From the IMG/VR virus record IMGVR_UViG_3300044612_001652, positions 1 through 44,171 of that record: 44,171 nt of DNA. One strand, given 5' to 3'. This document shows positions 1-44,171 of the stretch, piece by piece; positions within the stretch are counted from its first letter, which is position 1; the number at the start of each line of letters is the position of its first letter. The notes under the pieces were generated by a model. The model was not told where the DNA came from and made no database searches. It saw nothing but the letters and a program-made list of their open reading frames with translations. The DNA comes from a virus. Made by a program: the position numbers and the translations under genes.

Positions 1-72
1 ATACAAAGGCGCTTTTTGATCAATCACCCAGATCAGCGCCTCGTCGGTGGGCTCGTCGGTGGGCTCACTCAT
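1..72 (-). CDS. Small acidic phage protein, N-terminal fragment (cut by window edge)
   Basis: The first 24 codons of a gene that runs off the left edge. They are identical to the start of the complete gene at 36277-36531 (MSEPTDEPTDEALIWVIDQ). Start ATG at 72 overlaps the stop of the upstream gene at 69. Function unknown; last visible member of the leftward operon here. Whether the rest matches the other copy cannot be seen. Confidence 0.75.
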   Translation of the reverse strand, partial: MSEPTDEPTDEALIWVIDQKAPLY

Positions 73-109
73 CGTGCAGCCCTCCCGGCTTTGTATGCGG
101 CGAGGGCGG
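1..109. repeat. Exact direct repeat, copy 1
   Basis: Bases 1-109 are identical to 36460-36568 and run to the window edge, so the true repeat may extend further left. The repeat holds the 5' end of one small gene and the 3' end of the next (both minus strand). Past base 109 the two copies diverge, with two further shorter identical blocks inside the following gene. Confidence 0.95.
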
Positions 110-365
110 ATTGGAAATGGGTCTGTGCGTCATGCGCCCCATTCAAATAGGCCTGTCGAGCGATACGATTTGTCGCTTGGTCGGCCAGCACCACGCGCAC
201 CGCCAACACATCCGGGTCCACCGGCGGCGGCGGGGTCCAGCCTTCGCGGGCTAGGCGGGCGGCGGTTTGGGCCAGTTCTCGAAACCTCAACCCCATTGGC
301 TTCCCCCCCTCGCAGATGCGTACGGCCTCTAAAGCCACCGCGTCGTCCAGTTCTTCATTGGTCAT
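69..365 (-). CDS. Hypothetical early protein (MTNEELD family), copy 1
   Basis: 98 residues, unknown function. It is a mosaic paralogue of 36528-36902: both start MTNEELD, share a central block reading LAREGWTPPPPVDPDVLA, and end in AALAAYKAGRAAR, while the stretches between differ in sequence and length. No membrane segment or known catalytic motif is seen. Start and stop overlap both neighbours by four bases, which places it in one translationally coupled operon. Confidence 0.8.
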   Translation of the reverse strand: MTNEELDDAVALEAVRICEGGKPMGLRFRELAQTAARLAREGWTPPPPVDPDVLAVRVVLADQATNRIARQAYLNGAHDAQTHFQSALAAYKAGRAAR

Positions 366-625
366 CGTGCAGTCTCCTTTGCGGTTTCCCGATCACGGAC
401 CCCGGCCAGGCCCTCAACACCGCTCGGGCGAAAGGTGCGGGCTTCCTCCAGCGTCAACTCGGCCAGCACGAACCCGGCCTCCATATCCTGGACGATGTTG
501 GCAACGCGATCGGTGTGATCCAGTTCCCCGGCGAGGATGGGTCGGGTGAGGACGTTGGCCTGAGCGGGCGATAGGCGCTGGATGGCGCGTTCGCGGGCTA
601 GGCGGTGGATGATGTCGGCACTCAT
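362..625 (-). CDS. Hypothetical early protein
   Basis: 87 residues, mostly helical and charged, no recognised domain. The last residues (AKETAR) match the end of the otherwise different protein at 36899-37228, which precedes the other MTNEELD copy, so the junction is conserved while the gene body is replaced. ATGA overlaps on both sides. Function unknown. Confidence 0.75.
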   Translation of the reverse strand: MSADIIHRLARERAIQRLSPAQANVLTRPILAGELDHTDRVANIVQDMEAGFVLAELTLEEARTFRPSGVEGLAGVRDRETAKETAR

Positions 626-1026
626 GCGTCAAGCCTCCTCACGGTGCCGTCAAAGCGGCGGGATTGAGTGAAGCCGCGCGATTTGAGGCGGGACGGTTTC
701 GGCCCCTCGACCTCGCGGCGGATGATGCGTTCGGTCTTGGCGATGGCCTTCACGTCGCCTCGCGTCTTGGCCTTGTGGCAGTCAACGCAGATCGGGACCC
801 AGTTCCCCGGCTCATGCCGGCCGCTAAGGGCCAGGGGGATGACGTGGTCAATGTGCCATGCCCCTGTCAGGGCCGTTTCGCAGGCGCTACAGGCCCCTCC
901 GAAGTCCTCGGCCACCTTCCTGCGCTGTGAGGGCGTAAAGCCCCTGCGCGGGGTTTTCTCGGGCCGGATTTGGCCGATGGCTTCCCGCAGCTTGGCGAGG
1001 GTGGCGCGTTTGTCGGCGGGGGTCAT
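622..1026 (-). CDS. HNH endonuclease
   Basis: 134 residues. A central HNH nuclease domain is clear: a CxxC pair at C46/C49, the catalytic HIDH at 58-61, an asparagine at N75, and a second pair at C80/C83 followed by H84, giving a zinc-bound beta-beta-alpha-metal fold. The N terminus is basic. Free-standing HNH proteins in phages act as homing or packaging-linked nucleases; here it sits in the early recombination operon rather than beside terminase, so its role is open. It overlaps a tiny membrane gene upstream by four bases. Confidence 0.88.
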   Translation of the reverse strand: MTPADKRATLAKLREAIGQIRPEKTPRRGFTPSQRRKVAEDFGGACSACETALTGAWHIDHVIPLALSGRHEPGNWVPICVDCHKAKTRGDVKAIAKTERIIRREVEGPKPSRLKSRGFTQSRRFDGTVRRLDA

Positions 1027-1130
1027 GCGCCACCCGCCAGCGCAGCGAGCGCGATCAGCAGCCAGCAGAGGGCCGAGAACACGGCGCCCGTCAGGACCAG
1101 TTCACCGGCGAGGATCAGGAGGCGGGTCAT
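1023..1130 (-). CDS. Tiny single-pass membrane protein
   Basis: 35 residues starting MTRLLILAGELVLTGAV, almost entirely one hydrophobic segment with a single early arginine and a short Gly-Gly-Ala tail. It fills the gap between the PAPS-reductase-like gene and the HNH gene exactly, with ATGA overlaps at both ends, which is the main reason to believe it. Function unknown; a small membrane effector is one possibility. Confidence 0.65.
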   Translation of the reverse strand: MTRLLILAGELVLTGAVFSALCWLLIALAALAGGA

Positions 1131-1957
1131 TCGTCCACCCCGCAGACCAGGCCGCACTCGGCGTCGAACTCGTCATCGTTCGCCGGGTCATCAAACAGCG
1201 ATGGCTGCTCCATGACCTCCCGCTTCAGGGTGGCGTAAGAGTATTCAGTGACGAACGTCCCGTTCGTCACCCGCTCCTGTTCGATCCACCAGTCCGCGAT
1301 CTGTGGCCCTTGCTCGGCCATGATGGCCTTGAGCCGGCCTCGCGCTTTCAGGAAGCACAAGTCGCAGTTGCCCTCGTAGCCTCGGATGCCAAGGTCAAAG
1401 TTCCGGGTCTTCCAGAAGTCCAGAACGTCGGCGTGAGTGACGCGGGCCTTGTCGAGCGGAAGCCAAGCGGTGAAGGGTTCCTTGTTCGCCGCGTTCCGCG
1501 CGTAGGCCTTGAGGCACCGGCGCCCTTCGTCGTGGCGCAGGCCCACGGCATTGCGCCACCGGGTCCAGCCCAGACGGCGCTGGCAGTAGTGCTTCATCAC
1601 CCGGACCTTCAGTTCCGAGGTGCAGAACCGGGTCACGGCGTTGGGCGTGTAGGACTTCTTGCGGATCAGATCGGCGAAGGGCTCGCCGTTTCGGCTGGCC
1701 GTTTCAAAGGTCACGACCCGGAAGCCCGGCTCCTCCATCTGCCATTCCAGCCAGATGATCGGGACGTTCCAATGCTCGGAGCAGTCCTGCACAAAGCGCA
1801 GGGTCTCCTCGCGCTCGCGCCCGGTGTTGGCAAATGTCACCACGGTGTCCGGCGGCAACTCGCCGCCGTGCGCCTGGAGGATTTGGTGCAGCATGTAGCC
1901 GCTGGTCCGGCCCCCAGAGAACGAAATCAGGGTCGGCTGGTCGATGTGATACGGCAT
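1127..1957 (-). CDS. PAPS reductase-like PP-loop protein
   Basis: 276 residues. An N-terminal PP-loop (SFSGGRTSGY, about residues 12-21) binds ATP or PAPS in this superfamily of adenylyl-transferring sulfur enzymes. A cysteine in FCTSELK (near 112) and a CDLC pair (near 200) match the pattern of phage and DndC-type members, where cysteines can hold an iron-sulfur cluster. Real PAPS reductases serve sulfate assimilation; phage versions have been proposed to act in nucleic-acid thiolation, but no Dnd-like partner is visible here. ATG at 1957 is preferred; a GTG directly before it would add one residue. Confidence 0.85.
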   Translation of the reverse strand: MPYHIDQPTLISFSGGRTSGYMLHQILQAHGGELPPDTVVTFANTGREREETLRFVQDCSEHWNVPIIWLEWQMEEPGFRVVTFETASRNGEPFADLIRKKSYTPNAVTRFCTSELKVRVMKHYCQRRLGWTRWRNAVGLRHDEGRRCLKAYARNAANKEPFTAWLPLDKARVTHADVLDFWKTRNFDLGIRGYEGNCDLCFLKARGRLKAIMAEQGPQIADWWIEQERVTNGTFVTEYSYATLKREVMEQPSLFDDPANDDEFDAECGLVCGVDE

Positions 1958-2253
1958 CACGCAGCCTCCCGACCGAAGAACCGGACCCCGCCAACCGGGG
2001 CGACGGAGGGAACGTCAATCCCCGCGTCGAGGTCGGCCAGGGCTTCGAGGCCCTTGGCGGTGATGCTGGTGATGCAATCCCGCTCGGCTGTGAAGCCGTG
2101 GTCCTTTAGCGCCAGGATCAGGAAGTGCGCGGCCCGTTCATCGCGGGGGTCATCACTTCGGGCGATCAGATCCACGAGGTCTGCGTGGGCCTGCGGGCCA
2201 GCGACGAGGGCGTCGAGGGTTCTGTGGCCACGACCGCCGACACGGAAGGTCAT
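1957..2253 (-). CDS. Hypothetical early protein, possible winged-helix fold
   Basis: 98 residues, no family recognised with certainty. The middle part (ALKDHGFTAERDCITSITAKGLEALADL) has the helix then TxxGxEAL pattern often seen at the end of winged-helix domains, so a DNA-binding role is possible but only inferred. It overlaps ninB upstream by four bases. Confidence 0.75.
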   Translation of the reverse strand: MTFRVGGRGHRTLDALVAGPQAHADLVDLIARSDDPRDERAAHFLILALKDHGFTAERDCITSITAKGLEALADLDAGIDVPSVAPVGGVRFFGREAA

Positions 2254-2654
2254 GCGGCCACCTGCTCTTGTGCCGGCGCGGCAAACGTCACGCCCTGCCG
2301 AGCGGCAAAGGCGTCGATCAGGTCCATGAGATCGGCCATCTCACCGACCGACAGGCTGGACGAGGACCGGCCAAGGGCCACGAAGCCGGTGCCGTCGAGA
2401 TTGGGGACGATCCGCATTTCCTGCTTCAGCGAGGCCATGAAGATCAGCTTCCAGTCGTCGGCCGTCAGCTTCTGGCCGTGCCACTTCACCTGCCGGGCAA
2501 CGTCCGTGAGCATGGCCCACATGCGGGCGTTCTGGTCCGTGGTGCGCTTGGCCTCCTGAAAGGTCACTCGAGTGCCCCAGGGGGCTTGACGCGCCCATGA
2601 GATCACGCGCTCCCGGTCTGTGGCGCGGGTGAGGATGACGAGGGCTCGGCTCAT
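2250..2654 (-). CDS. ninB: NinB/Orf family recombination mediator
   Basis: 134 residues, close to the usual length of lambda NinB (Orf). The diagnostic run from RTTDQNARMWAML through the WHGQ, WK and IVPNLDGTGFVALGRSSS blocks is present. In lambda, Orf binds single-stranded DNA and SSB and can replace RecFOR functions to load a recombinase. It lies directly downstream of the Erf annealing protein with a four-base overlap, so the two probably act together in phage recombination after infection. Confidence 0.93.
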   Translation of the reverse strand: MSRALVILTRATDRERVISWARQAPWGTRVTFQEAKRTTDQNARMWAMLTDVARQVKWHGQKLTADDWKLIFMASLKQEMRIVPNLDGTGFVALGRSSSSLSVGEMADLMDLIDAFAARQGVTFAAPAQEQVAA

Positions 2655-3334
2655 GCCGCCCTCCCCACCGCATCGGCGAAGGCCGCGTCCATGTCGTGCT
2701 CGGCCTGGCCCTTGCCGAACAGTTCATCCCGGCGCAGGTGCAGCCGGTCGCGCATGGGGTCGAGCCACGCCAGCGGAAGGTCTGAGGTGTAGCGGTCGAA
2801 GTTGGCCAGCCAGTCGGCCATGCCGTCGCGGGACAGCCGGTCGATCTCGGCAATCATGCGCTCGTGGTCGCCGTCGCGCTTGGCTTGGGCGGGCGTCTTG
2901 CGGCCATTGGTGGGGGCCGGGGCTTCGCGCTTGGGCGCCGCGGCTGCGGCTGCGTTGCCGTCGTCATCTTCCGGCGCCACACCGACAAAGGCCGCAAGGG
3001 CATATCGCCGGGCGTAGGTGGTCGCCGACCCGTAGGCCTGGGCGTCCACCTTGGCCAGCGGGATGGTCAGGGTGCCGCGCATCCACTCGCCGGAAGCGTG
3101 GGCGAGCATGGTGGTCATCTCCATGCGGCCATCGGCGCAGGGGCCGGGGGACTGGACGATGGCCAGGCCGTGCTTGGTGAGGGCTTCCCGGCAGGCATCC
3201 CAGACGGCGGCGAGGTCGGCATACTTGGACCGGAAGGCGGGGTTCGCCTTGCCCTTGACGGCACCCTCGACCTCGCCCTGGGCGGCTGACAGGGCCTTGG
3301 CGAGAGCGGCTATCGTGGGGGAGGTGTCAAACAT
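2651..3334 (-). CDS. erf: Erf-type single-strand annealing protein
   Basis: 227 residues. The N-terminal core (IAALAKALSAAQGEVEGAVK, then NPAFRSKYADLAAVWDACR, then SGEWMRGTL and QAYGSATTYARRYAL) is the ERF superfamily signature: a ring-forming protein that anneals complementary single strands and circularises phage DNA. The C-terminal half is charged and variable, as usual. The open frame extends upstream but only the ATG at 3334 gives the conserved N terminus; it overlaps the stop of the 58-residue gene by eight bases. Confidence 0.92.
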   Translation of the reverse strand: MFDTSPTIAALAKALSAAQGEVEGAVKGKANPAFRSKYADLAAVWDACREALTKHGLAIVQSPGPCADGRMEMTTMLAHASGEWMRGTLTIPLAKVDAQAYGSATTYARRYALAAFVGVAPEDDDGNAAAAAAPKREAPAPTNGRKTPAQAKRDGDHERMIAEIDRLSRDGMADWLANFDRYTSDLPLAWLDPMRDRLHLRRDELFGKGQAEHDMDAAFADAVGRAA

Positions 3335-3503
3335 TGGTGAGCATCCTGAGTTGGAAGGCGGCGCGGCGGGCGGCTTTGAGCGCGGCCCACGCGGCGTCAG
3401 ATGTGGCGAAGGTCTCAATGACCTCGTCGGTGTGGAAGTCGTCGCCCTCGCGGAAGCGGAGCGACCAGCCATCGGGGGCGGCGGTGATGATGAGGGTGGG
3501 CAT
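3327..3503 (-). CDS. Small hypothetical early protein
   Basis: 58 residues beginning MPTLIITAAPDGWSLRF, then an acidic stretch and a helical end. It fills the space between its neighbours: start ATG overlaps the preceding stop (ATGA) and its stop overlaps the erf start by eight bases. Its product looks like a small beta-strand then helix protein. No family recognised. Confidence 0.7.
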   Translation of the reverse strand: MPTLIITAAPDGWSLRFREGDDFHTDEVIETFATSDAAWAALKAARRAAFQLRMLTNV

Positions 3504-3991
3504 CAGGCGGGCTCCGGAACGAGCATCACCATCGCGTCGATGCAGTGCTTTGCGTCGGCAATGTCGCGGATCAGGTCCGGGTGACGCTGGGCCACGGCGT
3601 CAAGGCGCGGGGCGAGGTCGGCGAGGTGGTGGTTGGGGTTCTGGCTGGCGAAGGTCAGCGAGCGGGCAAGTGCGGCGCAGTCGGCATCCCGGCTGGCCAT
3701 GCGGTTCCCGATGATGTTCAGGATCACTTGGAAGGGCTCGCGGACGGTCAGCCGGCGACGCTTCATCACGTCGGCAAAGCCCTGGGCCTCGAGGTCGGCT
3801 TCGGTAAGGGCCGCGACCGGCGAGGGGTCAAAGCCCGACATGCAGACGCCCGAACGGCGGGTCCGCATGTGTTCCTCGTAAAGGGCGATGTCAGAAGCAT
3901 TGCGGTGGCGCCAGAAGCTGACGCTGTGGTCGAAAGTCTTGCGCTCTTCGGCGGTAAGGCTTTCGCGGGTGAGGGTGGTGGTGGCGGTCAT
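3503..3991 (-). CDS. Hypothetical protein, first gene of the left early operon
   Basis: 162 residues, soluble, no recognised domain. It is the first gene read from the leftward promoter at 4025-4053, with a GGAGAAG ribosome site before its ATG. The position equals that of lambda N or other immediate-early products, but nothing in the sequence shows an arginine-rich RNA-binding N terminus, so an antiterminator role is not supported. Confidence 0.8.
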   Translation of the reverse strand: MTATTTLTRESLTAEERKTFDHSVSFWRHRNASDIALYEEHMRTRRSGVCMSGFDPSPVAALTEADLEAQGFADVMKRRRLTVREPFQVILNIIGNRMASRDADCAALARSLTFASQNPNHHLADLAPRLDAVAQRHPDLIRDIADAKHCIDAMVMLVPEPA

Positions 3992-4023
3992 CTGTCTTCT
4001 CCGTCGCGCTTTGGCGATGGAGG

Positions 4024-4098
4024 AACACTACAGCCAGTAGCGTCACCCGGCAAGCGGAAAATTACAGACTGTAGCGTTTTTTCTGACGCTGTAGGGTT
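4024..4098. promoter_or_regulatory. Left operator cluster (OL-like)
   Basis: Site 1 (4024-4044) is AACACTAC, five bases, GTAGCGTC. Site 2 (4058-4078) is AAAATTAC, five bases, GTAGCGTT, holding the perfect dyad TACAGACTGTA. A third right half-site GTAGGGTT (4091-4098) has a poor left half. The same dyad recurs at 4605-4625, so one dimeric repressor probably serves both places. Confidence 0.7.
4025..4053 (-). promoter_or_regulatory. Leftward early promoter (pL-like)
   Basis: Minus strand: TTGCCG (-35, 4053-4048), 17-base spacer, TAGTGT (-10, 4030-4025). The layout and spacer match the rightward promoter at 4596-4624, and an operator fills the spacer and -10, so repressor binding would block it. 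Confidence 0.65.
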
Positions 4099-4107
4099 GA
4101 GCGCATG

Positions 4108-4128
4108 AAAAACCCCGCCGGAGCGGGG
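4108..4128 (-). terminator. Rho-independent terminator after the repressor gene
   Basis: Read on the minus strand: CCCCGC, four-base loop, GCGGGG, then TTTTT. It lies just downstream of the repressor stop and upstream of the left operators, isolating repressor transcription from the left operon. Confidence 0.8.
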
Positions 4129-4150
4129 CGGGGGGCGATATGCGCGGCGG

Positions 4151-4549
4151 TTAGGTCCCGGTCTGGAGGGGCGGTTCGCCAGAGAAGGCGTCGAGGATCC
4201 CGTTGATGGCGCGCAGGGCGTCTTCGCGCTTCACGGCATCGACGCGGGACAGGCGCTCGGCAATGCCGCCGGCCACGACGTTCATCTCGGTGTCGGTGTC
4301 GGTGTCTGGGGCGCCCTCGCCGGTCAGCATCCAGCGCCAGGACACGTTGAACTTGCGGGCCAGGTGCTGCATCTCGGAAAGCATGGGCGCCCGGCCGCCG
4401 TCCGCCTTGGCAATCTCCCAGGTCCGATAGGTGCCGGGCTTCACGCCTAAAGAACGAGCTGCATCCGTGGGTCGGACGAAGTGCGTCCGATTCAGACGTG
4501 CCCACCTGATACGTTCATGCGGGTCGCGGAGGCTGGTCCAATCCTGCAT
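4151..4549 (-). CDS. CI-like phage repressor (HTH)
   Basis: 132 residues. An N-terminal helix-turn-helix of the Cro/CI type spans about residues 10-70 (RPTDAARSLGVKPGTYRTWE, then MLSEMQHLARKFNVSWRWML, ending TGEG). The C-terminal part is a short acidic then helical segment; there is no LexA/S24 peptidase domain, so RecA-driven self-cleavage is not expected. ATG at 4549 is chosen because the HTH begins soon after; the frame extends further without similarity. A weak operator covers this start codon, suggesting autoregulation. Divergent from the Cro-like gene. Confidence 0.85.
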   Translation of the reverse strand: MQDWTSLRDPHERIRWARLNRTHFVRPTDAARSLGVKPGTYRTWEIAKADGGRAPMLSEMQHLARKFNVSWRWMLTGEGAPDTDTDTEMNVVAGGIAERLSRVDAVKREDALRAINGILDAFSGEPPLQTGT

Positions 4550-4625
4550 GTCACCGACGGTAGCGAGTCCTGCGTCACAGGGTGTAAGAAATAGGTTGCA
4601 GGCAAACGCTACTGTCTGTAGTGTT
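4550..4625. promoter_or_regulatory. Right operators (OR-like) between repressor and cro
   Basis: A strong site at 4605-4625: AACGCTAC, TGTCT, GTAGTGTT. A weaker site around 4547-4567 has the right half GTAGCGAG and a poor left half and covers the repressor start codon. A GAGTC (GANTC class) lies at 4565-4569. The promoter for the repressor must be in here but no convincing -35/-10 pair was found. Confidence 0.65.
4596..4624 (+). promoter_or_regulatory. Rightward early promoter (pR-like)
   Basis: TTGCAG (4596-4601), 17 bases, TAGTGT (4619-4624). An operator covers spacer and -10. The predicted start of transcription falls on or next to the ATG at 4631, implying a leaderless cro message. Confidence 0.65.
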
Positions 4626-4630
4626 TCGCC

Positions 4631-4831
4631 ATGCCTACCCATCGCGACATCATCAAGAACAACGGCGGCGCCCGAGCGGTAGCCGAAGCGTTGCGCGTTC
4701 GGACGGAAACCGTCCGCATGTGGCAGTTCCGGGAGCGTATCCCTCGGAACGCCTGGCCTGAGCTGATCCAAGCCTTTCCGACCATCACGCTCGACGCGCT
4801 GATGGCCGCTGAAAGCGTCGAGGCAGCCTGA
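4631..4831 (+). CDS. Cro-like HTH regulator (YdaS type)
   Basis: 66 residues. Residues 5-60 form a small helix-turn-helix (DIIKNNGGARAVAEALRV, then TVRMWQFRERIP) of the YdaS/Cro group. Being first in the rightward operon and divergent from the repressor, it should compete for the shared operators and favour lytic growth. No Shine-Dalgarno sequence precedes the ATG, which fits a leaderless transcript from the promoter just upstream. Confidence 0.85.
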   Translation: MPTHRDIIKNNGGARAVAEALRVRTETVRMWQFRERIPRNAWPELIQAFPTITLDALMAAESVEAA

Positions 4832-4932
4832 TGGATTACCGGACCACATCAACGGTCCGCGAGTTCCGCGCGGGGGTCCTTTCTCCCGGCGGTTGGTCGG
4901 GCGCCGCCGCAATGGCGGGGCAGCCCTATGGG

Positions 4933-5154
4933 TCAAGCCGGTCCCCTGCGGGGTGTGCATTTGTAGCCGGTATGTCCCGTCGGCCTGACGGGGGGGAGGG
5001 GACCGCTTGGTCCTCTCTCCATCCCGCAGGCCCGCCAGAAGAAGCGGGTTCCAGCCCGCTCCAGGGCCTTTCGGGTCTCTGTGTCAGTCTCCACCCGGCT
5101 GTGTGTCCAACAGCGCCGGGCGGCTTCGTAAGCGTCCTGTTTCCAAGTGTCCAA
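4933..5154 (-). CDS. Possible antisense small protein (uncertain)
   Basis: The 346 bases between cro and the next plus-strand gene hold no secure gene. The best candidate is this 73-residue minus-strand frame starting at TTG 5154 (MDTWKQDAYEAARRCW), with an excellent AGGAGGT site six bases upstream, charged helical composition and G/C-rich third positions. The competing plus-strand frame 4831-5181 is coupled to cro by TGATG but has a Ser/Gly/Pro-rich composition and weaker codon bias. Either or neither may be expressed. Confidence 0.38.
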   Translation of the reverse strand: MDTWKQDAYEAARRCWTHSRVETDTETRKALERAGTRFFWRACGMERGPSGPLPPVRPTGHTGYKCTPRRGPA

Positions 5155-5177
5155 CCGTCACCTCCTGAGGTGCAACA

Positions 5178-5609
5178 ATGACGGTGACACACATGGAAAA
5201 CCTCGGGCGCGGTGGGGCGAGTTCCCCCATGACCTTCCGCCAGTCGCGTGATGCGCTGGCCAACTACTGCGCGGCCCGCTGGCCTGTAGGGCGCCGCAAG
5301 GCGGTCGAACGGGAGTGGGGCCTTTCCCCCGACGAGGCGCGGGGCGTCATCGAGGCCACGGCCTCGGCGGCGACCATCGACAAGGTCTGGAAGGCCGGAG
5401 GCTGGGCGGTGGCCCTGCCGGTCCTGTCGTCCGTGATCGGGTGCAGCCTCGAAAGTCACATTCAACAGGAACGGAGGAAGCAGCTTGCGGTTGCTCATCG
5501 AACCGGCGCGTTGGTGCGCCATCTTCGGACTGTATCTGGTCCTCCTGCCGACCGTCGCCCTGCTGGCGGTATCGAACCTTCAGGCCAAGGCGTTTCTTAC
5601 CCTGAGTGA
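5178..5609 (+). CDS. Phage early regulatory-type protein, unknown
   Basis: 143 residues. Residues 18-95 (ANYCAARWPVGRRKAVEREW, LSPDEARGVIEATAS, GGWAVALPVLSSVIG) resemble small proteins placed after cro in many alphaproteobacterial prophages; position suggests a regulator or replication helper, unproven. The ATG at 5178 follows GAGGTG; ATG 5193 is an alternative. The last 42 codons overlap a membrane gene in another frame and look less protein-like, so the functional part may end near residue 100. Confidence 0.7.
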   Translation: MTVTHMENLGRGGASSPMTFRQSRDALANYCAARWPVGRRKAVEREWGLSPDEARGVIEATASAATIDKVWKAGGWAVALPVLSSVIGCSLESHIQQERRKQLAVAHRTGALVRHLRTVSGPPADRRPAGGIEPSGQGVSYPE

Positions 5610-5643
5610 GGCCCTGGCCGATGCGCTGGACGCGGTCCGATGA
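5485..5643 (+). CDS. Small membrane protein, TTG start
   Basis: 52 residues with one strong hydrophobic segment (about residues 11-30: CAIFGLYLVLLPTVALLAVS) followed by a soluble helical tail. TTG at 5485 follows GGAGG at seven bases. It overlaps the preceding gene by 125 bases in a different frame and the next start by four bases. The clear membrane segment and coupling favour it being real. Function unknown. Confidence 0.55.
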   Translation: MRLLIEPARWCAIFGLYLVLLPTVALLAVSNLQAKAFLTLSEALADALDAVR

Positions 5644-5810
5644 TCCGCGCCCTCCTCAACCGCCTGCGCCGGCAGCCCTCGGCCTTCGACCTCAGGCTGG
5701 CCGAGTTCGACCGCCGCATTGCGGAGGCCAGGGCCAAGCATCGATCGATCCGACACATCGAGGCCGAGCGCCGCGAGTTTGTTCATGGGTGCCTGCGGGG
5801 TTCCCGGTGA
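5640..5810 (+). CDS. Small basic hypothetical protein
   Basis: 56 residues, strongly helical and basic (MIRALLNRLRRQPSAFDLRL, then AEFDRRIAEARAKHRSIRH). ATGA overlap upstream and GTGA overlap with rusA downstream. Possibly a nucleic-acid-binding accessory; no family recognised. Confidence 0.65.
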   Translation: MIRALLNRLRRQPSAFDLRLAEFDRRIAEARAKHRSIRHIEAERREFVHGCLRGSR

Positions 5811-6160
5811 TCCGGCTGACCCTGCCTTACCCGCCCTCGGTGAACGCCACACATCGCGCTGTGAATGGCCGGGTCATCCTGTCCAAGCGGTATCGCGACT
5901 GGATCTTGGAAGCCGGGAAGGCGGTTGCCGCGCAGCTGCCGGCGCAGGCCCCGCTCAAGCACTACCAGCTCTTGATCGAGGCGAGCCCGCCCGACCTCCG
6001 ACGCCGCGATCTTGGCAACCTCGAAAAGCCCGTTTCGGACCTCCTGCAGCGCGCCGGGGTGATCGAAGACGACCGGATGGCCCGCTTCATCGGGCTGTCG
6101 TGGTCCGACCTCCCGCCCGCCAAGCCGGGCTCACTCAAACTGAGGATTTACGCAGTATGA
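5807..6160 (+). CDS. rusA: RusA-type Holliday junction resolvase
   Basis: 117 residues, the usual RusA length. The N terminus (LTLPYPPSVNATHR) is the family's first strand and DNA-contact loop. Acidic catalytic positions are present: D68 in RRDLGN, D78 and the pair D88/D89 in VIEDDRM, with K74 between. RusA cuts four-way junctions symmetrically to resolve recombination and replication intermediates before packaging. GTG at 5807 is chosen; it overlaps the previous stop and gives the conserved N terminus, while the longer open frame upstream is another gene's shadow. Confidence 0.92.
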   Translation: MIRLTLPYPPSVNATHRAVNGRVILSKRYRDWILEAGKAVAAQLPAQAPLKHYQLLIEASPPDLRRRDLGNLEKPVSDLLQRAGVIEDDRMARFIGLSWSDLPPAKPGSLKLRIYAV

Positions 6161-6525
6161 CCTGGACGGAAGAACACGACCTGACCCTTCTGGCGATGCG
6201 CTGGAACGGCTCAACCAACGCGCAGATTGCGCTGAAGTTCAACGTCTCGGCCAAGGCGGTGTCGGAGCGCCTGCGCCGGATCGGCCATCGAGCGCAGCCG
6301 GCCAAGATCGAGCGCCGCGCCGTGGTCGCCGTGAAGCCGTCCACAACCGAGACCGAGCGCGACATGCGCGCCGACCGCGCCAAGCAGCGCGAGGCCTGCC
6401 AGCGCCATGCCGACGCCGTGATGGCCCTGGGTGGCTTCTGCGCCTTCTCCGACTCCGGCGACAAGCGCGGCCCGTTCGGGATCGCTCGCCCTCTGGTCTA
6501 CCCCAACCGGCGGTGGGCGGCATGA
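6157..6525 (+). CDS. SANT/GcrA-like HTH protein with SDSGDK motif
   Basis: 122 residues. Residues 1-50 (WTEEHDLTLLAMRWNGSTNA, then IALKFNVSAKAVSERLRRIG) form a Myb/GcrA-like helix-turn-helix. The C terminus carries GGFCAFSDSGDKRGPFGIA then PLVY, which recurs as GFAAYSDTGNKKTALGI then PLIY in the protein at 37598-38119. ATGA overlaps link it to rusA and the GcrA homologue. Probably a DNA-binding regulator; the role of the C-terminal motif is unknown. Confidence 0.8.
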   Translation: MTWTEEHDLTLLAMRWNGSTNAQIALKFNVSAKAVSERLRRIGHRAQPAKIERRAVVAVKPSTTETERDMRADRAKQREACQRHADAVMALGGFCAFSDSGDKRGPFGIARPLVYPNRRWAA

Positions 6526-7076
6526 GCGCGGCCTGGACCCCGGAGCGGGACGCTGAATTGATCCGCTTGCGGCAGGAGGGCGCTCCCTTCTCCGAGATTG
6601 GCCGCACCCTTGGCGTGGGGCGGAATGCCGCCATCGGCCGGGCCTACAGGCTACAGAGGGCCGGGGTGGAGTTCCCGGTCACGCCTGCCAAGCCCCGCGC
6701 CGTCGTTCAGCCGAGGCCTAAGCGTGAGCCGCGGATGCGCTCCAATCCGGTGCGCCCCGTCGCCACGGCGCTGGAGAACATCGGCGAGGGCCGGTGGGAC
6801 CGTTCTCCCGAGGCCGAGCGCAAGGCCTGGCGGGTGATCGACTGCGAGGTCTGGCAGCCGCTGAACGGCATCGAGCCCGTTTCGCTGGTGGACCGTGCGC
6901 CGTGCCGTTGTGCCTGGCCAGTGGCCGGGCAGGGGGCCGACACGCTGGCCTGTGGCGAGGCGGTGAAGACCGGCTCCAGCTACTGCCCGACGCATCACCG
7001 GCTGGCGTGGATCCCGCTCAAGACCCCGAAGCGCGTCTATGACCGCCGGGTGGAAAGGATTGCGGCCCGATGCTGA
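6522..7076 (+). CDS. GcrA-family cell-cycle regulator homologue
   Basis: 184 residues. The N-terminal HTH (WTPERDAELIRLRQEGAPFS, IGRTLGVGRNAAIGRAYRL) and the cysteine-rich C terminus (CRCAWPV, ACGEA, SYCPTHH, RLAW) match GcrA of alphaproteobacteria. Cellular GcrA binds sigma70-RNA polymerase and activates promoters carrying CcrM-methylated GANTC sites. A phage copy could redirect host cell-cycle transcription or regulate phage promoters. Start ATG 6522 overlaps the previous stop. The long linker (residues 50-110) is basic and proline-rich. Confidence 0.88.
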   Translation: MSAAWTPERDAELIRLRQEGAPFSEIGRTLGVGRNAAIGRAYRLQRAGVEFPVTPAKPRAVVQPRPKREPRMRSNPVRPVATALENIGEGRWDRSPEAERKAWRVIDCEVWQPLNGIEPVSLVDRAPCRCAWPVAGQGADTLACGEAVKTGSSYCPTHHRLAWIPLKTPKRVYDRRVERIAARC

Positions 7077-7411
7077 CCTATCAGGCAGGCTCAATCCCCG
7101 GCTACGGAGCGCCGCTCAAGACCGTGGCCACTTATGCCGGCCTCACCGGCAAGGACTACTTCCGCGCCGTGCTGGCCGACGTTGCCGCCCTGCGTGGCGT
7201 GAAAGGGGACGACATCACCGGCCCGTCGCGCCTGCGCGAGCTCGTCCATGCCCGGCAGGAAGTGGCGTGGAAGGTTCGGCAGGCGCAGACCGCGTGTTTT
7301 GAGCCCCGCTTCTCCCTCTCGCAGATCGGCACATGGCTCGGCGGCAGGGACCACAGCACCATCCTTCACGCCATCCGCGCCCATGAGAAGCGCAGGGGAG
7401 GGCAGGGGTGA
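7070..7411 (+). CDS. DnaA domain IV-like replication protein
   Basis: 113 residues. The C-terminal third (FSLSQIGTWLGGRDHSTILH) is the DnaA-box-reading signature of DnaA domain IV. The AAA+ ATPase and domain I are absent, so it cannot act as a full initiator; it may bind DnaA boxes or the neighbouring iterons and recruit host replication proteins. Start overlaps the GcrA homologue by seven bases, stop overlaps the next GTG by four. Confidence 0.85.
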   Translation: MLTYQAGSIPGYGAPLKTVATYAGLTGKDYFRAVLADVAALRGVKGDDITGPSRLRELVHARQEVAWKVRQAQTACFEPRFSLSQIGTWLGGRDHSTILHAIRAHEKRRGGQG

Positions 7412-8067
7412 GCGTGTCGGCTAGGTCCCTGCGTCTGCTCATGGAGGCCGGCCTGTCGGGCGAGGCCCTGCTGGCTATCGTTGAGAGCCTGGAGGAGGAT
7501 TGCAGGCCTGCGCGTTCGTTGAGTGCCGAGCGGCAGGCCCGATACCGCGCCCGCAAGGCCTCTGAGGTTGACGGCGTAACGAATAACGTAACGAGTGACG
7601 TAACGCGTGGCGTTACTTCCCCTCCCCCCCTCGCCCCTTCCCCCCCAGACCCCCCCAACCCCACACCCCCCCGCCTGGATATAACTCCACGCGTGAAGGG
7701 GCCGGCCGGCAAGCCGTCTGGCTTTGCCCGGTGGTGGGAGGCCTACCCCAACAAGGTCGGAAAGCAGGCAGCGGAACGGGCATACGCCACGGCCTGCCGC
7801 AAGATCGGCGGTCCTGAACCGCCCCGCGTCCTGCTGGACGGCCTGCAAAGGGCCTTGGCGTCTGGCGTCTGGGACGAGGGCTTTATCCCCCACCCGACGA
7901 CCTGGCTGAACCAAGGCCGCTGGGACGACGAGCCTGCCCCTAAAACCCCACCCCGGAAAGCCCATGAACGCGCTGACCTCCGTCAAACCGAACGCTCCGA
8001 CGCTCTCGAAGCGCATTTCGCCGGCGCTTCTGCTGCGCTTGCAGAACGCCGGGCAAACCTGGGCTGA
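7408..8067 (+). CDS. Phage replication initiation protein (lambda O position)
   Basis: 219 residues. The N terminus is a short helical region, then a four-residue repeat ending in VT (residues 56-68) and a long proline-rich linker. The C-terminal domain (FARWWEAYPNKVGKQAAERA, then GFIPHPTTWLNQGRWDDE) is typical of phage replication proteins that follow early regulators. The VT repeat is encoded by the 12-bp iteron array, so the likely origin lies inside this gene, as in lambda O. GTG start overlaps the upstream stop. Confidence 0.8.
   Translation: MSVSARSLRLLMEAGLSGEALLAIVESLEEDCRPARSLSAERQARYRARKASEVDGVTNNVTSDVTRGVTSPPPLAPSPPDPPNPTPPRLDITPRVKGPAGKPSGFARWWEAYPNKVGKQAAERAYATACRKIGGPEPPRVLLDGLQRALASGVWDEGFIPHPTTWLNQGRWDDEPAPKTPPRKAHERADLRQTERSDALEAHFAGASAALAERRANLG
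7575..7616. repeat. Iteron array, candidate replication origin
   Basis: CGTAACG starts at 7575, 7587 and 7599, and CGTTAC (its inverse) at 7611: four elements at an exact 12-base period. A pyrimidine-rich, C-dominated tract follows to about 7680. Location inside the replication gene and next to a DnaA-like gene supports an origin; the usual AT-rich melting region is not evident. Confidence 0.6.
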
Positions 8068-8437
8068 CGCCTCGGCCGACCTCGCTGCAGATCCCGGCGC
8101 CGTGGCCGAACTGCGGGAGGCCTGGCCGGTGATCGAGGCCGCGATGGAGCCTTGCGGCGGTCACGCCGTGGTTCAGGCCCTCGCCCCGCTGATGGCCCTG
8201 TATGGCGTCCCCCGGAAAAGCGAGGCCGAGGCCAAGGCGTTCTGGGGCTTCTACATCCAGACGCTTGAGGGTGTGCCGGCGCAGGCGCTGAACGAGGCCA
8301 TTGCCGACTACGTGGCTGACGCCCGGTCGGAGTGGTTCCCCAAGCCCGGCCCGTTGAAGGACATTTGCGACCGGCGAACCATCCCCCTGCGGATGGCCTA
8401 CAGCCGAGCGCGGAAGGCTTTGGAGATTGCCCAATGA
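7964..8437 (+). CDS. Probable replication accessory protein (lambda P position)
   Basis: 157 residues. No family named with confidence. The second half (AFWGFYIQTLEGVPAQALNE, then WFPKPGPLKDICDRR) resembles proteins that follow initiators in alphaproteobacterial phages. Position after the initiator suggests a helicase-loading role like lambda P, inferred from order only. It overlaps the initiator by 104 bases in another frame. Confidence 0.72.
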   Translation: MNALTSVKPNAPTLSKRISPALLLRLQNAGQTWADASADLAADPGAVAELREAWPVIEAAMEPCGGHAVVQALAPLMALYGVPRKSEAEAKAFWGFYIQTLEGVPAQALNEAIADYVADARSEWFPKPGPLKDICDRRTIPLRMAYSRARKALEIAQ

Positions 8438-8988
8438 GCCGACGCCGCAAGCCCCACGACCCCGCCGCGACCGAACGGGAACGCGCCAACACCCGAGCGG
8501 AGGTGGAACGCCTTGCCAGCATGGGTGCCGAGGTCAACCTTGGACCAGACGGGAAGATCCTTTCGGCCTGGCGCTCCAACGTCTTCACCGTCCTGCTGCG
8601 GTCGGGCTCCATCACGCCCAACCACCACGCCGCCGCCATGCGCTTGGCCGAGACCTGGGCCATCTGGCGCGGCCTGTCAGGGGCAACGGGGCGGACGGAG
8701 TTTGTGGACGGCGGGTCTGGATCAGCCGAGCTGGTGACCGACCGGATGCTGGTTGCCGGCAGACAGGTGGAACGGACCCTCGCCGGTGTCGGCCCGATGG
8801 ATGAGGCGCTCCTGATCGCGATGATGGTGGCCACGGTCGAAGAAGACCGGCCGATGGCATGGCGAGGCATCGTGGAGCGGGTTTCCGGGGTGACGGGCAG
8901 GGATGCACAACCGGCCATCGTGCGGGCGGCGCTGGAGAACCTGAGACGTGTTTACGAGGCCCCTAAGCGGGCGAGGGAGGCGGCGTGA
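8434..8988 (+). CDS. Hypothetical protein at the end of the early operon
   Basis: 184 residues, helical (MRLAETWAIWRGLSGATGRT, MDEALLIAMMVATVEEDRPM), with a basic N terminus. It resembles small phage/prophage regulators with an N-terminal disordered part and a helical core, but no family is assigned. Its place before the terminator and terminase equals that of lambda Q, so late-gene control is a hypothesis. ATGA overlap upstream, GTGA downstream. Confidence 0.72.
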   Translation: MSRRRKPHDPAATERERANTRAEVERLASMGAEVNLGPDGKILSAWRSNVFTVLLRSGSITPNHHAAAMRLAETWAIWRGLSGATGRTEFVDGGSGSAELVTDRMLVAGRQVERTLAGVGPMDEALLIAMMVATVEEDRPMAWRGIVERVSGVTGRDAQPAIVRAALENLRRVYEAPKRAREAA

Positions 8989-9158
8989 GCGAGTGGATTG
9001 AACACACAACCGACACCTGCCCGGTGCCTGCGGATGCACGGGTGGAGATTCGCTCGCGGAACTATGTGAACCGGGTGGGCCTGGCAGGCGTTTTTGAGTG
9101 GCACACAGGGGAGATCATCCGCTATCGCCTTGCCGAGGATGCCAAGCCGCCCGCTTGA
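8985..9158 (+). CDS. Small WIEH-type phage protein
   Basis: 57 residues (SEWIEHTTDTCPVPADARVE). The N terminus resembles that of the larger protein at 36899-37228 (MTDWIEHDGGPQPVADDVWV); such small WIxH...CPVPxDxxV proteins are common in phages and have no known function. GTG overlaps the upstream stop. A TTGACA overlaps its stop codon. Confidence 0.7.
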   Translation: MSEWIEHTTDTCPVPADARVEIRSRNYVNRVGLAGVFEWHTGEIIRYRLAEDAKPPA

Positions 9159-9445
9159 CAAATCACCGGGCGCGACACATGCTCCAAACCTAGAGGCGCG
9201 AATTGCGCCGACGACGGGCCGGGGGAAACCTCGGCCTTTTCCATTTCAGCTCCCCCGCGCGGGAAGCCGGCTGGCGACTGGTGCAACGGCCGGAGAGGGT
9301 CGGGTGCGCGAAAGGCCCGGCCCTCACACCTTCGGCCCCGACATCGCCACACACACGAGCAACCCTGACCCGTAAGCGATAGTCGCGGGCCGATCCCATC
9401 CGCATCGACGCCAGGAAGCCGCAAGGTCTGGTGAAGGAGCAGGCC
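9159..9445 (+). other. Early/late boundary, non-coding
   Basis: 287 bases without a credible gene. It holds TTGACA at 9155-9160 with only a poor -10 (CATGCT, 17 bases on), an inverted repeat GGCGC/GCGCC at 9195-9209, the terminator at 9217-9240, and GC-rich sequence up to the terminase small gene. A late promoter and a packaging site are expected here by position; neither is recognisable. Confidence 0.6.
9217..9240 (+). terminator. Rho-independent terminator of the early operon
   Basis: Stem GGCCGGGG / CCTCGGCC (8 bp with one G-U pair) around a GAAA loop, followed by TTTT. It closes the rightward early operon, so late genes need a new promoter or antitermination. Confidence 0.75.
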
Positions 9446-9823
9446 ATGCCCGCTGGGCGACCCACTGACTACGACCCCGCCTATTGCGACCAAGTGGTTG
9501 CCTTCCTGCGGGATGGCTACAGCGTCGCCGCGTTTGCGGGATCGATTGGCAAAGCCGCCTCGACCGTTGAGCTCTGGCGCACAAAGCATCCGGAGTTTTC
9601 GGAGGCCGTAAAAGTCGGACAGGCTGGCGCGGTGCTTTGGTGGGAAGACCGAGCGCGGGCTGTGGCACGGGGCGAGGACGGAAATCCGACCGCAGTCATT
9701 TTCGGCTTGAAGAACCGGGCGCCGGATCAGTGGCGCGACAAGACCGAGCAGGACGTGAACGCCAAGGTGGTGAACCGCGTCGAGCATGTCATTGTAGACC
9801 CTGCGCCTCGTGACAACGGTTAG
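9446..9823 (+). CDS. Terminase small subunit
   Basis: 125 residues. The N-terminal HTH (GRPTDYDPAYCDQVVAFLRD, YSVAAFAGSIGKAASTVELW, KHPEF) and the following helical region (WWEDRAR, NPTAVIFGLKNRAPDQWRDK) are typical of small terminases that recognise the packaging site and feed DNA to the large subunit. ATG 9446 is preferred over an upstream GTG because AAGGAG lies six bases before it. Overlaps the large subunit gene by 14 bases. Confidence 0.9.
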   Translation: MPAGRPTDYDPAYCDQVVAFLRDGYSVAAFAGSIGKAASTVELWRTKHPEFSEAVKVGQAGAVLWWEDRARAVARGEDGNPTAVIFGLKNRAPDQWRDKTEQDVNAKVVNRVEHVIVDPAPRDNG

Positions 9824-11090
9824 GATACCCACGGCGCGGGTTTTTCAACCGCTGCTGAAACCCAGCCGATACAAGGGCGCATGGGGCGGGCGAGGAAGCG
9901 GCAAGTCGCACTTCTTCGCCGGCCTGGCTGTGTTCCGGTGCGTGAATACCCCCGGCCTTCGCATCCTCTGCGTCCGTGAGGTCCAGAAGTCGCTGAGGGA
10001 CAGCGCCAAGCGGCTGATCGAAGACAAGATCGCTGAGTTCGAAGTGCCGGGGTTCGAGATCCTGGACAAGGTGATCCGGACGCCTGGTGGCGGTGAGATC
10101 AACTTTGTTGGGATGCAGGACCACACGGCGGAAAGCATCAAGTCCCTCGAAGGCTACGACGTGGCGTGGGTCGAGGAAGCCCGCAGCCTGTCGCCAACCT
10201 CGCTGAGGCTGCTGCGGCCGACGATCCGCAAGCCCGGCTCGGAACTGTGGTTCAGTTGGAACCCGAAGCTGAAGACGGACCCGGTGGATCGCCTGTTGCG
10301 CGGGGAGGACCTCCCGCCCGACGCGCTGGTGGTTCATGCCAACTGGAACGATAACCCCTGGTTCCCGGCCGAGCTGGAAGCCGAACGCGCCTTCGACCTG
10401 AACCACTCGCCCGACCAATACGGCCACGTGTGGAACGGCGACTACGCCTCAATCACGGACGGGGCCTACTACGCCCAGGCCCTGACGAAAGCCCGGTCTG
10501 AGAACCGCGTGGGCCATGTGGCGCCCGATCCGCTCATGACCTACCGGGCGTTCTGGGACATTGGCGGAACCGGGGCCAAGGCTGACGCCTGCTCCATCTG
10601 GGTCGCGCAGTTCATCGGGCTTCAGGTCCGGGTGCTGGACTACTACGAGGCCCAGGGCCAACCGCTTGCCGCTCACGTGGGCTGGCTGCGGGGCAGGGGA
10701 TATGATCAGGCCCTGTGCGTCCTGCCTCACGATGGGGCGCAAGCGGACAAGGTGTTCAGCGTCTCCTACGAGAGCGCCCTGCGGGAAGCCGGGTTCGCTG
10801 TCGAGGTGGTTCCCAATCAGGGACGCGGTGCGGCATCGGCTCGGGTCGAGGCGGCGCGGCGACTGTTCCCGGCCATCTGGTTCGATGCGGGCAAGTGCGC
10901 GGCCGGCTTGGATGCGCTGGGCCACTACCACGAGAAGCGGGACGAGGCGCGGGGCATTGGCCTCGGGCCGGAGCACGATTGGTCGAGCCACGCCGCGGAC
11001 GCCTTCGGGCTGATGTGCGTGGCCTACGAAGCGCCAAAGCCTGACCGGCGGGTGCAACGGAACGCGGCGCAGGGAGGCTGGATGTCATGA
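9810..11090 (+). CDS. terL: Terminase large subunit (PBSX type)
   Basis: 426 residues. Walker A GGRGSGKS at 26-33, Walker B region YDVAWVEEA at about 116-124, and the RNase H-like nuclease with D250 in FWDIGGTGAKAD and a late HDWSSHAADAFG motif. It powers DNA translocation into the procapsid and cuts the concatemer. The PBSX/Terminase_3 type often goes with headful packaging. GTG start lies within the end of the small-subunit gene. Confidence 0.95.
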   Translation: MTTVRIPTARVFQPLLKPSRYKGAWGGRGSGKSHFFAGLAVFRCVNTPGLRILCVREVQKSLRDSAKRLIEDKIAEFEVPGFEILDKVIRTPGGGEINFVGMQDHTAESIKSLEGYDVAWVEEARSLSPTSLRLLRPTIRKPGSELWFSWNPKLKTDPVDRLLRGEDLPPDALVVHANWNDNPWFPAELEAERAFDLNHSPDQYGHVWNGDYASITDGAYYAQALTKARSENRVGHVAPDPLMTYRAFWDIGGTGAKADACSIWVAQFIGLQVRVLDYYEAQGQPLAAHVGWLRGRGYDQALCVLPHDGAQADKVFSVSYESALREAGFAVEVVPNQGRGAASARVEAARRLFPAIWFDAGKCAAGLDALGHYHEKRDEARGIGLGPEHDWSSHAADAFGLMCVAYEAPKPDRRVQRNAAQGGWMS

Positions 11091-13033
11091 GCGAGTACGA
11101 CGCCAAGTCTGCCAAGCCCGACGACGTTGTCAAGGACGCCCTCGAAGCCTTCGACAAGAGCGCCGAACACGACGAGCACAACCGCAAGGCCTTCGAAGAC
11201 GACATTGACTTTGCCCTGCTGGAAAACCAGTGGCCGGAGCGGGTGCGTCGGGATCGGGAGCTGGAAGGCCGGCCCTGCCTGACGGTCAACAAGCTGGTGA
11301 GCATGGGCCGCCAGGTGGTCAACGACGCCAGGCGCAACAAGCCGGGGATCAAGGTCCTGCCGGTGGACGACGCGGCGGACCCTGATACGGCCGAGATCCT
11401 GAACGGCGTCATCCGCAACATCGAGCAGTCCTCGAACGCGGAAGTGGCTTACGACACGGCCCTCGAACATGCGGTGTTCGGCGGCTTCGGGTATTTCCGG
11501 ATCAACACGCGCTATTCGTCGGACGATACCTTCCAACAGGACATCGTGATTGAGCGGGTTTCCAACCCCCTCAGCGTGTATCCAGATTGCTACAGCACCG
11601 GCGCGGACAGCGCGGACTGGAACTATTGCTTCGTCACCGACAGCATGACGAAAGCGGCTTTCGACAAGGCCTATCCGGGTGCCGAGCAAGCCGACTGGCA
11701 GGGCGAGGCCTGGAAGGACATGGCGAGCCCTTGGCTGGACGGCGACTTTGTCCAGGTGGCCGAGTACTGGACCCGCGACAAGGTCAAGAAGTCGATCCTG
11801 CTCCTGTCCGACGGCATGGTCATCGACGCTGACGACTACGAGAAGTCCCGCGAGGTGTTCGACGCCCTTGGGATCGAGGTCAAGGGACAGCGCGAGGTGG
11901 AAAGCCACCGGGTCCGTCAACGCATCATGAGCGGGGCCGAGGTGCTGGAAACCGTCGAGTGGGCGGGGAAGTATATCCCCATCGTCCCGGTCTACGGTGC
12001 CGAGGTGAACCTGAAGGGCAAGCGGCACTTCCGCAGCCTGATCCGGGGGGCGAAGGACGCTCAGCGGATGTTCAACTACTGGCGGACGACCTCGACCGAA
12101 CTGGTGGCCCTGGCTCCCAAGGCGCCGTTCATCGGCCGCAAGGGTGCGTTTGAGACCGACGCGGCCAAGTGGGCAACGGCCAACACGCAGAGCCATGCCT
12201 TCATGGAATACGACGGCGGGGAAGCCCCGCAGCGGCAACCGTTCTCTGGTGTGCCTGCGGGTGCCCTGCAAGAGGCGCTGAACGCCTCCGACGACATCAA
12301 GTCCGTGATGGGCATCTACGACGCCAGCCTCGGTGCGCGGTCGAATGAGACCTCGGGCAAGGCCATCATCGCCCGGCAGATGGAGAGCGACAACGCGACG
12401 TTCCACTTTGTGGACAACCTGAGCCGCGCCATCCGCCACGCCGGCCGGATCATGATCGACCTGATCCCCCAGGTCTATTCGGTCCCGCAGGTGCTTCGCA
12501 TCGTCGGCGAGGACGGCGAGCCCGACATGAAGCGGGTGAACCAGCCGGTGCAGGAGCAGGAAGAAGACCCGCAGACCGGCCAGATGCGCGAGGTCACCAA
12601 GATCTACGACCTCACCGCCGGCCGCTATGACCTCACCGTCTCGGCCGGGCCTTCGTTCGCCTCCCTGCGGCAGGAAGCGGCGAACCAGATGATCGAGCTC
12701 ATCCGCGCCTATCCCGACGCGGCGCCGGTGATCGGCGACCTCCTCGTCAAGAACCTCGATTGGCCGGGTGCCGACGAGATTGCCGACCGGATGCGCAAGG
12801 CCATGGGCGGGGCCGAGGAAGGCGCACCGGACGCTCAAATGGGCCAAGCCCAGGAAGTCATGCAGCAATACGCCTCTGCCCTGCAGCAGGCCCAACAACG
12901 CCTCCAGGCGCTAGAGGCTGACAAGAGCCTTGAAGCCCGGAAACTCGATATCGCGGCCTACGAAGCTGAGACCAAGAGGATCAGCGCGGAGACCCGCGAA
13001 ACCAGACTGCCCGCCGGCCTCTACACCGGCTGA
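11087..13033 (+). CDS. Portal protein, P22 type
   Basis: 648 residues. Acidic N terminus, then FALLENQWPE, LTVNKLVSMGRQVVNDARRN and a central SGKAIIARQMESDNATFHFV block as in P22-like podovirus portals, with a helical Gln/Ala-rich C terminus that may form the barrel. The portal is the dodecameric DNA channel and tail docking site. ATGA overlap with terL. Confidence 0.92.
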   Translation: MSEYDAKSAKPDDVVKDALEAFDKSAEHDEHNRKAFEDDIDFALLENQWPERVRRDRELEGRPCLTVNKLVSMGRQVVNDARRNKPGIKVLPVDDAADPDTAEILNGVIRNIEQSSNAEVAYDTALEHAVFGGFGYFRINTRYSSDDTFQQDIVIERVSNPLSVYPDCYSTGADSADWNYCFVTDSMTKAAFDKAYPGAEQADWQGEAWKDMASPWLDGDFVQVAEYWTRDKVKKSILLLSDGMVIDADDYEKSREVFDALGIEVKGQREVESHRVRQRIMSGAEVLETVEWAGKYIPIVPVYGAEVNLKGKRHFRSLIRGAKDAQRMFNYWRTTSTELVALAPKAPFIGRKGAFETDAAKWATANTQSHAFMEYDGGEAPQRQPFSGVPAGALQEALNASDDIKSVMGIYDASLGARSNETSGKAIIARQMESDNATFHFVDNLSRAIRHAGRIMIDLIPQVYSVPQVLRIVGEDGEPDMKRVNQPVQEQEEDPQTGQMREVTKIYDLTAGRYDLTVSAGPSFASLRQEAANQMIELIRAYPDAAPVIGDLLVKNLDWPGADEIADRMRKAMGGAEEGAPDAQMGQAQEVMQQYASALQQAQQRLQALEADKSLEARKLDIAAYEAETKRISAETRETRLPAGLYTG

Positions 13034-13041
13034 CAGACCCC

Positions 13042-13080
13042 CGGCCCGTCGTGAGACGCGCCTTCCCTTAGATGGAACCT
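13042..13080 (+). promoter_or_regulatory. Structured leader before the scaffold gene
   Basis: Contains CGTC-GTGA-GACG and TTCC...GGAA mini-hairpins just upstream of the start. A near-identical element precedes the capsid gene (14021-14059). Probably an RNA element for translation or mRNA stability. Confidence 0.55.
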
Positions 13081-13087
13081 ACCCACA

Positions 13088-14005
13088 ATGGAAAACGACG
13101 CGACCAATCCGGTCGACGTTGAGGATGATGCTGTCCTCGACGCTCCGGAAGTCGACGCTGACTCCTACAGCGACGGCGACACCGACCAGGCGGAAACCGA
13201 TGGAGCCGAAGACGGCCAACCGGAGGACGACACCGAGGAAGTGGATTGGGACGGTGCAAAATACCGCATCCCCAAGGCGCTGAAGCCCGGTCTGCTGATG
13301 CAGGCCGATTACACCCGCAAGACGCAGGAACTTGCCGAGCAAAGGCGGCACGTTGAGCAACACGTCCAAGCGCTGAACCAACGGGCCGAACTGGAGCAGG
13401 CGACCCTCGAACACCGGGTGAACCTGAGGACGGTGGAGCAGCAGCTCCAGCAGTTCTCCAGCACCGACTGGTCGAACTATTCGGCGCAGTACGGTGCGGA
13501 CGCCACGGCTGCGGCCATGGCCTCCTGGCAGCAATACAGGGACGCGAAAGCGGAACTCGAAGGCGCCATCGCGCAGACCGAGACCGAAACCCGGCAGATC
13601 AGCGAGCGCAGCAGCGCCAACGCGATTGCCCAGGCCGATCAGGTTCTGTCGCGTGAGATCGAGGGCTGGTCCCCTCAGCTTGTCCAGGACCTTGCGGGAT
13701 ACGCTGCCAAAGAGTTTGGCATCACCCCGCAGGAACTCCGGGAGAGCGTCGTCAACCCGGACGGCACCCCAGACACCCGGACCTTCAAGGTCCTGGCACG
13801 TCTGCACAAGGCCGAGAGGGAACTGGCGCAGCTAAAGGCCAGCCAGACCAAGGCGCAGAACGCCGCGAAGGTAGCCGCAGTCACCCCCGCCAAGGCCGTT
13901 GGCCAGCGGGCAGGCGGGTACAAGCCCGGCCTCGATGACAGCCTCCCGAGCGACGAATGGCTGCGCCGTCGAAACGCCCAGTTGGCCAAGGCCGGCGGGC
14001 GCTGA
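13088..14005 (+). CDS. Scaffold protein
   Basis: 305 residues, very acidic for the first 55, then long helical, Gln/Glu/Ala-rich coiled-coil-like sequence, and a basic C terminus (WLRRRNAQLAKAGGR). This profile between portal and coat genes is that of a scaffold that directs procapsid assembly; the basic C-terminal helix usually binds coat protein. No prohead protease is seen nearby, as in P22 where scaffold is released intact. Confidence 0.85.
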   Translation: MENDATNPVDVEDDAVLDAPEVDADSYSDGDTDQAETDGAEDGQPEDDTEEVDWDGAKYRIPKALKPGLLMQADYTRKTQELAEQRRHVEQHVQALNQRAELEQATLEHRVNLRTVEQQLQQFSSTDWSNYSAQYGADATAAAMASWQQYRDAKAELEGAIAQTETETRQISERSSANAIAQADQVLSREIEGWSPQLVQDLAGYAAKEFGITPQELRESVVNPDGTPDTRTFKVLARLHKAERELAQLKASQTKAQNAAKVAAVTPAKAVGQRAGGYKPGLDDSLPSDEWLRRRNAQLAKAGGR

Positions 14006-14020
14006 CCCCCAACAACATCA

Positions 14021-14059
14021 CGGCCCGTCGAGATGACGCGCCTTCCCAAGAAGGAACCT
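14021..14059 (+). promoter_or_regulatory. Structured leader before the major capsid gene
   Basis: CGTC-GAGAT-GACG and CCTTC-CCAA-GAAGG hairpins; the right arm of the second holds the AAGGAA ribosome site. It matches the 13042-13080 element over most of its length. Confidence 0.55.
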
Positions 14060-14063
14060 GATC

Positions 14064-15266
14064 GTGCCCAATACGATCCTGACCCCCACGGCTGTGACGC
14101 GCGAAGCCCTCCGCGTCCTGCACCAGAAGCTGAACTTCGTCGGCTCCATCGTCCGCGACTACGACGACTCGTTCGCCAAGTCCGGTGCGAAGATTGGCGA
14201 CCAGCTCAAGATCCGCCTGCCGAACCAGTACACCGTCCGGAACGGCGCCACCCTGTCCGCTCAGGACACTGTGGAGCAGTCCGTGACGCTTCAGGTCGCC
14301 ACCCAGCGCGGTGTTGACCTGAACTTCACCTCGGTGGACCTGACCCTGTCGCTGGATGACTTCTCCAAGCGCATCCTCAACCCCGCCATGTCCGTCCTGG
14401 CGGCCTCCATCGAGGCCGACGCGATGAGCATGTACCGCGACGTCTTCCAAAGCGTCTGGAACGGCGGCTCGGCCATCTCGCTGGCGAAGGTCCTGGAGGG
14501 GCGCTCGCTCCTGCAGAACGCCCTCGCCCCGCTCACCGACCGGACGGCGAACCTGAACACCCTCGACAACGCCAACTTCGTTGACGCGCTCAAGGCCCTG
14601 TTCAACGACACCACGGGGCTGTCCAAGCAGTACCGCGAAGGCTACATGGGCCGCACCGCCGGCTTCGACTTTGTCGAGAACACCATGTGGGGCAAGCACA
14701 CCCGTGGCGCTGCCTCGGCGGCCTACACGACCTCCACCCTCGTGGGCGTCCTGCCGATCTCGGAGAACCCGGTCTCGACCATGACCGTGGCCACCGGCAC
14801 CGGCGCGATGAACGTTGGCGACGTGTTCACCATCGGCAACGTGTTCGCGGTTCACCCTGAGACCAAGGCCAACACGGCGACCCCGCAGCAGTTCGTGGTG
14901 ACGGCGGCTTACGCCGGCGGCGCGGGCTCTGTGTCGTTCTCCCCGGCCATCGTGCTGGCTGGCGGCCGTCAGAACGTGGTCATCCCGACCACCTCGGCCA
15001 CCGCTGCCATCACCTTCGCCGGCACGGCCTCCACGGCTGTGGGCACCTCGCTGGTCTACCAGAAGGAAGCCTTCGCCTTCGCGACGGCCGACCTGGTCAT
15101 GCCTTCCGGCGTGGACTTTGCTGCCCGCGAGGTCATGGACGGCATCTCCATGCGTGTGGTGCGCCAGTACGACATCAACAACGACAAGTTCCCCACTCGT
15201 CTGGATGTCCTCTACGGCTACAAGACGCTTCGGCCCCAACTGGCTGCGCGTCTCCACAACAGCTGA
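14064..15266 (+). CDS. Major capsid protein, P22 coat family
   Basis: 400 residues. The N terminus (TREALRVLHQKLNFVGSIVR) and VRNGATLSAQDTVEQSVTL region, and a beta-rich insertion at about 230-340, fit the P22 gp5-like HK97 fold with an inserted domain. It forms the icosahedral shell. GTG start, preceded by AAGGAAC at nine bases inside a hairpin. A terminator follows, consistent with high, separate expression. Confidence 0.93.
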   Translation: MPNTILTPTAVTREALRVLHQKLNFVGSIVRDYDDSFAKSGAKIGDQLKIRLPNQYTVRNGATLSAQDTVEQSVTLQVATQRGVDLNFTSVDLTLSLDDFSKRILNPAMSVLAASIEADAMSMYRDVFQSVWNGGSAISLAKVLEGRSLLQNALAPLTDRTANLNTLDNANFVDALKALFNDTTGLSKQYREGYMGRTAGFDFVENTMWGKHTRGAASAAYTTSTLVGVLPISENPVSTMTVATGTGAMNVGDVFTIGNVFAVHPETKANTATPQQFVVTAAYAGGAGSVSFSPAIVLAGGRQNVVIPTTSATAAITFAGTASTAVGTSLVYQKEAFAFATADLVMPSGVDFAAREVMDGISMRVVRQYDINNDKFPTRLDVLYGYKTLRPQLAARLHNS

Positions 15267-15284
15267 TCCAGCTGATCGGCAGGA

Positions 15285-15316
15285 GGGGAGGGGCTACGGC
15301 CTCTCCCCTTTCTTTT
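15285..15316 (+). terminator. Terminator after the capsid gene
   Basis: Stem GGGGAGGGGC / GCCTCTCCCC (one G-U pair) with a TACG loop, then TTTCTTTT. It probably lets only part of transcription into the tail genes. The 9-bp tandem CAGCTGATC lies just before it (about 15260-15277). Confidence 0.82.
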
Positions 15317-15326
15317 GGGGGACCGC

Positions 15327-15977
15327 ATGGCAATTAGCACTTACTCCGAACTCCAGACGGCGATCGCTAGCTGGCTCAACCGTTCGGACCTCACCGCCCA
15401 GGTTCCCGACTTCATCGCGCTGGCTGAGACCCGCATCAACCGTGACCTCCGCGCTCGTGAGCAGCAGGTCATCGCGACGGCCAACGTCGATACCGCTTTC
15501 TTCGCCCTGCCTGGCGACTTCCTCGAGTTCAAGTCCTTCCGCATCACCGACGTGGGCGGCAGCGCCTTCGAGTTGATGCTCGCGACACCGGAGCAGATCA
15601 GCGCGGCGCTGGCCGAAAACAGCGTCAGCAACACGCCGCGGTTCGTCACCATCATTGGCGACCAGTTCCAACTCTGGCCCGCGCCGGAGCAGATGTATGT
15701 GGGCTCCCTGGCCTATGTGCGGAAGGTTCCCGCCCTGTCGGACGCGGCTCCGACCAACTGGCTCCTGTCCTCCGCCCCTGACGTCTACCTCTACGGCGCC
15801 TTGATGGCTGCCGGCCCCTTCCTGCGGGACAACGAGGCCCTGGTGACGTTCAAGGCCCTGTTCGACGAGGCCATTGAGGCCATCCGCGTGGCTGACAAGC
15901 CCGTCGTCGGCGTCCTTCGCACCGAGTTCCCCCAGCGCGGCCTACAGCGCCGTTACAGCATTTACTCCGACTTCTGA
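15327..15977 (+). CDS. Head-tail adaptor protein
   Basis: 216 residues, helical start (TYSELQTAIASWLNRSDLTA, VPDFIALAETRINRDLRARE) then beta-rich, then a helical end. This pattern is seen in podovirus head-tail adaptors placed after the coat gene, like P22 gp4 or T7 gp11. It would extend the portal ring. ATG 15327 is chosen over a TTG four codons upstream. Confidence 0.75.
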   Translation: MAISTYSELQTAIASWLNRSDLTAQVPDFIALAETRINRDLRAREQQVIATANVDTAFFALPGDFLEFKSFRITDVGGSAFELMLATPEQISAALAENSVSNTPRFVTIIGDQFQLWPAPEQMYVGSLAYVRKVPALSDAAPTNWLLSSAPDVYLYGALMAAGPFLRDNEALVTFKALFDEAIEAIRVADKPVVGVLRTEFPQRGLQRRYSIYSDF

Positions 15978-15986
15978 GGCACCCAC

Positions 15987-16391
15987 ATGGCCATCAAGTA
16001 CGACACCACGACCCGCAATGACATGCTGGACGAGCTCACCGCTCGGGTCGGCACGTCGGGCCTTCTGCGGATCTACAACGGGACGCGGCCGGCCAACGTT
16101 GGCACGGCGATCACCTCCCAGACCCTGCTGGTGGCGCTGACCACCAACGCCTCGGCCTTCGCGGCGGCGGCGTCTGGCGGCATCCTGACGGCCAGTGCGA
16201 TCAGCAACGGCACGGCGGTGGCGACGGGCACGGCGTCCTGGTTCCGCCTGTTCCAGTCCAACGGCACCACGGCGATCATGGACGGCGATGTGTCCACCTC
16301 GGGCGCTGACCTGAACCTCAACAACACCAGCATCGCCACTGGCCAGACGGTGAGCGTGACGGCCTTCACCGTGACCGAAGGCAACGGCTAA
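15987..16391 (+). CDS. Virion-associated beta-rich protein
   Basis: 134 residues, beta-rich (GLLRIYNGTRPANVGTAI, then ATGTASWFRLFQSNGTTAIM). Such proteins are found among head and tail genes of many phages with unknown exact role, perhaps decoration or tail connector. Stop overlaps the next ATG by one base. Confidence 0.72.
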   Translation: MAIKYDTTTRNDMLDELTARVGTSGLLRIYNGTRPANVGTAITSQTLLVALTTNASAFAAAASGGILTASAISNGTAVATGTASWFRLFQSNGTTAIMDGDVSTSGADLNLNNTSIATGQTVSVTAFTVTEGNG

Positions 16392-16885
16392 TGGCTGATA
16401 ACGTCGGCTACACACCCGGTGCCGGCGCGTCCATTGCGGCGGACGACATTGGCGGCGCCCTTCACCAGCGCATCAAGTTCACGCTTGGCAGCGACGGTGT
16501 AAACCAGGGCGACGCCCAAGGCGCGACAGCCGATCCGGTCGGCAACGAACTCGCCCTTCTGGTCCGGTCGGTGGTGGAAGAAAACGCCTATACGCAAGAG
16601 TTGCTGAACACCCTCAACACGATCCTGCGTTCGGTCTGGCAGATGGGTTCGGCGGCGGGTGCGCCGTCGCTCACGGTTCGGAACGCTACGGCTGCGGACT
16701 TCCAAGTTACCATTCCAAATAACTCGGCAATTAACATCAACCAGATTGCCGGTGGCTCGCCGCAAACGACTGGTGGCGGTTCCTCCCCGACCTTTTCGAC
16801 CAGCAATCATTTGGTTGTGGCGCAGTCGCAGCAATATCACCCGGCGTCCCTGCCGCAGCACATCTATGCCAACATTCAGGTCTGA
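16391..16885 (+). CDS. Hypothetical structural protein
   Basis: 164 residues. The N-terminal part (ADNVGYTPGAGASIAADDIG, GALHQRIKFTLGSDG) is a phage-structural type; the rest contains a helical segment (ELLNTLNTILRSVW) and a Gly/Ser-rich region. Probably a small tail or head component. From about 16690 the DNA is less GC-rich than around it. Confidence 0.7.
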   Translation: MADNVGYTPGAGASIAADDIGGALHQRIKFTLGSDGVNQGDAQGATADPVGNELALLVRSVVEENAYTQELLNTLNTILRSVWQMGSAAGAPSLTVRNATAADFQVTIPNNSAININQIAGGSPQTTGGGSSPTFSTSNHLVVAQSQQYHPASLPQHIYANIQV

Positions 16886-16888
16886 CAC

Positions 16889-18583
16889 ATGTCGCTGACA
16901 CTCAATCTCCGCAAAAAAGTTCACCGCAAGATTTGGGAGCCTGTCTTTACCCCGGCCCCCGTGACGTCGGCTGCGGGCACGATCTTGGTAGGCGACAACC
17001 TGAACCTCGGGCAGACGCAGGGGCTTGTTCCCGACCTTCCCACCGACGTTGGCCGTCAAGCCTATTACGTGACGGGCGTGTCGTCGATCTACTGGTATAA
17101 CAAGCAGGAAGAAGCCTTCGCGCAACTGCCGAACTCGGGCTCGGCGGGCACTTACGGTGCGGGCGCTGCGGGCTTTGTGCATCCGGTCGGCCCGTCCTTC
17201 ACCGCATCGGCGGGGACGACCAGCAGCTTCACCTCCACCTTGACGATGGTCCGCAACGTGGGCGGCTACCGCTTCCGCGTGACGGCGGGGACCAACCGGG
17301 GCCTTGAAGGCTTCATCCGCGCCAACGGCTTCGGGGCCAATGCCGTGTTCACCACGGTGGACACCTATGCTGTCGCCTTCGACAATACCAGCGTCATCCA
17401 ACTGCTCACGGGCCGCTTCTGGCTTTACGTCCCCGGCGCGACCAGCGGCTTCAACTACTACGACTACGCCACGAACGCCTGGACCTCGCGCTCGGTCGCT
17501 TCCGGCCCGGCCATTACGGCCAACGAGGGTTGCCTGATTGGCACCCCGGCGAAGGAAACCGTGGTCGAACTCGGGACGGCCTCGGCGGGCGCGGCCTCGA
17601 CCCTGACCGACTCCACGCGCTCTTGGGAAGTAAACTGCTTTGCCCGGCGCATGGTAGCCATCATCAGCGGAACCGGCGCAGGCCAGTATCGCTATGTCGT
17701 CTCCAACACCGCCACCATCCTGACGGTTGACGCGGCTTGGGGCACGGCACCTGATGCGACCAGCGAATACGAGATCAGCGGGCTCTGGTCGGACGTGGCT
17801 TCCGCAGGCTCCACAACCACCATCACGGCGGGCGCGGGCACACCCTGGACGGCCTCTCAGTGGATCGGGCAACAGGTCCGTGCCGTGGCCGGAACCGGCG
17901 CAGGCCAGACCTCCGTCATCACGGCCAACACGACCTCGCAGCTGACCTTCGGCGCTGTCACGACGGCCTTCGACGCCACGACGCGGTATGTGATCGAGCC
18001 TGACGACAACGCCTTCTGGTTCCTCGGTGGCGCGGCGACCACGCTGTTCAAATACAGCATCAGCGGCAACACCTGGGCGACCATCACCCCCGGCGCGGCT
18101 CGCGGTGGCGCTGCGGGCGCGGGGACGTCTGGTAGCTGGATCGCCAACGTCCCTGACATTGCGTGGAACGGCGCGGGCTCTGCGGGTGGCCCCGGTGGCG
18201 TTCTCAGGCAGAACGGGCGCTTTATCTACTCGTTCCGGGCTGCGGGTGCCAGCACTCTCGACGTTTACGACATCGCGGCGAACACTTGGTATTCGGGCAT
18301 TACCTACGTGGGTTCGGAGGTTTTCACGACCGGCTCAACGTGGGCTGACTGGAACGGCACGATTTACGGGCAGAAGGACGCCACAGGCCGGTTCTTCATG
18401 TTCAACGTGGCGAAAAACGAACTGGTCCCGCTCACGACCAACAACATCACTCAGTCCACGGCCATTGCAGGCGCTCGCCTGCTGTTCGATAAGTATTACG
18501 ACCCGACCAACGGCAAGTCGCTCAACTTCATCACCTACCTCTCCAACACCTCGGCGCAACTTCAGCGGATGGTTCTGATCTAA
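16889..18583 (+). CDS. Large beta-propeller-like tail protein
   Basis: 564 residues. Beta-rich with kelch-like pieces (YYDYATNAWTSRS, YSISGNTWATITPGAARGG, YDIAANTWYSGI) and two internal copies of a GTGAGQ...TxxY module (near residues 265-305 and 338-375). The basic N terminus (LNLRKKVHRKIWEP) may anchor to the particle. Probably a tail spike, fibre or adsorption protein. It is followed by a small gene with a paralogue at 22722. Confidence 0.72.
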   Translation: MSLTLNLRKKVHRKIWEPVFTPAPVTSAAGTILVGDNLNLGQTQGLVPDLPTDVGRQAYYVTGVSSIYWYNKQEEAFAQLPNSGSAGTYGAGAAGFVHPVGPSFTASAGTTSSFTSTLTMVRNVGGYRFRVTAGTNRGLEGFIRANGFGANAVFTTVDTYAVAFDNTSVIQLLTGRFWLYVPGATSGFNYYDYATNAWTSRSVASGPAITANEGCLIGTPAKETVVELGTASAGAASTLTDSTRSWEVNCFARRMVAIISGTGAGQYRYVVSNTATILTVDAAWGTAPDATSEYEISGLWSDVASAGSTTTITAGAGTPWTASQWIGQQVRAVAGTGAGQTSVITANTTSQLTFGAVTTAFDATTRYVIEPDDNAFWFLGGAATTLFKYSISGNTWATITPGAARGGAAGAGTSGSWIANVPDIAWNGAGSAGGPGGVLRQNGRFIYSFRAAGASTLDVYDIAANTWYSGITYVGSEVFTTGSTWADWNGTIYGQKDATGRFFMFNVAKNELVPLTTNNITQSTAIAGARLLFDKYYDPTNGKSLNFITYLSNTSAQLQRMVLI

Positions 18584-19005
18584 TGTTCACGCCCGAGGTC
18601 TATCAGGTCGATACCCGGTGGGCTTATGCCATCCTGCACAATGGCTGGGCGATCATTCGGCAGGACTACCACCCGGAGGCGCCAGGCTATCAGCCCATGA
18701 CCCAGGCCGAGGCTGAGGCCTTCGTGGCCGTCGTCCTGGCCCGCATCTCAACGCCAGCCTCTGCGGCCCCGGAACTGGACAAGATCGACTTCCTGCGCCT
18801 GTTCACGGACGTCGAGATTGCAAGTCTGCTGGAAGCGGCCAAGACCGTGCCGGCGGTGGCCGTCTACCAGTACAAACTCAGCCAAGCGAGCGTCGTGCGG
18901 CTGGACGACCCCGACATCCTGAACGGGCTTCCCGCGCTGGAGGCTGCTGGGTACCTCGGCGCCGGTCGCGCCGCCAAGATCCTTCGGAACGAACCCCCGG
19001 CCTAG
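18583..19005 (+). CDS. Small tail-associated protein, paralogue 1
   Basis: 140 residues. The C-terminal half (KIDFLRLFTDVEIASLLEAA, VVRLDDPDILNGLPALEAAG, LGAGRAAKIL) is clearly related to 22722-23153. Both follow a beta-propeller-like gene, so a chaperone or attachment role for that protein is possible; unproven. TAATG coupling with the upstream gene. Confidence 0.7.
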   Translation: MFTPEVYQVDTRWAYAILHNGWAIIRQDYHPEAPGYQPMTQAEAEAFVAVVLARISTPASAAPELDKIDFLRLFTDVEIASLLEAAKTVPAVAVYQYKLSQASVVRLDDPDILNGLPALEAAGYLGAGRAAKILRNEPPA

Positions 19006-19027
19006 CGCCTAGCCAGGAGGGCGCTCC

Positions 19028-19771
19028 ATGCTGCTGACCCTTCTCAGCCCGCAGGGTGCAGTCGGGACCATCACGGGCTCGGCTTCCATCACGGAGGCCC
19101 CCGACACCCTCGACGCGCTCGGCCAGGTCCTCGTCGAGGGCTCGGCTGGCATTACCGAAGCGGCCGACACCGTCTCGGCGTCTGGCACGGTCTCGGGCGG
19201 CGCCATCACGGGTGACGCGGCGATCCTCGAGGCGGCGGATACCGCTTCCATCTCGGGTGCGGTTCTCGTTGCGGGCTCTGCCGGCGTCACTGAGGCGGCG
19301 GATACTGCATCAATCTCCGGAACGGTCTCGGGTGGGCCTGCAACCGGCACTGTGGCGGTTACAGAAGCCCCGGACACGCTCTCCGCATCTGGCGGGGTGG
19401 CGATCTCGGGTTCTTTGGCCCGGACGGAAGCGCCTGACACGCTGGTGGCCTCGGGTGAGGTCATCACCGTTGTCATTCCTGGCACGGTCAACGTCACCGA
19501 GGCCCCGGACACGCTGGCGGCGTCTGGCGCGGTTCTGGTCTCGGGCACGGCCGCGATCACCGAGGGCCTGGACTTCGTCACGGCTACGGGTTGGCAGTCA
19601 GCCTTTGGCATCGCGGCGATTGTCGAGGCCGCGGACATTGGCGTGGCCTACGCCAAGTCTACCGGCTGGGGCGTGGCGCCTGACACTGCGGAGATTTGGA
19701 CGACCCAGACCGACACCTCGGAGATCTGGACCCCGATCACCACGACACCGGAGGGATGGACCCCGCAATGA
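19028..19771 (+). CDS. Tandem-repeat structural protein
   Basis: 247 residues made of about eight copies of a ~20-residue unit of the form (G)xAxITEAxDTLxASGxV, then a C-terminal part with EIWTxxT repeats. The units suggest a beta-solenoid or a string of beta-hairpins, typical of fibres. A good AGGAGG site precedes the ATG. Repeat number may vary between relatives. Confidence 0.75.
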   Translation: MLLTLLSPQGAVGTITGSASITEAPDTLDALGQVLVEGSAGITEAADTVSASGTVSGGAITGDAAILEAADTASISGAVLVAGSAGVTEAADTASISGTVSGGPATGTVAVTEAPDTLSASGGVAISGSLARTEAPDTLVASGEVITVVIPGTVNVTEAPDTLAASGAVLVSGTAAITEGLDFVTATGWQSAFGIAAIVEAADIGVAYAKSTGWGVAPDTAEIWTTQTDTSEIWTPITTTPEGWTPQ

Positions 19772-20016
19772 GGCCGATCAGTCCAACCCTCGGCTTCCCG
19801 CTCGCGCCGACCCTGCAGGACATGCAGGACGCGATCCGGGAGCAGGCGGTGCCGACCAAGCCGGTGCAGCTCGCAACGGTCCTCTTTGCCGACCTCCCGC
19901 CGGCTGCGGACTGGCAGGCCTGCATGATCCACGTGTCTGACAAGAACTCTATCGCCATCAGCACACCTGTTGCCGGGGTCTACACCTGGCTGCGGGCGAA
20001 CGGAGCCGCCCTCTAA
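19768..20016 (+). CDS. Small structural protein
   Basis: 82 residues (MRPISPTLGFPLAPTLQDMQ, ending with GVYTWLRANGAAL). ATG 19768 overlaps the previous stop by four bases; TAATG to the next gene. The tail end resembles short phage fibre-associated domains. No function assigned. Confidence 0.68.
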   Translation: MRPISPTLGFPLAPTLQDMQDAIREQAVPTKPVQLATVLFADLPPAADWQACMIHVSDKNSIAISTPVAGVYTWLRANGAAL

Positions 20017-20690
20017 TGCCCTCCACCTATACGTCATCGTTCCGGCTGAACCTTCAGGCCCCCGGCGACAACCTCAACACCTGGGGTGTCCAGCTCAACA
20101 ACGGCGTTTTCCAGCTTCTTGAGGATGCCCTTGCCGGTGCGGTCACTCAGGCCCTGTCGGGCTCCCTGACCCTCACCAGCGTCAACGGCGCGACCGATCA
20201 GGCCCGCTGCCTTGCCCTGAACATCACCGGCGGGACCGGGGGAACGATTACGGCGCCGGGCGTCAAGAAGCTCTACTTCGTCCGCAATGCGTCCTCGGGG
20301 GCGGTTGTCGTCACCACTGGCGCAGGGGCGACGGCCTCGTTCGCGGCGGGTGACGTAGGCTTCTGCTACTCCCCGGACGGCATCAACTACTACCGCACCA
20401 CGGTCACCACGGCTTTCGGCGGGGCGATCCTCACCGGCGTCGGGACCCCCTCGGCCAACACCGACGCGGCGACCAAGGGCTATGTGGACGGCGTGGCCTT
20501 CACCATGGCGGCGGGCTCTCTCCCCGGCCAGACCGGCAATGCTGGCAAGAGCCTCATCACGGACGGGACCACGGCCTCCTGGGGCCTGCCGGTCCTGACG
20601 ACCTCCGACATCACCGACTACGCCTCCGACCAGGCCGCGAAGACCGCGACGGCCACCAAACTCGCCATCGCCTTCGCGGCTGCGCTCTAG
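20016..20690 (+). CDS. Tail fibre-type protein
   Basis: 224 residues. The N terminus (YTSSFRLNLQAPGDNLNTWG, LNNGVFQLLEDALAG) is a common phage structural start; residues ~145-160 (NTDAATKGYVDG) are a fibre repeat motif frequent in tail fibres. The C terminus is Ala/Thr-rich. Likely a fibre or hub part. Confidence 0.75.
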   Translation: MPSTYTSSFRLNLQAPGDNLNTWGVQLNNGVFQLLEDALAGAVTQALSGSLTLTSVNGATDQARCLALNITGGTGGTITAPGVKKLYFVRNASSGAVVVTTGAGATASFAAGDVGFCYSPDGINYYRTTVTTAFGGAILTGVGTPSANTDAATKGYVDGVAFTMAAGSLPGQTGNAGKSLITDGTTASWGLPVLTTSDITDYASDQAAKTATATKLAIAFAAAL

Positions 20691-20702
20691 GGATCCTGAA
20701 CC

Positions 20703-21368
20703 ATGGCCATTGCCCCCAACTCCATCATCACCCCGCAGCGGCCTTTCACGGCCACGGCGGTCGCCACCACGGCGAACTCGACCTATTCGGACACGCCGAC
20801 CAACACGGTCCTGCTTGCCCGTCAGGACCTTCTGCCGCCCAACCCCTTCACGACGGTGAACGCTTCGGCGCTGGTCACGGTCTCACACCCCGATCACGGC
20901 CTGTTCACCGGCATGCAGATCACGGTGTCAGGGGCGGCGGCGGTCGGCGGCATCACACCCTCAGGTGCCTACGTCATCACGGTGTTGACCGCAGACACCT
21001 ACACCTTCACGCACGGTTCCAATGCCACCTCTGGCGCCACTGGCGGCGGCTCGGCGGTGCTGGCGCAACTGGCCCGGACCTCGGCCAACGGGGCGCGGAT
21101 CACGAGGCTGACGGCTCTGGCCCGCGCCACCAACGGGGCGACGGAACTGCAACTCTACGTCTCCAACGACGGCGGCACCACCAAGCGGCTGATCCGCTCG
21201 GTGACACTGCCCGCTTACTCAGTGGTTCAGACGGCGGGCCAGACCGCAGCGGACATGGGCTACTCGGACAGCGCCCCGCTGATCCTGGGGGCCTCTGATA
21301 CCCTCTACGTCGGCATCGGCGTGACCAACACCGGCATTGTCTTCCGCGCGGAAGGCTTCGGCTACTGA
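20703..21368 (+). CDS. Structural protein with a shared FCCH-like domain
   Basis: 221 residues. Residues 40-120 (VTVSHPDHGLFTGMQITVSG, AAVGGITPSGAYVITV, NATSGATGGGSAV) match a module in the tail protein at 23456-25255. The C-terminal half (LQLYVSNDGGTTKRLIRSV) is beta-rich. Probably a virion surface or fibre-base protein. Confidence 0.72.
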   Translation: MAIAPNSIITPQRPFTATAVATTANSTYSDTPTNTVLLARQDLLPPNPFTTVNASALVTVSHPDHGLFTGMQITVSGAAAVGGITPSGAYVITVLTADTYTFTHGSNATSGATGGGSAVLAQLARTSANGARITRLTALARATNGATELQLYVSNDGGTTKRLIRSVTLPAYSVVQTAGQTAADMGYSDSAPLILGASDTLYVGIGVTNTGIVFRAEGFGY

Positions 21369-22714
21369 TGCCCACCAATCCCCTCGGGCCTACGGGCCTT
21401 CTCGCTCAATCCATGACCCTGCCGGCTGGCTCTCAGAGCCTGGCCATGGGCGGGAACAAGGTGCGGGCGCAGGGGATGGATGGGCGGAAGAAGTCAGCGG
21501 GACCGGGCAACTGGCTCGGCTTGTCGGGAACGACTTCAGCAGAGTGGGCCTTTCGTGGCGCGGTTGATACGCAAGGCAATCTGATCCTGACCGGCGATCG
21601 CGGCGGCGCTCTTTTGATTGCCAAGTATAGCGCAAACGGCGAGCGGAACTGGTCAGGGCAAATTGCGGGCGCCGACACTGGCGGCACTTTAGGCTTCAAC
21701 TCGCCGGGCGAAGGCGGCGTCACGACGGACGGGGCGGGAAATGTCTATCTAGTCACAACAGGCAACGCAGCAACAACGCTCGAAACATTCAAAATAGACG
21801 CTTCTGGCAAAATTGTATGGGGCCGATCTTACACAGCGGGAACAGCTGCCTGGGCAAAAGATATTGCAGTTGGAGTGAGCGGAAGTGTCTATGTGCTTGC
21901 CCGTTCGCAAGGTGGCGGCTTCGGCGGGAACAGTGTCCTAGTCGTCAAGTATAGCCCGGCAGGGGTATTTCAATGGTCCCGAAACGTGGACCTAATACCG
22001 GCCGAAGGCTTGACGCTTGATGCGTCGGAAAACGTTTACGTCCTCACATACATACCGGGCGGGCTTCTGAAGTTAAACAGCGCCGGAACCCTGCAATGGA
22101 GCGTGCAACGTTCAGGCGGGACGGCACCCAATCAAGTCCAAAAAATAGCCGTAGCTTCTAGTGGCGAGACATATGTTGTCGGCAGCCACCCGAGCGGCAG
22201 CGGTGCCTGTGCGCTCTGGGCTATTGATGCAAGCGGCGCGGCGCGGTGGTCGCGCGGCTTGGGGACGGATAGCAGCGTTTGGTTTGGTGTTGTGTTGTCA
22301 GGCTCAAGCGTCTTCTGCCTTGGCGCGACCACACAAGCCGGCGCGGGCGGTGCCGACATTCTTTTGGCAGAATACGACACCAGCGGCGCGCTCAAGTCGC
22401 AAAGGACCATCGGTAGCGCGGGCAACGATTACGGTTATGCAATCGCAGATGCTGACATCAACTCGCTAGCGATTTTTGGCTCTACGGCGCTAGGCGCAGG
22501 CAGTGGCGACGTGTTCATCGGTCGCGTTCCCAAGAGTGGTCTGCCCGGCGGGCAGGTGGGGCCTTACACACTCGCGGCGGCAAACTTAACGGCCCAAAAC
22601 CTGACCACCACTTTTGCAAGTGCATCGCCTGCGACGCAGCCGCTCGGCTCTGATGCCGCGTCAAGCCTGAGCCTAACGTCAACAGTTTTGACCACAGCCA
22701 TATATCCGCTCTGA
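21368..22714 (+). CDS. Beta-propeller tail protein, likely host-range determinant
   Basis: 448 residues with about six blades of the SBBP type (GNVYLVTTG, GSVYVLARS, ENVYVLTYI, GETYVVGSH, SSVFCLGAT). The N-terminal 50 residues share nothing with the blades and may anchor it. From about 21640 to 22710 the DNA is visibly poorer in G/C than its neighbours, with many A/T-ending codons, a sign of recent exchange as expected for receptor-binding genes. Confidence 0.75.
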   Translation: MPTNPLGPTGLLAQSMTLPAGSQSLAMGGNKVRAQGMDGRKKSAGPGNWLGLSGTTSAEWAFRGAVDTQGNLILTGDRGGALLIAKYSANGERNWSGQIAGADTGGTLGFNSPGEGGVTTDGAGNVYLVTTGNAATTLETFKIDASGKIVWGRSYTAGTAAWAKDIAVGVSGSVYVLARSQGGGFGGNSVLVVKYSPAGVFQWSRNVDLIPAEGLTLDASENVYVLTYIPGGLLKLNSAGTLQWSVQRSGGTAPNQVQKIAVASSGETYVVGSHPSGSGACALWAIDASGAARWSRGLGTDSSVWFGVVLSGSSVFCLGATTQAGAGGADILLAEYDTSGALKSQRTIGSAGNDYGYAIADADINSLAIFGSTALGAGSGDVFIGRVPKSGLPGGQVGPYTLAAANLTAQNLTTTFASASPATQPLGSDAASSLSLTSTVLTTAIYPL

Positions 22715-22721
22715 GGACCGC

Positions 22722-23153
22722 ATGACCCTCTACCAACGCAAGACCCTTCCCGACACGCTCATGGGCGACCCGGCCCCGCTTCCCGCCGCTCTGGTGGGCC
22801 TTGCGGACGCCAGCCTTGCCGACCTGACCGCCGCTCTCGGCGTGGCGGCGAGCGAACTCGGCTTCGACGGGCAGGGGTTCTTTCCCTTCACGCCTGAACC
22901 GCCCCCGCCTGCCCCGGTGGATGAACTGAACAAGGTGGACTTCCTGCGGCTGTTCACCCAGGCCGAGCGCATCGCCATCCGGCAGGCGGCGACGGCCTAT
23001 CCCACCATTGCCGACTATCAGGCCATGCTCGACGCGGCGACGATTGTTCGGCTGTCCGATCCTGACATGCAGGTGGGGGTGCCGATGCTGGAGTTCGGCG
23101 GGCTTCTCGGCGTAGGCCGGGCGGCGCAGATCCTTTCCGGGGTGCGTCCATGA
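22722..23153 (+). CDS. Small tail-associated protein, paralogue 2
   Basis: 143 residues. The C-terminal half (KVDFLRLFTQAERIAIRQAA, IVRLSDPDMQVGVPMLEFGG, LGVGRAAQIL) is homologous to 18583-19005, while the N-terminal halves differ. It directly follows the second beta-propeller gene, repeating the order of the first pair. GAGGAC site before ATG. Confidence 0.72.
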   Translation: MTLYQRKTLPDTLMGDPAPLPAALVGLADASLADLTAALGVAASELGFDGQGFFPFTPEPPPPAPVDELNKVDFLRLFTQAERIAIRQAATAYPTIADYQAMLDAATIVRLSDPDMQVGVPMLEFGGLLGVGRAAQILSGVRP

Positions 23154-23452
23154 TCGAGCATCCGCAGGAAGAAGCGACCCTCCCCGGCAAGCCGATCCTG
23201 TCCTATTTCCGGCGGCTGTTCGTGGCGGCGGATCAACTGCTGAACGTGGTGTTCGGCGGGCATGAGGACGAGACCATCTCCTCCCGCATCGCCAAGGACC
23301 GGCGGCGGGGCCGGAAGTTCGCCTGCATCCTCTGCCGGGTTCTGGACTGGCTCGACCGCGACCATTGCGAGAAGGCGATCGAGAAGGACGAGGGCAAGCG
23401 CCCCGGCCAATACGACCGGCCGTCCTATCCGCCCCGTTCCGACTGGAGCTAG
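23150..23452 (+). CDS. Small conserved phage protein (DETISSR type)
   Basis: 100 residues: an N-terminal helical part (LSYFRRLFVAADQLLNVVFG), GGHEDETISSRIAKDR, and LDWLDRDHCEKAIEKDE. This small protein with DETxSSR and HC motifs is common among tail and lysis genes of unrelated phages; its function is not known. Overlaps the upstream stop by four bases. Confidence 0.75.
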   Translation: MIEHPQEEATLPGKPILSYFRRLFVAADQLLNVVFGGHEDETISSRIAKDRRRGRKFACILCRVLDWLDRDHCEKAIEKDEGKRPGQYDRPSYPPRSDWS

Positions 23453-23455
23453 CCC

Positions 23456-25255
23456 ATGCCCCGCGTCGTCTTTGATCTTCCCCCCGGGCTGAACAACGAC
23501 GACACGACCTTTGCCGCCTCGGGCCGGTATGCCGACGGCTCCAACGTGCGGTTCTGGCGCGGTCGGGCGGAAGTGGTGGGCGGCTGGGAAGCCATCACGA
23601 CCACGGCGCTCACCGGCGTCGTCCGCAAGCTGTTCGGCTGGACGGACAATGCGGCGGTCCTGAACATCGCCTCGGGCTCGCACTCCGCGCTTCAGGTCTA
23701 CCAAGGCGGTGCGGTCTACGACATCACGCCGTTTGGCCCGCCGACGCTCTTGGCTGCCAATCCCCTGACCGTGACGAACGGCTCCCCGGTGGTGACGGTG
23801 GCGCACACGGCGCATGGGCTCTCGACCGGCAACAGCGTCATCTTCGCCGGCGCAACGGCTGTCGGAGGTATCACGCCCAACGGCACGTTCTCGATCACGG
23901 TGGTGGACGCCAATTCCTACACCTACACCTTCACGTCGAACGCGACCTCGGGGGCGACGGGCGGCGGATCGGGCGTCATCGTCACGCCGCAAGTTCCCCT
24001 GCCTGCGGGCAATGTGGACGGCACTGGCGGCGCTGGCTACGGCACCGGCACTTGGTCCACCGGGACTTACTCAAGCCCCTCCACGGTCGATTACTTCCCC
24101 CGCACGTGGTCGATGAGCGCATGGGGGCAGAACCTGATCGCCAACCCCCGCAATGGGGCGATCTACACATGGACCAACAACACGGCCTCGCGGGCGGTGG
24201 TGGTCGCCAATGCCCCGGTGCAGGTCACATACGCCCTGGTCTCTCCGACCCGGCAGGTGTTCGCCCTCGGCTGCAATCAAGAAGCGGCGCCCTACACCTT
24301 CGACCCGCTGGTGATCCGGCATTCGTCCGTCGGCAACAACGCTGAGTGGAACACGGCCGCTTCGACCACGGCGCGGGAGTATCGCCTGCCCGGTGGGGGA
24401 CGCATCGTCTGCGGCGCCGTGATGGGGCAGAACCTGCTCGTGTGGACAACCGGCGGGCTCTACGTCGGCACCTTCATCGGCTCCCTCGTCCAGCCGTGGC
24501 GCTTTGACCTGGTGGGCGAGGAATGCGGCATCATCGGGCCGAACGCTTTTACCGTCGTGGGTCAACGGGCGTTCTGGGTGGGTCCGAACCTTCAGTTCTA
24601 TGCCTACACCCTTGGGGGCCAAGCGCAGATCGTTCCATGCCCGATCCGCTCGGCCTTTGCCGACAACATGGCCCCGGCGCAGACCGACAAGATCACGGTA
24701 GGCTCAACGGCCTTCTTCGACGAGATCCGCATTGACTATCCCGACGCTCGGGACGGGGTGGAGAACTCGCGCTATCTGGCGGCCTATATCCCCGCCCTGC
24801 TCGAGAGCCCGGACAACGCCTGGTATCGCGGCATCATGGCCCGCACGGCCTACTCAGACGCCCCGCCAAGCCCCAACAGCTTCCCGATGGCGGTTGATAC
24901 CTCGGGAGGGCTCTACTGGCATGAGAAGGGCCGCACGGCCAACGGTGGGGCCTTGTCTTGGTTCATCGAGACGGCCGACAACTACCTCGACCCCAACGTC
25001 ACCATGCAAGTCCGCGCCATCTGGCCGGACTTCAAGTCTCAGGTGGGTGCCATTGACGTTTCGGTCATCACCCGGTTCACGCCGCAGGGGACGGAGACCA
25101 CGACCTCGGGCCAGACCATGAGCGTGGGCACGGAGAAGTCCGACGTGAGGGCCTCGGGACGGCTGGCCAAGCTGCGGTTCTCGGGATCGGCAAGCCCGAC
25201 CTTCGCCCGGCTGGGCAATCCGACCGTCGATGTGGTGCCGGCGGGCCTGCGTTGA
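23456..25255 (+). CDS. Tail hub/stabilisation protein (P22 gp10 position)
   Basis: 599 residues, beta-propeller-like throughout (SNVRFWRGRAEVVGGWEAI, LRKLFGW-type start, QNLLVWTTGGLYVGTF). Residues ~100-180 are the same inserted module as in 20703-21368 (AVGGITPNGTFSITV, NATSGATGGGSGV). Large propeller proteins of this kind form the podovirus tail hub that closes the portal after packaging. Assignment rests on size, fold pattern and place, not on a specific motif. Confidence 0.7.
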   Translation: MPRVVFDLPPGLNNDDTTFAASGRYADGSNVRFWRGRAEVVGGWEAITTTALTGVVRKLFGWTDNAAVLNIASGSHSALQVYQGGAVYDITPFGPPTLLAANPLTVTNGSPVVTVAHTAHGLSTGNSVIFAGATAVGGITPNGTFSITVVDANSYTYTFTSNATSGATGGGSGVIVTPQVPLPAGNVDGTGGAGYGTGTWSTGTYSSPSTVDYFPRTWSMSAWGQNLIANPRNGAIYTWTNNTASRAVVVANAPVQVTYALVSPTRQVFALGCNQEAAPYTFDPLVIRHSSVGNNAEWNTAASTTAREYRLPGGGRIVCGAVMGQNLLVWTTGGLYVGTFIGSLVQPWRFDLVGEECGIIGPNAFTVVGQRAFWVGPNLQFYAYTLGGQAQIVPCPIRSAFADNMAPAQTDKITVGSTAFFDEIRIDYPDARDGVENSRYLAAYIPALLESPDNAWYRGIMARTAYSDAPPSPNSFPMAVDTSGGLYWHEKGRTANGGALSWFIETADNYLDPNVTMQVRAIWPDFKSQVGAIDVSVITRFTPQGTETTTSGQTMSVGTEKSDVRASGRLAKLRFSGSASPTFARLGNPTVDVVPAGLR

Positions 25256-25596
25256 TCGAACAGTGGGTGCGCGTTCGCCGCTGGCTGCTGCCGGCGATGG
25301 TGGATGCAACGGAGGCGGAAGTGATTGCCGAGCTGCTGGCTGGGCGGGCGACGCTCTGGCCGGGTGAGCGGGCGGCGTTTGTCACCACACTGATCACCGA
25401 CCCGGCCCGAATGCATGTCTGGCTGGGCGGCGGGGATGGGTCCGAGATGCTGGCGATGATTGCCGGGATGTCAGCCTGGGGACGGGCGCAGGGCGCTCAA
25501 TGGGCCACGGTCAACGGTCGGAAGGGCTGGAAACGGTCCCTCCGCGCACACGGTTTTGAGCCCCGAAACGGGGAACTCTGGAAGGCGCTGACATGA
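25252..25596 (+). CDS. GNAT-like small phage protein
   Basis: 114 residues. Pattern VWLGGGDGSEMLAMIAGMSA, then GAQWATVNGRKGWKRSLRAH, GFEPRNGELW resembles degenerate acetyltransferase-like proteins set between tail hub and ejection proteins in podoviruses. No clear acetyl-CoA loop (QxxGxG/A) is present, so catalysis is doubtful. TTG start overlaps the previous stop. Confidence 0.68.
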   Translation: MIEQWVRVRRWLLPAMVDATEAEVIAELLAGRATLWPGERAAFVTTLITDPARMHVWLGGGDGSEMLAMIAGMSAWGRAQGAQWATVNGRKGWKRSLRAHGFEPRNGELWKALT

Positions 25597-27071
25597 GCAA
25601 GAAACAGAAGTCGTCGAGCCAGTCCACCGAGACCCGGACGCCGACCAACCCCACGTGGGTGACGGAGGGTCTGGCGGGCGTCGGCGGGAGCCTTCAGAGC
25701 CTCATGGGCCGCAATCCCCTCGACTTCGTGGCCGGGCCTACAGCGCTTCAGAACAAGTCCTATCAGGACGCGGGCAATCTCAGCCTGTCGCCCCTGTATG
25801 GGCAGGCGTCTGACCTCTTCGGCAACGTGGCCAGGGCGGGGCCGAACACCTACGGCGCCCAAGGCTACGACGCTTCGGGCTACGGCGCCACGAACGCGAC
25901 CTCGCGCGGGTATGATGCCCAGAACGCCACCTCGCAGGGCTATGACGCGCAGGGATACACCGGGCAGGGCTACGAGGCCCGCAAGGTCGGCGACGCGGTT
26001 GGCTACGATCCGACCTCGGCCAGCGCCTCGACCTACAGCGCCTCGTCCCTGCTGGACGGCCTCGACAAGTATATGAGCCCCTACACCGGGCAAGTGGTCG
26101 ATGCAGCCTTGGCCGACTACGACTATGGCGCGGGCCAGACGCGGGCGAACCAGGCGCTTGACGAGGCCCGCAGCGGGGCCTTCGGCGGCTCGGGAGCGCA
26201 GATCGGCCGGTCGATGACGGAAGGCGAACTCGCACGCGGTCGCGGCTCCCTGTCGGCAGGCCTCCGCGATCAGGGCTTCACGCGCGGCGCGGGCCTGTCG
26301 GCGCAGGACGCGGGCTTCCGCAACGACGCCTCGCGGTTCAATGCCGACGCTCAAACCCGCGTGAGCATGTCCAACGCCGATGCGGCGAACCAGGCGGCGG
26401 CACTCAGGGCCTCGGCGCAAAACCAGTTCCTGATGACCGACGCCGAAGCGGCGAACGCGGCCGCTCGGTTTGGATCGGACGCCCTCAACACCTCCAACCA
26501 GTTCAGCACCGCCGCCCGCAACAACGCCCTCCAGTTCTCCTCCGATGCCGTGAACCGGGCGACGCTGGCCAACACCGACGCTGCGAACCAAGCCGCGCGG
26601 TTCGGCTCCGACGCCTTCAACCGGACCAGCCTGGCCAACTCGGATGCGGCGAACCAGGCCGCGCAGTTCGGTGCCGATGCTCGCAACACGGCCGCACGGT
26701 TCGGGGCCGGCGCTCAGAACGACGCGGGCCAGTTCAACGCGCAGGCCATGGACGCCGCCCTTGCCCGGCAGCTTTCGGCAGGCGGTGCGCTGGCAGGCCT
26801 CGGGCAGACGATGGGCGCGGACAACCGGTCCAACATCGCCCTGCAGAACGCCCTCGGCGGGGATCAGCGGGCCATCCAGCAGGCGCTACAGGGCGCTCCG
26901 CTCTCGGTCCTTCAGCAGATCTCGCAGATGTATGGCGGCCTGCCCCTGAACCTCCTCAGCGGCGCGACCTCGACGGGGAGCAGCTCGGGGACGTCGAAGA
27001 CGTATGACCCCTGGGGGACCTACACCTCCATCCTCGGCGCGAACGCCAGCAACGCCTCGCGAGCCATCTAA
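25593..27071 (+). CDS. Repeat-rich ejection-type protein
   Basis: 492 residues. Residues ~90-150 hold about seven GYDA/GYxA repeats (SGYGATNATSRGYDAQ); residues ~240-395 hold 11- and 22-residue repeats built on DAANQAARFGSDAxN, expected to give long coiled coils. Low hydrophobicity, no enzymatic motif. Such proteins beside tail hub genes are usually carried inside the virion and ejected with the DNA. Confidence 0.72.
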   Translation: MSKKQKSSSQSTETRTPTNPTWVTEGLAGVGGSLQSLMGRNPLDFVAGPTALQNKSYQDAGNLSLSPLYGQASDLFGNVARAGPNTYGAQGYDASGYGATNATSRGYDAQNATSQGYDAQGYTGQGYEARKVGDAVGYDPTSASASTYSASSLLDGLDKYMSPYTGQVVDAALADYDYGAGQTRANQALDEARSGAFGGSGAQIGRSMTEGELARGRGSLSAGLRDQGFTRGAGLSAQDAGFRNDASRFNADAQTRVSMSNADAANQAAALRASAQNQFLMTDAEAANAAARFGSDALNTSNQFSTAARNNALQFSSDAVNRATLANTDAANQAARFGSDAFNRTSLANSDAANQAAQFGADARNTAARFGAGAQNDAGQFNAQAMDAALARQLSAGGALAGLGQTMGADNRSNIALQNALGGDQRAIQQALQGAPLSVLQQISQMYGGLPLNLLSGATSTGSSSGTSKTYDPWGTYTSILGANASNASRAI

Positions 27072-27086
27072 GTCGGAGCCTCACAC

Positions 27087-27734
27087 ATGCCTCTTTTCGG
27101 CAAGACGGGCGCAAAGGCCCGCAACTTCCTCGCCGGCGACGTTGGCCAGGCGCTCATGCGGACGGCCTCGGGCCTCATCCCCGGCGACCCTTACGGCTAC
27201 ATGCTCGCCCGGCAGGCCCGCGAAGAGAAAATGGCGATGCAGGGGAAGGCGATTGCGGACCTGATGTCGCAATTCCAGCCCGACACCATGACCCCCCAGG
27301 TCAACGAGTTGATCGGGCAGGCCAATTACGATGGCCGAGGCCGCTTTGATGCTTTGCCCATGCAACAGCAGCAGCCGGGCCGGTTCCAGTTCGAAAGTCC
27401 GGAAGGTCGCGCCGCTTTGGCCAAGGCCCTCGGCGCTGGCGTTTCCCTCGACGGCATCACCTCCCTGCGCGACTTCATGAGCCCGAAGCGGAACACCACC
27501 AAGCTGGGGCCGGATGACTTCCTTTTCGACGACGAGGGCAACATGATCGCCCAGGGGCCAAGGACGCCGCCGAAGCCCGAGAACCCGCTTGTGGTTCCTC
27601 AGGGCAGTTCGGTGTTTTGGCCCGGCCAGCAAAAGCCCGGTTATGTGGCGCCAAAGACCTTTGCGCCCGCCGCGCCGCGTGGCGGTGCCTCTGGTGGAAG
27701 CTCCGGCCTGCCGGCCGGCTATGTGGTGAGGTAA
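27087..27734 (+). CDS. Hypothetical virion/ejection protein
   Basis: 215 residues. Short basic N terminus with a mildly hydrophobic segment (ALMRTASGLIPGDPYGYML), then Gln-rich and proline/glycine-rich parts. It lies in the block of ejection-type genes. Function not known. Confidence 0.7.
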   Translation: MPLFGKTGAKARNFLAGDVGQALMRTASGLIPGDPYGYMLARQAREEKMAMQGKAIADLMSQFQPDTMTPQVNELIGQANYDGRGRFDALPMQQQQPGRFQFESPEGRAALAKALGAGVSLDGITSLRDFMSPKRNTTKLGPDDFLFDDEGNMIAQGPRTPPKPENPLVVPQGSSVFWPGQQKPGYVAPKTFAPAAPRGGASGGSSGLPAGYVVR

Positions 27735-27737
27735 GAA

Positions 27738-28502
27738 ATGGCTAAACCCATCTATTACGAGGGCCAGCGGGCCGAAAACCCGAGCGACCCTAACGCGCCG
27801 GTGCTGATCTATCGCAGCGGAAAGTGGGTGCCTGAAAGCGCGGCTCAGAACCCGTTTGCGGCGGCTCAAGGCTCTCAGAAATACGCCGACGCTATGGCGA
27901 CCGCTCGCGCAAAGGCTGACCTAAGCAAGCTGGAAGCCGCGACCTCGGCGGCGGGACAGTCGGGCACAATCAATGCCAACGCGGACCAGGTGCAGCAGCT
28001 TCTGCGGAAAACCGGAACCGGCCCCGGTGCCATGATTGCCAAGCCTTTCAGCGCCGACTTGCAATCGCTGGATCGTCTCGGCCAGGCGGGCGTGTTTGGC
28101 GACCTCGACAAGCTGAAAGGGCCGATGTCTGACAAGGACATTGCCTTCCTCCGGTCGCAGCAAGTCTCCTCGACCAACTGGGGCAAGGAAAACGGACGGA
28201 TCGTGGACCTCATGCGGTGGTCCGCAACCCGGTCGCAGGAATATGAGGCGGGCCTGAACGCTTGGACAAACCGTCTGGGGTCTCCCTCGGCTCGGAACGC
28301 TCAAGGCCTGTCTTATGATGCTTGGTGGGCCAAGTGGTCGCAGCAGAACCTTCCTCGCCCTGACATTGCAGGCGGCCAGAAGAAGGCTCCCCCGATAGCC
28401 CCCCCGCCGGGCGGCAAAGCCGGGGGTTCGACCGCAGGCTCATATTCTGACCCCGCCAAAGAGCGGCGCTATCAGGAGTGGAAAAAAGCCAATGGCCAAT
28501 AG
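27738..28502 (+). CDS. Hypothetical virion/ejection protein
   Basis: 254 residues, helical middle (ATARAKADLSKLEAATSAAG) and a proline/glycine-rich tail before a charged end. No recognised domain. Its end overlaps the start of the 843-residue gene by 11 bases, so the two are coupled. Confidence 0.7.
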   Translation: MAKPIYYEGQRAENPSDPNAPVLIYRSGKWVPESAAQNPFAAAQGSQKYADAMATARAKADLSKLEAATSAAGQSGTINANADQVQQLLRKTGTGPGAMIAKPFSADLQSLDRLGQAGVFGDLDKLKGPMSDKDIAFLRSQQVSSTNWGKENGRIVDLMRWSATRSQEYEAGLNAWTNRLGSPSARNAQGLSYDAWWAKWSQQNLPRPDIAGGQKKAPPIAPPPGGKAGGSTAGSYSDPAKERRYQEWKKANGQ

Positions 28503-31023
28503 CGAGCAGGAAGAGTTTGAGTTCCGCGCCCGCGCAGAGCGAGACCGGCGCAGCAAGGCCCCGGCACAAAAGGGCGACGGCGGCTTTGTCGATCGCTACT
28601 GGAAAACAGCGGGCGAGATGCTCCCCTCTATGCTCCCCGGCCCGCTTGGCGTGGTGGGCAAGGCTGTGCAGGCGGCGTTTCCCCAACAGACGCAGGGCTT
28701 CGTGCAGCGAGCGGTGCAGGCCCCTACCTTCGGCTTTTCGGATGAACTCGTCTCGGCGGTTCCGGCTGTTGCAGCTGCGGTTCGCGGCCAGAGCCCCCGG
28801 CAGGCGTTCAATGCCGCTCAACAGAAGCAGCGGACCAGCCGGGACGAGTTTGCCCGCACCAACCCCAAGGCCGCCTTGGGGGCGGATGTTACCGGCGGGA
28901 TTATGAGTGCGGTGCTGCCCATTGGTGCGGGCGGCACGGCTGCGACCCTCGGCGGCGCGGCGTTGCGGACTGCTGGGGCTGGTGGCGCTCAAGGCGCCCT
29001 GTCGGGTTTTGGCATGGCGGAAGACGGCAACCGCATGAGCGGCGCCGCAACGGGCGCAGTCACGGGTGCCGCGCTCGGTGCGGTTCTGCCCTACGCGGCG
29101 GCAATAGGCGGCAACGCCGTGCAGCGCGTTGCTCCTGCCGTCCAAAGCCTCATGCGGCGCGGTGGGCCGATGGTGGAGGGCGCGGGCCTGTCAACGCCGG
29201 AGCAGATTGCCCTGCGCCACATCTCCCGGAACCTTCAGACCTCGGGCATGTCGCTGGATGATCTGCGAAATGCCCCGGACAGCATCACGGCGGCGGAGGC
29301 TCTCGGCCGCACCGGACAGCGCCAGCTTGGCGCTCTCGCTCGCATGGAAGGGCAGACCGGCGACCAACTGGCTGCCAAGATTGCAGAGCGCCGCGCCGGC
29401 CGGCCGGATCTGCTGAAGGAAGAGTTTGCGCGGGCAACCGGGGTTGCGCCGGATGACGCCATGGGCGCTATTCAGTCCGTCGTGGCAAAGGGCCGGGCAG
29501 AGGCCGCCCCGCTTTACGATGCCGCTTACCAGGCCGGGCCGTTTGACAGCCCCGTCCTCAATGGCCTGATGGGAAGGCCTAGCCTCAAGCGGGCCATGAA
29601 CAAGGCCTACAGGCTTGCGGCGGAAGAAGGGGAGAACCCTGAAGCGCTCGGCTTGGTCAATATGGACAACATGGACCAATGGGCGGTCACCAATCCGGCG
29701 GACTTTGGTGGGGCGCAAACGGCCGTGCAAAAGGCAGTTCGCGGCCCGTCTCGTGCGCCAAGTCAAGGCCCGTCTCTGGTCAAGTTCCTGGCTGACAATG
29801 GCGGCATCAATGACGTTGGCGGCGACCTGGCGGCGATGGATGCCGGCTCGTGGCACAAGGGCAAGGCGTATCAGCGGCCTGTTATCGGCAAGATGAGCGC
29901 CGACGATGCGGCATTGAAGGCGTGGCAGGCTGGCTATTTCCCCGGCCGGCAGGACCGGCCCGAAATCAATGATCTGCTCGACGCTGTGTCGCGCGAATTG
30001 CGCGGCCAGCCGACATACGCCAGGGCGGCCGATCAGGGCGCTGCGGATCGGTTTGCGGCGCGTAATGCGGCGGACGAGGCGGCTTACTACGGCTACACGG
30101 GCGAAGATGTCCCCATGGAGTCAGATTACGGCCTGCGCCCTGAGCCTGTGGGCGAGCCCGTCTTCACAAGCCTGCCAACCGCGAAGACCTGGGACTACGT
30201 GAAGCGCGGCCTGGACGAGGTGCTGGATGGCTATCGAGACGCCACGACCGGACGCCTGCCCAACACCAATGAAGTGCGAGCGGTTCAGAACACCCTCAAG
30301 GATCTGCGCTCGGAACTGATCTCCGCGAGCCCGACTTATGGGCAGGCGCTGAATGTGTCGAGTGACTATCTCGGCGCTCAAGATGCCTTCTATCGCAGTC
30401 AGAAGCAGTTCCTAAATCCGAACGTGACGGAGCAGCAGTTCGCCAAGAATATCGGCGCCCTGAGCGGTTCGGAGAAAGCTGCGTTCAAGGCGGGCATTGC
30501 CAATCAGATGTTCGACAGCGCCCAAAACGGAAAGCTGGATCCGCGCATGTTCAAGGCGGAGCGAGTGAAAGAGAAGATGCGCTTGGTCTTCGGGGATCGG
30601 GATGCACAGTCCCTGATCTCAACCTTGGAGCGCGAAGCGCAGAAGGCGGCTTTTGAAAACCGTTACGGCCCGGCGGCGGGATCGATCACGGCGGACATGG
30701 TGGCCGGCGGTGAGGAACTGGCGCAAAGCGTGGGCGGTGGACCGCTTAACCTGGGCCGCATGGTGATGAACCCCGTCCAGAGCGTGAAGGCTGGCGGCGA
30801 GGCGCTTATTAACCGCGCCTATTCGGCTGCGACCCAGCCCGGCCAAGCTGCGGCGCGGGACGCCATCGGCCAAAACTACCTGATGAGCCCGCAGGCGTTG
30901 GCCGATTACCTTCAGGCCAACCCGATCAACATGCCCCCGCCCATCTTCCCCGGACTGCGGGCGCCCAACCCGTTCAATTCCCGAGTAGCCCCGCCCATCG
31001 CATCGCCAAAAACCAGACGATAG
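28492..31023 (+). CDS. Large ejection protein
   Basis: 843 residues, the largest product here. Residues 120-215 are rich in Gly and Ala with hydrophobic runs (ALRTAGAGGAQGALSGFG; GAVTGAALGAVLPYAAAIGG), able to insert in membranes, as in podovirus internal virion proteins. The rest is helical and soluble. No lytic transglycosylase motif was seen. Its last 50 bases overlap a minus-strand gene. Confidence 0.75.
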   Translation: MANSEQEEFEFRARAERDRRSKAPAQKGDGGFVDRYWKTAGEMLPSMLPGPLGVVGKAVQAAFPQQTQGFVQRAVQAPTFGFSDELVSAVPAVAAAVRGQSPRQAFNAAQQKQRTSRDEFARTNPKAALGADVTGGIMSAVLPIGAGGTAATLGGAALRTAGAGGAQGALSGFGMAEDGNRMSGAATGAVTGAALGAVLPYAAAIGGNAVQRVAPAVQSLMRRGGPMVEGAGLSTPEQIALRHISRNLQTSGMSLDDLRNAPDSITAAEALGRTGQRQLGALARMEGQTGDQLAAKIAERRAGRPDLLKEEFARATGVAPDDAMGAIQSVVAKGRAEAAPLYDAAYQAGPFDSPVLNGLMGRPSLKRAMNKAYRLAAEEGENPEALGLVNMDNMDQWAVTNPADFGGAQTAVQKAVRGPSRAPSQGPSLVKFLADNGGINDVGGDLAAMDAGSWHKGKAYQRPVIGKMSADDAALKAWQAGYFPGRQDRPEINDLLDAVSRELRGQPTYARAADQGAADRFAARNAADEAAYYGYTGEDVPMESDYGLRPEPVGEPVFTSLPTAKTWDYVKRGLDEVLDGYRDATTGRLPNTNEVRAVQNTLKDLRSELISASPTYGQALNVSSDYLGAQDAFYRSQKQFLNPNVTEQQFAKNIGALSGSEKAAFKAGIANQMFDSAQNGKLDPRMFKAERVKEKMRLVFGDRDAQSLISTLEREAQKAAFENRYGPAAGSITADMVAGGEELAQSVGGGPLNLGRMVMNPVQSVKAGGEALINRAYSAATQPGQAAARDAIGQNYLMSPQALADYLQANPINMPPPIFPGLRAPNPFNSRVAPPIASPKTRR

Positions 31024-31216
31024 CGCCAATCCCGGCGACTATTGCCGTCGCGGTGTCGTTGCCCGACCGCAACGGATTAGGGTCATTCCACCTCGGCAGA
31101 CCGTGCCGCTTTGGCGGTTCCGGCTCGGCAACGACCATCTCCGGCGGCGGCTCGCGCGTCGGGTCCTGAACCCGCTCCCATTCGAGGTGGACCACCTCGG
31201 GCTCGTTCTCATCCAT
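30974..31216 (-). CDS. Antisense small membrane protein
   Basis: 80 residues. Acidic, proline-rich N terminus (MDENEPEVVHLEWERVQDPT) and a C-terminal membrane segment (about 56-77: TAIVAGIGAIVWFLAMRWAG). Codon third positions are strongly G/C, unlike a chance antisense frame, and a G-rich ribosome-like site precedes the ATG. It is the only minus-strand gene inside the late region and its end overlaps the ejection gene by 50 bases. Function unknown; an infection-exclusion or lysogenic membrane protein is possible. Confidence 0.7.
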   Translation of the reverse strand: MDENEPEVVHLEWERVQDPTREPPPEMVVAEPEPPKRHGLPRWNDPNPLRSGNDTATAIVAGIGAIVWFLAMRWAGLLGN

Positions 31217-31241
31217 CCCCCACCTTACCACGGAGCCCGCC

Positions 31242-31616
31242 ATGCCGGAAACCCCGCCGCGTCGGCGTGCGCGTGTCGTGAACCAGCCCGAGGGCAAGAC
31301 CCACGACGAGATCTATCAGCTGATCGAGGCGTCAAGCCTCAAAGCCGACCAGGCCGTGCAGGCCTCGGCCGAGATCAAGGGCCTGCTGGAGTCCTTGGCC
31401 CGGTCCATTGGGACAGAGAGCCAGGACGAGTACGGCGTCCCGGTCGGCACCGGGATTGTTGGCCGGCTGATGCGTCTGGAGCGCGACGTGCAGCGCCGGT
31501 TCGCCACTTGGGACGGGTGGGTGAAGACCGCGACGGGGGCAATCGCGGCGGCAACGGTTCTGGGCGGCGTCCTGTGGTGGCTGCTGGGCGAGCGCCTCGG
31601 TGAGCTCCTGAAATGA
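31242..31616 (+). CDS. Membrane-anchored lysis-cassette protein
   Basis: 124 residues, soluble helical part, then one membrane segment (about 95-116: KTATGAIAAATVLGGVLWWL) and a charged tail. It starts the lysis cassette and overlaps the holin-like gene. Could be an antiholin or a second holin. Confidence 0.7.
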   Translation: MPETPPRRRARVVNQPEGKTHDEIYQLIEASSLKADQAVQASAEIKGLLESLARSIGTESQDEYGVPVGTGIVGRLMRLERDVQRRFATWDGWVKTATGAIAAATVLGGVLWWLLGERLGELLK

Positions 31617-31855
31617 TGAAGCTCATCCGCGACCTGTTCACCGGGCTGGACGGCAAGACCTGGGCCATTGGCCGCATCTACTCCCTGCCGATGCTGGTGA
31701 GCGGGCTGGGCCTGCCCATTGCCGCCCTGATCAACGGCCAACCCCTCGACTTTGCCGCCCTGGGCCTGATGTACGGCGGGCTCGGCGGCGGCGTGATGGC
31801 GATGGTCTGGGGCACCAATCCAACCGAACCGCCGAAGGAACCGCCCCATGAGTGA
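31613..31855 (+). CDS. Holin-like protein
   Basis: 80 residues with two membrane segments (about 22-40 and 46-67) and a short proline-rich hydrophilic C terminus (GTNPTEPPKEPPHE). Size, topology and place just before the endolysin fit a class II holin that opens the inner membrane. ATG-ATG at 31613/31616; a dual start, as in lambda S, is possible. Confidence 0.78.
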   Translation: MMKLIRDLFTGLDGKTWAIGRIYSLPMLVSGLGLPIAALINGQPLDFAALGLMYGGLGGGVMAMVWGTNPTEPPKEPPHE

Positions 31856-32348
31856 CACCCCCCTCTGGCACGGTGTGGCCAAGGCGCAGATCGGCGTGAA
31901 GGAACTGCCGGGCCCGAAGTCAAACCCCACGATCCTGACGTGGGCGGGCAAGGTCGGGCGCAAGCTGGGCATAGCCTACACCGACGACGCGGTGCCGTGG
32001 TGCGGCCTGTTCGTCGCCTATTGCATGACCGCAGCCGGCCAGACCCCGCCCGACATCTCCGTTCGCGCAAAGGCCTGGGCCACATGGGGCCTGCCGGTCG
32101 AACCGACCCTTGGCGCGGTTCTGGTGTTCGAGCGCCCCGGCGGGGGCCATGTCGGGTTCTATGCCGGGGAGACGGCTGCGGCTTATCGCGTCCTCGGTGG
32201 CAACCAGGGCGATGCGGTCAACTATGCCTGGATCGCCAAGCACAGGTGCATTGCCGTGCGCTGGCCTCCGCAGGCCGCTTTGCCGGTGAAGACCATTCGC
32301 GTCGTCGGCTTTCCAGATCCCAAGAACATCAGCACCAACGAGGCCTGA
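31848..32348 (+). CDS. Endolysin, CHAP/NlpC-P60-like peptidase
   Basis: 166 residues. Catalytic triad pattern: C52 in PWCGLFVAY, H101 in GGGHVGFY, and N119/Q120 region in LGGNQGDAVN. This matches the TIGR02594-type phage endolysins that cut peptide bonds of peptidoglycan. No signal peptide, so it needs the holin. Overlaps the holin by eight bases and is followed directly by spanin genes. Confidence 0.88.
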   Translation: MSDTPLWHGVAKAQIGVKELPGPKSNPTILTWAGKVGRKLGIAYTDDAVPWCGLFVAYCMTAAGQTPPDISVRAKAWATWGLPVEPTLGAVLVFERPGGGHVGFYAGETAAAYRVLGGNQGDAVNYAWIAKHRCIAVRWPPQAALPVKTIRVVGFPDPKNISTNEA

Positions 32349-32744
32349 ATGTGGTGGTTGTCCCCCCGCGTCTGGCTGGCCGGGGGCATGGCCCTCCTGC
32401 TGGCCCTTTCCGTTGTCCAGACTGTGCGCGTCGGTCGCCTTAAGGACGCGCTCACAGAAGCCCAAAAGAGCGCCACTGAGGCCCGTTCCGCCCTCGCGGG
32501 ACAGAAGGCACGCGCCGACACTTGCGAGGCCGCCCTGACCCGCCAGAAGGCTGCGGTGGATGCTCTGGTGGCTGCATCCGAGCAGAAGCTGGCCAAGGCC
32601 GACAAGGCGGCATCCGAGGCGCGAGCTGTAGCGGCATCCGCCCGGAAACAGGCCGATGCCCTGCTGTCTGCAAAGCTGAAGGGCAAGACTGCTTGCGAGC
32701 GGGCTGAGGACGTAAGGCGCCAGTTCGGTGAGGTGGTGCCATGA
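32349..32744 (+). CDS. i-spanin (Rz-like)
   Basis: 131 residues. N-terminal membrane anchor (about 8-26) then a long Ala/Lys/Glu coiled coil (LKDALTEAQKSATEARSALA), as in Rz inner-membrane spanins that join with Rz1 to fuse membranes at lysis. ATG starts at the base after the endolysin stop. Confidence 0.85.
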   Translation: MWWLSPRVWLAGGMALLLALSVVQTVRVGRLKDALTEAQKSATEARSALAGQKARADTCEAALTRQKAAVDALVAASEQKLAKADKAASEARAVAASARKQADALLSAKLKGKTACERAEDVRRQFGEVVP

Positions 32745-33007
32745 GGCTGTTGCTTCTGCCCTGCCTGCTGCTGGCCGGCTGCGCCACGACCTCGGCCCCG
32801 CCGATTGAGATCAAGGTGCCGGTCCCGGTGCCGTGCGTCTCGGCCGACTTCCCGAAGCCCCCGACCTATCCCGACACCCGCGAGGCCCTGCGCCAAGCCC
32901 CCGACCAAGCCGAGTTTACCCGGCTGCTGGCGGCTGGCTGGCCCCTTCGCGATGCCCGTCTCAAGGCCCTAGAGGCCGCTTTGGAGCCCTGCCGGAAGAC
33001 CCCCTGA
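32741..33007 (+). CDS. o-spanin (Rz1-like lipoprotein)
   Basis: 88 residues. Signal peptide with lipobox LLAGC (cysteine 14), then a proline-rich start of the mature part (PPIEIKVPVPVPC), the mark of Rz1 outer-membrane spanins. Four-base overlap with the i-spanin gene; here the pair is nearly separate rather than nested as in lambda. Confidence 0.87.
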   Translation: MRLLLLPCLLLAGCATTSAPPIEIKVPVPVPCVSADFPKPPTYPDTREALRQAPDQAEFTRLLAAGWPLRDARLKALEAALEPCRKTP

Positions 33008-33026
33008 AACAACAGCAGGAGGCCAC

Positions 33027-34178
33027 ATGGCCCCGCCTTCCATAACACGCGAAGCCGCCGACGACCTGATCTCCGCCATCGAAGAAGTGATGGGCGAGGG
33101 ACACCCCTATCCCGGCGTCCCCGGCGACCACGTCAACCCCGGCGCCGTCCACGTCTACGCCGAGCGGGAGGTGGTCCCCGCCATGACCATCCGCTCCCGG
33201 CTTAAGCGGATCAAAGAGGTCTACGGCATCGAGCCCCGGCAAGAGGCGTATCGCCCCGCCAAGTCACGGCCCATCTTCACGGTTGACAGCCTGCCAGACG
33301 ACGGCGAGCCGGAAGCGGCGGACCTCATCGCCAAGCTGGCCGAGCAACACCGCAAGCGCAGCGAACACCACCAGGCCGCCAAGCTGCGACAGGTGCGGGT
33401 TCACATGGACGGCCCGATTGCCATTGCAGGCTTCGGGGATCCGCACATTGACGACCCCGGCTGCGCCTGGGGCGACCTCGAGCGGGACGTTCGCATCTGC
33501 CGCGACACGCCCGGCATCATGGCGGTGAACATCGGGGACAGCACAAACAACTGGGTCGGTCGCCTCATGCGGCTGTATGCCGATCAGGAAGTGACCTCGA
33601 AGCAGGCTCTGAAGCTGATCGAATGGCTCATGACGGCTCTGCCCTGGTTGCTGGATAAAGAGGGCAATCACGACCTCTGGAACACGGAGAAGGGCGATCC
33701 GGCCGAGGTCATCCACCGGCTGATGAAGCTGCCCGGTATCCGGGAAATGGGCTCATCCCGGTTGCGCCTTGCCCTGCCGTCCGGTGCCGAGGTGCTGATG
33801 CACGTTCGCCACGATTTTCCGGGGGGGAGCCAGTTCAATCCCGCCCACGCGCTCGTCCGGGAGACCTTATTTGGCTTCCGGGATCATATCCTCATGTGCG
33901 GGCATCGGCACTCGTCGGGCTACATTCCCGTCTTCCACAACGACCCGCGCCGGCTGTGCCACGGCTTCCGCCTCGGGACCTACAAAGACTTCGACCACTA
34001 CGCTGCCGAGAAGGGCTTTCAGGATACGAATTGGGCTCGCAGCATGGGCGCCGTCATCAACCCGGACCACGCCGACGACCCGACGCGATACATCAAGCCG
34101 TTCTTCAATCTAGAGGAGATGGCCGAGTATCTGACCTGGCGGCGGGGCAAGTGGGAAGTTGGCAAATCAGCCGCCTAA
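33027..34178 (+). CDS. Metallophosphoesterase (cargo gene)
   Basis: 383 residues. The calcineurin-like fold motifs are in order: GDPH (137-140), GD (170-171), GNHD (213-216), RHDF (261-264) and GHRH (292-295). The N-terminal 120 residues include an HTH-like piece (MTIRSRLKRIKEVYGIEP). Substrate cannot be told; relatives cut phosphodiesters in nucleic acids or cyclic nucleotides. Placed between spanins and attP, where lysogenic conversion genes are often found. Good AGGAGG site. Confidence 0.88.
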   Translation: MAPPSITREAADDLISAIEEVMGEGHPYPGVPGDHVNPGAVHVYAEREVVPAMTIRSRLKRIKEVYGIEPRQEAYRPAKSRPIFTVDSLPDDGEPEAADLIAKLAEQHRKRSEHHQAAKLRQVRVHMDGPIAIAGFGDPHIDDPGCAWGDLERDVRICRDTPGIMAVNIGDSTNNWVGRLMRLYADQEVTSKQALKLIEWLMTALPWLLDKEGNHDLWNTEKGDPAEVIHRLMKLPGIREMGSSRLRLALPSGAEVLMHVRHDFPGGSQFNPAHALVRETLFGFRDHILMCGHRHSSGYIPVFHNDPRRLCHGFRLGTYKDFDHYAAEKGFQDTNWARSMGAVINPDHADDPTRYIKPFFNLEEMAEYLTWRRGKWEVGKSAA

Positions 34179-34317
34179 CACCTCCCACGTATCTCCCACG
34201 CCGTGAGCCATGTTCACGGAACGTCCCGGCATTTTCCGCACATTTTGCGGGCCGGTGTTTGTCGTTACGCATTTGAATTGTTGACGTTTTAGGCCAGTCT
34301 GCCGAGCCGAGCGCAAT
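34179..34317. other. attP arm region, non-coding
   Basis: 139 bases. CTCCCACG occurs twice with an 11-base period (34182, 34193). Inverted repeats: CCGTGA/TCACGG at 34201-34219, and nested CCGGC/GCCGG with CCGCA/TGCGG at about 34227-34255. These are candidate integrase arm or Xis sites and may also end transcription of the phosphoesterase gene. Confidence 0.45.
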
Positions 34318-35377
<1,060 letters not shown>

Positions 35378-35549
35378 GGTGAGGCGAGGGCGTTCTGCAA
35401 GGCGAGGAAATGGGCCTCAGTCAGACGCCTGCGCCGGCCGAGACGCAAGCATAAACCGTGCCGGTCGATCACAGGCCGAAGGGCGCGGAGGGAATAGCCT
35501 AGCCGGTCAGCCGCTTCTGCATCGGTGATGGTGCGAACGGCAAAGGCTG

Positions 35550-35711
35550 TCACAGCCACGGCGCTTTCCATGTCGTGTTAGGCCAGCCATCGAACCTCCG
35601 CTCAGGTCCGCCATAGTTGCGGTCATCGGGCATTTGCAGCGGCTCTCGGCGGGGTTTCGGCGGGCCAAAGATGGCGCGGAGGATGTCGTTGAGCAGCCAT
35701 GATGGGTTCAT
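35550..35711 (-). CDS. Small hypothetical protein
   Basis: 53 residues (MNPSWLLNDILRAIFGPPKP, ending WPNTTWKAPWL), rich in Trp and Pro. It fills the gap between the membrane gene and the Xis-like gene, overlapping the latter by 22 bases. Function unknown. Confidence 0.62.
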   Translation of the reverse strand: MNPSWLLNDILRAIFGPPKPRREPLQMPDDRNYGGPERRFDGWPNTTWKAPWL

Positions 35712-35714
35712 GGG

Positions 35715-35936
35715 TTAAAACCCCATCTCTGCAAGTAAAAAGGCAACAAAAATCGGCGGCCAGAAAGCAACAAGGGCTAGCATGGCGACCGATCCCAGCG
35801 TCCAGCCTAGATCGCCCTCAGACCAATGCCTTGCAGCATCCCGCCAAAACATCCAAAGGCTAAGCCCCCAAAACGCAATCGTGCCCAGCGCCAAGGCCCC
35901 AAACCCTACAGCAAACAGAATGTCAGACAGCTTCAC
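35715..35936 (-). CDS. Two-pass membrane protein
   Basis: 73 residues, with two hydrophobic segments (about 5-30 and 46-70) joined by a charged loop (WRDAARHWSEGDLG). Coupled to its upstream neighbour by a four-base overlap. A role in superinfection exclusion is possible but not shown. Confidence 0.75.
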   Translation of the reverse strand: MKLSDILFAVGFGALALGTIAFWGLSLWMFWRDAARHWSEGDLGWTLGSVAMLALVAFWPPIFVAFLLAEMGF

Positions 35937-36280
35937 TGGTCAGCCTCCTCGGAGACGGGTCCGTGGAAGTCGTCACCTTCATACGACATCGCCGCTTCTT
36001 TCTGTTCGGCGGTCAAGGTGGAAACAAATCCAGTCAGGGGCCGCGCCTTAGATTTGTTGGTGTAGTTAATCGCATTTGCCTTCATGACGGCCAGCATCAT
36101 TTCGGCCTTGCGTCGCCAACCTTTTAACTCCGCGTTTTCGGTTTCAAGCGCCTTGATGCGTTCAAGAAACGGGGCGAGCGCGGCACGCATAGCAGCGGGC
36201 TGGTCGCGGCTTTCTTTCGGCTGGTTCAAGAGCGTAGCGTTGTAAGCGATAACCGCCATCCTTAGTTTAGCTTCACTCAC
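35933..36280 (-). CDS. Hypothetical early protein
   Basis: 115 residues, helical, with a short coiled coil (IKALETENAELKGWRRKAEM). No domain recognised. Overlaps both neighbours by four bases. Confidence 0.75.
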   Translation of the reverse strand: MSEAKLRMAVIAYNATLLNQPKESRDQPAAMRAALAPFLERIKALETENAELKGWRRKAEMMLAVMKANAINYTNKSKARPLTGFVSTLTAEQKEAAMSYEGDDFHGPVSEEADQ

Positions 36281-36531
36281 TGGTCAGCCTCCTTGAGCAG
36301 ACAGTCGATGGCCGCCGCAAAAGCCGCGTGGTCGCCGGTCATCGGCGGGTTCATCTGGTCCCACTCGCGAAGGCGCTTCAGGAACGCCTCCAGCTCCTTA
36401 ATCCGCTCGGCGGATGCGGCCAGCGCGGCTCGGTAGGACAAAGGGCGATAGTGCCGAACATACAAAGGCGCTTTTTGATCAATCACCCAGATCAGCGCCT
36501 CGTCGGTGGGCTCGTCGGTGGGCTCACTCAT
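36277..36531 (-). CDS. Small acidic phage protein, complete copy
   Basis: 84 residues. Begins with repeated DEPT, then IWVIDQKAPLYVRHYRPLSY and a helical end (ERIKELEAFLKRLREWDQMN). Its first 24 codons match the fragment at 1-72 base for base. Function unknown. Confidence 0.75.
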   Translation of the reverse strand: MSEPTDEPTDEALIWVIDQKAPLYVRHYRPLSYRAALAASAERIKELEAFLKRLREWDQMNPPMTGDHAAFAAAIDCLLKEADQ

Positions 36532-36568
36532 CGTGCAGCCCTCCCGGCTTTGTATGCGGCGAGGGCGG
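36460..36568. repeat. Exact direct repeat, copy 2
   Basis: Identical to bases 1-109. Upstream of 36460 the match cannot be followed because the first copy is cut by the window edge. The distance between copies is 36459 bases, equal to a complete temperate-phage gene set. Confidence 0.95.
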
Positions 36569-36902
36569 CGGCTGCCGTCTTGGCGAAATTGCGGCTGTAT
36601 TTAGAAATGTGGTCCAACTCCTCCACCAGCACCTTCGCCCGCTCCTGTTCTTGCGCTCGGGCCATGCGAGCACCGGCGAGGAAGGCATCGCTTATGGTCA
36701 GGTGCCTAGTGGAGGTGAAGCTTCCGGCCCACTCCCTGAACGCCAGCACATCCGGGTCAACCGGCGGCGGCGGGGTCCAGCCTTCGCGGGCTAGGCGGGC
36801 GGCGATCATGGCGCGGTTTTCTTCGCCAACACGAGATTCGGCGCTTTCCCACAGACGGTAGGCTTCAGCGCCTCGCGCCCTGTCCAGTTCTTCATTGGTC
36901 AT
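36528..36902 (-). CDS. Hypothetical early protein (MTNEELD family), copy 2
   Basis: 124 residues. Shares MTNEELD, LAREGWTPPPPVDPDVLA and AALAAYKAGRAAR with 69-365, at nearly identical DNA level, but the middle segments (RARGAEAYRLWESAESRVGE; FTSTRHLTISDAFLAGARMA) are unrelated or strongly diverged and 26 residues longer. Function unknown. Confidence 0.78.
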   Translation of the reverse strand: MTNEELDRARGAEAYRLWESAESRVGEENRAMIAARLAREGWTPPPPVDPDVLAFREWAGSFTSTRHLTISDAFLAGARMARAQEQERAKVLVEELDHISKYSRNFAKTAAAALAAYKAGRAAR

Positions 36903-37228
36903 CGTGCAGTCTCCTTTGCGATGGTGGCGGGGTCTAGGGCGATGATTTCTTCCGCAATTGTTTCATTGAGGGGCGGACTGCGGTGATCGTCGACGAAATT
37001 AAGGGCCTCCTTCGCAGCAGCCTCCAGCCCTAGCCGGATGCCCTCTAGGCGAGCGGCGTCGATCAGGTGCTGGTTGAAGATTTGGTAGCCTCGCGCATGG
37101 GGCCAGTCTACGTCTTGGGCCTCGCAGTGGTAATACTCGTCGGGAAGCTCCAAGACATCCGCGACATACACCCACACATCATCCGCGACCGGCTGGGGTC
37201 CGCCGTCGTGTTCGATCCAGTCAGTCAT
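36899..37228 (-). CDS. WIEH-type hypothetical protein
   Basis: 109 residues. N terminus MTDWIEHDGGPQPVADDVWV resembles the 57-residue protein at 8985-9158; the rest is acidic with a helical end and the same AKETAR tail as 362-625. Function unknown. Confidence 0.75.
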   Translation of the reverse strand: MTDWIEHDGGPQPVADDVWVYVADVLELPDEYYHCEAQDVDWPHARGYQIFNQHLIDAARLEGIRLGLEAAAKEALNFVDDHRSPPLNETIAEEIIALDPATIAKETAR

Positions 37229-37389
37229 GTTTGCCCCCCGGTAGCCTTGGCGATGGCGCGGTGCGCCATAATAAATTCGTCGGGGTATTCCATTTCAAAG
37301 TCACCATACTCTCGCGCCTGCAAAAACAAGGCCCTCAAAGCCGCCAGCAATTCAGGCGCGGCGTCTCGGACGCGCTCAAGGTCAGTCAT
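37225..37389 (-). CDS. Small hypothetical protein
   Basis: 54 residues (MTDLERVRDAAPELLAALRA, then FEMEYPDEFIMAHRAIAKAT). It has four-base overlaps at both ends and fits the gap between its neighbours exactly. Such short helical proteins with ELLxAL are common in phage early operons. Function unknown. Confidence 0.68.
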   Translation of the reverse strand: MTDLERVRDAAPELLAALRALFLQAREYGDFEMEYPDEFIMAHRAIAKATGGQT

Positions 37390-37601
37390 TGCTCCATCTC
37401 CTTCTTGACGGCGTGGTGCCCAGCCCAGCCGGGGTTGTCGGCTTGCCCCTCCACCAGTAGGTCTTCGATCCGCTCGCGGATGCGGGTGACGTTCGCCAAC
37501 GCACGCATGTAGAGGTCGTGGTGGTGGTTAGCGTAGTTGTTAGCCTCGGCCAGTCTCTGGCGAAGCTGGTTAATCCGGTCGATGCGTTCTTGTTCAGTCA
37601 T
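37386..37601 (-). CDS. Small coiled-coil protein
   Basis: 71 residues, helical (EQERIDRINQLRQRLAEANN), with an HHH run. It is the leftmost gene preceded by the module's GAGGAGCAAACC leader, so it marks the boundary between the two styles of gene organisation. Confidence 0.72.
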   Translation of the reverse strand: MTEQERIDRINQLRQRLAEANNYANHHHDLYMRALANVTRIRERIEDLLVEGQADNPGWAGHHAVKKEMEQ

Positions 37602-38119
37602 TGGTTTGCTCCTCGGTAGATAAGGGGAAGCTTGATCCCCAGTGCCGTCTTCTTGTTGCCGGTGTCGCTGTAAGCGGCGAACCCACGGGGGTCCGCACTT
37701 AGGATGGCGGTAGCGTGGTTCTCGGTCTGCATCGGGAAGTTGATAGGGTCCCCGGATATCTTCGGCATGGGGGGTTCCTTAGGTGCCGCTGACCTCCGCC
37801 GCTTCTCCTCGTCGCGCTCCCGCTCGCGCAGCCTCTTGTACCTACGCTGCACGATAGAAAGGGACCGGTTGAACTCCACAGAGATGTCCAGCCATAGGGT
37901 CCCTGATTTGCGCGCAGCCAGTAGCCGCTGGTCCTCGTCCTGCGTGAAAGGCGCAGCGTCGGTGGCGGACCGCATGAGCAGAACGTGTTGCCTGTAACGC
38001 ACCCCCTCCTTGGACCGGTTCAATGCCCGGGCGACCTGCGTTACGCTTACCTTGTTGCGGGTAGCCACGAGGATGAACTCGTCTTCGTCCTCTGTGAACT
38101 TCTGTGCTGGAAACGGCAC
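37598..38119 (-). CDS. Two-repeat Myb/SANT-like DNA-binding protein
   Basis: 173 residues. Two tandem HTH repeats: FTEDEDEFILVATRNKVSVT with QVARALNRSKEGVRYR (residues 8-43), and FTQDEDQRLLAARKSGTLWL with EFNRSLSIVQRRYKRL (58-98). The C terminus ends with GFAAYSDTGNKKTALGI and PLIY, matching 6157-6525. GTG start follows AGGAGCAAACAC. A terminator lies just upstream, so it has its own promoter or depends on read-through. Likely a regulator. Confidence 0.78.
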   Translation of the reverse strand: MPFPAQKFTEDEDEFILVATRNKVSVTQVARALNRSKEGVRYRQHVLLMRSATDAAPFTQDEDQRLLAARKSGTLWLDISVEFNRSLSIVQRRYKRLRERERDEEKRRRSAAPKEPPMPKISGDPINFPMQTENHATAILSADPRGFAAYSDTGNKKTALGIKLPLIYRGANQ

Positions 38120-38134
38120 CGTGTTTGCTCCTGT

Positions 38135-38160
38135 GAAAAGTGGGGGCCGAAGCCCCCACT
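38135..38160 (-). terminator. Rho-independent terminator with UUCG loop
   Basis: Minus strand: AGTGGGGGC, TTCG, GCCCCCACT (9 bp perfect), then TTTTC. It follows the gene at 38171-38494. Confidence 0.85.
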
Positions 38161-38170
38161 AGAGTATCCC

Positions 38171-38494
38171 TTAGCGGACGATCTGCTCGACAGCGGAAAT
38201 CTCGCGCTGAAGTTGGGCCATCCTCGCCCCGATATCAGCCGCCTGACGATCCAGCATCGCGAACTCCTTGTGCATGGTGCCAAGAGCCGCTTCGAGGGGG
38301 TTCAGACGAGGCCCATGTTCGGAGGACTTGTTTTTGTTGACGACCGTCCCCGGGTACTTCTTGCGGGCGTAGGCAATAATCCCGGTGACGCTGTATCCGG
38401 TACGGCCCATGGATGCGGCAATATCGGCCACGGTCTCGCCTCCGTTGAACCGGGCGATGATCTCGTTCTTCTCTTCTGGGGTAGGGGGTTGCAT
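38171..38494 (-). CDS. HTH and coiled-coil protein
   Basis: 107 residues. N-terminal HTH (PEEKNEIIARFNGGETVADI, ASMGRTGYSVTGIIAYARK) and C-terminal coiled coil (AQLQREISAVEQIV). Probably a DNA-binding regulator that oligomerises. ATG 38494 follows AGGAGCGAAC; the frame open further upstream lacks support. Confidence 0.75.
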   Translation of the reverse strand: MQPPTPEEKNEIIARFNGGETVADIAASMGRTGYSVTGIIAYARKKYPGTVVNKNKSSEHGPRLNPLEAALGTMHKEFAMLDRQAADIGARMAQLQREISAVEQIVR

Positions 38495-38502
38495 GTTCGC
38501 TC

Positions 38503-38595
38503 CTATTTGTATGCGAAGTGGATCATGGCAGCGAAGCTCGCCGCCACGAGGGTCAGCCACAGGATTGCGGCAATGACGCGGGTGAGGTGGCGCAA
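38503..38595 (-). CDS. Possible 30-residue membrane peptide
   Basis: TTG start at 38595 with GGAG upstream; the peptide (LRHLTRVIAAILWLTLVAAS, then FAAMIHFAYK) is one membrane segment. It overlaps the end of 38553-38789 by 43 bases. Supported only by composition and the ribosome site. Confidence 0.38.
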   Translation of the reverse strand: MRHLTRVIAAILWLTLVAASFAAMIHFAYK

Positions 38596-38789
38596 TGATC
38601 GCTCCACTTGATCTGGGTTTCCACGCGGACGCTGGAGATACCCTGACTGATTAGGATAGTAGCGTGTGATCTCACAGCCGCTACGGTCTCAGCGGCTTCG
38701 CGGGCGGCTTCGATGCTGTTGGTCCAGCCTACCAGTTCAGGGGTATCGCCGCCGTCGTCAGCGACTACGAAAAATCGTTGGGGTTTCAT
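38553..38789 (-). CDS. Small hypothetical protein
   Basis: 78 residues (QRFFVVADDGGDTPELVGWT, then SIEAAREAAETVAAVRSHAT), beta then helix. Leader AAGGAGCAAACCAA before ATG. No family recognised. Confidence 0.7.
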   Translation of the reverse strand: MKPQRFFVVADDGGDTPELVGWTNSIEAAREAAETVAAVRSHATILISQGISSVRVETQIKWSDHCATSPASLPQSCG

Positions 38790-38802
38790 TTGGTTTGCTC
38801 CT

Positions 38803-38991
38803 TCAGGTGGCGTAGACGAGGGCGACGAGAGGGAACACCCTGTCGTGGATTTCCTTGGTGGCGTAATCGGACCACAGGACCGTTGCCGTGTCGCCGTCTA
38901 CAGAGACCACAGTCATGCGGCTCGACCCGCTCTTGAGGGCCACTACGTCGCCGGGCGAAAAGCCCTTGGGGTTGAGATTGGTATCGTTCAT
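38803..38991 (-). CDS. YodC/DUF2158-like small protein
   Basis: 62 residues. FSPGDVVALKSGSSRMTVVS then VDGDTATVLWSD matches the small beta-barrel DUF2158 (YodC) pattern of a GDVVxLKSGxxxMTV start and a strand ending in W. Function of that family is not established. ATG 38991 chosen by the AAGGAGCAAACCAA leader. Confidence 0.75.
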   Translation of the reverse strand: MNDTNLNPKGFSPGDVVALKSGSSRMTVVSVDGDTATVLWSDYATKEIHDRVFPLVALVYAT

Positions 38992-39209
38992 TTGGTTTGC
39001 TCCTTTGGGAAGATAGACACAGGATGATTTGCTTGACAAGGGGGGTTCTGGTTGGCGATCTGCTCTTCGGTGTAGGCGACGATAGCGTCACGCATCCGCC
39101 AGACTTTCCCCCCGTAGAAATCCAGCACGTGTGGGGGTACACGCATACCGATATGGACGCGGGCAGGGCGCTTACTAGGCCCCCGCCTCTTACGGGTTTT
39201 CTCCTTCAT
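38988..39209 (-). CDS. Small basic hypothetical protein
   Basis: 73 residues, strongly basic N terminus (KEKTRKRRGPSKRPARVHIG) and a helical core. Perhaps nucleic-acid binding. The C-terminal codons carry the ribosome site of the next gene (EQTK comes from GAGCAAACCAAA). Leader GGAGCCTAACC. Confidence 0.68.
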   Translation of the reverse strand: MKEKTRKRRGPSKRPARVHIGMRVPPHVLDFYGGKVWRMRDAIVAYTEEQIANQNPPCQANHPVSIFPKEQTK

Positions 39210-39211
39210 GG

Positions 39212-40105
39212 TTAGGCTCCGATTACGAACGTAGTCTCATCGACGCGGACGCCGTGGCCAGCCACGAAGCGGTTCTGGTCAGGGTCTTGCAGCTTCAGGA
39301 TGGACAGGGACAGCTTGGTGGGGTCGGGCAGTTGGTCCAGCGTTACCTCGTCGCTGGAGTCAATGTCGTTGCTGACCCGCATCAAAACGCGGATGAACTT
39401 GCCGCCGCCTCGGTCGAGGAAGACATACCTGTTTGAGTTCTGGAACTTGATGATGTCCGCTTCATCGGCCTTGAAAGCCTTCACCTCGCTGTATTGCGCC
39501 CGCTGTTCTTGGGTCAGGGTGGCGGAAAAAGCTTCCTCATGGGCCATGGCGAAGTCCATGGCAGCCTCGGCAAGGTCACGTATCCTACCAGTCTGCCCGT
39601 GCCTCCGGCGCGTGACTAGAGTAGTCGCCATGGCGTTGGCTGGCCGCGCGACCTCCTTGACCTTCTCGGCCACCGTCTTGGCGTAGAACGACTTGACCAT
39701 GTGCTTGGCAGCAACCTGTAGCTTGGTAGTCTCTTGGTGGCGCTTGCGGGCGAGTGCCCGGTCGATGCGCACGTTGGTAACGCAGTAGGTTGGGACTAGC
39801 CCGCCAGCGCCTTTGGCGTACTTCTGGTCCAGCCAGATTTCCCCGATCTTCTCGTCCCCGTCGAAGACCTGAAGGCGCGAGAAGTGGAGCGTGTTGTCTG
39901 TGTACGCAGCGCCGAAGGCCCTGCCCGTAGCCTCGGCTTTGTACTTCCAGTGGGGGCGTGACCTGCGCACCGCGCTGGTTAGTTGGACGAGTAGGTCGTG
40001 CGCGGCGAAGACGAGACTGCGGTTGTAGTCGTTAGCGAGCTCCACAACGCCATTGGGTATGTTGTCGAGGGGTCGGTATTGGTGCTTAGTGGGTTGGGTA
40101 TACAT
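39212..40105 (-). CDS. Unknown 297-residue phage protein
   Basis: 297 residues, soluble, mixed. Helical middle (KLQVAAKHMVKSFYAKTVAE) and a beta-rich C terminus (RYVFLDRGGGKFIRVLMRVS). No catalytic motif recognised. Leader AGGAGCAACTTC. Paired with the 303-residue gene upstream; the two may work together. Confidence 0.72.
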   Translation of the reverse strand: MYTQPTKHQYRPLDNIPNGVVELANDYNRSLVFAAHDLLVQLTSAVRRSRPHWKYKAEATGRAFGAAYTDNTLHFSRLQVFDGDEKIGEIWLDQKYAKGAGGLVPTYCVTNVRIDRALARKRHQETTKLQVAAKHMVKSFYAKTVAEKVKEVARPANAMATTLVTRRRHGQTGRIRDLAEAAMDFAMAHEEAFSATLTQEQRAQYSEVKAFKADEADIIKFQNSNRYVFLDRGGGKFIRVLMRVSNDIDSSDEVTLDQLPDPTKLSLSILKLQDPDQNRFVAGHGVRVDETTFVIGA

Positions 40106-40119
40106 GAAGTTGCTCCTTC

Positions 40120-41031
40120 CTAGTTGAAGTACTTGCGGTTGACGTCGGCCATGTGTGTCGGCTTGGTGTTAGGCTTCACCTCGAAGATTTCTTCCCGGTA
40201 AGCGTGCTTTGCTTGTTCCCAAGCGTAAGAAATTACGTCTTCAATGGTTTTGTACGCCCTGAAGACTTGGGGAGAGTATGAGTTGCTCTGAAACCAAGGG
40301 GCGCGTGCCAAGAGGTGTTCGTGCAGCGTGTACCAGTCTGCCGGATCATCGCTTTCCATACATTGTATGCAAAGATCGCGGTCGGTGTAAGCCGCGCTAC
40401 GAAGGCGGACGGGCGACGCACCGACGTCGATGAGACTGAGGGTGATGGTCTCCTCGGGTACGCGCGCCCACCCACGTCGCGTTAGCTGGACGTGCTCCGA
40501 CTTGAGTTTCAGGAAGATTTCCAACTGGGTCATGTAGGGTTTGACCCGCTTCTTGACTGCGTTGAGCGCCTTGCGGTTAACCGCGTAGTGCGTACCGGTG
40601 CTCCCCTCCTTGGCGAGAACCCATCGGGTGTCCTCGGGGTTGCGCTTGAACGTCACCACCCCCTCCGTCAAGTCCAGTAGAACGGGCCTGTCGTGGCCCG
40701 TATCCAACCAGTTGCGGCCTCCGCGCACATATACCCTGATACCGGTAGTGGCGTTGATGAAGCGCTGGTTGTTGCTGTACGTACTGCCGTTGGGTATTAC
40801 GAGCTTCAGGGTGCCGTCTTTTTGGTAGACGACTTGGGGGCCGTGTTTCCAGTGGCAGTTCTCGCGCAGGACGATATCCTCTCCTACGCGTTCGATGCTC
40901 ATACGCCAGTCCCTGCGACGGGCGAGCGGCTTCTCGGTGCGCCCCCGGATCGGCTTTACGCTGGCCTCGTGCGAGGCCCAGTCCGCGTACTTGCGGTATC
41001 CCTTGATGTGGTCTGTGATGAAGTACGTCAT
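40120..41031 (-). CDS. Unknown 303-residue phage protein
   Basis: 303 residues. Beta-rich N-terminal part (MSIERVGEDIVLRENCHWKH, KLVIPNGSTYSNNQRFINAT) and helical C terminus. A CIQC pair (near residue 235) is the only notable motif. First gene after the promoter at 41057-41085, leader AAGGAGCAATCTC. Function unknown. Confidence 0.72.
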   Translation of the reverse strand: MTYFITDHIKGYRKYADWASHEASVKPIRGRTEKPLARRRDWRMSIERVGEDIVLRENCHWKHGPQVVYQKDGTLKLVIPNGSTYSNNQRFINATTGIRVYVRGGRNWLDTGHDRPVLLDLTEGVVTFKRNPEDTRWVLAKEGSTGTHYAVNRKALNAVKKRVKPYMTQLEIFLKLKSEHVQLTRRGWARVPEETITLSLIDVGASPVRLRSAAYTDRDLCIQCMESDDPADWYTLHEHLLARAPWFQSNSYSPQVFRAYKTIEDVISYAWEQAKHAYREEIFEVKPNTKPTHMADVNRKYFN

Positions 41032-41056
41032 GAGATTGCTCCTTCTCAGTTTCTAT

Positions 41057-41085
41057 AGTGTAGTACAAAAAGCTTACTTAGTCAA
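41057..41085 (-). promoter_or_regulatory. Strong sigma70-type promoter
   Basis: Minus strand: TTGACT (41085-41080), 17 bases, TACACT (41062-41057), with an AT-rich spacer unusual for this DNA. The downstream edge reads ACACTATAGAA, which also equals the core of SP6-type phage promoters. It would drive 40120 and genes after it. Confidence 0.6.
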
Positions 41086-41272
41086 GTCCTTTCATCCATT
41101 GCGGAGGCCACCAGTCCACTTCCCCCGTCGCGATGGATTTGAAGTAGTAGGTGTCATCCTTTTCTTGGTAGTAACTGTACATCCAGAGGTGCCCGTTTCG
41201 CATGTAGTAGCTAGTATTCGTAACTCCTTGCGGGTCTAGCCGGTACACCTCTCCCACTACGAACTTAGGCAT
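41078..41272 (-). CDS. GWLW-family small protein, member 6
   Basis: 64 residues. Family pattern: VGEVYRLDP start, NGHLWMYSYYQE centre (His replaces Trp of GWLW), YYFKSIATGEVDWWP end. Last gene of the six-gene array; its stop lies inside the next promoter. Function unknown. Confidence 0.78.
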   Translation of the reverse strand: MPKFVVGEVYRLDPQGVTNTSYYMRNGHLWMYSYYQEKDDTYYFKSIATGEVDWWPPQWMKGLD

Positions 41273-41290
41273 CCGATCCCCCGTAAGATT

Positions 41291-41620
41291 TTACGCATCA
41301 GGTTCTCCCTCTGTAACCGCGAAGTCCGGAAACTCGTACGCTTGGCCAGTTAGTACAGACCTGAACAGACCGAACCTTCGGTGATGCACGAACACCACTC
41401 CCGGTTTGCCCCTGAACCCGCCAGCACTCTGGTATTTCAGACTGTGTATCTCCCATGGCCGGTCGCGCACCCATGCGTTCACCATAATTTCAGCCTTGCT
41501 ATGGGCGGCGTCCGGGCTTCGAGACCATACTACCTCGCATATCCAGAGCCAGCCGTGTTCTTCCCCAAAGGCTTCCGCGAACGGCTCGCCTAATTTGTAT
41601 ATCTCACCCTTCTTCAGCAT
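41291..41620 (-). CDS. GWLW-family small protein, member 5 (long)
   Basis: 109 residues. KKGEIYKLGE, then EEHGWLWICE, an insertion of about 40 residues, and FGLFRSVLTGQAYEFPD. ATG at 41620 lies within the last codons of member 4; GGAGGCAGCAG before it is the ribosome site. Confidence 0.78.
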   Translation of the reverse strand: MLKKGEIYKLGEPFAEAFGEEHGWLWICEVVWSRSPDAAHSKAEIMVNAWVRDRPWEIHSLKYQSAGGFRGKPGVVFVHHRRFGLFRSVLTGQAYEFPDFAVTEGEPDA

Positions 41621-41822
41621 CTGCTGCCTCCAGTTCCTCGGGGGAAAAATGTTCTTCGCAGCCCGTGGTTATGGATTTAAGGATAGGCCATAAGTTATTC
41701 ACGTCGCCGTCGTCCTCCCCCTCCCAAATCCAGAGCCAGCCGTCAGTGGCTGTTAAGTAGGATAAGCGTTTTGCACAAACCCGATACACCCGGCCCACGA
41801 CCATATCTTCCAGCCTAACCAT
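41604..41822 (-). CDS. GWLW-family small protein, member 4
   Basis: 72 residues. VVGRVYRVCA, TATDGWLWIWEGEDDG, LKSITTGCEEHF, then EELEAADAEEG. ATG 41822 overlaps the end of member 3; GGAGG lies six bases before it. An ATG eight codons upstream is less likely. Confidence 0.78.
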   Translation of the reverse strand: MVRLEDMVVGRVYRVCAKRLSYLTATDGWLWIWEGEDDGDVNNLWPILKSITTGCEEHFSPEELEAADAEEG

Positions 41823-42036
41823 CTGCTGCCTCCAGTTCTTCTTCAAGAAACTGTTGCGTATCGCCTGTAGCCAGTGAGCGGCAAATGTAAAAGGTGTGCT
41901 CGTCTTCGTCGCGCTCGTCGTCGGTCATTTCCCCCTCCCACATGTACAGCCAGCCGCCGCGCTTCACTTCTGTTCGGACTTCCTCCTCCGTAGCGTATGC
42001 GTAAGAAGTTACGCGGTAGAGCTTACCCCTCTCCAT
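41815..42036 (-). CDS. GWLW-family small protein, member 3
   Basis: 73 residues. ERGKLYRVTS, RGGWLYMWEGEMTDD, YICRSLATGDTQQFL, ending EELEAADG. The codons for the EELEAAD tail double as the ribosome site of member 4. ATG 42036 preceded by GGGAGGAAGAGG. Confidence 0.78.
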   Translation of the reverse strand: MERGKLYRVTSYAYATEEEVRTEVKRGGWLYMWEGEMTDDERDEDEHTFYICRSLATGDTQQFLEEELEAADG

Positions 42037-42220
42037 CCTCTTCCTCCCAGTTCTCGAAAGTTCTTTCCGGGATGTCTGACGTGGCGATTTTTCCTGATCC
42101 CACCGACCTAAAGTAATAGATGGCTCCTTCTTTTCTCTCATACACCCATAGCCAGCCACCGTGCTCTTCTGCGGATGCTCTGTACTGAGGGAGTAACTTG
42201 ACCACGCTACCTATTTTCAT
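42023..42220 (-). CDS. GWLW-family small protein, member 2
   Basis: 65 residues. KIGSVVKLLP, EEHGGWLWVYERKEG, YYFRSVGSGKIATSDIP, with a very acidic tail. Uses AGA, AAA and A-ending codons often, unlike the structural genes. Overlaps members 1 and 3 by 14 bases each. Confidence 0.8.
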   Translation of the reverse strand: MKIGSVVKLLPQYRASAEEHGGWLWVYERKEGAIYYFRSVGSGKIATSDIPERTFENWEEEDGEG

Positions 42221-42428
42221 CCTCGGCCTCCTCTAACCATCTTTCCGGCCACACCAACCATATAACCTTACCCGTAGCGACGGACCTGAAACGAGGGTCT
42301 CCCTGCCGCAGGCCATACCGTGTGTTCAGGTCCTCACAGACCCATAGCCAGCCTCCTTCATCGGAAATCCGGCCCGCGCCCGCAATGCCGCCCTTAAGCC
42401 GGTACACTCTACCCTTCTCCAGTTTCAT
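42207..42428 (-). CDS. GWLW-family small protein, member 1
   Basis: 73 residues from ATG 42428 (another ATG directly before). KLEKGRVYRLKG, SDEGGWLWVCEDLNT, FRSVATGKVIWLVWPE, acidic tail. First of the tandem array, preceded by AAGGAGG and a strong hairpin. The open frame upstream is a shadow of the VWA gene. Confidence 0.8.
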   Translation of the reverse strand: MKLEKGRVYRLKGGIAGAGRISDEGGWLWVCEDLNTRYGLRQGDPRFRSVATGKVIWLVWPERWLEEAEDENR

Positions 42429-42441
42429 CATCTGCCTCCTT

Positions 42442-42463
42442 GGGGGAGCCCGGAGGCTCCCCC
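42442..42463 (-). other. Strong intercistronic hairpin (no U-tract)
   Basis: Minus strand: GGGGGAGCC, TCCG, GGCTCCCCC, then AAGGAGG, the ribosome site of member 1. Nine perfect pairs with a UNCG-type loop but no T-run, so an mRNA stability or processing element rather than a simple terminator. Confidence 0.7.
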
Positions 42464-42471
42464 GTAATTTC

Positions 42472-43680
42472 TTACGTAATGTCGTCGATGTGCAGGACGC
42501 GACCGTTGTCAGGCACAGCCGACTTGTTGCCGATGACGATCCACAGGACCGGAGCATCCCAGCCCTTACCCCAGTTGGGCACGTGGCCATCCGTCAGCAT
42601 GATGACGCACTGCGGCTTGATCTTGTGCTCCTTGAGGTAGTCGGGGACGCATTGCGGGTCGGTGCCGCCGCCGCCCTTGGGCCGGGTAGACGCCAGAAGA
42701 CCGTCGATCTCGTGGCGCTCGTATCGCTCCGCTGCTTCTACCCGCGTATCCCAGTAGAGCAGATGCGTCGCGTCAGGCTTGACGCTTTGGGTGAGGCTGA
42801 CGATCTCGGTCAACAGGATAGTGGTAGGCGAAGGGTTGCCTCCCCACATGGACCCGGACAGGTCCGCACCGATGACGATCTCGCCCACGCTTTCACTGAT
42901 CGACGTAGGCAGAGCGATGCCCATAGAGAGGAACCGGCGGTTCAGCTTGCGCCACGAGGACTCGTCGTTACCCGCACAGACTTCTTGGACGAACTCGCGG
43001 AGAGCAGCGCGCCAATCCACCTGCGGGCGTAGCAGGTCGGTGACGGCCAGAGGCGTATCACCCTTACCCAGACCCAGCTTCTTGGCCTCTTCGAGGCTGC
43101 GGCGCATGATGACGTCGATCTCACGCCCCAGCTTCTCTTGGGCCTCTTCGCTCAGTTCGCTCGCGCCCTCCCAGTCGTGCTCGTCGAAGCCGTCGCCGGG
43201 GGGTCCCTTACCCTTGCCGCCTCCTTCTTGCTCCTGCTTGAGGCGGTCGAAGATGCGCTTGGCGCTCCAGCCGGAGAACTTGGGCTCGTGCAGACCCATC
43301 AGGCTCCCATCAGGGTTCTTGGGGAACTCGCAGACACTGGCGTCGGGGTCAGCCTTCACGATGATATCGTTCACGACGTAGTCGCAGGCGATGTTGGTGA
43401 GGCGCGGGTCCTCCTTCCACAGCTTCTGGTATACCGTCGTATGGCGAAGCGCCTTGTGGCACGCCTCGTGCAGGCAGACGAAGGCCAGTTGCTTGAGGGG
43501 CAGGCTGTCGATGAACTCGCGTCCATACGCCTCGTCGCGTCCGTTGGTCATAGCCGTAGGCAGGCCGTCCACGACTTTGATCGTGCCCACCGACATGACG
43601 CCAGACCAGAGGCGAAGGCCGGGAATTGTAGACCGCATCACGCTGATACGGGCCTTGGTCAGTTTACGTTCAGCTTCCAT
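42472..43680 (-). CDS. VWA-like/metallopeptidase-like protein (DUF2201 type)
   Basis: 402 residues. N-terminal metallopeptidase-like domain with HEACH at 71-75 followed by H80. A Gly/Lys/acidic linker (about 150-185) leads to a C-terminal VWA-like domain: MIDAS DLSGS at 273-277, T340/D341 in GGGGTDP, and MLTDG at 361-365. This pair of domains defines bacterial and phage proteins usually coded beside a MoxR-type AAA+ ATPase, where the VWA protein links the ATPase to a target. Leader AGGAGCAAACAAG. Which substrate it acts on is unknown. Confidence 0.88.
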   Translation of the reverse strand: MEAERKLTKARISVMRSTIPGLRLWSGVMSVGTIKVVDGLPTAMTNGRDEAYGREFIDSLPLKQLAFVCLHEACHKALRHTTVYQKLWKEDPRLTNIACDYVVNDIIVKADPDASVCEFPKNPDGSLMGLHEPKFSGWSAKRIFDRLKQEQEGGGKGKGPPGDGFDEHDWEGASELSEEAQEKLGREIDVIMRRSLEEAKKLGLGKGDTPLAVTDLLRPQVDWRAALREFVQEVCAGNDESSWRKLNRRFLSMGIALPTSISESVGEIVIGADLSGSMWGGNPSPTTILLTEIVSLTQSVKPDATHLLYWDTRVEAAERYERHEIDGLLASTRPKGGGGTDPQCVPDYLKEHKIKPQCVIMLTDGHVPNWGKGWDAPVLWIVIGNKSAVPDNGRVLHIDDIT

Positions 43681-43706
43681 CTTGTTTGCTCCTAGGTGGT
43701 TAGGGG

Positions 43707-44171
43707 TTACCAGCTGCTGTCGAGGATGGCGGTCAGCTTGCGGGACATATCCTCGCGCACTCCCGGGCTACCCTTCACGTCCTCAATGTCGATGCCGTAG
43801 ATAGCGTCGGACAGGGCGCGGCGGGCGCGTTCAAGTTCAGGGTCCTTGGTGACGTTGAGGTGCTTGAGCATCTCGGTCATGTCCTGCGCGTTGGTGACGA
43901 AGGTGTCATGCCACCGCTTCTTGGCGTCGGGGTCGTCGGGTTGGTTCAGCTTGTCCGTCATGGCGGTCAGCATCTTGTGGAGGCGATCCCATGGCTCGCG
44001 CATGGCCTCGGCCAGTCGGTCGTTGAAGGCGGCGTCGTATTGCTCGCGCATCTCCTGAATATCCTGCGCGGGTAGGTCCACGCGGAAATCCCCGCCTTCA
44101 GGCACAGGTGAGAACACCATGCGGAAAGCGAACTTGGACGCAACTTCCTCGACACTCGGGTAGTCGTTGGG
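43707..44171 (-). CDS. VWA-partner protein, 5' end outside the window
   Basis: At least 154 residues; the frame stays open to the right edge (PNDYPSVEEVASKFAFR before the first internal Met), so the gene begins outside. Helical and charged (IQEMREQYDAAFNDRLAEAM, WDRLHKMLTAMTDKLNQ). It precedes the VWA gene in the operon, as helical partner proteins do in MoxR-VWA clusters. No enzymatic motif. Confidence 0.78.
   Translation of the reverse strand, partial: PNDYPSVEEVASKFAFRMVFSPVPEGGDFRVDLPAQDIQEMREQYDAAFNDRLAEAMREPWDRLHKMLTAMTDKLNQPDDPDAKKRWHDTFVTNAQDMTEMLKHLNVTKDPELERARRALSDAIYGIDIEDVKGSPGVREDMSRKLTAILDSSW

Follow-up and report, generated by a model that had tools for sequence, protein, structure and literature searches.

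The six consecutive minus-strand genes at 41078-42431 of the window (the whole 44,171-nt stretch of viral DNA analysed) encode one orphan family of tiny proteins, called GWLW here, and this array is probably the cargo of an early module that is studded with operator-like palindromes.

The genes are g6 (42207-42431, 74 aa if started at 42431 and 73 aa from 42428), g5 (42023-42220, 65 aa), g4 (41815-42036, 73 aa), g3 (41604-41822, 72 aa), g2 (41291-41620, 109 aa) and g1 (41078-41272, 64 aa), being paralogues 1 to 6, respectively. An earlier note had described them as six tandem paralogues of 64-109 residues, and leave-one-out HMMs confirmed that these ORFs form one family. Every left-out paralogue was recovered among 9,640 ORFs (E = 1.5e-11 to 8.5e-6), ranking right behind the five training members, and the best non-member had an E-value of at least 1.2. 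Pairwise z-scores reach 13.9 (g4/g3), although g2 and g1 (z 1.0) or g2 and g4 (z 1.8) show no likeness when compared as pairs alone. Only five columns (G, G, L, S, G) are invariant in the six-sequence alignment. The common motifs are thus looser than had been proposed: the central GGWLW stands unaltered in g6 and g5 but reads GGWLY, DGWLW, HGWLW or, with the HLW of g1, NGHLW elsewhere, the glutamate after it is kept in five of the six proteins, and FRSxATG is exact in g6 and inexact in the other five. The insertion of about 40 residues in one member is real and belongs to g2. The variable acidic loop holds mainly for g3 and g4, whereas an acidic C-terminus is more frequent, in part since the DNA coding for it also contains the Shine-Dalgarno (SD) sequence of the following gene; acidic and basic residues number 16/6 in g3, 20/8 in g4 and 12/8 in g5.

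A purine-rich SD-like sequence lies ahead of each of the six starts. Genes g6 to g2 overlap head-to-tail (by 14 nt at g6/g5 and at g5/g4, 8 nt at g4/g3 and 17 nt at g3/g2), the 3' end of each encoding the SD of its successor, and these five genes are therefore very likely co-translated; g1 follows g2 after a gap of 18 nt. DNA repeats common to the g4-g3-g2 junctions (D2 at that of g3) are in keeping with tandem duplication. The GC content at third codon positions is 0.55-0.67 in the array against 0.76-0.83 in the neighbouring genes (0.76-0.80 in those for the VWA protein, g303 and g297), so the array may be of separate origin. A strong minus-strand hairpin (42441-42464, fold z = -4.4) occupies the g6 leader, after the VWA stop codon and ahead of the ribosome binding site of g6. 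As for the flanks, the adjoining VWA/metallopeptidase gene (42472-43680) was correctly recognised in the earlier note but is more important than was suggested there, as it is part of a conserved module that encloses the array, and the strong promoter is also present as a sigma-70-like TTGACT-N17-TACACT on the minus strand (41085-41057), but it lies upstream of g303 and is directed towards that gene, away from the array.

The expectation that no known family would fit was borne out by profile and sequence searches, which gave no convincing match in Pfam, NCBIfam, PHROGs or PDB. The match of g1 to phrog_15259 (E = 0.007) was set aside, as it concerned one of the six members only, and no GWLW protein had a Pfam match to DUF2829 (Tad2). 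Relatives were absent from INPHARED (tblastn), from the GTDB genomes (pattern search), from 33 + 390 + 385 genomes (about 800 alphaproteobacterial) searched with an HMM that recovers six of six GWLW proteins from the window itself, and from IMG/VR, where peptide- and DNA-pattern searches returned chance matches at most. Five loci considered as possible relatives (L079, L080, L105, L108 and L109) were rejected as chance matches, and a relation to small proteins encoded at other module loci was rejected by profile comparison. The family was also absent from the 27 module-bearing records searched, and no other phage carrying it was found by these searches in phage records or IMG/VR, from which records very close to the window may have been missing.

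The earlier suggestion of an SH3-like barrel gains support from the AlphaFold models of g6 (pLDDT 73.1, pTM 0.64) and g1 (pLDDT 83.6, pTM 0.71), each built from the six-sequence alignment. Both models have an identical strand order, with an extra helix between strands 1 and 2, and their top Foldseek matches in PDB are almost all SH3-like barrels: PWWP, Tudor, chromo and SH3 domains, NdhS/PsaE, the integrase C-terminal domain and ribosomal SH3-like proteins. All E-values exceed 0.1, the best for the two models being 0.18 and 0.44, which is not significant. It is likely but not proven that each GWLW protein is a small SH3-like barrel in which the GWLW and FRSxATG segments form core strands. The predicted strand order and the top structural matches are like those of small barrels such as Tudor, PWWP and SH3, from which the GWLW proteins differ by the added helix, the non-significant E-values and the lack of a sequence family match.

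The genes around the array lie in the order of a C-terminal part of a 280-aa protein labelled D3150-like (43707-44171, minus strand, cut by the end of the window), the VWA-metallopeptidase, the GWLW array, g303 (40120-41031), g297 (39212-40105) and g73, all on the minus strand. The VWA gene product matches DUF2201_N (E 2.9e-28) and DUF2201 (E 3.2e-11) in Pfam, and combines a VWA domain with a MIDAS (DxSxS, here DLSGS) with an HExxH metallopeptidase (here HEACH). Its relatives in IMG/VR (74 loci) have a conserved neighbourhood consisting of a g303-like protein, an AAA ATPase of 354 aa, the VWA-metallopeptidase, the 280-aa protein, to which the fragment in the window is up to 59% identical, and a g297-like protein. 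The AAA gene adjoins the VWA gene in most relatives; the record of the window ends at 44171 and the AAA gene is not inside it. The slots on either side of the VWA gene hold one to six small ORFs in the relatives (34 and 33 loci). For example, four tandem copies of another protein of about 66 residues (MNSRISDVKIEW...) lie between the VWA gene and that of the 280-aa protein in L026 (7658-8464), and a family of small proteins ending in KLL recurs in the VWA-side slots; by profile comparison neither is related to GWLW. Not one of the module relatives searched has GWLW, so this family is no fixed component of the AAA/VWA machine. A small DUF2158 protein, possibly another small barrel, is encoded in the same operon at 38803-39039.

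A phage pair of MoxR AAA ATPase and vWA-metallopeptidase, for which a role in virion assembly and protein processing was proposed, is known from jumbo phages (PMC7824862), and a comparable pair is N4 gp24/gp25 of the Schitoviridae. There, too, the VWA domain is fused to an N-terminal metallopeptidase and the partner AAA ATPase is adjacent, as in the relatives of the present module, which differs in adding the D3150-like, g303, g297 and ribbon-helix-helix (RHH)-like genes and the small-protein slots.

The module region is marked by a perfect palindrome that the earlier note did not mention, CGTAA-N4-TTACG, found in exactly four copies in 44 kb (0.015 expected), all within 2.25 kb and confined to 40.2-42.5 kb. 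The site at 42463-42476 lies 32 nt upstream of g6 and overlaps the VWA stop codon; that at 42000-42013 is within g4, near its start; that at 41282-41295 is 10 nt upstream of g1 and overlaps the -10 of a promoter-like site (41317-41288); and that at 40224-40237 is in the 3' end of g303, 119 nt upstream of g297. The four sites score 21.2-22.6 bits with a position weight matrix, the next best sequence scoring 12.7, and 300 shuffles of the region never produced three copies of a dyad of this size. Other loci, totalling 1.66 Mb, lack the palindrome. A host origin was rejected, since 15 genomes related to a Phenylobacterium contain it at a density of about 0.3 per Mb, with a total below that of a reversed control.

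Relatives of the module carry perfect palindromes of their own, including CTAACAwTGTTAG, CTGACAATTGTCAG, CCTAACAATTGTTAGG, TGTTATACCGTATAACA and TCCAC-N6-GTGGA. These lineage-specific sites reach 21 copies per 13 kb, coding genes included (L005-L078, e.g. L022, L006, L026, L033 and L076), and in full contigs they cluster in the early region that surrounds the module. A dispersed dyad at p < 1e-8 was detected in 55 of 73 module loci, among which near-duplicates are included so that the counts are not fully independent, against one of 24 pattern-picked viral loci, none of 69 capsid relatives and none of 41 prophage loci. It is this frequency in module loci and rarity in controls, together with the position of the palindromes within the module, that makes the array probable cargo of an operator-studded early module. 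The four cultured Schitoviridae regions with an AAA/VWA pair contain no dispersed or repeated dyad, unlike the module loci; promoters of the N4 hairpin type were rejected on this ground and because the phage is P22-like. The dispersed palindromes seem to represent a regulatory scheme of uncultured phages that has not been described before. Two comparable arrangements are known from mycobacteriophages. The start-associated sequences of cluster K, an asymmetric 13-bp repeat of unproven function, are likewise short, conserved, present in many copies and tied to gene starts (PMC3203893), whereas the sites described here are perfect palindromes and occur also within genes. The L5-type stoperators resemble them as numerous repressor sites that are placed in intergenic and upstream positions, but they lack symmetry and their repressor is a monomeric HTH protein (PMC9283540); here the sites are symmetric and the candidate regulator is RHH-like.

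This candidate palindrome binder, also overlooked in the earlier note, is g73 (38988-39209, minus strand), an RHH-like protein encoded directly behind g297. An RHH-like gene was found downstream of g297 in all 26 loci where both are seen, as well as in the window, and 20 of these 27 sequences have a significant dyad; the seven RHH-bearing loci without one at p < 1e-8 are all shorter than 8 kb. The alignment of 17 such RHH-like sequences has an invariant arginine in the strand and conserved helix positions. Although g73 has no Pfam match, its profile gave only three matches in PDB at E < 10, namely two CopG-family regulators (E 0.06) and 2q2k (E 0.33), which is ParR, an RHH protein. We infer that g73 may bind the CGTAA-N4-TTACG palindromes.

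We tentatively propose, with a probability of roughly 0.4, that the array is early-module cargo whose SH3-like barrels serve the AAA/VWA-peptidase machine under predicted control by g73 through the palindromes. Binding of g73 to these sites would set when the operon is expressed early in infection, and the barrels would be small binding proteins, either adaptors delivering targets to the machine or clients remodelled by it, with gene duplication providing several binding specificities in one phage. That the GWLW proteins are such adaptors or clients appears the most likely function, although we are less sure of it than of the binding of g73 to the palindromes. The association with the machine is suggested because the array adjoins the VWA gene and other small proteins recur in this slot. 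It is weakened by the absence of GWLW from the relatives. Phage early regions are full of small ORFs, moreover, so adjacency to the VWA gene is weak evidence of interaction. A wider version, in which the early programme of this phage group supplies an AAA/VWA-metallopeptidase machine with tiny binding proteins in interchangeable arrays that vary between lineages, all governed by an RHH protein reading a lineage-specific palindrome every few hundred bases, GWLW being one such adaptor array, seems unlikely. Phage AAA/VWA-metallopeptidase systems have been noted, yet we know of no targets for them; the recurrent set of partners, the regulator candidate and the well-delimited DNA site make these systems testable.

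Among other explanations, the six proteins might be independent inhibitors in anti-defence or host takeover, each directed at a different host protein or signal, with the module serving merely as a convenient early operon. Such a function is rather doubtful. It would suit proteins that are small, without known family and divergent in tandem, that are under early-type control by repeated palindromes and that are encoded in a variable accessory stretch missing from close relatives with an 88-89% identical capsid protein; but none of the searched families was matched at useful E-values, no anti-defence structure is among the PDB matches listed, and small orphan genes are a usual feature of phage early regions. 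Tad2 and other sponge-type anti-defence proteins are likewise small phage proteins, and L108 is a weak look-alike (HMM E = 0.05 after pattern selection); however, L108 has no Pfam match and the GWLW proteins have no convincing one. The anti-defence or decoy role put forward in the earlier note found no supporting match or context. Selection for variety and a variable copy number in related phages, also raised there, gained no support either, as neither orthologues nor another phage with the family were found.

A Tudor- or KOW-like binding to nucleic acid or RNA polymerase, by which the barrels would act as small regulators of phage or host transcription, is quite improbable. The Foldseek matches to DNA-bound PWWP domains, integrase C-terminal domains and ribosomal SH3-like proteins, and the DUF2158 protein in the same operon, point in this direction, whereas g3, g4 and g5 are clearly acidic and ill-suited to nucleic-acid binding, an acidity that would rather suit DNA mimicry. 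Equally improbable is a recent acquisition that was duplicated and is drifting with little function. The array is indeed a compositional outlier with no conserved orthologue found in the searches and with paralogue pairs as weak as z = 1, but the six intact frames, the coupled starts and the core residues kept despite strong divergence argue for purifying selection on the fold.

The phage carries genes for a P22-type portal and major capsid protein, an Erf annealing protein and NinB, as well as repressor-like genes. Its capsid relatives within bacterial genomes are mostly from Caulobacterales, which makes an alphaproteobacterium the probable host. Two long contigs with a capsid protein 88-89% identical lack the VWA gene, the array, g303 and g297, and in one of them (G031) the HNH gene and the exonuclease-like gene are separated by about 2.4 kb, whereas the window has more than 10 kb between them; this region is thus variable cargo. 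Circularity of the record was rejected because its two ends fail to join and no repeat was detected at the termini.

A family beginning MTDWIEHDGGPQPVADDVWV has three tandem copies and a weaker fourth alongside in L192 (8718-9674), a close relative of the phage, and a single copy in the window (36899-37228). Look-alike genes (MTNEELD...) are present at 69-365 and 36528-36902 of the window, and in relatives the HNH gene is followed by genes resembling them. Myb-like and GcrA-like DNA-binding proteins are encoded at 37598-38119 and 5719-6525, respectively. Three 12-bp iteron-like repeats of the CGTAACGAATAA type (7574-7615), located within a replication-initiator-like gene (7408-8067), possibly represent the replication origin.
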